DNA of 64,000 bases from Mycteria americana (lineage: Eukaryota > Chordata > Aves > Ciconiiformes > Ciconiidae). The DNA lies in NCBI RefSeq assembly GCF_035582795.1, contig NC_134390.1, positions 2,495,560 to 2,559,559 on the forward strand, in the 5' to 3' direction. Of the stretch, positions 1-64,000 are shown piece by piece (position 1 is the stretch's first letter; each line of letters begins with the position of its first letter). The notes under the pieces are model-generated. The model worked only from the letters and a program-made list of their open reading frames with translations. It was not told where the DNA came from and did not search any database. Both the position numbers and the translations under genes were made by a program.

Positions 1-525
1 AAACAAGCTCCCCGCGCCTGCTGCTGCCAGAGCCGGGCCCACCGGCAGCACCCGACAGCTTACTCGCATCTGTGGCTCAGCCAGCACCAGGGACCAATTT
101 TCAAGCCAGCAAAGGTACTTTTCTTGGTTGTTTGTTGGTGAACAGACCAAGGAATCATTGGAAAAGCCTCCCCGCTTCCCAGATCCAAGGAGCAGCGTGG
201 ATCACGGGCCCGGCAGCCCACCTGCGGAGCCTCCAGCAGCGTGCCCATGGCACGGCTTAGCTCTCCGCGCGCAGCGCCCGAGCACGGGAAGGCAGGTCCA
301 GCTCCCGCTATCCAAAGCTTTAGCCACAGCCAGAAAATCCTCCCTCCGAGCTGGTTGAAGTCTCCTGGTATGAGACAGATCTTTGCAGACAGTGAATCAG
401 GTTTCCCAAGGCACAACTAGGTGATGCCTCATGCTCTCCTGCAGAAGGCTGTGTACTTACTGCTGCTCTCCCATCTTTTGAGAAACACCTACGACGCTAT
501 GCCGGCTCCGATGGCGCAAAGAGCC

Positions 526-590
526 TGGCAAAGCCCAGCCTGGCAAAGCCCAGCCTGGCAAAGCCCAGCCTGGCAAAGCCCAGCCTGGAG
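526..590. repeat. 15-bp tandem repeat, about 4.3 copies
   Basis: The unit tggcaaagcccagcc starts at 526, 541, 556 and 571 with a partial fifth copy. It lies in ANKRD52 intron 1 and copies are essentially identical, suggesting recent expansion. Confidence 0.95.
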
Positions 591-1904
591 CTCCTCCTGT
601 TTCCTGCTGCCCACATCTCAAAGAAGTTACCTAGCAGACCTCGGTAAAAACCAGGAGCAGAGCCCTAGCCCAGGTCTCCGAGCCAGCCGGTGCCGTGGGC
701 CGCAGAACCGACGGCCTGAGCTGCCAGAGCCGTTCGTGCGGCGGGGCAGGTCGGTGGGTTAGCTGCTGCCCAACCCTCGGGCATCGCCCGAGAACCCTGC
801 ACCCCATTTCTTGTTTCACAGGCCTAGAAATGCCATTTTCATGCAGCAGGTTCTTTGGGGCAGAGGCTGCAGTGCTCTTGGTCCGTTCAGCTCTTGGCAC
901 CCCACGATTGCTGCCAAACCCAACGCTTCCCTGCTCCGGCCGTCAGAGCCTCTGCCGCTTTTCTCACGGCAAGTCCAGGGTGCTGCGAGCCCGAGCGAGC
1001 CGCGGCAGCCCCGGCACACCCCCTCCAGCTCTGCCCGCGTGCCTAAGGCTGGATCTAACGGTCAAAACGGGTGAGCCCCACTTATCTTGACCTCTCAGAG
1101 GAACAACAGAGCTTCGTTTTCAAGGCAATCCCTTCTCGTCCCTACTGCCCAACCAACCTCACGCTCATCTGCTCACCCCACCATCAAAGTAAAAGCAGTT
1201 AAACACGGGGAACACATCCCGGGTCAGAGGGAACGCGTGAGTCATTCCCCGGGAATGCAGCAGACTCAGCATCACTCGTTAGACATTAAAAAAAAAAAAG
1301 GTTTTTTTAAAAAAAAAAAAAGGGGGAAAGAATCGCAGACGATAATTATGCCCTGAGCAGTCTTCAGTGGCGCGCGGTTTGCAGCAGTGCTGGGTCTGAC
1401 ACACCCACCCACCATTCACAGGGAAAGCTAAATGTTTTGGTTACCAAAAAAAAAAAAGTTCTATTTAAATCACAGATCAATCCCTCATCCTCACCCCTCC
1501 CCTCCTTCATCCACCCTCCCAGGCTTTAAACACTCGCTATATTAATGATACCGCAGGAGCGGGGGACGAGAGGCAGGCGTAAATATTTGGTTTCGAGGGG
1601 CCAGCGAGCCCCGATCTCCAAAATCGAGGTGGCTAAAGGCGGTTTATGTAAAACGCGCGGGGAAGAGGGGATGTCCGAGCCCAGGCGACACCGGGGGTCA
1701 CTGCTCTGGTGATGGGGCACGGACATCCAGCCCAAGGAAGCAGGGCCATGAGCGGCAGCGTCCGTGCGGCAGGAGGAGCTCCCGGCCGGGGGAAGGCAAC
1801 GGGGCTGCTCAGGGATGGGGGGTCCCAGGCGAGACCCCGTGACGGGCAGGCCGGGAGTGGGGTGAGGGCCACGTGCCGGCGGCACCAGGGTGGGGGCTGC
1901 CTTG

Positions 1905-2165
1905 AAACCTGGCATGGGAGACACCCTGCACCCCATGGGCATCCCCAGAACTGCGCTGGGGACACCCTGCACCCCAGGAGTGTCCCCAAAACCCGACAGG
2001 GATGTGCTGCACCCCAGGAGCGTCCCCAAAACTGCACTGGGGACACCCTGCACCCCGGGACTGTCCCCAAAACCCAATGGGGACACCCTGCACCATAGGA
2101 GCGTCCCCAAAACCCGAGGGGGACACCCTGCACCCCAGAGGTGCCCCCAGAGCCCAGCGGGGACA
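1905..2165. repeat. Minisatellite, roughly 40-bp units
   Basis: About six imperfect copies of a unit containing gacaccctgcacccc followed by gtccccaaaacc. It lies in ANKRD52 intron 1. The reverse complement is open in several frames, which explains long spurious ORFs over this area. Confidence 0.85.
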
Positions 2166-2671
2166 CGACGGGGGCGGCAGCGGGAGGCGCAGCGACCCCG
2201 GGTCCCGTCCCGGGGGTCCCACCCCCGCCGGGCAGGGGGGTCCCGGGGCGAGCACTCCCCCTCGGGGTCCGCGCTCCCTGGGCTGGGGTTCCCGTCCCGG
2301 GGCCCTGCCCTTACCGGGCCGGGGGTCCCGTCCCCGCTGGGCCCGGCTGCCGTGCCCGGGTCCCGGCGGCCGCGGAAAAAGCGGAGCGGAGCGCGGCGGG
2401 CGGCGAGCCCGGCGCCGGGCCGGGGCTGCGGCGGGGCGGCGCGGGAGGCCCGGCGGGCCCGAGCGGCAGGTGGGAGCGGGCCGGGCGGCCCCGCGCGGCG
2501 GCGGGCCGGGGGCCGCGGGCCGCGGCCTGGGGCGGCGGCCGGGCCGGGCCGGGCCGGGCCGGGCCCGGTGGCGGGCGGGCGGCGGCGCGCACTAGGCCGC
2601 GCATCCCCGGGCTGGCGTGGCGGCGCGGCCGGGCGCGGCGCGGGGGCGGCGGGCGGGCGCGGCGGCGGTAC

Positions 2672-2698
2672 CTGGTCCGTGATGCTGAGAATCCCCAT
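2672..2698 (-). CDS. ANKRD52: ANKRD52 first coding exon (gene continues off the left edge)
   Basis: Read on the minus strand, the ATG at 2698-2696 opens nine codons, MGILSITDQ, followed directly by a GTACCG donor at 2671. These nine residues equal the start of human ANKRD52, an ankyrin-repeat regulatory subunit of protein phosphatase 6, and the junction is phase 0 as needed for the next human residues (PPLVQ). The frame stays open into the intron, so a naive ORF caller would miss the exon boundary. Orientation is divergent to COQ10A, as in human. Only this exon is in the window; the rest lies to the left. ANKRD28 and ANKRD44 are related, but the neighbouring COQ10A and CS make ANKRD52 the clear choice. 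Confidence 0.88.
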
Positions 2699-3761
2699 CT
2701 CGGGGCCGCCCTCAGCGCCCAGCTCCCGGCATCGGGCTCCGGCCGCGGCGGCTCCGCTCGGGCGGCTGGCGGGGCGGGGAGCGGCTGGGCCCGCCCACCG
2801 CCCGGGGAGCGGCCGCCGCCGCCGGGCCGCAGCGCCGCCGCCGGCCGCCATCGCCGGGGCCCGCGGAGGCGCGGGGGGGGGGGGGGGCCGGGCCCCCCTG
2901 CGGGGTCTGCGGGAGGGCGGCTCCGGGCCCCTCGTCCTCAGGGAGGGCAGCCGGGCCCCCGCGGGAGCCGCCCCCCCCCCCGGCCCCGGGGGATCCCCGG
3001 GACTCCCCCCGCTCCGCGGGCCACCCCGAGCAGCAGCTTCCCCGTGGACGCTGCTGCTTCCCCCGGCCAAAATCCGGCCCGCGGCCTCCACGCCGGGCGG
3101 GAGGGAGGCTGGGGTGGCGGGCGAGCGTCCCACCGCGCTGCCACGGCTCGGGGACAAGCCCCGGCGCAGGGAAGCCTGGCAGGAGCCGTGCGGCCCCTGC
3201 CCCGGTCCGGGGGGTTCTGGCCGGCTGGAGCCGTCCCCCCTGGGCGGCTATAGCTGGTACCGGGGCGTCGACTGCACCAACGTGCACAGGCATCGCCCTG
3301 CAACCCCTTCCCTCCGCCGTGCCACCGCTCAGGACGGGCAGGGCGGCTCGGTGTCGGGGCAGGAGCTCGGCCGGGGCGGGGGGCAGCTCTGCCCGCTTGC
3401 CGCCCCGCTGCCCGCTCACCCGGCAGTGCTGCCCGCGTCCCCGCTGCCGCGTCCACGCCGGCTCTCGCAAGCGCCCGGGATGCAGCAAAGCGCTTCCCGC
3501 TCGCTGGGCTGTTTTTACAGGATCAGGCGTCACTTTACCCGCTCCCCAATTCCTTCTGGCCCCCACGGTCCCTCCCAGCCCCCTGCCAAGGCAGGCCCGC
3601 AGCGGTGCCCGGCCGGCCCGCGTCCGTCGGAAATAGCGTTAAACCGAGGAACCCGCCGTGCCCCCCGCCGCGCTGGGCTGCGCGCTGCCCGCGGGTACGG
3701 GCAACTCCTGGTTCATCGCCTCCCCTGCTCTGCCCAGATGGGGGTAGGTGACGGCGCACGG

Positions 3762-3806
3762 CTCCCACGGCTCCCACGGCTCCCACGGCTCCCACAGCTC
3801 CCACGG
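3762..3806. repeat. 9-bp tandem repeat (ctcccacgg), five copies
   Basis: Units start at 3762, 3771, 3780, 3789 (one base change) and 3798. The tract lies in the gap between ANKRD52 and COQ10A. It is open in frame on both strands, but nothing suggests it is coding. Confidence 0.95.
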
Positions 3807-4177
3807 CTCCCCGTCCCTCGAATACCGGCTGGGGACACGTGGGGGCCCGGCCGAGCCGCGTCCGGAGGAGGCGGCGCTGGGGACGGGGCTGCCGGGGTTA
3901 TTTTTATCGTGCGTTGGGACCTGCTGTTAGCGGCTGTTACCTAACCGGGAAGCCAAGGTGAAATGAGGGAGCCCGCGAGCAGCTGCTGACATTTCTGCCT
4001 GGGAGGAGGCAGCCGCAGCACCGGGCGCTGCTTGGAGAGGCGGGCGGCCAGTGGGGCCGCAGGCCGGTGCTCCCCACCGGGGCCGCTCTGCCTGCCGGGG
4101 CCCCCGGGCACCGCTGCGCCCCGCGCCCGAATCCAGCCCCCGGCTGCCCCTGGGCGGGGGGGAGCGGCCCGGCCGGG

Positions 4178-4226
4178 ACTACGCTTCCCGTCGTCCCCCG
4201 CGCGGCCCGGACTACAGTTCCCGTCG
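4178..4226 (+). promoter_or_regulatory. Two tandem ZNF143/SBF-type elements
   Basis: Two near-identical motifs, actacgcttcccgtcgt at 4178 and actacagttcccgtcgt at 4211, are 33 bp apart and in the same orientation about 150-200 bp before the COQ10A ATG. The second matches the known ACTACAnTTCCC motif of ZNF143 (SBF), common in housekeeping and divergent promoters. Binding is inferred, not seen. Confidence 0.6.
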
Positions 4227-4373
4227 TGCCCCGCGCGGGAGGCGTTGCCTCGCCCCGCCCCCGGGCCGTGACGCGAGCGGGCTCTATGGCGACGCGGTGA
4301 CGTCTCGGCGGGGTGAGGGGTCACGGCGGCGGCGCCGGTGCGAGGGCAGCGGAGCCGCGTCCCGGCCCCGGTC

Positions 4374-7300
4374 ATGGCGGCCCGGCGGCTCCGCGGCGCC
4401 CTCCAGCTCGGGGCGCGGCAGCGGCTGCGGGCCGCGGCGGCCCCGCCCGGCAGGTGAGCGCCCGCGCCCCGGCCGGGCGGCGGCAGCGGGCAGCGGCAGC
4501 GGGCAGGGCCGCGGGGCGCGGGCGGGGGTCCGGGGCGGGCGGCGGGGCCGGCGCGGGGCGGAGCGGGGCCGAGGCCCGGGGCTCGGGCGCTGGAGGTCGC
4601 GCAAGGGCCCGGGGGCACCGGCGACGGCCGCGGGGCAGGGACGGGGCGTCCGCCGGCGCGGGGCGGGCCCCGGGGGGGGCGATCGGGGCCGGGGGCGCCG
4701 GGCAGGCCTGGGGGAGACCCCGCGGGGCGAGCGGCCCCGGCCCCCGCGGTCCTGGGGGTCGCCCGGGGGCATCTTGGGGACACCGAGGGGACCCCGGCGG
4801 GGGCGGGAAAGGGGCCCCCGGAGCCACGGGGGGGTCCCTGTGGCCCGGCAGCGGCCCTGGCCCACGGCCACCAGCGAAGGCCCCCGGGCAGGAGGGGGGG
4901 ACTCGCTGCCCGCGGGGGAGCCCGGGGCCTGGGCTGGGCCTGACCTTGGGGCGCGCTGTGCTGGGGCGAGTGCCACCCCCGGGGGGGCCGGCGGGGGCCG
5001 CGTCCCGGGAGCGGGGCCGCGTCCCGGGAGCGGGCGTGAGGGCCGGGCGGGTGCCAACCCCTTCTTCTTGGGTCAGGAGCGACGTCAGGCGCATCGGCGG
5101 GCCGGGCGCCGGCGTCACGATTTGCCCGGGCGAGCGGAGAGTCCAGGAGACCTCAGGCCACCCCGCCGTGTCCCCCGCCGGCACTGACCTCTGCGCCCGG
5201 CCGCGCTGGGCGTGGGCAGAGCCGGCGGCCGCGCTGCCAGCGCCGCTGCGACTCTTGCCAGCTCGGGCCCGGCACCAGGCGCTCGGGGACAGGGTGGCTC
5301 TCGCGAGCCCTGGGCAGCCAGCCTCGCTGCCGGCCGGGTCAACGGCGTGGGATCGGCCGCAGCGTCGTGCCGCGGCGCCGGTTTAGGAGCCGCCTCTGCT
5401 GAGCCCCGTCGCGGTGCGCGTATGGCACCGAGCGGTGCCAGGCAGAGCTTCGGTGTGAGTGAGCAGGGGAGCGATCGCCTCGGGGGCCGGCGGCGCAGCT
5501 GCAGGGTCCCAGCTCTCCTGGGGACTCCCAGCTCTGCGCGGCTGAGGGCCACAACCGGGGCTCGCACAGCTCGACCGCGCCAGCCCGTCCCCCGCGTTGC
5601 CGGCTATTCTGGGAGCTCGGGGGCTGCCAAGCGCCCCGGGTGACTCCTCTTGGCGCAGGAGCGTCCCGTGGCTCCTGGGGGAAGCGGGACCTTTCTCCCT
5701 CGGCCACCAGTCCTGGAGGAGAGTCGGTGTGACCTGCGTGCAGGCACATCTAAAAATACCCGTGTTGTCCCGCAGACACCGAGCGCTGCCAGTTACGGCT
5801 GTCATGGGAGGGAGCCCGGTGGTGCCAGTCCTCACCCGGAGCCCTGCCGGCCCCGGGGTGGTCAGGGTTACGGCCCGCCACCGTGATGCTCAAGCTGTCA
5901 CCTTCCCGGTGCTTGGCAGGGACTAGCTGCCAGGGGTTGGCTAGGTGGAACAAAGCCGAAGGAGCCAACGGCAGCACCATGGGAGGGAGGACCCTGCTGC
6001 TGTCCCCGCAGCGGCGGGGCTGGGCAACACGCCACCCGGGACCCTGCTGTGCCTCTGGGGCTCGGCCTCTCCTCGAGGAGGTGGCGAGCGTTGTCCCTTC
6101 CCACCGGCAGCGACAGCACCATCCGCGCCGTACCCGAGGGACGAGACGGGGCCGGGGTGGGACGCGGAGGAGGGAGAAGGTCTGGCCCGAGCAGGGCTCT
6201 GTGCTGCTGCCGGAGCCCAGCGCGGGGCTGGGGTGGAGCTGGGGAGGGGTAACGGGCAGTCGTCCCCGCTCTGCCGGTCCGGATTAGGTGTCCCTGAGGT
6301 CAGGTTTCCCCAGCCTTCCTCCTCTTGCGCAACAGCAGCGCTGGCAGCAGCCGTGGGACGCTGCGGCTGGACTTCCCCGGCCTCTCCTCACCGGCCTGCG
6401 GCCCCGGGCAGGAGGGCGAGGGCTGGCCGTGCTCGCCTGCTTTGTCCCTGATCCCCCCCTCCCCCGCCCCGATCCTGGGGCCGATTCCCATCCTGGGAGG
6501 GACCTGGGCAGGTCTGGAAAGGGCCCAACGTGGTGGGTGTCCTGGGGCGGGTGGCTGCCCCGCTCGGCCCAGTGGCTCGCTGGCGGCTCCGCTGCCCGGC
6601 GCGGTCCCGGTTCCTCTGCTAACGCCCGTCTCCTGCCCAGGCACGCGGCCCTGTGCGGCCTCCGGCTCAGCCGGCTCGGCCGGCCAGCGAGCGGTGCCGA
6701 GTGGGAGCTCCGGACCCAGCCCAGCCGGTCCTTCCTCAACCTCACCAACAAGCGGAAGGAGTACTCGGAGCGGCGCATCATCGGGTAGGTGCGGTGGCTT
6801 CCCCGCCGGCTGGGCGGCGAGGGCCCCGTGGCCCCGGCTGCAACGCCCACTCTGCCCCCCAGGTACTCCATGCAGGAGATGTACGACGTGGTCTCCAACG
6901 TGGAGGACTACAAGAACTTCGTGCCCTGGTGCAAGAAGTCGGTGGTGGTCTCCAAGCGGACGGGCCACGTCAAGGCCCAGCTGGAGGTGGGCTTCCCGCC
7001 CGTGGTGGAGCGCTACACCTCCATCGTCACCCTCGTCCGCCCACACCTCGTCAAGGTGAGCACGGCCCCGGCGCGGCGGGCGGGCGGCCTGGCCCTGGCC
7101 GGCTCCTCGGGCCCCCCTGACCGGCTGCTCCCCCTCCCCAGGCCGTCTGCACGGACGGGCGCCTCTTCAACCACCTGGAGACGAACTGGCGCTTCAGCCC
7201 CGGCATCCCCGGCTACCCCCGCACCAGCACCGTGGATTTCTCGGTAAGACCCTGCTCCAGCCGGGGCCCAGGTGCGAAGTCCCTGGGGAGGACAGGGGAG

Positions 7301-7545
7301 ACGGTTCCTGCTGTGGAGACCTGCTCCCCCCGCCGCCGGCCCTGCCGGGGGCTCACGCCGCCCGCTCTCCTCCGCAGATCTCCTTCGAGTTTCGCTCCCT
7401 GCTGCACTCCCAGCTGGCCACCGTCTTCTTCGACGAGGTGGTCAAGCAGATGGTGGCAGCCTTCGAGCGCCGGGCGGCCAAGAACTTCGGTCCCGAGACC
7501 CGCATCCCCCGGGAACTCATGTTCCACGAGGTCCACCAGACGTGA
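4374..7545 (+). CDS. COQ10A: Coenzyme Q-binding protein COQ10 homolog A
   Basis: Five coding exons: 4374-4453, 6641-6784, 6863-7055, 7142-7243, 7378-7545, joined in phase to give 228 aa (human about 247). The product is a mitochondrial START/polyketide-cyclase-like protein that binds ubiquinone and is needed for efficient respiratory electron transport. Exon 1 is Arg/Ala rich ([10 protein letters not shown]...), as expected of a mitochondrial presequence. The conserved body includes [40 protein letters not shown] and [20 protein letters not shown]. The C-terminus ends [12 protein letters not shown]. The start is the first in-frame ATG after the GC-rich promoter. COQ10B is the paralogue; the ANKRD52-CS neighbourhood and residue match favour COQ10A. 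Confidence 0.95.
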
Positions 7546-8600
7546 GGGTGGCCCGGCCACCGCGGACTGTGCCAGGGCCCCGGGGCCACCCGCCCTGCGC
7601 CCACCCTCCTCAATATTTATTTGAGTGCATCTCTGCTGCCGTTGCCTCAACTTCCCTCCCGGCCCCGGGGGCGAGAGGTGACGCTCCTGCGAGCGCGGGG
7701 GCTGCCGTGAGCCCCCGGCCCCACCGCGACGCCGCGGGAGCTGCGTCCCAGCGCTGGACTCCCAGGTTGTGTAGCTGATTTTTGGTTTTAAGTTTTGTTT
7801 TATTTCTTGGGAGCTCTTTTTTCCCCCCCCTTTTTGTTCCTTTTTAACTCCTCTGCCAGGCCAGAGGGTCCCGGCAGCGGGGCAGCTCCTGCGCCGGCCG
7901 TGCCCGGGCCCTGCCGCCTCGCTCCGGGAGAGCGGGAGGAAGGTGGGGGTTCGCTGGAAGGGGGGAGCCCGGCTGGATCCTGCTGGGGAACGCGAGAGAG
8001 GGGGAGAGGCAGCGAGCGGCCAGGGAAGGACGGGGCCCAGCTGGGGGGGGGCGGCCCTCCTCCCCCTCCTCCCCCAGGAGCAAAAGGGAAGGAGAGCGGC
8101 GCAGGAGGAGACCCCGGCGGGAGCGGAGCTGCCGCCTGGCCCCTGGCCCGCCACGGCCGGGCACCGGAGCCGAGCCCAGCCCCGGCAGCACCCGCTCCGC
8201 CGGGGTCGCACAGTTTGCACAAGTCACACGCACAGGGCGGGGGATGGGGATGGGGTGGCTGGCGCTGCCCCCCCCCACCACCCGCAGCCCCAGCACCCGC
8301 TGCAGGCCAAGGTGCCGGCACGGCAGGGACCAGGACGGCCCCGGCCCGTGGCCCCCCCAGCACCGCTCTGGCTCCAGCTCGACTTTCCTTACCTTTGGTG
8401 GGGGAACAGGGGGGGCTCCAGCTCCACCGGGCCAAAACGTCCACCCGGGGTAGCCAGGGGCTCCCCGAGCCACCAGCCCCCGACCCCTGGCTCCCCCGCT
8501 CGGCCCTCCCTCTTCCATCCCGTCACCGAGGGCACCGTGGCCTCGCTGCCCGAGGAAGGGCTTTTACAGGCCAATAAAGAGCATTTTCCACGGGTGAGCA
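7546..8600 (+). other. COQ10A: COQ10A 3' UTR
   Basis: No coding exon was found between the COQ10A stop and the AATAAA hexamer at 8573-8578, so this is read as a long 3' UTR of about 1.05 kb. It includes T-rich and C-rich homopolymers near 7780-7850. A further AATAAA at 8920-8925 could serve as an alternative end, but it overlaps the CS 3' end. Confidence 0.65.
8573..8578 (+). terminator. COQ10A: COQ10A poly(A) signal AATAAA
   Basis: Canonical hexamer about 1 kb after the stop codon, followed by GT-rich sequence. Expected cleavage is near 8590-8605. Confidence 0.75.
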
Positions 8601-8915
8601 GCCTCCTGGTCCTTATTCGGCAGCCACGGGAGAGGGGAGCTGGGCGGGGAGGGGGCTGTGCGCTGAGACCCCCAGACCCCAAACTGGGCTGGTACCTGCG
8701 GACACCACCGAGCCCGGCGCTGCCGGCTGGCGCAGGTCCCGAGGGGCCACGTGCCACCGCGCCGGCCCCAGCAGGGACAAACGGGGGCCTCGGGGCAGCT
8801 CCCGGGGTGGGGTGGGGGTACCATCCCCTGACCCCCCCTTAAATCCTCCAGGAGCAAAGCAGAGCGCAGGGGCTGGGGTCCTGCCCCGCGCCCGGCGGGA
8901 GGGAGGCTCCGCCTT
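8601..8915. other. Gap between convergent COQ10A and CS ends
   Basis: About 300 bp of GC-rich sequence between the two predicted 3' ends. I see no exon, RNA gene or regular repeat in it. Confidence 0.5.
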
Positions 8916-8929
8916 TGTTAATAAAAACA

Positions 8930-8935
8930 TTTATT
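8930..8935 (-). terminator. CS: CS poly(A) signal AATAAA
   Basis: TTTATT on the plus strand is AATAAA on the minus strand. It lies about 630 bp beyond the CS stop, so the CS 3' UTR spans roughly 9565 down to about 8915. That UTR carries a long G homopolymer at about 9172-9187. Confidence 0.75.
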
Positions 8936-9565
8936 TTGCATTTTGTCGTTGTTTGTACAGAAGTGCCCGATACCTGCGAGGGGCCGGGGCTGGCGCGGGG
9001 GGGGGCCCAGCTCCGGCTGCCGGGGGCATCGGACACGGGGATTCACACAAACACGGGGGTGCGGGCCGGGGAGGAGTGTATCGAGTCCCTGCTGGGGGGC
9101 TGAGACATTCGTTCTTCACCTGCTGCCCTGCGGGGGGGCCTGGACACGAGTCTGGACTGAACCCCTCTCGGGGGGGGGGGGGGGGGGCGGGGGGGGGCCC
9201 CCACGACCTTGCCGGTGCCACCCCCCAGCCCAGCAGCGGGGGAACCCAGGGGTCCCAGTGTGCGCAGTGCTGCTGGGGCAGGGTGGGGGGGCAGGAGCCC
9301 CCCGCCTTGCCGGGGCAGAGCCGGGGAGGGGGCTCCGGGGTGGGGAGGGCCTGGGCAGGGGCAGGGAGCGGGGGCCCCGGGGCTGCCTCTGCCCCCTCCC
9401 AGGGCAGCAGGGAGGGCAGAGGAGCGGCGGCGGGGGGAGCTCCGCCAGCACCACAGGAGCCCCGCGGCCCGAGGGGGGTTCAGTGCCGAGTCCGTCCGGG
9501 GCCCGGCGCAGCAGCGCAGCGTTCCCTGGGGAGCAGCGAGCCGCGGCCCTGTCCCCGTCCCTTCT

Positions 9566-12500
9566 TTACCCGGACTTGTAGCCCACGAGCTGCATGAGGC
9601 CCTGCGTGCTCATGGACTTGGGCCTCTCCAGGGGGAAGCCCAGCGCCCGGCTCCAGATGAGCTGCGAGAGGACGCCCAGGGCCCGGGAGACCCCGAAGAG
9701 CACCGTGTAGTAGTTCATCTCCTTCATCCCGTAATACTGCGGGGGGAGAGGGGCGTTAGGGCAGGGCAGCCCCGCGGGAGGGGGCGGCTCGGGGCAGCCC
9801 CGACCCCCGGGCTCACCTGCAGCAGCACCCCGCTGTGGGCGTCCACGTTGGGCCAGGGGTTCTTGGCCTTGCCCTGCTCCAGCAGCACGTTGGGGACGAT
9901 CTTGTAGAGCTGGGCCACCAGCTTGAACATGGGGTCCTTGGGCAGGTGCTTGAGGGCAAACTCCCGCTGGCAGGTGTAGCGGGGGTCCGTCTTCCGCAGC
10001 ACCGCGTGCCCGTACCCTGGCACCACCTGCAAGGACGCAGGGTCAGAGCCCGGCCCCGGCGCGGCCCCCGTCCCTCGCCCCGGGCAGGGCCAGACTCACC
10101 CTGCCCGAGTTGAGCGTGTTCCAGATGAAATCCCGCAGCTTCTCGTCCGACACCTCCTGGCCCAGCTCCTTCTGCAGGTTGGTCAGCCAGAGCAGCACCT
10201 CCTGCGGGCACGGCAGGCGGAGGAGGGGGTGAGAACGGCGGCGGACGGACGGACGGACAGACAGACAGACGGACGCGCGGAGGTGCCCACCTGGTTGGCG
10301 AGGCCGTGCAGGGGCCCGGCCAGCCCGTTCATGGCGGCAGCAAAGGCGAGGTACGGGTCGGAGAGGGCGCTGCCGACCAGGTGGCTGGTGTGGGCGCTCA
10401 CGTTTCCCCCCTCGTGGTCGCTGCAGGGGCGAGGGGACGCGTCAGGTCTCCCCCATCCCCACCGAGGGCCCCCACAGCCCCAGGGACACCCCCACGGCAT
10501 TTTGGGGGGCCGTGACGTTCCCAGCCTGGTACGGCCCTGCCCCGGGGCTGCCCGTGGGCCCATGCCGTGTGGCCGGTGACGCCCCCAGAGCAGCCCGGGC
10601 ACGTCCCAGGACCCGGCCCCATCCCTGGCCCCGGGGCTGGGAGCGGGGCCAAGTCCCCCCCCTGCTCCGGCACCGGCTGCTCCTCCCAGCCCCGTACCTG
10701 TGGATGGTGAGATAGAGCCGCATCAGCTCAATGAACTGGGGGTCGGTGTAGCCCAGCATGTTGGTGAAGTTGTGGGACCAGTCGAGATTGGGGTCGATGG
10801 CCCCGATGCTGCTGCCCTCGCGGTACAGGTTGCGGTAGATCTTTGCAGCGACGCATGGCAGCTTGGCGATCAGGTCCATGGCGTCCTCATAGACGAACTG
10901 GGACAGGCGGGGTAAGACGAGGCAGCCCCCGACCCCCCGCACCCAAACCCGCGCCCGCACCCTGGCCCAAGATCAGAGTTGGGGTGGCTGAGCCCCCCCC
11001 GCACCGCACCGGGGCGCCCGGCCCCCCCGTACCTCCCAGTACTTGACGCGGTGGATGCCCTCGGCGTAGGCGCGAGCGAACTTGCTCTCGCTGTTGAGGG
11101 CGGTGATGGCGGCGCTCAGCTGGGACATGGGGTGCAGGTTGGTGGGGAAGTTGTCCAGCATGGTCACCACGTGGGAGGGCAGCGCGGCACGCCGGGCCCA
11201 CTCGCGGGACAGCCAGCTCACCTGCGGGGGGGGACGGGGGGGGCTGAGCCGCAGGGCGGGGGGCTGGCAGCCCCCCTCGCCAGACCCCCCGCGTGTTACC
11301 TGCTCCTGGGTGGGCACCTCTCCCGTCACCAGCAGCCAGAAGAGCCCCTCGGGCAGCGGCTCCTCTCCCCCCGCGGCTTTGGGCAGCAGCTTCTGGCACT
11401 CGGGGATGCTGTACCCACGGAAGCGGATCCCCTAAAGAGCCCGGCACAAGCGTCAGCCGCTGCGGCGTCGCCCACGCGAGGCGGGTGCCCGAGCAGGGCA
11501 GGATCAGGCCCTACCTCATCAGGATCCAGCACGGAGGTCTCGTATACCAGCCCCTTCATGCCCCTCATCCCGCCATACACCTGGAGAAGGGCAGAAGGAG
11601 GCGGTTACCAGCTGCAGCACAGCCTGGCAGCCCCGGCACGGCCGCGGCATCGCCCCACTCACCATGTCCACCGTGATCTGCCCGATGGCCGTGTTGCCAT
11701 GCTGCTGCCTGAAGCTCTTGATTTTCGCCTGCTCCTTGGGGATCATGCTGGCAAGGACATCTTTCAGGTTCTGGAAGAAGGGGAGGGGGCCATGAGCCGT
11801 GGCACCCGTGGGGGGGCCGAGCACACCCCCCCCACCACCAGCACCAGAGAGGGGTGACAGCAGCGGGGGCTCCTCTTACCGTGGCGGCGCTGGCGTGACG
11901 GGCAGCGAAGAGGACGCACGGTGCATTCTGTGGAAGAGCAGACACAGGGACTCGGTGTTACCCGAGGAGAGCCTCGCCCTGCGCCCCGGCTGCCCTGTTT
12001 TGGGGGGGCGTAGCCGTACAAGCAGCCCCCAGCCCCAAGGCACCCCTGGCCCCCCAGCACAGCCCCCCGCCCCGAGCATCCCCGGCCCCCCAGAGCGCGG
12101 CACAGCTCCTGCAGCAGGAGCCGCCCCGTGACTCCGGCGAGATCCCGTCTCACAAGGACGCTGCGCCCAGCAGCCGCAGCGGCTTCCCTCGCCCACGCGT
12201 GCCGGAGATCAGAGCCAGGCAGGTTCAGCCGGGCCGGGCGGCACAGGGCCCCTCGGCACTGCATCACGCTCATTCACATCACGCACGACGCCGGCCGCGG
12301 CCAGACCCAGACCCGCCGCAGAGCTGAGCAAGCCCGCGGTGGCGAACGCAGCTGCATTTCGCTTCCTGCTCTGCGGAGCGCGGAAGCGGCCGGCACGAGC
12401 GAGCCGGTGCCGCCGGCAGAGCCCTGCCAGGCTGGCACCACTGCGGTTTTCCTGCACCGGGGCTTGGCAGGCGCCGGGGAAACCAATCTTTGTTCTTCAC

Positions 12501-14313
12501 CCGCGCGTGGCAGCCGCGGGGACTCCGGCCGGAGGGAACACCCCGACGCAGCCGGGAAGCCCGGGCCTGGCAGCGCCCCTCGTCCCTCCCCGCCATCCCT
12601 GGCAGCACCCGGCCCGTGGCGGGGACATGGGGCTCGCCCGTGCCCACTCACAAACACCCGGGTGGGCAGCGGGGGTGGGGGGGAGCAGAGGAGGCCGGGA
12701 GACCCCTGCCCGGGGCCGGGGCCACCGCCATTCCGGGAGGCTGCATCCACAGCCGGCACCCTGTACCTTCCCCCGGCAGAGACCCCGGGGCCGGGGCCAC
12801 CCCCCAGCACGGAGCTGCGGCAGCGCCGGCAGAACGTGACTCGTTTTTTCCACTGGCTGCCGGGGGGGACGCAGCGGGGGCAGCGCCGCAGCGAGCACCC
12901 AGCCCCGCGGCCGGCCGGCCCAGCGCCCTGCGAGCCCCCGGCCCGGCCCGGGGGACCCCGACACCCCGAGCGTGGCTGGAGCCGGCCGCCCGCTCCGGGC
13001 GACTGCGCCGAGTCCCCCTGCAACAGGCGGCACCCGGGAAGGGAAAAAGCCAGCGAGAACAATGGAGGCGGCAGCAGGAAGCCCAAGGTCAAGGCGGCTG
13101 CTGCCGCCACCGTGAGGCCCCCGCCACACCCCGTGTCACCCCGTTTCACCGAACGCCGGCAGCTCGTCCCAGCTGGGCCGGGCTGTCACGGAGGCGACGC
13201 TGGCTCAAGGTCACGCACGTTGGCAGTGACACCGAGCGCCGGCTGACGGGGCTGGGGCAGACCCAGCCGCTGCGGGACCCTCCCGGGTCCCCTCGCCACA
13301 GTCTGGGGGTGCGGGAGCCCCCAGGCAGCGCGGCTGAGGGGCAGCGGCCGCAGCGCATCAGCTCAGGCCGTGGGGAGGAGGAGGAGGGTGGTGGCAGGAC
13401 GGCGGGTCGGGATTAGGGTGCAAGCCGGCGGGGTGGCCGTGGCTGCGGGGGCAGCAGCCCCCCCGGGCGAGCGGGGCCAAGTGGGGCACCACAACACGCC
13501 GGGCCGGGCCCCGGCTCCCAAAATAACGCCCGGTCGATAGAGACGCCGCAGCGGCCGTTACGAAACGCCGGGGCCGCAGCCAAGGCGAACAGGCCGGGGG
13601 GGCCGGGCCCCCCAGCACAGCCCCGGGGCAGCGCTGGGCCGGACGGGGGGTCCCTGCGCTGTGACCCCGTTGCCCTCTACGGCAGCAGGCCGCTGGGGAA
13701 GGGGGGGGACGGAGGCGGGGGCGGAGGCAGACGGGGACCCCCGTCCCCTCACGGCCGGTGTGGCCAGGCGGGAGCCCCCGCGGCCGGCGTGGGCCCCCCC
13801 CGGCCCCAGCGCTGCAGCACAGCCCCACAGTGGGGGGGGCGGCGGGACAGGGAGCCCCCCGGGGGGGGGGTCGCAGCAGGGCGAGGACCCCCGGATGGGG
13901 GCTGCAGCCACGGCGGAGTCCGCCCGAGGCGCGGGCCGCGGGCCGGGCACGGAGCCCCCCCCCCGGTCTCCCGGCGGGGCGGGGGTCCGGCCGGGGCCCC
14001 CCGGCTCCGACAGGGCAGCGGCGGGGGCACACCCCGCCCCGCCGCTCGTTACGGGCGCTCCCGGCGCAGGCGGCGCCGGTGCCCGCGCCCACCACGTGCT
14101 GCCGCTGCGGCGCGCGGCCCGCGCCCCCCCCGCCCCCCCCCCCCCCGCCGCCGCGCGGCCCCTTTAAGGCAGCGTCCCCCCGCGTCGCCCCTTTAAGAAC
14201 CGGCCCCCCCGCGGCGTCGCCCCTTTAAGGCGCGGCGGGGCCGGGGCGGGCGCCCTCACCTTGGGCCCGCGGAGGCGCGCGGCCGCCCGGCTGCCGGCGG
14301 CGAGGAGCGTCAT
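9566..14313 (-). CDS. CS: Citrate synthase, mitochondrial
   Basis: Eleven exons on the minus strand: 14260-14313, 11880-11927, 11663-11770, 11515-11580, 11300-11431, 11033-11221, 10698-10897, 10291-10420, 10100-10201, 9817-10026, 9566-9736. They join in phase to 469 aa (human 466). The enzyme condenses acetyl-CoA and oxaloacetate to citrate in the mitochondrial matrix. Exon 1 codes an Arg/Ala-rich targeting presequence ([18 protein letters not shown]). Active-site histidine regions are visible in NVSAHTSHL and [14 protein letters not shown], and the catalytic aspartate in [11 protein letters not shown]. The protein ends ...LVGYKSG, against FVDSKSG in human. Exon 4 starts VYGGMRG where human has MYGGMRG. 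Intron 1 (11928-14259) is GC-rich and holds a cluster of CCTTTAAG elements. The gene is convergent with COQ10A. Confidence 0.98.
10235..10275. repeat. (ACGG)n/(ACAG)n microsatellite in a CS intron
   Basis: Tetranucleotide tract of ggac and agac units lying between CS exons 9 and 8. It is short and non-coding. Confidence 0.9.
14155..14232. promoter_or_regulatory. Three spaced gcccctttaag elements in CS intron 1
   Basis: The word gcccctttaag occurs three times, near 14157, 14188 and 14218, about 30 bp apart and immediately inside intron 1 of CS (within 100 bp of the exon 1 donor). The regular spacing in otherwise GC-only DNA suggests a short tandem duplication or a set of protein-binding sites. 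I cannot name the factor. Confidence 0.45.
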
Positions 14314-14640
14314 GGCGGCACCGGGGCCGGGGCGGGCCGGGACGGAGCGGGGCCGGGTGGGAGCGGGGCCGGGAGCGGGCGCGGGGCCGGAGCGAGCGGC
14401 AGCGGCGGCGGCGGCAGCCGGGGGTCCTCAGCGCGGCGGGCGGGGCGGGGCGCGGCGGCGCGCTGGTTATTAGCATAGCCCCGCCTCCGCCCGCCCCCTC
14501 GGGGTCGAGCCGCCCGCCATTGGGGACAGGCGCCGGCCGCGGGGCGGGGACAGGCAAATGAGGCGGCGGAGGGGCCGGGCTATAGGTGGCCGCCGCGTTC
14601 GCCTGATCACGGCCTAGGGTGGGGTGAGGCGGCGCCCCGC
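14314..14640 (-). promoter_or_regulatory. CS: CS 5' UTR and core promoter
   Basis: CpG-dense DNA upstream of the CS ATG. An ATTGG (CCAAT on the minus strand) is present near 14518-14523, and there is no TATA box at a usual distance. The start site is probably in 14400-14480. No coding potential was recognised. Confidence 0.55.
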
Positions 14641-14645
14641 CCCCG

Positions 14646-14868
14646 TGACGTCACCGGCCGCAGTGCGTGACGTCATGCCGCTGCGTCATCCGCCCGGGCG
14701 CGTCGGTGCTTCGGTGTCGCCCGGCTTGTGGTGCGGGGCAGCCCCGTGACGTCGCCAGGCGCTCAGCCATGTGCTATGAGGTCACTGGGGGCCGTGATGT
14801 CATCCCCCGCTCAGCCGCCGCGGCTCGAGGTCGCCTCGTGACATTCCGCTGGCTCCGCGGTGACGTCA
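14646..14868. promoter_or_regulatory. Cluster of CRE-type sites upstream of CS
   Basis: Perfect TGACGTCA palindromes occur at 14646-14653, 14668-14675 and 14861-14868. Near matches are TGACGTCG at 14747-14754 and TGATGTCA at 14795-14802. Five CREB/ATF-type sites in 223 bp is far above background. They lie a few hundred bases upstream of the CS start and beyond the CNPY2 3' end, so CS is the likely target. Confidence 0.6.
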
Positions 14869-15236
14869 GGGGCCCGGGGGCGGGGCACGGCCGCGGGTGA
14901 CCGTCGCCGCTGACCCCAGGGCATTGCCCCGGTGGCTGTGGCGCGCGGGCGGGGCGGCGCCCGAGGGGGCGGGACCCCGCGGCCGGGGCTGGGCGGCACC
15001 GGCCCGGGCTCACCGGGGGCTGCCGGGGGCCATCCCCGCCCCACGGCCGAGCCGCGGCGCCCGGACGCCGGACACGAGGGAGCTCGAGGCACCGCGGGCA
15101 CGCGCGGGGCTGCCACCGGCATCGCCGCCCCCCCACCCCGGGTCCCGGCCCCCCCCCCGCCCCACGCCCGGCCCCACGCGCGCAGGAGCGAGACCTGCCC
15201 TCGGGTGGGCCCGTGGCACGGCCGCCGCACGGCCCC
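14869..15236. other. Gap between CS promoter and CNPY2 3' end
   Basis: GC-rich sequence with C-runs near 15140-15165. I see no exon or regular repeat. Confidence 0.45.
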
Positions 15237-15242
15237 TTTATT
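15237..15242 (-). terminator. CNPY2: CNPY2 poly(A) signal AATAAA
   Basis: TTTATT on the plus strand, about 480 bp past the CNPY2 stop codon. It is the first canonical hexamer downstream, so the CNPY2 3' UTR is read as 15721 down to about 15220. Confidence 0.65.
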
Positions 15243-15721
15243 GCCTGCAGCAGGGAGGGGGAGTCCCAAACCGGCCCCGGACGCCCGACCGCCCTGCCCC
15301 GGGGGGTGGCCGAGCCCCGGCGTCCCCCGCCACGTCCCCCGGCAGCAACGGAGGGGGGTCCCCGGCTGGCGGCCTGCCCGCCGAAACGTCCCAGCAGGAG
15401 CGAGGACACGGCCCCGGCCCCCGCGGCCGCCCCCTGGGGAAGCAAGGCCGGCGTCCCGGTGTCCCCGGCCCCGCGGCTGCAGCGGACGGACAGCGAATAA
15501 ATAGGACAAGAGCACCAGACCGGGCGAGGCGGCGTCTGTGCCGGCTCCGCAGCCGCGGTCTTCCCCGGCACGTCTGCCCGTGCCGGCGGGGGCAGCCGGG
15601 ACGAGGTGAACCAAGAGGTAGGGGACATCCGGACGGAGCCTGGCACTGACGCTGTCCCGGTCCCGCGAGGCCGCCGGGGCGGGACGGCACCATCCTCCGG
15701 AGGCAGCCAGGGCCGTCTGCG

Positions 15722-18155
15722 TCACAGCTCGTCATGCGGGATGTGGAGCGCGTGGTCGCACAGGTCTGCGGTGACAAAGACTGGCGCTCTCAGGATGCGG
15801 CAGAGCCCCCTGGGACCCCTCCCCGGCGCCGCATCCCTTCCCACTCGTCCCCGGCCGCCGCCTGCCCGCAGCGCGGGGACGAGCCGCGTGTGGAGCGCCT
15901 GGGCCGGGCGCAGCCGTGACCCGCGCCAGGGGACACCTGCACTTCCCCTTGGCTTTGTTCTGTGGTTAATCAGAAACGTGGCTGTTTGGACAGAGCTGCC
16001 GGCCCCGTGTTTCCCAGCAGACCCACGCCAGCGCGGGACAGGCAGGGTGCAGGCAGCGGGCGCCCGGCCCGGGGCAGGCTGAGCCGCAGGAGCAGCCGGC
16101 AGCACCGCGGGACCCCCCGGAACCCCCCTGGGGAAGGAGCATTTCCCCCGCTGCCTGTGCCAGGTACGGAAGGGCCCCGCCCTGGCCCGGCCCTGCGGCG
16201 CAGGTACCGAACGGGGCCCGCGTTCGTTAATAGGGAAGCACAAAGGTCGCGGCGTGCCCTGACCCCGGTGTTTGCGAGCTGGAAATAGCCCTGCGGGACG
16301 GGAGATGCCGCGGGGCAGGCGCCCGGCCATTGGCTGCACGAGGAGCCCTGCGCCGGAGAGGCCAATGGAGCCGGCGCGGCAGCTGCCCTGGCTCGGCCCC
16401 AGGCAGCGCGTGCCTGGCAGGGCAGAGCATCTAAAAAAAGCTGCAGGCAGCGGGGTCCAGGCCCTGGGCTGGCAGCGGGGAGGTGCACCCCGCTGCCGGG
16501 CTGCCCGAGAGGGGCTGCTCCACGGAGCTAAGGGACGTCGGGATCTTGCGGGGGACTCGCAGCTCCTCTGCGTGCTCCCTTGCTCTGGGCCGGCAGCTCC
16601 TCCTGCTTCAGCGCTGACGGAGCAGCTATGACCCCCCCGGGCGGCAGGAGAGACCCCTCCCCGGGACAGCCCAGCCCAACTCACCCGTCCGCTTGCTGCA
16701 GAGCCGGTCCTTGACGTTGTCGGCCTCGTGGGAGAGGAATTCGATGAGTTCGTCCTCGTACTCCTCGGCGATGCTCTCACACTGCAACGGGAGCCGCCCG
16801 CCGCTCAACCGGCGACTGCGTGGGGCCAGGAGACGCCGACAGCACCCGGGGGAGCCCAGAGCTGGGCCCCGCGCACACCCACCCCAGCCCGGGAGCAGCC
16901 TCCTCCCCGCCAGCCCCAGAAGGACCACGGGAAGCAGCTGGGAGCTGCCTCATCCCCAGAAGGGCCGCGGCCGCCCAACGCAGCAGGTCCCGCCACCCAA
17001 AACCTTCGCCGAGCCCCGACAGCCGCCACAAGGACCCAGGTCCCCGCACGCACCGCAAACTTCAGGCTAGAAGCCACGTCTCCATCAATTTTGACCCCGG
17101 AGAGGTCCATCTTGGTCCCGTCATGGGAGATCACCCGGACGTAACTCTTACGGTGCGTGGACGGATCCACTTTTTCCCCGTATTCCTTCATCTTTTCGCA
17201 CACCCGCTCCAGCAGCTCCGTCAGATGTGCCTCCGACCGGGCGTAGGGCACCTGCGGCACGAGCGCGAGATCAGCGGGGTCAGGCCTTCAAGCGTGACAG
17301 CGGAATGGGAACGCCGGGCCACCGCCTTTCCCTGGGAACCAGGGAGCGCCGAGAAAGGGTCAGACATCTCCACGGACGCCCTGGGAACGCCGTGGGGCTG
17401 CGCTGGCGATAGGCTGAGGACTGGGAGACGGGCTCGCCCAGCCCACGCGAGGCACCCGAACCACGTCCGAACCCTCCCTCGTTTACTCCGGTTTTTGACA
17501 CGCGGCTGCTGCCCCGGCTCCGGCCGGCCCCGCTCTGCCGCAGCCTCCGCCCGCCCTTCCGGCGCCGCAGGCAGGTCCCGGCGGGGAGACGCCTCACCTC
17601 CACGACCGACTGGCTGCCGTCGGGGTTGATCCGGAAGGAGCCCATCTGGATGGTTTTCCTGGGGTCGACCTGGGCGATCTCCCACTCCAGCTCATCCACT
17701 AGCGCCCGGCACGCTGCGGGGGACGCAGGCGTCAACGGCCCGGAGCCAACGGCATTGCCTGACCGCATGCCTCGCCCCTGGCACTGACAGACCCGCGGCT
17801 GCCCAAAGCCACTGGGATTAACTGGAGTAACTGGAGTAACTGGTGCAACTGGTGCTCTGGCAGATAGGGACGGCAGGCCTGCGGGGAGCGGGTCCCCGAG
17901 GCGCCCCATGGCTCCTGTCCCCAGGCAGGGTGAGCGCGGACGGGCAGCAGCGGCCACAGGACAACCGTCTCCCAACGGCCACCCCAGCCCTGCACCGCCG
18001 TCCCATCCCATCCCGCCCCACCCTGGCCCCGCCGTCCCGTCCCGTGCCGCCACACCTCCGCAGTGCAGGTCCTGGCTCCGGCGGGCGCGGGCCGCGGGCA
18101 GCAGCGCGGCCAGGGCCACGGCCAGGCAGAGCGCGGGCGGGATCCGGCCCCTCAT
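15722..18155 (-). CDS. CNPY2: Canopy FGF signalling regulator 2
   Basis: Five exons: 18056-18155, 17598-17713, 17054-17251, 16685-16781, 15722-15765, in phase, 184 aa (human 182). CNPY2 is a soluble ER saposin-like protein linked to myosin light-chain interacting protein, PERK signalling and receptor maturation. An N-terminal hydrophobic signal peptide (MRGRIPPALCLAVALAAL) precedes RRSQDLHCGACRALVDELEW. The family's cysteines are kept, for example in LHCGACRAL, RVCEKM, FACES and RLCSKRTDLCDHAL. The protein ends IPHDEL, so HDEL is the ER retention signal. The start is the ATG at 18155; an in-frame GTG lies two codons upstream and is not needed. Intron 4 (15766-16684) contains two opposed CCAAT boxes near 16325-16366. 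Confidence 0.96.
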
Positions 18156-18269
18156 CCTCACGGCTCCGCTGCAGGGCGACCTGCGGGCACGGGCAGCTCC
18201 AGCGCTGGCGGCGCCTGCGGCCCCACAGCCCGGCCGGCCCTGGCAAAGCCCGTCCTCGGCGGGGCCCCG

Positions 18270-19470
18270 TCCCCTACAGAGCCCCGCTGTCTATAGGGCT
18301 TTGTCCGTGGCGTCACCCCCAGGTCCCCACTGAGCCCATCCCCTGCAGGGCCTGTCCGTGGCCCTGGACGCCACAGGGCCCCCTCCCCTACAGGGCCGAG
18401 TCCAGCAGCCCCTATAGAGCCCCCTCCCATACAGGGTTGAGCCCACAGCCCCCTATACAGCCCCCTCCCCTACAGGGCCGAGTCCAGCAGCCCCTATAGA
18501 GCCCCCTCCCATACAGGGTCGAGCCCACAGCCCCCTATACAGCCCCCTCCCATACAGGGCAGAGTCCAGCAGCCCCTATAGAGCCCCCTCCCATACAGGG
18601 TCGAGCCCACAGCCCCCTATACAGCCCCCTCCCATACAGGGCAGAGTCCAGCAGCCCCTATAGAGCCCCCTCCCATACAGGGTTGAGCCCACAGCCCCCT
18701 ATACAGCCCCCTCCCATACAGGGCAGAGTCCAGCAGCCCCTATAGAGCCCCCTCCCATACAGGGTTGAGCCCACAGCCCCCTATACAGCCCCCTCCCATA
18801 CAGGGCAGAGTCCAGCAGCCCCTATAGAGCCCCCTCCCATACAGGGTCGAGCCCACAGCCCCCTATACAGCCCCCTCCCATACAGGGCAGAGTCCAGTGG
18901 CCCCTATACAGCCCCCTCCCATACAGGGTCGAGTCCAGCAGCCCCTATAGAGCCCCCTCCCATACAGGGTCGAGCCTACAGCCCCCTCCCATACAGGGCT
19001 GAGTCCAGAGCCCCGTCCCCTACAAAGCCAAGTCCAACGGCCCCTAGAGGGCCCCCTCCCATACAGGGTTGAGCCCACAGCCCCTTATAGAGCCCCCTCC
19101 CCTACAGGGCCGTGTCCAGCGGTCCCTATAGAGCCCCCTCCCATACCGGGTCAAGCCCACAGCCCCCTACAGAGCCCCCTCCCATACCAGGTCGAGCCCA
19201 CAGCCCCCTATAGAGCCCCCTACCCTACAGGGCTGAGTCCAGCGGCCCCTATAGAGCCCCCTCCCATATGTGGTCGAGCCCAGAGCCCCATCCCCTACAA
19301 GGCCAAGTCCAGTGGCCCCTATAGAGCCCCCTCCCATACAGGCTCGAGCCCACAGCCCCCTGTAGAGCCCCCTCCCCTGCAGGGCCGAGCCCACAGCCCC
19401 CCCAGAGCCCCCTCCCCTACAGGCCGGCGCTCACACCCCCGCGGAGCCCCCTGCCCTACAGGGCCCTGCC
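18270..19470. repeat. 41-bp minisatellite with 82-bp higher-order unit
   Basis: Two alternating 41-bp variants, one with gagtccagcagcccctatag and one with gagcccacagccccctatac, form an 82-bp dimer. The marker tccag recurs at 18401, 18483, 18565, 18647, 18729, 18811 and 18893, exactly 82 bp each time. From about 18940 the array decays to about 19470. It begins just over 100 bp upstream of the CNPY2 start codon, so it occupies the CNPY2 promoter-proximal region. Confidence 0.96.
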
Positions 19471-20110
19471 CAGAGCCCCGCACCGGCGGGCCCGGCCGAG
19501 CCCCCCGTACCGCGCCGCTCTCCCGTCCCGCTCCGTCGCCCCCCCGCCCCGGCCGGCTGCCCCGGGGCTGCCCGCGGCGCCGCCTTGTCCCGGCGGGCCC
19601 CTGCCCCCGACCCGCCGCGGGGGAGGGCCCCTCGGAGAGGGCGGCGGCCGAGGCGGTCGGGGCGACGGAGCCGGTGGGACCGGCCGGGGCGGCTCCTCGG
19701 CCGGCGGCGGGGCCGTTCCCTGCTCAGGCAGCGCCGCGGGCAGCCCGGGGCGAGCGCCGAGGTCCCCGGCGCTGCCAGGGCCCGGTCCGCGTGGCGATCG
19801 GCCCCCGCGGGGGCGGGGCCCGCAATGACTCCGCCCCCACGGCCGCCCCGGCCCCGCCCCCGGACCGGCGGTGCCGTGGCCGCGCCGCGTCCCCGGTCCC
19901 GGTCCCGGTCCCGCACCGGGTCGTTCCTGCCGTGTCCGCGCTCCTCCGCGCTGTGTCCCCGGTGCCAGCCCCGCTCGGGGCCCGGGGCCTTCGTGCCGTG
20001 TCCCCGGTGCCAGCCCCGGTCCGGATCTGGCTCCGGCTCCTCCGTGCCGTGTCCCCAGTGCCGGTCCCTCACCCCGCGGCCCCGGAGCCAAGGAGGAGAC
20101 GGCGGCGCGG
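19471..20110. other. GC-rich gap between CNPY2 array and PAN2 3' end
   Basis: Contains about three degenerate copies of a roughly 66-bp unit around 19910-20070, recognisable by gccgtgtccccggtgccag. Long open frames here come from base composition. I see no exon. Confidence 0.6.
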
Positions 20111-20124
20111 GTGTCCGAGGCTGC

Positions 20125-20130
20125 TTTATG
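20125..20130 (-). terminator. PAN2: Possible PAN2 poly(A) signal, variant CATAAA
   Basis: TTTATG on the plus strand gives CATAAA on the minus strand, about 210 bp after the PAN2 stop. No AATAAA was seen nearby, so this known functional variant is the best candidate. Confidence 0.5.
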
Positions 20131-20339
20131 AGGGCGCCCGGGCCGGCGGGCGAGGGGAGGGGGCAGCGATTCCCGGTACCGGCAGGGAGAGGGAGTCCCG
20201 AGGCGCCGGGCCCCGGGGGGGGGGGGGTCGGGCAGGGGCGGGGACAGTCCCGTCCCCGCTGCTGGTTCCAGTTCCACGTGTGTCCGCCTCCCTCGGGGGG
20301 GTCCCGGGGCTGCTCCTCGCCGGGGGCCACGGGGCCCGG

Positions 20340-23300
20340 TCACAGGGCCAGCACGGGGGGGAACACGGCCCCATCTGCCGGAGACAAAGGGGGGTGAGGC
20401 GGCGGCGGGGGGCGCGGGGGGCGCGGGGGGGGCGGCGGCGCCTTACGCTTGGGGCTGCTCTGGCTGTCGGGCTCGGGCACCTTCCAGTCCAGCTTGCGTC
20501 CCTTCTCGTAGAGGCCCTTGAGCACCTTGCGGAAGTCCTCGGGCTCGGCGCCCTGCGGGCTCAGCTCCAGGTACTTGCGGTAGAGCTGCAGCGCCGTGCG
20601 CGCGTCCTCGATGCTGTCGTGGGTCTCCCCCTGGATCTTCAGGTCTGCGGGGAGAGCCTCGGTCAGGGAGCGGGGCTGGCGGGGACCCCGGGGGGGAGCT
20701 ACCCCCACTCCTGCCCCTCCCGGATCCGAGGGTTCGGCCACTGACCCAGGAAGTACCAGGCGAGGAAGCGCAGAGAAATCATCCTCTTCCTCGGGATGTG
20801 GAACAGGTAGACGGTGTCGATCACCTGGTCCTTGGGCACCTGGAAAGCAGAGAGGGTCCTGCTGCCAGCGCTCGGGGGCTGCTGCAGGGGGGGGGGGGTG
20901 AGCCCCGACACTGCCGCCAGCCTCCCAGCCCCACCCCGAGACCCCCACGTCCAGGTTGGGGGGGAGGGCTTGGCGCTGTCACCATCAGGTTGATGACACG
21001 GAAGTCCTTCTGCAGCCCGTGGCCCACGAACTTGACTCCCACGTCAATGAGGAAGCGCAGCTTCAGGTAGGTGGATTTGAGAGTGGTGAGGTGCTTGGAG
21101 GAGATCTTGGCGTCCAGGTCTCCCGGCTTGATCCCCGAGTACTGGGTCAGGTAATCCACCACCTGCGGAGACCAGGCCCGTGGGGGTCTGCCCCTCCCCG
21201 ATTCCCCTGCCAGCATCCCGGGGAGGGTGCTGTCATTACTGTGGGTGCCCCTCCGTGGAGCGGGAGGCAGAGCGGGTCCACGTCCTCCCTGCGGGGCTGG
21301 GGAGCTGCGCGAGGCCAGGCAGGAGCCCCATACCTGCTCTTGGGTGGAGATATAGTCGTCAATGAAGGGGACGCCCTCGTTAGGGCCCTGCCCGCGCACG
21401 CACGTGATCCTGGCCACCGACATCTGGCTGGGCTTGATGGTGGATTTGGTCCCGTCGCTGCGCAGCTCGGCCTCCTCCTGCGACGGGCGAGAGGAGGGAG
21501 GGAGAGCTCGGTGACCGACAGCTCCCGCAGTCCCCGCGGGGACCGGGTGCACCCAGAGGGGCTGCCCCTGCGCCCCGTCCCCTGAGGCCTGACCTCGTTC
21601 AGCGTGACAAACTCGGCGTCCAGCCCCACCAGGTCGCCCGCCTGCGGCATCTCGCTCAACATGAGGGGGATGAAGGTGGCGTGGCACTTGCGCTGCTTGC
21701 GAGCCAGGGAGGCCTCTGCTAGCAGCACGCTGGCTTCGATGGGGTTCTTGACTGCAGGAAAAGGGGAAGGGAGATCAGCCACAAGCCGGCGTTGCTGGCC
21801 ACATGGCCACTTCCACCCCAGACACTCACTGACGAGGTTGTACTTGGCGTTGAGGTTCCTCCGGGCGTAGTACAGGATAGCCGGCACCTTCCAGCTCATG
21901 TCAAACTGCACCGCCTCGCACTGCGGGGAAGGGGGGACAGTGCAGGGGTAGGGGCAGCCCGGCGTGGGGCGGGGTGCTCCTGCGTGCAGCAGGAAACCCC
22001 CCTCCACGGGGTCCCCACAGCCACGGCCTCGCCTTGACACAGGGCCGGTGGCACTGCCCCGAGCGCTCACCTTATCGACAGGCTCGATGAGGAAGTCGTT
22101 GAAGAGGTACCACTGCTGGTGTGTGACTCCCTGGGGGCAGAGGCACAGGCACTGCCTTAGGGGCCCCCCCAGACAAATGCAATGACTCCTCTACCCAGTT
22201 ACCAGGGAAAGAGGGGAGTGACGATGCCATGTGGGAACTCCCACCCTTCCTGGGACACTGTGGGGAAATCCCTGCTGGCCTGGGTGGTGATGATGCGTAC
22301 ATGAAGCACTCGGGCTGGACAGGCACGGTCTCTGCCCGACTCCTAACCAAAACTCCACAGAGATGCAACAGATAAGAGACAGGGATGCAGTCTTGACACA
22401 CTCTGGGAACTCCTGGCTTGGGCATCTCCACCAGACAGCAGGACTGCCCAGACCAGCCCCCTTTCCTCGGGAAGGGAGATGACGTCCCAGCCCTTACCTG
22501 GAAGCACAAGGACAAGCTGGCAACGTGCCCGTGACCCAGGAGGAACCAGCCTGAGTAAGTGCGGGAAGAGTGCTTCTTCAGCCCTCCCCTCCCCGTAAGG
22601 TGCCCAAGCAGCACTCGGCTGTTTAGGAATGCCCGGCACCTTCAGCCAAACGCTCAACGCTTGACTGAGAGACCCAGGAACGGGGCAAGCCGTGGGCCAG
22701 AACGCCTCGGCCAGGCGGGACTCCCAGGGAGCAGGGGGCTGCTCTGGGCAGCCTGTGGGTACGGCGGCTGTGGGCAGGAGAGCACCCGTCCCGCAGGGCT
22801 TCTCACCTCCTTCCTTTGGTGGTAGGTCTCTCCCACTTTGATGTGCCCCACCAGGCTGCCCCCCGTGCGGGAATCCAGGATGTGGACGACGGTGGCCATT
22901 AGATCGTAGACGTAGACCGACTCGGGGTCGTCAGTCGGGCTCAGCTGCAAGAGGAACCGGCCCCCGGGGAAATGTCTGAGCCCCGACTGTCTGCCAGGCA
23001 GCTCCCAGGCCTCCAACCCAAACCCCAGAGCTTGGCCGTGCTGTCTCACCACCAGCCCAGAGGCTTCCATGCTCACCCGAGGTGTCTCCAAGACAGCCCC
23101 GTTATCTCTCGCCCACACACGCTCAGCAGAAAGCGGTTCTGAAGCAGTTCTGCTCCCGCAGCCTCACGTGCACACAACCACGTAGCCCCAGAGGGATCTC
23201 ATCAGCCTTTACCTCATCGCTCTCACTCCAGTTGCAGACATCTAGCTCCTTGCTCTTGGTCAGTCTCATCTTGATGGCGTGGGGGATCCAAATGTTCTTC

Positions 23301-26300
23301 AGTTCCTCCACAGAAGGATACGAATGCCCCGTGTCGGGGTTCCCCAGCTCCTTCCTGCATGGAGAAGGCCGAGTCGGAGGGAGTCACGAGATGTCATCCA
23401 GGCCAACTTCTCCGGAGCAGGATCCCCACCGCCCCACCCACCAGCCTATTCCTAAACCTTCCAGAGCTGCACCCCTTCCCCGCAGCTGCCTAGAGCAGGA
23501 CCCTGGGAAAGGTGGTCAGCTAATGTTGGCCAGAAAGGGCCAATACACGGTCCTGGGTCTTTTGTCAGTCTGAAAAGGGAAGGGGAATGAGGGCTGGGTG
23601 CTCAGAAGTGGATCACAAGGTGGGTCACAAGGGTGATGCTGTGCAGAGCACCCATACAGGGTCACGGTCTCAAGAGCAGCAATGAGACTGTTCCAGTTAA
23701 GAGCCCAGGAAGAGCTACAGACAGGTAGATTATCAAATTATCATTATCAGATGAGAAATGGCCCTGAGCTCTCCAAGGCCCAGAGAACAACCCAGAAGGC
23801 GTCACTGCTCAGAGCTGCCACCCCAGGAAGGGTCACCTACCACTCTCCAAGAGAGATTTCTTTGCCTTTGGTGATCTCAAAGCCTCCTCTCTTCATCATG
23901 GCTCTCTGAAAGGCATACTGGCAACGAAACACAGGCAAGCGTCAGCGTGCAGTGACAGGCCGGGCTTGGGAACACGTGGGTGACAGCCAGGCCAGAAGTG
24001 GGGAAAACACAGGGACTTTAAAGTCGGTGACAGGGAAAAAGACAGTGAGGGAAACCCAGCTGTCCGCCCGCTCTCTGCTGGGCTTGTGCTCTGGGAAGCG
24101 GGCACTGCTTTGCTGCTCCTAGGTCCTGCGGGACTGGGGGAATGAAAGAGTGACTCTACTGCAGTCCCGTCAGCTTTGTCATGGCAGGAGATCTTGTCTT
24201 TTCCAACTCCAAATGCACGGCTCATGCTACAAGCATGACCAAATACCAACATGTCCTCTGCAAGCAAAGTAGGGTGACGCTCGAGCGGAGAGCGAGAGAC
24301 TTAGAGACAGCGAGACCAGAGTGAAAACACCTCCGCAGAACTGGACACGCAGCAAACCCCGTGTGCCAGGGAGAACAAGCCTGCTTCTGCCCCAAAGTGT
24401 CTCCCCCACCTCAGCCTGCGTCTTCCAGAAATCTGCCTCCTTGGAGCTGTTCACCTCACAGTTAATGACCAGGACGTCCGGCAGGCAGCGGATGTTCCGG
24501 GTCTGGACCTGCAGAGAGAGCAGGAGATGGAAGCTGGGCAGCACCGAGAGCCCTGGAGAGGCTCAAAACCGGATTTGGCACGTGCTCCTCCAAAGCCTTT
24601 GCCTGCAGAGCTTCCTCCCCGCTGCCTGGCCGGGTTCCTGGTAGCTCGGGGTACTGCAAGAGCAACTGAGGCAGGGAGCAGGCTGCCGCGTCAGGGCAGG
24701 CGTGCTCAGCTCCCGGGGGGTTTACCTCTGCCCCCTGCCCCGGGGGGATTCAGCTGGGGTCCGCGTGACCTGCGAGACACATTGCAGCGCTCGCACAGCC
24801 CAGGAAATACCCCACACCGCTCCGGCTCACCATCCAGGCCAGGAACCGAATCTCCAGCATCCGCTCAGGAGGTTCCCCACTGACTAATGGAGAAACTGCC
24901 CCTGCTCAGCCAGTGGCACAGGGCACTCACACCCTTCTCCCGCACCCCTCGTAGCCCGTGAAGCCTGACGTGCTCGCACCCCGCTCCTGGGCTCACCGTG
25001 GGCTGGTACTTCTCACAGTTCTCGCACCAGGCTTGCGTGTTCTGCTCCAAGCAGATGCTTCGCTTTAAAATTTGGGCAAACTCATAATCTTTGACTGGCT
25101 TTTCTGAAGGGAGAAAGGAGAATAACGTCACCTTCCAACACACAAATCTTTACCAATTTAGCTCAGCCAAACCTCTGGGGTTTTCCTCACAACCACCAGT
25201 GAGAAGGCCAACCCCCAAATCTGCCTTTCTGTAGCCAAAAGCTCGGCTGGTTGGAAACCCACCACTAGACCTCGGCTGCCGGCTCTGCTGCAGCCGGGGC
25301 CAGACCACTGCAGAAGCTCCTCACTGCAGGTGTCTACCACCCGGAAAAGTCACGGCACATCCATACGGATAACAAACCCCACCCGGCCACGGCAATGCAG
25401 CAGCGTTAAAGGTGCCAGGCCCTGCCCTGCCCGCCCCTGCCTGTTACCAGTGCTCTCAGGGTAGGAGAGGGTGAAGAGCAGCGTGGAGGACACGCGAACG
25501 GTTTCCTTGCCGCAGCGACACATGCTGCAGTTCTCCATCTCGCAGCTGAACAGCTGCCCGATAACCGAGTCCCCCGAGGACCCAAAGCTGCTGGAGAAAA
25601 AAGAGCACCGGGGTTAGCAGGATCCCGGCAATCCCTGCGGAGCGGGGCTGGCTGGTGCGGTGGGCTGAGCACTGGGGACCCGCACATCTCGGGCTGCACA
25701 AGGGCCGTTCGGGGCCAGCACCCAGATTCCAGCAGCTCTTGGGGAACCGGCCATCAGGCTTCCAGAGCCAGTGACCTCTGCACTGCCCCAACCCACCCAC
25801 AGAGATTCAGCACAGGGTTCAAAGCTGGCTGTAGGGGCAGCCTGCAGCGCTGCGCGTTCCCATGCAGCCCTCAGGGCAGACGTGGGTGGCAAGAAAGCTC
25901 CTTCCTGAGGGATGGATGGGGCCTCCGGGAGCCAGCCCCCCCTCCCTGGCTCGGTTACTCCCTGTCCTGTCCCCAGACTGGGGATTTACCTGCTGCCCGC
26001 CCCCCGATACGCCTGCGGTCCCTCCTGCTCCTGGGTTTCCTGGTGCAGCTGAGTAAGGATGAAACGGTTCCAGCTCTGAATCAGCCGCCCCAGGTTCACC
26101 TTCCCTGTGGCTTCGTCCGAGTCAGCCAGGATCAGCCCCAGCGCCGAAGCCTCTGGGATTGTGCGGAAAGCCCGCAAAAAGTTGCTTCCCTGGGGATGGG
26201 GCAAGAGTGGCATGTCACCAAGGTCAAGTGACAGGAGTTTCCACGCTGTCTGATGCCATCACCCGAGGACCCGGCACCACCCGGCTCCCGCTCCTCTGCG

Positions 26301-29300
26301 ATCTCTCTGACCCTTCCCAGGCAGCCCAGCCCGCCGGCCTCACGTCACGCCTGGGCTCACCACGGACCTGGCAGGGGTCTCCTCGGGACAGGTCCAGCAT
26401 GTGGAAGAGCAAGCCCAGCTCACAGCCCAGGCAGAACTCCTTCTGGCACAGGTGGTTCTGGACCAGGCAGCGGACCGGCTCCAAGAAATACAGCACCTGG
26501 CAGGGACGGAGCAGTCAGGGGAGGTCCCGGGGGCCGCGGTGGTCTGGGCAGGGCTGGGGCGTCTCCCACCTGGATCATGCAGTTGCAGTAGGCGTTGGGG
26601 ATATGGGGCTCCAGGCCTGCAAACAGCGTCTTGTTGTAATGCTTGAAGTCAAAATCTTCCAACCCCAGCTTGGAGTATTTGATCGTGACCTGAGCAGAGA
26701 CACAACACGTTAAACAGACACCTTCCGACAGCACGGGACACCGGCACAACGCCTAGGTGCTCCCCACGGAGACGTGGGCAGGTGCTTGGGCCCAGGCGGG
26801 TCCTTTGCCCCGGACGAGCCCAGCATGGGGACTCCCAGCCAGCCCTCCTCCGTGCCCCAGAGCAGCCCCGGAAGGCCACTACCTTCCTGTACTTCTTGGC
26901 CACCATGTAGAGGTGTGGCTCCTCTTCCCGCCCAATCGGGGACTCGGGGACTTGGCTGAAGCTGTCGAACTCATTGTCCGTCTCTTTTAACCGATAGGGA
27001 ATCTGTGAGGGGAAAGAGAAGGGAAGGGAAAAGCGGCTGAACCCTGAGGCGGAGTGAAGCACCACGTACTGAAAGAAGTAGCTCCTGGGCTTTCCTGCCT
27101 CCCCGAATGAGCAAAGGAATAAACCAGAAAGGAGTGGGGCCCTCCCTTAACCTGCACGAGGCCTCCACACCTTCCTTCTTACAAGGGACTTATCACTGTG
27201 GGAAACTACAGCGGCGCTGCGGGCAAGGGCGAAACACAGCAGTGTTTTCCCAGGGGCGAGGGATGTGCCATAAACCTCCGAACCGGACAGCTCAAACCTT
27301 TCTACCACAGAGCGAGTTATCGATAGAACTGGGATTCTGGCCCGAGGGGGAGACTCCAGCCCTGCCCCAGGGCTGGCTCACCCGCTGACACTGCGCAGGA
27401 AAAGCTGTCGCCTCCAAACTATACGCCTGCCTCCTGCAACACCCCAAGCCAGAGAATTTAATCTCTCACCCCGTCCCAAGCCCTGCAGAAAGCTCCGAGG
27501 TCGTTCAGCACGCAGCCAGAGCTCCATCCCTCCCCAGACCGCAGACCTCCGCTGCTGGCAGGAGTACGCCACTCCCCGCACAATCCCCTCCCGAGAGTGG
27601 GTACCTGGTTGCGGAGCTTGGTCCTTGGGTTTGGGGCGTAGCCAATGAACCCCACTTTTTTCATGGTGCGCAAAATCTCGGGATCTACCGGAGGGGCTCG
27701 CCTGCAAAACACACCGCGAGTCAGAGGCTGCTTTGTCTGGCAGCATCATTTGACCAAGGGCCTCGCTGGGTGTGCTCAGGGACCCGCCAGCGGGTCACAA
27801 GGGTTTCCCCCGCTCAGTCCTTCCCCCGGGCTCATTTTCCGTCTCAACAAAACACCTGGGCTACGCCAGAACATGGCGGCAGCGCTGAGCGCAGGCGTGT
27901 TTGGGACAGGGCTCAGGCAGAGGAAAAACAAGAATTTCCACACAGGCAGAATGCAGCCAGGATCCCACCGCGATCTCCCCATCAGGAAGACGGAGGTTTG
28001 ACCATACCCTACCGCCTTCAGACCTGCCCGGCCACTGCACCTCAGGAGTTAAGCTCCGCCACGGGGAACTTATCTTGCATTTCACAGGGCATGTGATGAG
28101 GAAGGGCAGCGCCAGCCACGAGACGGGGGAGCAACAGAGTCGCTCTCCTGCTCCCAAGACCCGGGGAAGGAGAGGAACTCTGCTGGGGCCAGCTTTCCCG
28201 TGCTGGTTTTCACTGGGAGAGACTGGCAAATTACCGGGGTGCCGGGGCAGAGTTGGCAGCGGGCCAGTCGGAGAGCAGGGTGTCGCTGGTCAGCGGCACG
28301 GGGATGAGCGAGAGCGGCACAAGGTCCTGGTTCCAGTCCAAGTGGGGCAGCGTGTCCACCATGCAGGGCAAGGCAAAGTCCGTCTCCCGGGAGTAGGCGT
28401 TGAAGGTGACCTCCGGGGAGTCGGCCCAGAGGTGGACGCACCCCTCCGAGTCGCCGAAGGCCAGGGCCTGCTTGCTGGCCGAGACGTCAAAGGTCATGAT
28501 CAGGGGCCCAACGGTGTTCACGTGGAAGATGTCAGCGGGGTTGGCGAGGCCGGTGGGCTCGCAGAACTGGCACTGACCTGCGCGAGAGGGAAGCGCAAAG
28601 CGACGTGGCACCAGTGACCCAGCACACACCTCGCTTACGCGGCCAACTCTATCCCACTGGGACGTGACCCTGAGCCTGGGGGTGCCGGGACCGTCGCCCC
28701 GCTCTCGCCAGGGGAGCGGAGCCCGGCCGGGCGGGGGATGCGGCTTCGCCCACCTGTCTGGGAGATGATGGCCAGGCGGGAGGTGTAGGTGGGGATGAAG
28801 CGGAGGAAGAAGGGGTCGATGTGGACCTGCAGCGGCGTGGTGGCCCGCATCATGCGCAGGTCGTACACCTTCAGGAAGCGGTCGCAGGCGAGGCCGTTCA
28901 TTCGGCTGGAGAAGCCGCAGGTCACCAGCAGGTTCCCGTGGACGTCAAAGTCAGACAAGCTGCCTGAGTACGCGTCGAATTCGTGCTCCACCACAAAAGT
29001 GCGCAGATCCCGCAGGGAGACCTGGGAGGGTAGGACGGGGGTGCTGGGTGCCACGCAGGCAGCTGCGGCTACTTGGCAGCCCCTTGAGCTCTGGGAAAAG
29101 CTGGGCACCAACGCCAGGGTATCCCAGAGGGAAGGCGAGCATCAGCAGGGCTGCCAGGTAGGATGGGGCTGGTGTTACCTTCCCCGAGGTGTGCCCACAG
29201 AAAAAGAAGCGGTTTGATTGCCTCATGATGGTGATGCCGGGAACCTCCACGGTGTACTGGGAAGGAGGCAGAAGAGCGGGGTGAGCGGAGCTGAGCCCCA

Positions 29301-30627
29301 GAGCAAAGCACCTCCCCGCAGCAGGGAGCGGCCCCCAGCACGGCCGTACCTTCTGCGTCTCCTGGACGGTGTTGAGGTCTATCTCAATGACGTGGTTCTG
29401 CAGCCCGCCAACGAGCAGCGTGCTGCTGTCCGTCAGCAGGAGACTGTGCATGTCCTCGGACTCGTCCATGCTGCGGGAGAGGACAGAGGACAGCCCTCGC
29501 ACTCCTGCCCGGCTCGGGGAGGCAGCGGGGAAGGGGGCGGAGGATCGGCCCTCGCCCTCTCCCACATCTAGCTTTTACGCTGCCGGCAGAGGGGCCGGGA
29601 CCGTCTCCCCCAGCACAGGGGCAGCTCGTGGAGCCGGCACGACCCGCCTGCTGCCAGGGGAAGGCACTCACAGGTAGTCAAAAATGATGAGGCCCCCCCG
29701 TGACATGTACTTCAGGTTGGTTTTGGTCAGGAAAAGGACACCGTTCTCCAGGCTCTGGATCTGGCGGATATCGTCACTGCTGTTCACTTGGAAGGAGGAG
29801 TATCGCTCCAGCGTCGGGCCGAAGAAAGAGGTGGCGTGGCCCTAAAACCAGCCGGGGACAGGCTCGTCAAGACCCGCCCCAGCTTCACTTGGATGTGACA
29901 CAGGCAAACGCCACTTTGCCCTGCGCCGGCTCCGGGGGGAGGCAGGCTATCAGCTGCCTTACGGCCTCAGCCAGCCTACGGGGCGGCTTCCCGCCCCCCG
30001 CGTGCCCCGAACTGTGGAAGATCGTTCAGACTTTTCCCTTTCAGGCAGATACGTGCAGACACGAGTAAAGAACAAAAAGCTCCAACAGCCCCACACGTCA
30101 GGCTGTAAAGTTACTGGGGAAACACCGAAAGGCTCATGCTCCGAGACGCATCAACCACCTCCGGGCAGAAGCTCTGCGCCGGGGCAGCGCAACCCTGCTC
30201 GGAGCAGGACTCTCCGGCTCGGCCCCGCGCTGAACCGCTCTCCACCCACAGCCAGCTTGCCCCCAGCTGGTGGCAGCAGGCAGGCGTCGGGCAGCGAGAG
30301 CGGCGCGGTGACCCTCCCTGCCCCGCTCCCGGAGCGGGCACCTACCCCGTGGTTCCCAACCCACAGCATCTCTTCGTGCAGGTCGAAATGGGAGACGGAG
30401 ACGGGCACCCCCACTTCGGAGACGGCGGTGTGCAGCTCGCTGTACATGCCCTCCATGAGGTGCACCGACTCCGGCACCGCGATACCCTCTAACGGCACCC
30501 CCTCGGCATCCAGCTCCACGTTCTGCAGCAAGCTGGGGTTGAGATGGGGGTCCAGGACAGGGTCCAGCGCAGGGTGGAGGGGGGGAGCATACTCGGCAAG
30601 GGAGGGGTCGAGACCTTCAAAATTCAT
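20340..30627 (-). CDS. PAN2: PAN2, catalytic subunit of the PAN2-PAN3 poly(A) deadenylase
   Basis: Twenty-five coding exons, in phase, 1197 aa (human 1202): 30346-30627, 29672-29841, 29350-29470, 29179-29256, 28754-29021, 28235-28577, 27605-27701, 26883-27002, 26570-26689, 26368-26496, 25990-26189, 25448-25590, 24997-25103, 24410-24508, 23841-23917, 23213-23354, 22807-22944, 22071-22130, 21830-21920, 21594-21751, 21334-21477, 20983-21162, 20746-20839, 20447-20644, 20340-20374. PAN2 trims cytoplasmic mRNA poly(A) tails with PAN3. Order: N-terminal WD40 propeller ([15 protein letters not shown] on), PAN3-binding linker, UCH-like pseudo-protease domain, then a C-terminal RNase T/DEDDh exonuclease. 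Exonuclease residues are visible: D972 and E974 in [10 protein letters not shown]1082 in [12 protein letters not shown]1129 and D1134 in [14 protein letters not shown]. The start MNFEGLDP matches human. Confidence 0.98.
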
Positions 30628-31239
30628 GGTGAAAACCAGCGTCTCCCTTTGAAACAGAAAAGGAACTAAGTTGGTCAGTCAGAAACACCAGGGTCTCCCG
30701 ATTCTTAGAATCGGCGGCAGAGGCCCGGTGACTCCGAGGGATGGAAGAGGCGGCTGGAATCTCCAGCGAGCGTAAGGTGCAGCGCTCCTGCCGGGGACAC
30801 CGGCAGCACCGAGCCCACGCAGGCAGCGGGGCCCGTAAAGTCCCTTCCCCGGGCCACACTCAGTGCCCCGTCACGGCCGTGAGCCGCGGGGGAAGGAGCC
30901 TGCAGCGGCCCCGCTCCCGCGCTGGCGTCAGCCCCGGCCACCGGGCAGCCTCCCCCGGGAGCCGGACCCCCGCCTGGGCCCGGCCGCTCCCGGAGCTCGG
31001 GGCACCGGCCGGGCTCCCGCTGACCCCTCCGAGCCCAGCCCCGCCCCGCCCCGGGAGGCGCCGGGCCAGCTCCGCACCCGCCTCCTTTATCTCCGCAGGC
31101 CGACACCGAACCCACCGGCGGTATCGGCTGCCGCAGACCCGCAGCCGTTGGCGGCGCGGCCGGGCGGGGCGGGGCGGGGCACGGGGGGGGGCCCGGGCCC
31201 AGCCCGAGCCGCGGGCGCTGCGGGGCCCCCGCTCTCACC
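30628..31239 (-). other. PAN2: PAN2 5' UTR intron and probable noncoding exon
   Basis: On the minus strand an acceptor (tttcaaag) at about 30647 precedes the ATG by 19 nt. A strong donor, GCGGTGAGAG, ends at 31239. This suggests a noncoding first exon upstream of 31239 spliced to 30646. The intron itself has no coding signal. Confidence 0.5.
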
Positions 31240-31600
31240 GCCGTGCTCCGAGCCCGGGGCCGCTACCCACAAGCCCCCGCGCTCCGGCCAAGCATCCCAC
31301 AGTGCCCCGCGCCCCGGGGCGACGGCGGCCGTTACCCACAGCGCCCCGCGCCCGCCGTTACCGAGCAGCCGCGGGCGGAGCCCCGCCGGGGCCGCGCTCC
31401 CGGGCTCGTCCCGCTGCGCCGCAGCGGCCAGGCCGGGGCCGCCGCCGCCGCCCCTCCCGCCGTCGCTATGGCAACCGCGCCCCCCGCGCTCCCGCCCGGT
31501 AAACCGGCCCGCCCCCGGGGCCGGCGGACCAATGGCAGCGCGGAGCCGCTGAGCCAATGGCAGCCCGGAGCCAATCAGCGCCTGAGCGAGGCGGGAGTAA
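31240..31600. promoter_or_regulatory. PAN2: PAN2 CpG promoter with three CCAAT boxes
   Basis: CpG-dense sequence with CCAAT at 31530-31534, 31555-31559 and 31572-31576, spaced 25 and 17 bp, in the pattern typical of NF-Y promoters. No TATA box was seen. PAN2 is the nearest gene start. Confidence 0.55.
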
Positions 31601-31849
31601 GCGGCGCGGCGGGCGGCGTGCCAGACGGCGCGGCGGAGGGGACAAAAAGGCTGAAATCGGCCGCTTCGGGGCGCGGGTGTCGGGGCGGAGGGGGGGGCGC
31701 GGCCCCCGGGGCGAGGCTGGGGCCGGGAGAGCCCGGGGCGGGAGCGCTCCGGGACCCCCCCCGGTCCCTCCGCCCCCCAGCACCGCACAGAGCCCCGGGC
31801 GCTGCCGGGCGGCTGCGGCACCTGCGGCCCCGCGCCGTCCCGCGGCCTC

Positions 31850-32275
31850 CCACGGCGTCCCACCGGGCCCGCGGGTGTCACGCAGCGTCCCCGGCGTCCC
31901 ACCGTGCCCACGGTGTCCCCTGGCATCCCACGGGTTCCAAGGGACAGTGCCCCACGGGGTCTCACCGGAGTCACACAGCATCCCGTGGCATCCCACAGCG
32001 TCCCACCGTGCCCACGGGCGTCACGCAGCGTCCCCTGGCACCTCATGGGATCCCAGCGTGTCCCACGGGGACCCAAAGTGCCCCACGGTGTCCCACAGCG
32101 TCCCACGGGGGTCTCGCCGTGCCCACTGTGTCACGCAGCGTCCACTGGCACCCCACGGGATCCCGAAGTGTCCCAAATGCCCCGCGCTGTTCCCTGGCGT
32201 TCCACCGTGTCCCACAGCATCCCACGGGGCCCCTCAGTGCCCCACGGGGTCCCGCGGGGTCCCCAGGGCAGCGCA
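31850..32275. repeat. Degenerate minisatellite, about 20-25 bp units
   Basis: Many imperfect copies of words such as gtcccacggcgtcccacc and gcatcccacggg. It lies between the PAN2 promoter and IL23A. Long open frames through it on both strands are repeat artefacts. Confidence 0.8.
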
Positions 32276-33127
32276 CCGTGGCCGGACCGTCGTGCTGAGC
32301 CCCGCTGGCCCCGGCCTCTCCCGTGACCCCCGCCCCGGCCTCCCCCTCCCAAACCCACCGGGGGCGCGACGCCACGGGCGAGCCCACGGGCGGGGAGGGA
32401 GGGCGGCTCCCCTCGCCCCCCGGAGCGGGCTCGGCCGGGGCCGGTGCCCGAGGCGCGGCCGGTGCGTGCCCGTGGGCCCGGGGAAGGCCGGGGGCAGCCC
32501 CGCCGGGCGGGAGCGGGAAGTGCCGGAGCCGCCCCGTCGGGGCCGCCGCGATTGCGGCGCCGCGGGCAGCACGGCCCGGCCCGGCGGGGACGGGGTCTGC
32601 CGGGGCCTGCGGTGGTCCCTGGGGGCGCGGAAGGGGGAAGCCCCTCCGGGACAGCGCGGCCCCGAGGAGCCGCCAGCCGCCGCGCCGGGGCCGCCCCGGC
32701 TGATTTCCCGGGGCGGCCGGGGCGGGGGGGAGACACCGAGGGGACACCGGGGAGCACACCGAGGAGGCACCAAGGGGACACCGGGGAGACACCGGGGAGA
32801 CAGCGCCGGGCTCCGGGGGGTCCCGCCCCGCGCCGCCCGGGCTCCCGGTGCGCTCGGTGGGGCGGGGCGGCCCAGGTGCGCCGGGAGGGGGGGTCCCGGG
32901 GCGGGGGGTCCCGGGGCGGTCGCGGTGTCCCGGTCCCGCCCGTGCCGCTGCCGCCGCGGTGCCCCGCCAGGAACTGCCCCGGGTTTTCCTGCCCGTCCCG
33001 TCCCGTCCCGGCGCGGCGCGGGGCCGGGCGCGGCGGGGCGCAGCCCGGGGACCCCGGCCCGGTATCGGTTCTGCTTTCGAGGGAGGCGGCGATTTCGCAG
33101 TAACGGGGGGCGGGTGCCACCTGCCCC
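32276..33127. other. GC-rich gap upstream of IL23A
   Basis: Very GC-rich with repeated ggggacaccg words near 32725-32800. I see no exon. A distal part of the IL23A regulatory region may lie here, but no specific motif stands out before the kB site at 33128. Confidence 0.4.
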
Positions 33128-33138
33128 GGGGATTCCCC
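33128..33138 (+). promoter_or_regulatory. IL23A: NF-kB site upstream of IL23A
   Basis: GGGGATTCCCC is a perfect palindromic kB element ending 57 bp before the IL23A ATG. A TATA-like cccataagag follows at 33151-33160. IL23A (p19) induction by NF-kB, notably c-Rel, is established in mammals. The position immediately next to the putative start is inferred to be functional. Confidence 0.7.
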
Positions 33139-33195
33139 ACCTGCCGCCACCCCATAAGAGCCCGGTGGCGGCACCGGTGGCGGCACCGACCGGCC

Positions 33196-34571
33196 ATGGC
33201 CACGCTCCGCCGCCTCTGCCTCTGCCTCTGCCTCCCGCTGCTGCTGCCGCCGCCCGCGGCCCCGGCCCCGGCCCCGGCCCCGGCCCCCCGCACCGACTGG
33301 GCCGCCTGCAGGAGCCTCTCCCGGGAGCTGTTGCGGCTGGTGGCGACCCTCAAGGAGCCGCACCGGGCCCTGGTGAGCGCGGGGGGCTCGGCTGGGGGGG
33401 CCCGGGGGTCTGCGGGCGCCGGAAGGTGCGGGGCATCCCGGCAGGAGGGGTGCCCCGAGGGTGCGGGGTGCCCCGAGGGCGCGGGGTGCCGGGGGAGGCG
33501 GGGGGTGCGGGGGGCGTGTGGACCCTGCTGACCCCCCGCTGCCAGGAGGAGCTGAACCTGAGCGAGGAGGACCCCAAGAACTGGCCCCCCCGGATCCGCT
33601 GCAGCGATGCCTGCGACCCCTCCACGCTGGACACCAACAACACGGTACCGGGGGACGTGGGGTGGTCAGGGACCACCGTGGGGCAGCCAGGGAGCCTGAG
33701 GGTGCCCCGGGGGGGGGGCATGAGCCCGGGGGTGCTCTGGGGGATGCGCCTGGGTGTCCTAGGAATGGCCGGGGGATGTGCCCGGGGGTCCCAGGGGTGC
33801 TGGGAGTTCCCGGGGGTGCCCGGGGGTCCCAAGGGATGCTGAGGCATGTGCGCCGTGGTGCCAGGGGTGCTGGGAGTTCCCAGGGGTGTCCAGGGTTCCT
33901 GAAGGTGCTGGGGGTTCCCAGGAGTGCCCGGAGGTCCCAAGGGATGCTGAGGCATGTGCCTGGGGTTACCCAGGGGTGCCCGGGGGTCCCAGGGAAGCTG
34001 AGGGATGTGCCCGGGGTTCCCAGGGGTGCTGGGGGTACCCAGGGGTGCCCGGGGATCCCAGGCTGCCAGGGGACGTGTGCGGGGGTCCCAGGCTGCCAGG
34101 CGATGTGTGCGGGGGTCCCAGGGTGCCGGGGGATGTGTGCGGGGGTCCCCGGCTCACGCCCCGCTCCCCGCAGCGCTGCCTGCAGCGCATCCTCCAGGGG
34201 CTGCAGCACTACCGGGACCTGCTGGGCTCCGACATCTTCACCGCTCGCCGCCTGCCCCGGCTGGAGGCTGCGCTGGACCAGCTGCTGGGCCTCGTCCAGG
34301 TGAGGGGCCGGGGGGGCCGGGAGGGGGTGCCAGGGCCGGGGGGGGGACCCGTTCCCCCCGCGGCCGGGGAAGCGGGCACCCATCGGCCGTGGCCGCGGGC
34401 CCCCTAACCCCGCTCTCCCCGCAGCAGGAGCACGGCCGCCCCTCCCAGCACCCCATGGACCCCAGCGAGGCCTGGGCCCACCCGCTGCTGCAGCGCCTGG
34501 CGCTCCAACGGCTCCAGTCCTTCACCGCCGTCATGAGCCGCGTCTTCACCCACAGCGCCAGCCCCCGCTGA
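33196..34571 (+). CDS. IL23A: Interleukin-23 subunit alpha (p19)
   Basis: Four exons, 33196-33372, 33546-33644, 34174-34299 and 34425-34571, all phase 0, giving 182 aa (human 189). IL-23 p19 is a four-helix-bundle cytokine subunit secreted with IL-12B p40; it drives Th17-type responses. A signal peptide (MATLRRLCLCLCLPLLLPPP) is followed by an Ala-Pro stretch. Family features: IRCSDACDPSTLDTNN (human IQCGDGCDPQGLRDNS), RCLQRILQGLQHYRDLLGSDIF (human [21 protein letters not shown]) and a C-terminal helix ending FTAVMSRVFTHSASPR. The four-exon layout and position between PAN2 and STAT2 match human. Sequence outside these blocks is divergent, as usual for cytokines. Confidence 0.95.
33690..34150. 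repeat. Minisatellite in IL23A intron 2
   Basis: Imperfect copies of about 25-28 bp with words ccaggggtgctgggagttcc and gtgcccgggggtcccag. It fills nearly all of intron 2 (33645-34173). Confidence 0.85.
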
Positions 34572-34596
34572 GGCCGGCCCGGCCGCGGCCCCCCCG

Positions 34597-34664
34597 ACTA
34601 TTTATTCCCCTCTGCCCCGAGGGGCTATTTATGTGCGATGCTCCCTATTTATCTCGGGTATTTA
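34597..34664 (+). promoter_or_regulatory. IL23A: AU-rich elements in IL23A 3' UTR
   Basis: Four ATTTA pentamers (near 34600, 34627, 34646, 34659) lie within the roughly 110-nt 3' UTR in an otherwise GC-rich region. Such elements mark unstable cytokine mRNAs and bind factors such as TTP (ZFP36). Confidence 0.75.
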
Positions 34665-34673
34665 TGGGTTTCT

Positions 34674-34679
34674 AATAAA
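34674..34679 (+). terminator. IL23A: IL23A poly(A) signal AATAAA
   Basis: Canonical hexamer about 100 nt after the stop codon. Cleavage is expected near 34690-34700. Confidence 0.85.
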
Positions 34680-34776
34680 GGTCTGAAGGAGATGAGCTTG
34701 GTGTACGGTGGGTATGGCGCGACCCGGGGCTCCCGCAGGCAGCGCAGGCAGCGCAGGCAGCTGGGGCGGGCAGAGG

Positions 34777-34782
34777 TTTATT
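34777..34782 (-). terminator. STAT2: STAT2 poly(A) signal AATAAA
   Basis: TTTATT on the plus strand, only 21 bp beyond the STAT2 stop. This gives a 3' UTR of only about 40 nt. The STAT2 and IL23A ends converge within about 70 bp. Confidence 0.75.
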
Positions 34783-34802
34783 TACAGGGGGGCTGGGGGG
34801 AG

Positions 34803-39945
<5,143 letters not shown>

Positions 39946-40659
39946 GCTGGGGGGCGGGGGGCGTCAGGGCGGCCCCACCGACCCCCCGGCCACAGCACGA
40001 CCGGAGGATACGGAACCAGCACCCGCGCGCCCTGCCGGGCACCCCCGCGCCCCACCTACCCGCCTGCAGCGCGGGGGTCCCGTGGGTGCCTCCGCTCCGG
40101 CTCGGGCTGGGCCGCGGGAGCGCTGCGGGCTGCAGCCCCGTCCTGGGGCGCCAGGAAGGGGTGAGCAGCGGCGGAGGTTTCCCGCCCGCGGCCGGGTGCC
40201 CGCGGGCCGAGCCGTCCCGAGCTGCGGGGGCCGGGGCGCACGCACACCCCCTCCCCGCGCCCCCCTGCCTCCCTCCTCCCCGAGGGCCCCCGCCACCCCC
40301 TGCGCAGCACCCCAGGGCCCCTCCCCAGAGCACCCCTAGACTGGTCCCCCCTCGCACCCCCGCGGGCACCCCCCAGACAGGTCCCCTGCACCCCGCGTGT
40401 CTCCCTGCAGGGATCCTGGGGGGTGGGTGCCCCAAGGGACCCCCCGCCCCAGGGGGACACCCCCAAGGGACCCCCCGACAGCGACCCCTGCGTGCCCCAG
40501 CCGGGATCCCCTATCTGCGTGTCCCCCCCGGCCCCAGCAGGGCTGCCCGTCCCCGAAGCGGCGTCCTGCAGACGGGACCCCCCGGACCCCCGGGACCCCT
40601 CGGACCCCCCCGGGACCCCCCCCGGGACCCCCCGCCCCGGCCGGCGCCGCGCTCCCACC
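39946..40659 (-). other. STAT2: STAT2 5' UTR intron and noncoding exon end
   Basis: An acceptor (cccccag) lies one base before the ATG. A donor, CCGAGGTGGGAG, ends a probable noncoding exon at 40659. The intron is GC-rich with no recognised coding exon. Confidence 0.55.
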
Positions 40660-40726
40660 TCGGCGGCTCCCGGCTGCCGGGGCAGGAAGGCGCGGAGGCC
40701 ACGCCCTCTCCCCGCTCCGCGCGGCG

Positions 40727-40814
40727 ATTGGCGGAGCGCGGCGGCGAGGCCACGCCTCCCCGGCCGGCAGTCAGGGGTTCCAGCGGGCTTGCCCGCTTCC
40801 CCGAAATGACGTCA
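40727..40814 (-). promoter_or_regulatory. STAT2: STAT2 promoter: CCAAT, GAS-type and CRE motifs
   Basis: An ATTGG (CCAAT on minus) lies near 40727. TTCCCCGAA, a perfect TTCN3GAA palindrome of the STAT-binding (GAS) type, is at 40797-40805, and TGACGTCA at 40807-40814 abuts it. These sit directly upstream of the inferred STAT2 noncoding exon, which suggests interferon or cytokine feedback control. Confidence 0.6.
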
Positions 40815-40882
40815 GGAGGCGGGGCCAGAAGGGGCGGGGCCAGAGGGAGGGGGGAGGAAATGGCAGCGCAGGCCAGGGGCGG

Positions 40883-41740
40883 GCCGTGGGGACAGGGACA
40901 GGCTGCGGGGACAGAGCCATGGGGACAGAGCCATGGGGACAGAGCCATGGGGACAGGGACAGGCCATGGGGACAGGGACAGGCTGCGGGGACAGAGCCAT
41001 GGGGACAGAGCCATGGGGACAGGGACAGGCCATGGGGACAGGGACAGGCTGCGGGGACAGAGCCATGGGGACAGAGCCATGGGGACAGGGACAGGCCATG
41101 GGGACAGGGACAGGCTGCGGGGACAGAGCCATGGGGACAGAGCCATGGGGACAGGGACAGGCCATGGGGACAGGGACAGCCCGTGGGGACAGGCCATGGG
41201 GACAGAGCCATGGGGACAGGGACAGGCCGTGGGGACAGGGACAGGCTGCGGGGACAGAGCCATGGGGACAGAGCCATGGGGACAGGGACAGGCCATGGGG
41301 ACAGGGACAGCCCGTGGGGACAGGCCATGGGGACAGAGCCATGGGGACAGGGACAGGCCATGGGGACAGGGACAGCCCGTGGGGACAGGCCATGGGGACA
41401 GGGCGACAGAGCCATGGGGACAGGGATGGGCTGTGGGGACAGGGGGACAGAGCCATGGGGACAGGGACAGGCCATGGGGACAGGCTGTGGGGACAGGGCC
41501 ATAGGGATGGGGCTGGACTAAAGGGACAGGCCTTGGGTACAGGGACAGAGCCATGAGGACTGGGACAGGCCATGGGGACAGGCCGTGGGGACAGGGACAG
41601 CCCATGGGGACAGGGACAGGCCATGAGGACAGGCTGTGGGGACAGGGTGACAGAGCCATGGGGACAGGGATGGGCCATGGGGACAGGGACAGGCCATGAG
41701 GACAGACTGTGGGGACAGGCCATGGGGACAGGGGGACAGG
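40883..41740. repeat. Minisatellite with 66-bp higher-order unit between STAT2 and APOF
   Basis: Built from gggacagagccatg and gggacaggccatg words. The marker ggctgcgggg recurs at 40981, 41047 and 41113, 66 bp apart; the first interval is 80 bp. The array becomes irregular after about 41400. It is open in many frames, giving false ORFs of several hundred codons on both strands. Confidence 0.95.
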
Positions 41741-41940
41741 CCGCGCAGGAGCCAGAACCGGCAGGCAGGGCAGGGCAGGGCACGCTGGGCAGGACAGGGA
41801 CAGGGCCAGGGCCAGCTGCCACCACGTGGCTCCGCGCAGGGCCAAGGTCCCCATGCCCCGGAGCAGGGCGGCCCCGCATCGATCCGGTGCCGGCCCCCCC
41901 AGACAGGGACACGGACGCGGAGCCAGCCGCCATACGGGGC
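41741..41940. other. Short gap between minisatellite and APOF 3' end
   Basis: GC-rich, partly repeat-derived (gggcagggcagggc). No gene signal seen. Confidence 0.5.
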
Positions 41941-41941
41941 C

Positions 41942-41947
41942 TTTATT
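41942..41947 (-). terminator. APOF: APOF poly(A) signal AATAAA overlapping the stop codon
   Basis: The minus strand reads TGAATAAA: the stop TGA (41949-41947) shares its final A with the AATAAA hexamer. The 3' UTR is therefore only about 20-30 nt. Confidence 0.8.
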
Positions 41948-42912
41948 CAGACGATGAGGACGGTGCCGCTGTGGGCGGTGGGGGCCGGTGGGGGGTCCCC
42001 GTCCGAGGTGAAGTAGCTGATGAGCGCCCGCACCCCGGCCTTGAGCCCCGGCTGCAGCCCCAGCTGCAGCCCCAGGGCCACGGGGCCACCAGCGCTGGCA
42101 GCGATGGCGGCCAGGCCGGCGTAGCCCAGGTCCTCGGCGAGCTCCAGGGCCCGCGTGGAGGCCAGGGCCTCGCAGCCCTGGAAGGCGTAGTAGAGGCTGG
42201 TGCCCAGGTTGTAGAAGGTGCTGACGCCCGGCACCCACTCCAGCACCCTGTGGGCCTCCTGCTCCCCCGGTGGGTTACAGGCATCCTCGTCCTCCCGCCG
42301 GCGCCGGGACTGGTGCCGGGTGGCACGGCGGCACGCAGGCAGCCAGGCACGGGCCCCGGCCTCCGGGAGCACCCGGACCCCCTCGGCCAAGGGCCCCGCG
42401 CCCGGCACAGTGGGCGCAGCGGGGTGGGTGCCGGCCGCGGGGCCCCGGAGCCGGGCGGGTGCCGCGCAGGGCCGTGCCGGGGCAGAGCCCCCCGGCCGCA
42501 CCAGGCTGAGGAGGAGGGGCAGGGTCTTGGAGGCCGGGGCACCCCGCAGCCGCGCCAGCCCCCGCAGCAGCGCCGCGGCCGTGGCGGGGCCCAGCTCCCG
42601 GGACAGCGCCAGCACCTCCGCCTCGGCCTGGGGCCCGCAGGCGGCCCCGGTCAGCGCCAGGGCCATGGCGGCGCGAGCCAGGGCGCGGGGCAGCGGCGGG
42701 AGCCGGGTGAAGCCAGGCAGGGTCTCGGGGCGCAGGTCCCGGCACGACACCCCGTGCCCCGGCAGGGCCCCCGCTGGGATGAGCTCCGCCAGCTGCACCA
42801 GCAGCGCCCGCGCCGCAGCCCGGTCGTCGGCCTCCGGCCCGGGGGGGACGAGGGAGAGGGCTCTGCCCCCCAGGCCGAGGAGGAGGAGGACGAAGAGCAG
42901 AGCCTGGGGCAT
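41947..42912 (-). CDS. APOF: Apolipoprotein F
   Basis: One uninterrupted coding exon, 321 aa (human 326). APOF is a liver-secreted, HDL/LDL-associated protein also known as lipid transfer inhibitor protein, which modulates CETP. An N-terminal signal peptide (MPQALLFVLLLLGLGG) leads a Leu/Ala-rich proregion. A polybasic cleavage site (RRRR, residues 203-206) precedes the mature domain starting around EDEDACNPPGEQEAHRVLEW; human APOF has the closely similar ACNPP-EQE and EWVPVVSTFYNLGTSLYYA. Here that block reads VSTFYNLGTSLYYAFQGC. The ATG has a good Kozak context (GCCGCCATGC). Identification also rests on position between STAT2 and TIMELESS, as in human. Confidence 0.9.
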   Translation of the reverse strand: MPQALLFVLLLLGLGGRALSLVPPGPEADDRAAARALLVQLAELIPAGALPGHGVSCRDLRPETLPGFTRLPPLPRALARAAMALALTGAACGPQAEAEVLALSRELGPATAAALLRGLARLRGAPASKTLPLLLSLVRPGGSAPARPCAAPARLRGPAAGTHPAAPTVPGAGPLAEGVRVLPEAGARAWLPACRRATRHQSRRRREDEDACNPPGEQEAHRVLEWVPGVSTFYNLGTSLYYAFQGCEALASTRALELAEDLGYAGLAAIAASAGGPVALGLQLGLQPGLKAGVRALISYFTSDGDPPPAPTAHSGTVLIV

Positions 42913-43081
42913 GGCGGCAGCTCCGGGAGGGCCTGTGGAGCAGGAGAAGGGGCTGAGCCCCGTCAGCCCCCCGCGGCCGCAGCCCCCCGCAGCCCCCCAG
43001 CGCCCTGGCTCACCCGCTCGCCGACGCCAGCGTCCCCTGCCCCGGCCAGACGGCGGCTGCCGCCCCTGCAGCCCCTTTATA
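42913..43081 (-). promoter_or_regulatory. APOF: APOF 5' UTR and TATA promoter
   Basis: An acceptor at 42933-42934 and a donor after 43014 (CGAGCGG then GTGAGC) define a small 5' UTR intron. TATAAA on the minus strand lies at 43081-43076, placing transcription start near 43045-43050. A TATA box fits a tissue-restricted gene. Confidence 0.65.
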
Positions 43082-43218
43082 GCCGTGTTATCGGGGGTGT
43101 CGCAACAGGCAGGGCCTGGCCCCGGCCCCGGGCGCAGGGACGGGGCAGCGCCCAGCCCCAGGGACCCAGCGCACCCCGGCGCCCCAGACCCACGCACCAG
43201 GCAAGGCCGAGAGCTGCG

Positions 43219-43228
43219 TTTATTTATT
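43219..43228 (-). terminator. TIMELESS: TIMELESS poly(A) signal (AATAAATAAA)
   Basis: Overlapping AATAAA hexamers on the minus strand, about 250 bp beyond the TIMELESS stop. The 3' UTR (43476 down to about 43200) includes A-runs near 43261-43302. The APOF TATA box is only about 140 bp further on. Confidence 0.75.
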
Positions 43229-43476
43229 TGGTCTCTTTCCAGATTGAAAAGGTGTTGGGAGGAAAAAAAAAAAACCCACACACCCCCCCAAAAAAAAAAG
43301 GTGAGGGAAAACAGAGTTTGGGGTAAAACAGAGGAATGGAGACAGCAGGACAGAGAGCGGGGAAGGGGACAGGGCAGGGAGCCACCGCCTGCTTTCGCAG
43401 CACCCTTAAAAACAGCTTTAAAACCTGCAGAAAACCCAGAAAAGAGCCCAGGGCAGGGCAGGGCAGGGCGAGCCCC

Positions 43477-46400
43477 TCAATCCTCCTCCTCATCCTCATC
43501 CTCCACGCGGCGGACGCGCTTCCGCCTCCCCAGGGGCTGCGGGTCCTCATCCTCGTCCTTGTCCTCGTCCTCCTGGGAGCGGGGGGCTGCGGGGTCCGGC
43601 TCCGCGCCTGCGGGTGGAGGGAGCGGGGAGGGGGCTGAGCCCCTCGGGGCCAGGGGGAGTGGGGGTACACCCCGAGCCCCCGCTGTCTCCCCAGCAGACC
43701 GCAGGGGAAGAGCCCCTGCAGCCCCCCAGGAGAGAGCGGAGGGGCTGAACCTACCCGAGCCCCCGGTGTCCTCGTCCTCGCTGTCCGGCTCCCTTCGCCT
43801 CTTGGTGCCCGGCTGCGCCGCGCTGGGGACGGGGACAGGCTCCTCGCTGCAGGGGTTGGCACCGCTCAGCCCCGCACTGGGAGAACCCAGGGGTCTGGAT
43901 CCCCCCCCCCCAGTCAGGGAGAGGAACCCCCGAGCGTTGGGGAGAGGACCCCGCTGCGGGGCCGTGCCTGGGAGCCCGTTCTCACCTCTCCGAGTCCGAC
44001 CCCAGCCCTGCCGGCGGCCGCTCTGCTGAGGGGCACGAGAAGAGGGGCTCAGGGCTGGTCCCACGGCTGGGGGACCCCAGCCCGGCTCCCGCGCCCCCAG
44101 CCCGGGCCCTCACCTGGATCGGGGTCCCGGGGGCACCTGGGTGGCTCCAGCAGCTCCTGGGGGGACCCCGGGGGGTCGGGGCCGCGGTGGGCGATGGAGG
44201 CGGCTGCGCGGCGGAGCTGCTGCGGGGTGAGGGCAGCCGGGATGCGCCAGAAGGATTCCTGGGCAGAGAGGGGAGACGCTGCAGGGCCACGCAGGCAGCG
44301 AGGGGATGGGGATGGGGACGGGGACGGGGACCTCACCTGCTCGCTGGCGGGGGGCCGGAGCCCCAGCTGCCGCAGCAGGGCCCGGAAGCGCCGGTCCTCC
44401 ATGGCGTCCTCGTTCTCCTCCGAGAGCGGCACCAGCGGCACCGGGTGGGACACGCCTGGGCCGGGAGCACCATCAGCCGGGCCCCAGCCCGCGCCCTGGC
44501 CCCCGCCCGCTGCCCCCCACCCGCTCACCGTCCTCCTCGCGGTCCCCGGCTGTCCTCCGCAGGCAGTTCTCCAGCCACCGCAGGGGCCCGGCCAGGCCTG
44601 GGGACAGGGCAGGGTGAGACGGGATACGGCCCCCGAGCCAAGCCCGACCGGGGGGCTCGGAGCCCCTCGCCCACCTTCCTGATGCAGGTGATGCGCCAGG
44701 CCCTGCCCGGCCCCTTCCTCGGGCACCCAGTGCTCCTCCATAGGGCCTTCCTCTGCTTCATCCTCCTCCTCCTCCTCCTCACTGTCCCCGTCCTCTGCCG
44801 AGCTGTCCTGGGCTGGTGCCGCCGAGGCGCCTGCCACGCCCTGCGGGGAGCAGCAGCGTCTGGGTGCCCGTGATGGGGCAGCGCCCGCTGGGCACAGCCC
44901 GGGCCCCCTCCGGCCCCTCCATACCGGCCCGGGGCCGTGGCCCTTCCTCCGGCGCTTCTTGTACAGCTCCTTGCGCTCCGACACCAGCCCCAGTCCCAGC
45001 AGCTTCTCCACCACACGAGCCCGCGACCGCCGCGCTGTCAGGTGCTTCATGATGTTCCCCAGGACGTCTGCGGGGAGGGGGGTCAGGGCGGGGGGCTGCG
45101 GGGGGCCGCCCCACCCCAGCCCGCCCTGGCCCCGCTCACCCTCCGAGCCCTGGAACTCCTCGAAGAGCCGCGCCAGCTCCTCCTCCTGCTCCTGCGTCCA
45201 CAGCACCAGGCGGGTGCCCTTCCTGGGGGGGCACGGCCGTTGGTCCCGGCCCCGGGGCGAGGCAGCCGCCCCGGCCCGGGGGTCCCGTGGGGGTCCCCGA
45301 CCCACCTCTCCCGCGGGAAGTCCTTGGTGCTGCTGGCCAGCCCCAGCCGCACCAGCTGCTTCACCACCTGCCGCCGCGTCCGCCCGGGCGCCGGGAGATG
45401 GGCCACGATGGCGGCGATGACATCCTCGCCTGCGGGAGCCGGAGGCTGCAGGGTCGGAGCCCCCGCTGCCCCCCGGGGGTCCCGCTGCCCCCCACCCCGG
45501 GGAGCCCCGGTACCTTCCACCTCCTTGTACTTCCAGTACAGCTCCCGCAGCTCCTGCTCCTCCTGGGGGGTCCAGGGGGGGACCCGGCTCCTGCCGGCCC
45601 TGGGCAGAGGGGAAGGGAGGTGAGGGGAGGTGGATGGGAGGGCGGCAGCCCCCTCCCCAGCCGCACTCACCCCTCTCCCTCCCGCAGGGAGCCGTAGCCC
45701 TCGGTCATCTCGCGGACGGCCGCCGGGCTCTTCCAGAAGAGCAGCTCCACGAAGGCCTTCTTGTTGGTGGCCGCCAGCGCAAAGAACTTGCCCAGGACGA
45801 ACTTGGCCAAGGCCACCAGCTCCTGCAGGCGGAGGGAGGGAGAGCGGGGCTGGGAGACGCCGGGGGGGACCCCTCCCTGGGGCGCAGGGGGAGCCGGGCC
45901 CCGGCTGACCTGGTGCGCGCCGGCGGCGGGATCGCTGAGGAGGCGGTGGAAGAGGGCGAAGAGGGAGAGCTGGAAGAGCAGGGCCTCCATGCGCAGGTCG
46001 CGGGCCAGGCGGTGCAGCAGGCGGGCGGCGCAGTGGTTGGTGCGGGGGCTGTTGCGGGCGTACCCCCGCAGCAGCAGCACGAGCGCCCGGACCACGGGCG
46101 CGCAGGCGAACCTGCCCCGGCAGCCCCAGTGAGCGGTGCCGCCCCGGCGAGCGGTGCCAACCCGGACCCCCGGGCCCCCCCATCCCCTCTCACCGTTTCA
46201 GGTAGTCGAGAAAGTTGAACTCCTTCTCCGACACCTGTACGGTCTCTTCCTCCTCTTCCTCATCTTCCTCTTCCTCTTCCTCCGGCGCCTCGTCCTCAGG
46301 GGGCACGTGGCCTGTGGTGGGACGGTGGTGAGGGCCTGGAGCACCCCCCGGCCCAGAGCCCATCGCTCCCGGTGCCGCTCCCCGGGGACTCACGGGGCAG

Positions 46401-49400
46401 GGGAGCGAAGAGGATCTCCCGCAGCAGCTGGGTCTCCTCGGGCGGCCCCGCGTCAGGGGGTCCGAACACGTCCCCTTCGGGCCAGACGTCCCTGGGGAGA
46501 GGGGGACAGGCTGGCACCGTGTCCCCGCGCCCCTGCCCTGGGACGGGAATTGCGGTGCCGGTACCTGGCAGAGCGGAGCAGCCGCAGGGCCTGGGGGGCC
46601 CGGGCGTCCCGCAGGCACCCCTGGATCCGCAGCAGAGCCTCCGCGCGCTGCTCCTCCACCGGCGTCTCCGAGGCGGCGTCGAAGGGCACCGCGTCCTCGG
46701 GGAGGGGCACCTCGCCCTGGGGCAGGACTCTGTCACCCCACGCCCCGCCAAGACACCCGGTGCCGCCCGCGGGGCCAGACCCTTCCCCCTACCTGCAGGC
46801 AGGCCTGGAGCTGCGGGGCCAGCCCTGCCCAGAGCTCCTCCAGCTCCGCGGCGCTGGGCGGCTGCGGGGCGAGGGCTGCGGGTGCCCGCGGCTTCTTCCT
46901 CCTCCGCACGCGCTTGCTCTGGGGGGCCAGGACGGGATCAGGAGGGGCTGCCCGGCCCCCCAGACCCCCCACCCCCGGCGGGGCTGCCAGATCCCACCTG
47001 CACCACGAGGCCGGCGCGGCCCCGGCAGAAGCGCTCCAGCATGCGGAGGAAGAGGTGGGCTGTCTCCACCAGGTCCCGCAAGAAGCTGCGCGGCTGCTTG
47101 GTCTCGTCGAACTTGCGGAAGAGGGCGAGGAAGAGCTCCCGGTACTCCATCAGGTAGAAGATGTTGCCTGGGGGAGGAGAGGGTCAGCCGAGGACGAGGT
47201 CAGACACACACCCCCACCCCCCCAGGTACGGGCGGAGGGACAGACGGACTCACTCTTGATGACCTGGCTGCTGTCCCGCACCGCCTGCTCGGGGGACCGG
47301 TCCATCTCCTGCACCGTCCGCAGCAGCTCCTGGTACGCCTTCAGGGCCAGGTGCATCCTGGGGACAGGCAGCATCAGGGCAAGGACCCGCGCCCAGGGGG
47401 GGTCCCAGGCACCCGGGGGGGGGTCCCGGCCCCCACCTGCGGGCCCAGGTTGCTGCCTCCTTCTTGTCCATCAGCGCCATCTCGTAGTAGGTGGTGAGGT
47501 TCTGCTCGATGAAGTGGAAGGCACGGACGCCCACCGTCTCCGACACCAGCTCGGGGCGGAAGCCCCGGCGGCGGTTGAAGGCCATGAAGAAGGCGGTGGC
47601 CCACAGGTAGTAGGTCTCGTCGTGCTGCTGAGCCTTCTCCCGCACCAGCTGGTCCTGGGGGCGGTGGCGGGGGGGGGACGACTCAGCGGGGGTCCCGCAG
47701 CCCGGGGAGGGGGTCGCAGCCCCCCCGGCCCCTCACCTTGACCAGCAGCATCAGGCGGTTGTAGCAGCCCTCCAGGAAGTCCTGGCAGAAGCGGCGCAGG
47801 AAGAGCCGGACGTTGCGGGCAGAGCGGCGGGGAGGCTCGGCCTCAGGGGCGGCCTGGCGCCGCCGCGGCACCCGCCGCGTCTCCTTGCCCAGGTCGTGGC
47901 TGTAGCTTTTCAGCTGCAGGGGACAAACATGGAGCAGCCGGACTCGTGCCCCCACGTCATCCCTGTGCCCCCCCCCCCCCATCCCTGTCCCCGCGCTCAC
48001 GTTGTGCAGCCCCTTGTGGAAGACGACGTCCCGGTCCCCGATCGCCTTCAGGCCCTGCAGGACGTAGGAGCCGCCGAAGCGGGAGTGCCTGGGGCAGGGG
48101 GACACGGGCTGAGCGGTGCCAGCCCCGCCACGGGGGTCCCAGCCCCGCCACGGGGGTGTCGACCCCCCCCTCACCTGGACGGGCGCCGCAGCCCTCGAGC
48201 CCTCCTCTCCGCCAGCTCCCGCTGCCGCAGGGTCTCCAGCTCCCGCGTGTCCTCCCTGTGCTCGGCAGCTGCCTGCCCCTGCCCCAGCGCTGCCAGCTCC
48301 TCCGGGCTCTGCGGGCAGCGCCGTCAGCGCTGCAGGGGGACGGCAGGGGGGTCCCCGGCCCCATCGCCCCCCGCCCCGGCTCACCTGGTCGCGGAACATG
48401 AGGGAGATGATCTCCAGAACGTGCAGGGCCCATTGCTGCTCTGCCTGGGCGCTCGCCAGGAACTTGAGCAGGTCATCCATCCCGCTGATGTGCAGCGCCC
48501 ACAGCACCCGGTCGTGCACGCTGGCATCGCCATCCACGCTCTGGGGGGGACGGCGGGCAGGGAGGGCTCAGCAGGCAGAGGGTCGGGGTCCCCAGGGAGC
48601 TGCCACAGCCCCAGACCTGCCGGGTACCCTGGGGAAGGGCCCTGTCCCCATACCTGCTCCTCCGTGGGGTCCGGGGGGACGTGCAGCACATTGCGCACCA
48701 GCAGCAAGATCCTCTCGATCAGCAGCGTGTCCTCCTCCTGCCGCTGCTCCCAGTCCTGGGGCGACGGAGCCGTGAGGGGTCCCCGTGGCACCCACGGGAA
48801 CCCCGGCCCCACTCGGCAGGGACGGAGCCCACGGTCACCGGGAGCGGCGCAGGGACACGGGACTCACCAGCTGCAGCAGGTCGTAGAGCTTCTCGCTGAG
48901 CACCCCAAAAACTTTCTCACTGGCGAAAGCCTGCAGAAACCCCTGCGTGAGTCTGGGGGGGCCCAAGCAGAGCCCCCCGCGCAGGGGCCGTGCCGGGGGC
49001 ACCTGCCTGGGCAGACTCACCTCTTTGTAGGCCTGGAGGTAGGACAGGACCTGGAGAAAGTGGTGCCGGGAGGCGGCATCTGGCGGCACTTTGCCAAAGC
49101 AGAGCAGAGCCGGCTGCGTCAGGTTCACCATCAGCCTGCAAGCGGGCAGGGTGGGGGCGCGTGGGACCACCGCTTCGTGGGGACGCCCCCGGCCCCCCAT
49201 CCTGCCCGCCCCAGTACCTGACGACAGCATCGAAGAGCACCTTGTCCTGCGGGTGCTGGACCAGGATGGGCAGGAGGTCGTTCTGCAGGATCTGGGCCGC
49301 CCCCAGCTGCTGCCGGACGTCCCGGGTCTCGTCCTCATGGCGCAGGTACCGGATCAGGTCCTTGACGCTCTCTGGGGGGGACGGGGCCGTGAGCCCCCGA

Positions 49401-49535
49401 CGCCCCCGGCCCCCGCCGCCCCCCGCCGCCCCACCTACCCAGGCAGTCGGGCTCCCGGTGGTAGACGTCCCCTTCCAGGTAGCCCAGGGCGCTGCAGGTG
49501 GCCAGCAACTCGCAGTTCATCATGTACAAGTCCAT
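43477..49535 (-). CDS. TIMELESS: TIMELESS, replication-fork protection protein
   Basis: Twenty-nine coding exons, in phase, 1207 aa (human 1208): 49439-49535, 49218-49371, 49021-49135, 48868-48930, 48654-48755, 48385-48540, 48175-48308, 48001-48088, 47737-47913, 47437-47654, 47254-47357, 46998-47167, 46793-46918, 46565-46716, 46394-46491, 46194-46311, 45910-46111, 45671-45822, 45514-45599, 45306-45429, 45140-45222, 44925-45067, 44675-44840, 44529-44597, 44337-44455, 44114-44258, 43986-44025, 43755-43846, 43477-43607. TIMELESS forms a nuclear complex with TIPIN at replication forks and acts in S-phase checkpoint signalling. N-terminal Timeless domain starts [40 protein letters not shown] and [16 protein letters not shown] are typical. 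An acidic stretch precedes [16 protein letters not shown]. The C-terminal half includes the PARP1-binding region and an Asp/Glu-rich tail. It is the mammalian-type Timeless, not insect TIM. Confidence 0.97.
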
Positions 49536-49916
49536 GCAGCGCGGCGGGGCGCTGGGGACCGCGGACCGGGGGCCTTCTGCGAGACGGCCGTCAGCGCCAC
49601 CGCCGGGTGTGTCGTCCCCCCCCCGTTCTGGCCCCCCCCCCGGGCCCCCCACCGCCGGTACCGGGACACCGGCCAACCTCAGGCATCCCCCGCCCCTTAG
49701 CGGGGCACCAGCCGGACCCGGTGCCGTGGTTCCCGAGATCGGGGCACCAGCGGGGATTCCCCTTCCCGGGGCACCAGCCCGCCCCGGCCCCCCTCGATAC
49801 CGGAGCGTCGGCCGGTCCCGGTCCCCACCCCCCGCTCCCCAGGCACCAGCCCGTCCCGGTCCCCCCCGACACCGGAGCACCCGCCGGCCCCGGTTCCCCG
49901 GCCCCCCGCGCTCACC
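49536..49916 (-). other. TIMELESS: TIMELESS 5' UTR intron with minisatellite
   Basis: An acceptor (cgcag) places 40 nt of leader in the first coding exon (up to 49576). A donor ends a noncoding exon at 49916. The intron contains about four degenerate 45-60 bp units with gcaccagcccgtcccggtcc and cgacaccggagc words (about 49655-49905). Confidence 0.6.
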
Positions 49917-50230
49917 GCCCGCCCCGTCTCCGCCGCCCTCGCGGCCGAGCGCCCCGGGAACCGGCGCGGGGGCGGCGTTACACAACCGCCCCAGTTCCCG
50001 CGGCGAGAGGCCCCGCCCCGCCCGCGGGCTTCACGCGGTAACTCCCACCAGCGAGGACCCGGTGGGGCCCTGCTCCACCCCCCGTCGCCCACCACGGGCA
50101 CGGACCGGCAGCACGAAGCCCCGCAGCCCCCTCCCCCCGGGCGCGGCTCCTGCGCCGCCCCGCTCCCCCCCGTGGTGCTGCGAGGACCCCCCCCGCGGAG
50201 CACCCTCCGGGAGGGGCTGCGCATGCGCCG
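49917..50230 (-). promoter_or_regulatory. TIMELESS: TIMELESS promoter with NRF1-type site
   Basis: CpG-rich, no TATA box. TGCGCATGCGC at 50218-50228 is a perfect NRF1-type palindrome about 200-250 bp upstream of the inferred first exon, typical of replication and housekeeping genes. Confidence 0.55.
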
Positions 50231-50397
50231 CATTGCCCTTTTAAGTGCGGCGGTGACTGGGATGCAGCCCCTCCCCCGGGGCGGGCCAGGGCGGGGCCTC
50301 CCCTGCGGGCGCGGGAATGGGCGGCTGCGGGGGGCGCCTCCCGTCAGCCCCCGCGCGGTTGCCGGGGCGACGCGGGCCCGGCCCGGCCTCGGGGCCC

Positions 50398-50452
50398 CGC
50401 TCCCCCCGGTCCCCGCCCGCTCCCCCCGGTCCCCGCCCGCTCCCCCCGCCCC
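50398..50452. repeat. Short direct repeat, 23-bp unit
   Basis: The words gctccccccggtccccgccc are repeated twice with a partial third copy, between the TIMELESS promoter and the MIP 3' end. Confidence 0.85.
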
Positions 50453-50504
50453 TGGTCCCGGTCCCGGCCACGGCCGCGAGCGGTTACCAAAATAAAAGAG
50501 CAGG

Positions 50505-50510
50505 TTTAAT
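50505..50510 (-). terminator. MIP: MIP poly(A) signal, ATTAAA
   Basis: TTTAAT on the plus strand is ATTAAA on the minus strand, about 200 bp after the MIP stop. It lies in a small AT-richer patch in GC-rich DNA. Confidence 0.65.
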
Positions 50511-50706
50511 TCACCGAACACAGAACTCCCGCCGCGGCGGGGCGGAGCGGCCCCGGCCCGGCCCGGTTCGGGCGGCCCCGGCCGGGCCGGGTCCCGGGTC
50601 CCGGCAGCGGGGCCCCGCCGCGCCGCGCCGCACACACACGCACCACACGCACGGCGGCGGCCCCGTCACAGCAAAGCAGCGGGCGGGCGCGGGGGCCGGG
50701 CCCGGC

Positions 50707-52499
50707 CTACAGGCCCTGCGTCTTCAGCTCCAGCGTCTTCAGCTCCAGCGGCTCGGCCGGCGGCTCGGCCGGCGCCTCGGCGGCGGGGGGCTCTCCCTTG
50801 AGGGCGGCCAGGCGCTCGGCCAGGCTGCGCGGCCGCGGGCACAGCGCGAACTCGTACAGCACCGCGCCCAGCGCCGCGCCCAGCAGCGGGCCCGCCCAGT
50901 ACACCTGCGGGGGGGCGGCGTGGGCACCGGCACCCCCGGGCACCCCCCCCGCCCCCCGTCCCGGCCTGCGGGGCTCCGGGCGCCCCCAGCTTCGGGGCTC
51001 CGGCGGGGCCGGGGACTCCCCCCTCCCCCCCCCCCGCCCCCTTCGGGGCACCCACCTCCCGGTGCGGGGGGGGGCAGCGCGAGCGAGGGGCGGCCACGTC
51101 CCCCCGAGATACTGGGGGGGCGGCAGGGCCGGGGGGGGGCTCCTCGCGCCCCACCTGCGCAGCCCCCGGCACCCCGGGGCGCTGCCGTCAGCGGGGTGGC
51201 TCCGGCGGCTGTCCCCCCTCGGAGGGGACACCGCGGCTGGGGGAGGACCAGGACAAGCGGGGAGGGGCTGGGAAGGCCCCGGGCGGGGTGGGGGGTCCCC
51301 CCGCCCCACTTACCCAGTGGTTGGTGAAGTTTCGGGTGATGACGGCGGGGGCGAAGGAGCGAGCGGGGTTCATGCCGGCGCCCGTGTAGTGGATCTGCGG
51401 GGAGGACGGGGCGGTGGGGGGGAGGACGGGGCGGTGGGGTGCCGCTGGCTGCCCCCGCGGCCCTGGACCGCCCCCCAGCCCCCGGGGTCACACCAGGAGG
51501 GCCCCCGCGGCCGCCCTTACCCCGAAGAGGTGCCCAAGGGCGAGGGAGAAGCCGACGGGCAGCGCGGCTGAGCCCGGGCGCCCGTCGTGGCGGTCATCGA
51601 AGCTGGCCAAGACGCAGAGGATGAACTGGGCGGTCAGGAGCAGCTCCACCACCATGCCCTGGCCCGGGCCCACGCTGGGGTGCAGCTGCGCAGGGAGGGG
51701 GGCTCAGCACCCTGCCTGCCCCCGGCCGGCAGCCAGCACCCCACGGAGCTGGTCCCCCCTTCCCCCGGCACCCCAAACCCCCGCCGCCCCGGCCGTCGCC
51801 CCGCCGCGCTCCCAAGCACCTCCTGGCCCCAGTTCCCTGTCGCCCCGCTCGCCATCCGCAGCCCCGCCGTACCCCAAAGCCCTGTTTACCCCCCCAACGC
51901 CGCCTGGACAGCCAGCCCCCATCACTGCCCCACGCCACCCCAAAGCCTCAAGCGCCTCCTGAACCCCCTAATCCCCCATCGGCCCCAGCGCCCCGAACCC
52001 CCGAGCATCTCTGAACCCCCCAGTCAGCCATTACAGCCCCACGGTACCCCAAAACACCTCTTAGAGCCCCCCTCACCCCCCCCCGCCCCACAGCACCCCA
52101 ACCCCTCAAGCATCCCCAGCCCCCCCCGGCCCCGCTCACCATGCTGAGGCCGAGGGTGCCGCGGATGGAGGCCGGCGTCACGCCGTAGAGCACGCCGGCC
52201 CCGGCCAGGGCGCCCAGCAGCTGGGCCAGGAGGTAGCCCAGGGCACGGGGCAGGGAGAGCTGCGAGGCCAGCAGGAGGGCCAGCGTGATGGCCGGGTTGA
52301 CGTGGCCCCCGCTGACGTGGCCCAGCGCCTGCACCAGGGTGGCCTGGGCCAGCCCGAAGGCCAGGGCGGCCCCCAGGACGCTGTGGGGGCCCGGGGCCCA
52401 GCGCAGGGAAGCCCCCAGCCCCAGCAGGGCATAGAGGAGGCTGCCCAGGAACTCGGCCAGGACGGCCCTCCAGAAGGCGGACGAGCGCAGCTCCCGCAT
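50707..52499 (-). CDS. MIP: Lens fibre major intrinsic protein, aquaporin-0
   Basis: Four exons, 52140-52499, 51521-51685, 51314-51394 and 50707-50904, all phase 0, 267 aa (human 263). AQP0 is the six-helix water channel and junction protein of lens fibre membranes. It begins [21 protein letters not shown] (human MWELRSASFWRAIFAEFF). Both NPA boxes are present: GHVNPAIT and [10 protein letters not shown]. The selectivity-filter Phe (LAFGLAQ), His (ALGHLFG) and Arg (NPAR) are all kept. The C-terminal [15 protein letters not shown] resembles the human calmodulin-binding helix. The tail contains a short duplicated LELKT. The four-exon layout equals human. Confidence 0.97.
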
Positions 52500-52566
52500 G
52501 GCCTGGCCCCGCTGCCCTCCGTGGCCCCGCTCCCCTCCCCGGGGGCCGCCCGCACCCACCTTTATA
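52500..52566 (-). promoter_or_regulatory. MIP: MIP core promoter with TATA box
   Basis: TATAAA on the minus strand at 52566-52561, 62 bp upstream of the ATG. Start site is expected near 52535. A TATA box fits a tissue-restricted lens gene. Confidence 0.75.
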
Positions 52567-53395
52567 AGGCCCCCCCGGGCCGGCCCCGGGGGTGGGATCC
52601 CACCGCCGCCACCCCCCCGTTAACCGCTTCGCTGCCCGGGGCGGGGGCCGGGTGACGTGCGGCGAGGGCCCCCCCCGAGCTCCCCCCCCCCCCGGGGCAG
52701 CCCTGCACCCCCAGGATAGGGGGGACCCCCCCGAGCCGCGTCCCCCCATCCCTGGGGCTCCCTGGGTGGGGGGGCTCTGACCCATAGGTGCCCTCTGCGG
52801 GGTCTGGGGGACACCACCCTGCTCGGGGCCGGGGGCAGTGCTGAGACACCCCCCCACCATGTTTTGGGGGACACTTTGGGGTGACCCTGCCGGGACCCAG
52901 CCTCTCCCAGCCCCACACGGGGGGGGGAGGGGGGGGGGGGGCTGGGTGCCCCCCCGGGCCAGCCCCGCTGGGGGCCACGGGGGCTCCCCCCGCCCCGGCC
53001 CTGTTGTCTGCAGGAGGGTTATTCAGCCTGGCTTAGCGGGCGCTAATTCCTCGGCCGGGGGGATTAGGGCCAGGCCCGGCCATTGGCGCCCGCGGAAATC
53101 TGCCGGGGCTGCAGAGGCCGCGACAAAGGGCTTTGCTGCGCTCAGCGCCCCGGCACGGGACGGGGCGGACGGGGGGTCCCGGCCCCCAGCCTCGCCGCGG
53201 GGCCGCTGGGAGGGGGCACGCGCCTGGGGGAGCCGGGGAGGGGGCACGGCCCCGAGGGAGGCACGGGGGAGGACCCCAGCGTCGGGGTGCCCCCACGCCC
53301 CGAGGGCGCAGGACGGGGGTCTTGCAGCCACCGAGACCCCCCCCCCCCCGTCCCCCACGGCAACACTCTGCACCCAGCTCTGACCCAAAGCCACC
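52567..53395. other. Gap between MIP and the AQP4-like gene
   Basis: Mostly G/C homopolymer-rich. An AT-containing island at 53020-53135 carries cagcctggcttagc, gctaattcc, ggattaggg and an inverted acaaaggg/ctttg pair, which look like homeobox (OTX/CRX) and SOX-type words upstream of MIP. No exon seen. Confidence 0.5.
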
Positions 53396-53401
53396 TTTAA
53401 T
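53396..53401 (-). terminator. AQP4-like gene poly(A) signal, ATTAAA
   Basis: TTTAAT on the plus strand, about 200 bp after the stop codon of the second aquaporin. The spacing is close to that of MIP and its own signal. Confidence 0.6.
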
Positions 53402-53601
53402 CCCCCCGGGGGCAGGGGGCGGGGGGGGGGGCTGGAGCCATCTGTGCGCGGCCCCCCCCCACCCCCCCCATCCTGCCGCGGGGGGGCACCGTGCCCCGGG
53501 TGCCCCATGGAGGGTGCTGGGCTCGGGGGCTGGCGGGGACCCGGCATGGGGACCCACGTGCCAGCTCCCACCGGCTGGGTCGGAGCAGGGGGCCGGGGGG
53601 C

Positions 53602-55721
53602 TCAGGCCGTGCCCTGGCCCCGCTCGGCCGGGGGGGCCGGGGGGCTGCGGGCGGAGGGCGAGGAGGGGGACGGGCTGGTGGTCTCCACCAGCGCCACGTC
53701 CCGGCAGGCGAGGCAGGCGCCCAGCTTCTCCCGGGAGGCGCTGGGGGCGAAGACGAACTCATAGGAGAGCCCGGCCAGCACCGCGCCCAGCACCGGCCCC
53801 AGCCAGTACACCTGGGGGGGGGGGACACACACGCGTGTCAGGGGTGCCCCAGGGACAGGGGGACGCGGGGCCAGGGGCTGCTGGGCACTGCCCCAGGGAT
53901 GGGGGGACTGGGGACCCCACACCAGTGACGGGGACTGACTGGAGGAACCTGCTCCAGGCACGAGGAGCCACGGGGGGATCACACTTTTGGGATGGGGGGA
54001 CCGGGAGGGGCCGGTCCCAAGGATGGGGACTGGGGGGGGGACCCGTCCTGTGATGGAGGGACCAGGAGGACCCAACCTGGGGATGCAGCCAAGGGTGACC
54101 TGTCCAGGGGGGACCGGGGAGACCCGTCCAAATGAAGGGACGAGCCTGGGACCCCTGTCCTGGGGCGGGGACGGGACCAGGGGGGTCCCACGCTGCAGCT
54201 GGGGGCACCCATCCCCATATTGGGGTCTCTGGGGGGGACGCGGGGGTGCCGCTGACTCACCCAGTGGTCGTCCCAGATGCCGGTGACGACGGCCGGCCCC
54301 AGCGAGCGCGCCGGGTTCATGCTGCCCCCCGAGAACGGCCCCTGCGGAAGAGGGGGGTCAGGGCCGGCCGGGGCAGGGGCCGGCAGCCCCGGGGCGGGGT
54401 GGGCAGGGGTCCTCACCGCAGCCAGGGCACCAGCGGCCACGGCGCTGCCCAGGGCCAGCCCGCCCTGGGGGGCCGCCCGGTCGGTGGCGGCAAAGGCGGC
54501 CAGTGCCAGCTGGAAGGTGGCGAAGGTCTCCCAGGCCAGGGCCTGCCCCGCCGTCCCCGCCGCCGTCACCTGCCGCGACAGCCCGGCCTCAGCGCCCCGC
54601 CACCGGGATGGGGACGGGCACAGGGACGGGGACACTCACCCTGGTGACGAGGCTGGCGTCGTCCGGCAGCGCCAGGCGGGCAGCGGCGGAGGCCAGCACG
54701 GCCCCGGCACACTGGGCCAGGAGCCCGGCAGCCCCGCGCAGGGCGCCCAGCTTACGGGTGCAGAGCAGGGCCAGGGTGAGCGCCGGGTTGGCCTGGGGCG
54801 CCCCGAGGGTGCAGGCCAGCGCCCCGGCCACCAGCCCCCCGGCCAGCGCCGGTGCCAGGGGTGCGGGGGCCACCGAAGCGCCCAGCACCACCCCCACGAA
54901 GATGAGCGTCGCCGCTGCCTCCGCCAGCACCCCCCGCCAGAAGCACCCGCTCCGCAGCTCCTGGGGGCACAGGGCAACCGGTGGCCCGGTGCCACGGCGA
55001 TGGGGTGCCACGGTGACAGAGTGCCTTGGTGATGGGGTGTTGTGGCAATGGGGTACCTCAGCGATGGGGTGCCATGGCAACAGGATGCCTCAGCAACCAG
55101 TACCTTGGCGACAGGGTGCCATGGTGATGGGACCCCTCAGCAACTGGGTACCGCAGTGATGGGGTGCCATGGCAACTGGGTACCACGGTGATGGGGCGCT
55201 ACGGCAACTGGGTACCGTGGTGATGGGGTGCTATGGCAACTGGGTACCACAGTGATGGGGTGCTACGGCAACTGGGTACCGTGGTGATGGGGTGCCACGG
55301 CAACAGGATGCCCAGCATCACCGGGTACCATGGTGATGGGGTGTCTTGGCAAAGGGGCACCTTGGCAACAGGGTCACTATGGCAACAGGAGCACCACGGC
55401 AATGGGGCCACCATGGCAACAGAGATGGGTGCCATGGCTACAGGGGGTTACGGTCACAGGGGTGGGGGCAGGCACCACAACAGGGCTGGGGGCCACGGAG
55501 TGGGGGGCATAGAGGGACCCCCGTGCTGGGGCTACGGGCTGGGGTGCTGGGGCTGGGTGCCGAGATGACAGACTGGGGGTGGTCCCCATGAGTCGGGGGC
55601 TGCTCACCCACCCCCCGGCAGGGCGGGACCCTGGGCCGTGGCTCTGGGGGGCGAGCGGGGGGCTGAGGGGGAAGGGGCCGGGGCGGCGCAGCTCGCAGGG
55701 CCTTACCTCCCCGAGGGCCAT
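53602..55721 (-). CDS. AQP4-like aquaporin (possible AQP14) with altered selectivity filter
   Basis: Five exons, 55707-55721, 54640-54960, 54417-54569, 54261-54341 and 53602-53811, all phase 0, 259 aa. A classical aquaporin fold is evident: ELRSGCFWRGVLAEAAATLIF start, NPA boxes at residues 63-65 (QANPALT) and 172-174 (SMNPARSLGPAVV). IWDDHWVYWLGPVLGAVLAG then YEFVF is closest, from memory, to AQP4 (NWENHWIYWVGPIIGAVLAG, YEYVF). Exon boundaries 2-5 coincide with MIP; an extra five-codon first exon (MALGE) resembles the upstream exon of AQP4. Unusual: the filter His aligns with A160, the position three before the second NPA is G169, and the helix-2 Phe appears to be Ala; R175 is kept. The first NPA loop is about two residues shorter. 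Tandem to MIP, so it may be a retained ancient duplicate such as AQP14; I cannot settle orthology. Confidence 0.85.
54975..55440. repeat. 32-bp minisatellite in AQP4-like intron 1
   Basis: About 14 copies of a unit containing ggggtgccatggcaactggg and taccacggtgat. It fills intron 1 (54961-55706). Many copies contain (t/c)gccatggcaac, close to the RFX X-box palindrome. Confidence 0.93.
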
Positions 55722-56790
55722 GGCGCAGCTGCGGGCGAGGCAAGCGCGGAGGACGCCCGGGAAGGGGGCACCTCCACCCCCCCGCCCTGCCACCCCCCCG
55801 GGCGCGGGGAGGGAAGGGCCCCGCCTGGCACAAGGCGCTCCTGGGGTGCAGGAGGGGGCCGAGGACGGGGCAGGGCCCTGGCGGGCCGCAGGGTCGTGGG
55901 ATCGGGCTCGGAGCATCTCTGGGTGCCATGGCAACGAGCTGGGACACTTTGGGGTGTTGCCACGACGACCAGCGCTCCATCCCCGGGGGAGAGATGAAAG
56001 GCAGGGATGAAAGGCTGGGGGGAGCGGGGGGGGGGGGGGGCACCCCCGTAGCCAGCCCTGCTCGCACACCAGTGACGAGAGCCGGGGGCCGGGGCCGTCC
56101 CCGCCGTGCCGGTCCCCAGGGGGGCAGCGGGAGAGGGCTGGGGCGGGGGTGCCCCTGCCCCCGCCCGCAGGGAGCCGGGTGCCCGCGTCCCTCCCGTGTC
56201 CCTGCCGCGTCCCTGCCAGCTCAGCAGCCGGCCCCGCACGTGGGGTGAGTCAGCGGGCGGGTGCCAAGGGCCTGGCTCAGCACGGCCCGGCCCTGCTGAC
56301 GCCCTGCAAAGAGCCAGAACAATCCGCGCCCGGGGCCGCCACAAAGGGACCGGGCCGGTGCCGCGGGACACGCGGGCGGGCGGCGGGGCCGTGCGGCCCC
56401 TGCGCCCCGGCCGAGCGGAGGGCAGCGGGGGGGGGCCGGGCCCAACGCCCCCGGGGCACCCCCGGCACCGGCCCGGCCCCCGGCTGAGCTCACCCCGGGG
56501 ACCCCGGGTCCTGCCCCCAGACCGGCCGGGGGGACCCCCTGAGCCGCCCCACAAAACCCTGCGGGACCCCGCATGGTGCCCCCACCCGACAGAACACCCC
56601 GGGGACGCCCAGGCCTGCCCCTGCCCCGCAGGGCCCCCGTCCTGCCCCGCAGGGGCCCCAGGCCCCCATGATCCCCCCTCCTGTCCCAGAGACCCCTCAG
56701 GGACCCCAGATCCCCCCCCGACCCCCCATCCTGCTCCCCTCTAACATCCCCCACCGCGGGGGGGGGCGGGGGGGGGCGGGGGCGGAGACG
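55722..56790. other. Gap upstream of the AQP4-like gene
   Basis: GC-rich, with homopolymers near 56028. A TGAGTCAGC word near 56244 is an AP-1/MAF-type half site about 520 bp upstream of the aquaporin ATG. No SPRYD4 or GLS2 exon was recognised here. Confidence 0.45.
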
Positions 56791-57772
56791 CGAGGCGCCA
56801 AGATGGCGGCCCCCTGCCCGCCTTCAGCCGCAGGGCGGAGCCAGCCGGAGTCACGCGGCGGGGGAGGGAGGTGCCAAGATGGCGGCCCCGCCTGACGGGC
56901 AGGCGGCGGCGAGCGGGGGGGGGGGGGCGGGCGCACGTGACCGGCGGCTCCAAAATGGCCGCGCCCATGGTGCGGGCGGCGCGGGGCGGTGCGACCGCCC
57001 CGCCGAGGGGTAATGGCGGCGGGGGCGGGGCTTCGCCGCCTCAAAGGAGCCGCGCTTAAAGGGGCCGCGTAGTTACGGGCCGGGGCGCTCCGGCTGCCGC
57101 GATGCTGAGGCCCCCGGGGCCGCTGCGGGGCCCCGGCGCCGGGGCAGCCCATCCCTGGCCGGGCAGTGACACCCCCGTGGCGGGGGGGGCCCGGGTGTGC
57201 AGCCCCCCCCCCGCGGCGCCATCGGTCCCCGGGGTCCCGGGCGTTCGGGGCCCAGCGAAGCCGCGGTTGACGCCAGCTGCAGCGGGGCGCAGGCCCCGGC
57301 ACGGCGGCCGGGCCCGGCCGGGGGATGGTGCCGGGTGGCACCGCGGTGCCGGGGGCAGGGGGTTCCCCCGGTGTCGCCCCCCCCCCTCCCCCGGCCGGCC
57401 TGGCCGGGGCACCGGGGCGATGCCTCGGCTGGGGGCCAAAGTCCAGCCGGGGCCGGGGGCTCTGGGGGTCCCTCCCCGCGGCGGGGCAGCACCGGGGGGG
57501 GGGGGGGGGTGTCCCGCAGGCGGCCAGGCCGGGCCCCGCCACGGGGTGCGGGGGGTGCGTCCCCCCCCTCCGCCCCCCGGGGAGCCGCCTGCCCCACAGC
57601 CCCGGGGGGCCGGGCCCCACGCGGGGCCCCCCACGGGGGGCGCGGGGCCGTCCCCGGCGTTAGGACCCGGCCTGCGCCGTGCCAGCCCGGATTCCAGGCT
57701 GGCTCCCGGGCGTGACGTCAGGCGCGGGCCCGCCTGGCTCCCGGCCCGCCCCGGCCCCTCGCGCTCGGGAAA
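56791..57772 (+). promoter_or_regulatory. RBMS2: RBMS2 CpG promoter region with YY1-type motifs
   Basis: AAGATGGCGGC occurs at 56800-56810 and 56876-56886, and AAAATGGCCGC at 56952-56962, exactly 76 bp apart. YY1 motifs in this orientation usually sit at or just after transcription starts. The rest to 57772 is CpG-rich leader or first-exon DNA without recognised coding sequence. Confidence 0.55.
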
Positions 57773-60700
57773 ATGCTGCTCTCGGTGCCGCCGCGCTCCG
57801 GCCTCCCCGCCTTCGCCTACAACAAGAGCGGCAAGAAGGTAGGGGGGCCCCCGCCCGCCCCCCGGCCCCCCCCCCCCGGGCCGCCCGCCCGCCGCCAGGC
57901 GCGGCCCGGCCCGGCCCTTGGCTGTGGCGGGGCCGCGGGCAGCGGCGGCTCCGTCCCGGGGCACCCCCGGTCCCCGCCGCGGGGGGAGCCGCGCCGCGGG
58001 CCGAGCGGCGGCGTGGGCGGGGGGGACCCGCCGTGGCGGCCCTGGGGGTTGGCCGTTGCCGCGGGGGGGGGGGGGGGGGGCACGGGCATGGCGGGGCCGC
58101 GTCCGTCCCCCCCCCCCCGCCCCCAGCTGCGGGGACGGGCCCCGATACCGGGGAGAGCAGGGAGCGACGGCGGGGGAGGGCGCTGGGGTCCGCAGCAGGG
58201 CCTGGGGCGGGGGGGGGGGGGGGGAGGGGGCAGGGGGACACCAGGGACCGGCCCACGCCGGGACAGGGGTCAGGGCGGGACAGCCGGGGGGGGGCTGCCT
58301 GCCCCCCCCCCCCCCCCGCCCCGTGCCTCAGTTTCCCTGCCTGGGGGGGGCTGCGGTCACCCCGTCTTGGCCCCACACACAGCACAGACCCAGGGCAGGG
58401 GGGGCGGCCCAGCCGGGGGCGAGGGGCTACGTGGCCCCACGTGGGGCGGGACGGCTCCCACGGACACCTGTCCACACTTGCACACGCGTGTGCAACACGC
58501 ACACGCCTGCCCTGCGCGAGCACGGACCTCTGCGCCCAGCCGTGCCCCCGCCACGGGGTAACAGCCCCGCACGGCCCGGGCCGGCTCTCGCACGCGTGCT
58601 CCCCCCGCACACACGGATCAGCCCCGGGACACGCTTGCACACGCGTGGGGGGCACTGCACACGCAGACGCTTGCGAAGGGTGCCTGCTTGTGCGCAGGGT
58701 GCACGCCAACATGTGTGCGCACACACACGTGTGCACCCCCACACGCGTGTGCACCTACATGTGTGTGCACAGCCGTGCTCGCTTGTGGCAGGGGGGTCCC
58801 CGGGGGCGTCTGTGGGTCCCGGACAGGGGACCCCATGCCGGTGGGTGACCCCCAGCCCCGTCCCCCGGGGGGGGGGTGGTGTTTAGGGTGGGGGGGGTCA
58901 CCCCCATCCCCGTCCCCACCTGGCCAGGACCCAGGGCCGGCCGCCCCGAGCTGCAGCAGGGCCTGGACTTGGGGGGCCACGGGGCTGGGGAGCCGGGGGG
59001 ACGCAGGGACGTGGGGCCGCCCCAGGGATGGGGGGACCCGAGGAGGGGGACAGGGACCCGGGGGGCCGGGGTGCGGGGGCGGCCGCGGGTGGATTCATTT
59101 TTTCACGTTGACATCAGGCCCGGCGGTTTCCCAGCCGGCGCCGCCTCCGGCCACCGGCCAAGGGGCCCCGGGGATGGGCGCCGGCCCTGGGGCCGTGTCG
59201 GACCGGGGGTCCCGTGGCCGGGGGAGTCCCCGGGACGGGCAGGATCCGGCCCCGGGCCCTGCCGGGGGCTTCGGCTGCCCTCCCTGCACCCGCACGCATG
59301 TCCCCTGGGGGGCCGGGATCGGGGGGGGCGGCTGCAGCAAAGTCGCGGCGGGCGCTGACCCCTGCCCCCCAGCAGCCCTATGTGCCACCGGCGCAGCCGC
59401 TGGGCCCCCCCAGCCCCAGCCCCGCCGGGGGGGGCACGGACCAGCTCAGCAAGACCAACCTCTACATCCGGGGGCTGCACCCCGGCACCACGGACCAGGA
59501 CCTCGTCAAGCTCTGCCAGCCGTGAGTGGGGCCAGGACCCCCCCGGGGGCCGGGGCTCCCCCTGCCCCCACCCCAGAGCCCTGCTGCGGCGGGGCTGGGG
59601 GCCCTGCCGGGCGCTGACCCCCTCTCTTCCCCCCAGCTACGGGAAGATCGTCTCCACCAAAGCCATCCTGGACAAGACGACCAACAAGTGCAAAGGTTGG
59701 GGGGGGCCGTGGTGCTGGGGCGGGGGGCCGGGGTCTCTGGGGCCCCCTCTCACCGCCAGCCCCCCCCCCCCCCAGGCTACGGCTTCGTCGACTTCGACAG
59801 CCCCACGGCAGCCCAAAAGGCCGTGACGGCGCTCAAGGCCAGCGGGGTGCAGGCGCAGATGGCCAAGGTACAGCACGGCCCCTCGGGGCCCCCCTGACAC
59901 CCAGAGCCCCCCGGGACCCCTGCCAGGTGCTGCGGGGCCCGGCCGGCCCCCTAACCCCCCCCACAGCAACAGGAGCAGGACCCCACCAACCTCTACATCT
60001 CGAACCTGCCGCTGGGGGTGGACGAGCAGGAGCTGGAGGCGCTGCTGAAGCCCTTCGGGCAGGTGGTCTCGACCCGCATCCTGCGGGACCCCCACGGGGC
60101 CAGCCGCGGCGTGGGCTTCGCACGGTACGGGGGCGGGGGGGCTCTGCTGCGGGCCGAGGGGTGCGTGGGGCTGGGGGGTGCGTGGGGCAACGCATGGGGC
60201 TGGGGGGGGCCAAGGAGGACGGGGGGGGGATGCTTGGGGCCGCACAGAGCCGGGGGGGGGGCTGCACGGGGCCGGGGGCAGCCGGGAGGGCCCCGTGCGC
60301 GGCCCCCGCCCCAGCCCCGCTCCCCCCAGGATGGAGTCCACGGAGAAATGCGAGGCCGTCATCACCCACTTCAACGGGAAGTACATCAAGATGCCCCCGG
60401 GGGTGCCAGGTGGGCTGGGGGGGTCCTGGGGGGCTGGGGGGGCCGGGGGCCGGCTGACGGCGCTGACGGCCCCTCCCCGCAGCCCCCCCGGACCCGCTGC
60501 TCTGCAAGTTCGCGGACGGGGGGCAGAAGAAGCGGCAGAGCCAGGGCAAGTTCGTGCCCAACGGGAGAGCCTGGGCCCGGGACGGCGATGCGGTGAGAGG
60601 GGGGTGGGGTGGGGAGGGGGTCCTGCTGGGGAGCGAACCCCACAGCTGCTGGGGGGGGGGGGGGGGGGGCGTGGGGCAGCGCTGACCCTTTTGCCCCCCC

Positions 60701-62094
60701 CAGGGCACCGTGACCTTGGCCTACGACCCTGCGACGGCGCTGCAGAACGGGTGGGTGCCCCAGCCCCCCCCCACAGGCCCCCACGGGGCGGGGGCTGCCG
60801 GCCGCGTCCCCCGCCCCTGACCCCCCGCCCCGCAGGTTCTACCCGGCGCCCTACGGCCTGGCCCCCAGCCGGATGATCGCCCCCACGGCCCTGGCCCCCT
60901 ACCTGCCCTCCCCCGTCTCCTCCTACCAGGTACGGGGGAGGGGCTGGGGGGGTCCGGCGGGGCGGGGGTCCCCACGGAGGGGGGGGTGCTCAGGGGAGCC
61001 CCCGCCCGCTCCCACCCGGCCGCTGCCGCAGGTCCACGGCCCCGCCTGGATGCACCAGTCCTACCTCGTGCAGCCCACGGTGAGCAGGGGTGGAGGGGTG
61101 GGGGCCCCGCCCACTGCCCCGCCCACTGCCCCGCCCACACCTGCCACTCCCTGGCAGCATCTCCGGTCCCACCACACCCCGCCCTCTGCAGCCATGCCCC
61201 GCCCACTTTTGGACATGCCCCTCCCACCGTGGCCCCAGCCCCGCCCAACTTTGACATGCCCCCCCCATTGGCTGCGACCCCGCCCGTTTTAGGTATGCCG
61301 CTCCCACCGTGGCCACAGCCCCGCCCACTGCTGGCATAACCCCACCCAATTTTGACATGCCCCTCCTTACTGGCCGCGACCCCGCCCGCTTTGGGTATGC
61401 CCCACCCACCGTGGCCACAGCCCCGCCCCCTGCCCTGGGTCTCCCCGGGCCCTGTCCCACGGCCCCGCCCGGTGCCACGGCCCCGCGCGTCCCTCGCGTC
61501 CCCCAGCCACGGAGCCCTTGGCCCCGCGCATCCCCTCCACCCCCGGCCCCGGGTCCCCGCGTGTCCCCAGGGCCCCGTGTCCCTCTGTCCCTCCGCATCC
61601 CCCCGTGTCCCCCGTCCCTCTGTGTCCCCGCGGCCCCGTCCCCGGGGCTGACGGAGCCGTGCAGGGCGCGGTGCTGGCCCCCGCCGTGGACCACGCCGTC
61701 CCCCTCCAGCCCTCCGTGGTGGCCCCCCTGGCCCAGCAGCTCGGCCACCTCTCGCTGGGCAGTGCCGGCACGGTAAGACCCCCCCCCGGCCCCCCCGACC
61801 CCCCGCACCCCCCCACCCCACCCCACCGACGCCGCCGCTCTCCCCAGTACGTGCCCGCTGCCGCCGCCGTCCCCGGAGCCTTCATCCCGCCGTACCCGTC
61901 GGTGCCGCCCGCCCTCCCGCTGGAGGTGAGCGCTGGGGGGCCGGGGGGGCTCGGGGGGACTCGGGGGGGCGGGGGGGCCGGGGCGTGCAGGCTCCACTAA
62001 CGCCTCCCCGCAGGACGGCAGTGCCGCCCCGAGCCACGGCCCCATCGAGTCGCCGTCCGAGCCCGGCGCCTTCCCCTACCCCTACGCCAAGTAG
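57773..62094 (+). CDS. RBMS2: RNA-binding motif single-stranded-interacting protein 2
   Basis: Thirteen exons, in phase, 389 aa (human 407): 57773-57838, 59373-59521, 59637-59695, 59776-59867, 59967-60124, 60330-60409, 60483-60592, 60704-60750, 60836-60929, 61032-61079, 61665-61772, 61848-61925, 62014-62094. RBMS proteins (MSSP/SCR family) bind AU-rich single-stranded RNA or DNA and regulate mRNA stability. Two RRMs: the first from [20 protein letters not shown] to [16 protein letters not shown], the second from [20 protein letters not shown] to [17 protein letters not shown]. Then [39 protein letters not shown] and [21 protein letters not shown]1 and RBMS3 are close paralogues; the position before the probable BAZ2A end supports RBMS2. 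Exon 2 has a tandem NAGNAG acceptor. Confidence 0.96.
58440..58790. repeat. Alternating purine-pyrimidine (CA/CG/TG) tracts in RBMS2 intron 1
   Basis: Many short stretches such as cacacgcgtgtgc, gtgtgcgcacacacacgtgt and cacgcgtgtgcacc. Such sequence favours Z-DNA. No gene signal. Confidence 0.85.
61100..61450. repeat. Minisatellite in RBMS2 intron 10, about 102-bp higher-order period
   Basis: Units with gacatgcccctcccaccgtg, ggccacagccccgccc and ggtatgcc. The gtatgcc marker recurs at 61293 and 61395 (102 bp). Intron 10 spans 61080-61664. Confidence 0.85.
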
Positions 62095-63755
62095 TGGGGG
62101 GGTGGGCCGGCCCGAGGGCCCCCGCACCCACCGGCTGCTGGGAGGGGCTGTGCCGGGACCCCCGCCCGGTGCTGCCCCCCCCCCCTCCCCCCACCGCTGC
62201 CGCCTCGGGAAGGACCCGTGCCCGGCCGGGGGTCCCTGAGCCCGGGGGTGGGTCCCCGTGCTGGGGGTCCCGCTGCTCCCGCGGCATCTCGCTGCCCCCC
62301 CGGCCGGGCACCCCCCCACCCCCCCCGGAGGGCTTTTTTTCCTCCCGCATTTTCTAAAAAACTAAAAGAAAAAAAAAAGAAAAAGAGAAAAAAAAAAGGA
62401 TAAGACGACAAACGCTGCCCTGGGGGGGCCGGGGGTCCCCGGCCGCCCCCCTCGTGCTTCCAGGGCACGCGGCCCTGCCAGCCCCCCCCAGCCGCGGTGC
62501 CCCCCGTGCCTTCTGCTGCCCGGTCCAGCCGGAGCCCCCGGCTCGGGGACTGGGGTGGGGTGGGGGGGCGAATCCCGACTGCCCCCTCCCCCCCCTCCCC
62601 CACTGTGGGGTCCAGCCTCCGGGCACCAGCCCCCCGCAGGGCCGGGGGTGCTGCCCCCCCCACCCCTCGCAGCCATTTCTGCCCCCGGGGCCGCGGGCTG
62701 GGGCTCTGCATGCTGCCCCCGCCCCGGCCCGGGGGGGCAGGACGAGTGCAATAACCCCCCCAGCTTCCACGGGCGACGGGCACCCCGAGGGTCACCCAGG
62801 CACTTTAGAGTCCCCGCGGCCCCGGCCCCCGCGCTGCCCCCCCGCGCAGCGACAATCAGGGGGTCCCGCGGGGGCGGCTCTTGCAACCAAAGATTGGGGG
62901 AGTCGTGGGGGGGCTGAGCTGCCCCGGCCCCCCCGGCTTTGCAACCCCACGCCGTGGGTCTGTCCGTCCTTCCGTCCCTCCCTGCGGGGGGGGGGGGGGG
63001 GGGCGCGCAGCCCCCCACTTTGCTTCCAGCTCTGGGGCCGGCCGTGTCCCCCCACGCCAGCTCTGCCCAGGGCCTCCCGGTTCTTCCAGCGCCCCCCCCC
63101 CCAGCGCAGCGGAGTCCCCAGCCCCTCCCCGGGGCAGCGGGGCCCCCCCGGTTTCCCCATGGGGCCGAGGGCCCCCCCCCGGGGCAGCGGGGACCCCCCA
63201 CCACACATCTACCTCACCCCACAGCTCGGTGTGTGCTCAGCCCAGGCTGGGGGGGCAGGGGGCTGCGGCCCTTCGCCCCCCGCCTGGGGTGACGCCACCC
63301 CCCCGGTTTCCAGCCATCACCCACCTCTCCCGTTGCTGCTACTGCCCGGCCCCCCCCCGGGCACGGCCCCTTTGGTCGGGGGGCACGGGCCCCCCCAAGG
63401 AAGGAACCAAAGAGGGAGACCCGCAGATGGCCCCCCCGGGGGCCGGGGGGCGTTGGGACCCCCGCGCTGAGCCCCCGCCCCGCTGCCGGGGGGGGCTGAG
63501 TGTCGGGGTCCCGCCGGCCCTGGGGGGCTCGAGCTGCAGAGGAGAAGCTGAGGCCCCCCCGGCCCCTCCTGCCCCCCTTTAATTTATACGTAGCGCATTT
63601 TGTACAGGTTTTTAAGTTGCTTTTTTTTAAAATCTCGAGAGGTTTCTAGTTTTGTATTTCTTCCTCCTGCTTCCGCGCTCGGCCCCCCCCCCGACAGCTC
63701 CCCCCTTCGAGGTTTTCTTTTTTGTTTTTAAATAAAAAGGCAAGAAAAGCAAATG
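62095..63755 (+). other. RBMS2: RBMS2 3' UTR
   Basis: No coding exon was recognised between the stop and the poly(A) signal at 63731. It contains an A/T-rich patch at 62333-62410 (A-runs and tttttttcc), many G/C homopolymers and a T-rich tail region at 63590-63660. Confidence 0.7.
63731..63736 (+). terminator. RBMS2: RBMS2 poly(A) signal AATAAA
   Basis: Canonical hexamer in a T/A-rich setting, about 1.64 kb after the stop. Cleavage is expected near 63750-63760. Confidence 0.8.
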
Positions 63756-63889
63756 CCTCTGTCGTGCGGGGAGAGGGAGGGTCCGCGCAGCCCCGGGTTC
63801 CCCAAAGCGTCCCCCGCGGCTCGGGGCCCCCCCCGCCCGGCCCCCCGCAGCCCCCCGCTCCCACAGAGGGCTCGGACCAGCGGGTGTCT

Positions 63890-64000
63890 ATCAAACGTGA
63901 GTTGTTTATTCTCGAACGCGACACGCGGGGTCCTACAGCTCGTGGGGACATCAACAGGCAACGGAGAGGAGGGCGAGAGTCTGCCTTTCCTCCTTTAAAC
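63890..64000 (-). other. BAZ2A: Probable 3' end of the next gene (BAZ2A by synteny)
   Basis: TTTATT at 63905-63910 is AATAAA on the minus strand, about 150 bp beyond the predicted RBMS2 end. In human the neighbour of RBMS2 is BAZ2A in convergent orientation. No coding exon is visible before the window edge, so the identity rests on synteny only. Confidence 0.45.

Follow-up and report, generated by a model that had tools for sequence, protein, structure and literature searches.

An intact, five-exon gene upstream of MIP in Mycteria americana is very probably an orthologue of AQP14

Within a GC-rich stretch of the genome of Mycteria americana, an aquaporin-like gene with an unusual selectivity filter raises the question of which aquaporin it is, and whether it is a form that has already been described. 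The window analysed here is the whole stretch of 64,000 nucleotides around this gene, and all positions refer to it.

Gene structure and coding evidence

The candidate gene lies on the minus strand, from the ATG at 55721 to the last base of the stop codon at 53602, and the spliced model joins five exons into a protein of 259 aa with no in-frame stops. All four introns are GT-AG and of phase 0, leaving every splice border (8/8) intact; the 53602-55721 span given in the original prediction is exact, and its five-exon layout holds. The exons are as follows.

55707..55721, minus strand: exon 1, MALGE (5 codons), an ATG and then a GT donor in phase 0
54640..54960, minus strand: exon 2, TM1-TM3 with the first NPA (N63-A65), G46, and Q61, from its AG/GT borders and the alignment
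54417..54569, minus strand: exon 3, TM4-TM5 with A160 (the helix-5 filter position), from the gene model and alignment
54261..54341, minus strand: exon 4, loop E with G169, the second NPA (172-174), and R175, from the gene model and alignment
53602..53811, minus strand: exon 5, TM6, the cytoplasmic C-terminus, and the stop, from the gene model

The protein matches the Pfam MIP family (PF00230) with an E-value of 4.9e-40, and its best relative in the PDB is AQP4 (E 1.7e-39), followed by AQP2, AQP1, AQP5, and AQP0; the same comparison shows that its second half is well preserved. GC at the three codon positions is 0.76/0.64/0.94 (GC1/GC2/GC3), against 0.70 in the gene's own introns. An open frame alone carries little weight at 72.5% GC, but the homology (1e-39 to 1e-40), the single phase shared by eight splice borders, and the GC by codon position make this a real coding gene, above chance. 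Its product is a membrane channel with six helices and belongs to the AQP4-related grade of classical aquaporins. Apart from this, intron 1 contains a minisatellite (54988-55422) built of 16-, 32-, and 64-base units (GTGATGGGGTGCCATGGCAAC...), whose similarity at the longer periods is roughly 75-88%. An Rfam search of the whole window returned no matches.

Genomic neighbourhood

The gene order is TIMELESS-MIP-candidate-RBMS2, with the candidate 1.1 kb upstream of MIP (AQP0) and in the same direction, both on the minus strand. The neighbours are listed below.

44394..49535 (inner limit approximate), minus strand: TIMELESS, N-terminal exons matching human Timeless (E 4.7e-80) and Pfam TIMELESS (1.4e-33)
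50707..52499, minus strand: MIP (AQP0), four exons, 267 aa, AQP0 as best match (E 1.2e-109), canonical filter F48/H172/A181/R187, and the neighbour downstream by which AQP14 is recognized
57773..60600 (inner limit approximate), plus strand: 5' part of an RBMS2-like gene with RRM domains (E 1.9e-31), which we take to be RBMS2

A coding-score scan of the interval between MIP and the RBMS2-like gene (52500-57772) found coding signal from the AQP14 candidate only, and neither SPRYD4 nor GLS2 was seen there; in human 12q13 both sit between MIP and RBMS2. Further left in the window are citrate synthase, SH2, APOF, and IL23A domains, and the SH2-domain gene left of TIMELESS is presumably STAT2. The apolipoprotein F domain (42121-42294, minus strand; Pfam E 1.3e-7) has the STAT2-like gene on one side and TIMELESS on the other, the same arrangement as in mammals. 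An apparently intact IL23A (IL-23 p19) gene occupies 33196-34571 on the plus strand, pieces of two of its exons matching Pfam IL23 at 8.1e-9 and the PDB IL-23 p19 at 3.3e-6. The extreme GC content and the genes present in the window fit a bird as the source.

Selectivity filter, NPA boxes, and loop B

Filter positions were read from a MAFFT alignment of the candidate with AQP0, AQP1, AQP2, AQP4, and AQP5, in which the AQP1 and AQP5 rows were checked against PDB chains, being identical save for one position in the AQP5 chain. Both NPA boxes are intact, at 63-65 and 172-174, and the second is followed by R175 (NPAR). The filter is G46/A160/G169/R175, so that Gly46 and Ala160 stand where Phe and His would be sought. 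The gene model and alignment thus bear out much of the original prediction, which had both boxes and the filter Arg R175 intact, A160 at the helix-5 His position, and G169 three residues before the second NPA. It had also placed Ala opposite the helix-2 Phe; the position is indeed non-aromatic, but Gly46 is the more likely occupant, as A45 falls there only when a two-residue gap is forced into the alignment. Beyond the filter, S176, A180, Y192, and W193 align with S196, A200, F212, and W213 of AQP1, and we take S, A, Y/F, and W to be the identities of the P2-P5 residues. AQP14 has been reported to keep the P2-P5 signature of water-specific aquaporins (PMC4245216). Regional GC pressure alone was rejected as the cause of the Ala/Gly-rich filter: MIP, within the same GC-rich window, keeps its Phe and His (F48/H172/A181/R187), and the odd filter is therefore specific to the candidate rather than a product of base composition alone.

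The loop ahead of the first NPA (loop B) is three residues shorter in the candidate than in AQP0, AQP1, AQP2, AQP4, and AQP5, and it reads GAPQANPA (54781-54804) where classical aquaporins have GH(I/V)SG(A/G)HxNPA, the conserved His of HxNPA being replaced by Q61. QANPA in place of HxNPA had been recognized earlier, with the shortening put at about two residues rather than the three counted in the alignment. Our literature search on loop B of AQP14 found no published statement, and this shortening may be a trait of AQP14 or of avian AQP14, or a sign of relaxed constraint.

Assignment to AQP14

The AQP14 subfamily was defined as the sister of AQP4; its genes lie upstream of AQP0, and its proteins have the NPA and NPAR motifs but no aromatic filter residues (Finn et al. 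2014, PMC4245216). All sarcopterygian AQP14 genes have five exons, the first of 3-7 codons (Chauvigne et al. 2019, PMC6906440), and the sauropsid filter is A-G / A-T / G / R (Table 1, PMC4245216). The candidate (55721..53602) lies directly upstream of MIP (52499..50707), its five exons begin with MALGE, its G46/A160/G169/R175 filter falls within the sauropsid range, and its motifs are N63-P-A and N172-P-A-R175. It also clusters with AQP4, both as its best PDB match and in a tree (support 88/87, not starred, on a long branch). That tree has eight rows, two of them AQP4, and in it the grouping of the candidate with the AQP4 pair contrasts with a grouping with AQP0, which is disfavoured (AU p 0.029); placing it with AQP1, AQP2, or AQP5 is not rejected at the 0.05 level. 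Given the length of its branch (2.1 changes per site) and its skewed composition, we treat the tree as supporting evidence only. The identity of the candidate to the classical aquaporin rows is 34-45%, which is based on ungapped columns and truncated chains and is not directly comparable with the 25-36% published for AQP14 against human AQP0, 1, 2, 4, 5, and 6.

We conclude that the gene is, with very high probability, the intact AQP14 orthologue of a sauropsid. Because the alignment contained no AQP14 sequence, orthology rests on synteny, gene structure, the filter, and AQP4 affinity, and AQP14 itself was compared by its published description. The guess of AQP14 in the original prediction is thereby upheld by the site upstream of AQP0, the five exons, the five-codon exon 1, the AQP4 affinity, and the G/A/G/R filter, and the undescribed sauropsid paralogue that it also proposed is not needed, since the published description fits. 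The wide, non-canonical filter that it reported is real but is a published hallmark of AQP14 (Table 1, PMC4245216); it is already known for the family and adds nothing to it. AQP14 is present in reptiles and birds and was lost in eutherians (PMC6906440), and it has already been described from birds, reptiles, frogs, marsupials, and fish.

Alternative readings

The unusual three-residue deletion and the lost His ahead of the first NPA could mean relaxed constraint, and the gene might then be an AQP14 orthologue in decay that has kept its frame while loop B is damaged and the channel is non-functional or no longer expressed, comparable to the eutherian loss. The 24% Ala content and long tree branch of the protein are in line with this, as are the cheapness of open frames at 72.5% GC and the published description of AQP14 as a gene under weak constraint that became a pseudogene in eutherians (PMC4245216). 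The gene itself argues otherwise, with eight of eight splice borders intact and all in phase 0, no stop in 259 codons, a GC3 of 0.94 against 0.70 for intron GC, and a well-preserved second half, and we regard decay as unlikely. Still rather unlikely, in our judgement, is an AQP14 variant peculiar to this lineage, whose loss of three residues and the His from loop B would widen the cytoplasmic vestibule along with the outer filter and so give it a selectivity or gating unlike that of other AQP14 channels.

A previously undescribed sauropsid paralogue, separate from AQP14, would account for a loop B unlike that of other classical aquaporins, and the comparison with AQP14 was by description and not by direct alignment. 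However, the candidate sits exactly at the AQP14 site, the coding-score scan found no second candidate toward either MIP or RBMS2, and the exon structure and filter fit published sauropsid AQP14, all of which makes such a paralogue very improbable. An AQP4 or AQP15 orthologue, suggested by AQP4 being the best match, is harder still to credit and can practically be set aside, as the filter and the location contradict it. To our knowledge, AQP4 is not adjacent to MIP, lying elsewhere in vertebrate genomes. AQP15 is another non-mammalian classical aquaporin, but the filters of AQP4 and AQP15 contain Phe and His across vertebrates, apart from a single H-N case in teleost AQP15 (Table 1, PMC4245216).

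Predicted transport and regulation

For the AQP14 orthologue, fish provide the functional reference. Fish Aqp14 expressed in oocytes is permeable to water, urea, H2O2, methylamine (an ammonia analogue), and some glycerol, which has been ascribed to small, non-aromatic constriction residues that include a TM1 valine (PMC6906440). G46, A160, G169, and R175, together with valines 29-30, would give the candidate the same constriction architecture; V29 and V30 of its TM1 have the same numbers as V29/V30 in fish (PMC6906440) and may correspond to them. By analogy with that architecture, the best prediction is a water-plus-small-solute channel of broad permeability like that of fish Aqp14. Trafficking of fish Aqp14 is controlled by vasotocin, and the AQP14 C-terminus has a PKC Thr, reported as Ala in certain birds, at a distance of 16 residues from a PKA Ser (PMC6906440). 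Both A225/S241 and A222/S238 in the candidate have this 16-residue spacing, and either pair may correspond to these sites. Vasotocin regulation through C-terminal phosphorylation may apply here too, by extension from fish only; our literature searches on avian AQP14 function found nothing specific.

Significance and comparison with related aquaporins

The finding is real but ordinary: an intact AQP14 is confirmed, with a gene model, in a GC-extreme sauropsid region of the kind where annotation easily misses genes. The shortened loop B is the only part that might interest an aquaporin specialist, as the deletion and the lost HxNPA His appear to be the sole feature of the candidate unmatched in published descriptions of AQP14. 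Among the related channels, MIP shares with the candidate its tandem position, the fold, and the positions and phases of the last three introns, but it has no separate first exon and the two are 38% identical; the candidate has neither the F/H/A/R filter of AQP0 nor AQP0 as its best match, and MIP proper is the gene beside it. AQP4 is 43% identical to the candidate across 207 aligned positions and has the CTRK and YEFVF/YEYVF stretches in common with it, whereas its F/H/A/R filter is replaced in the alignment by G/A/G/R.
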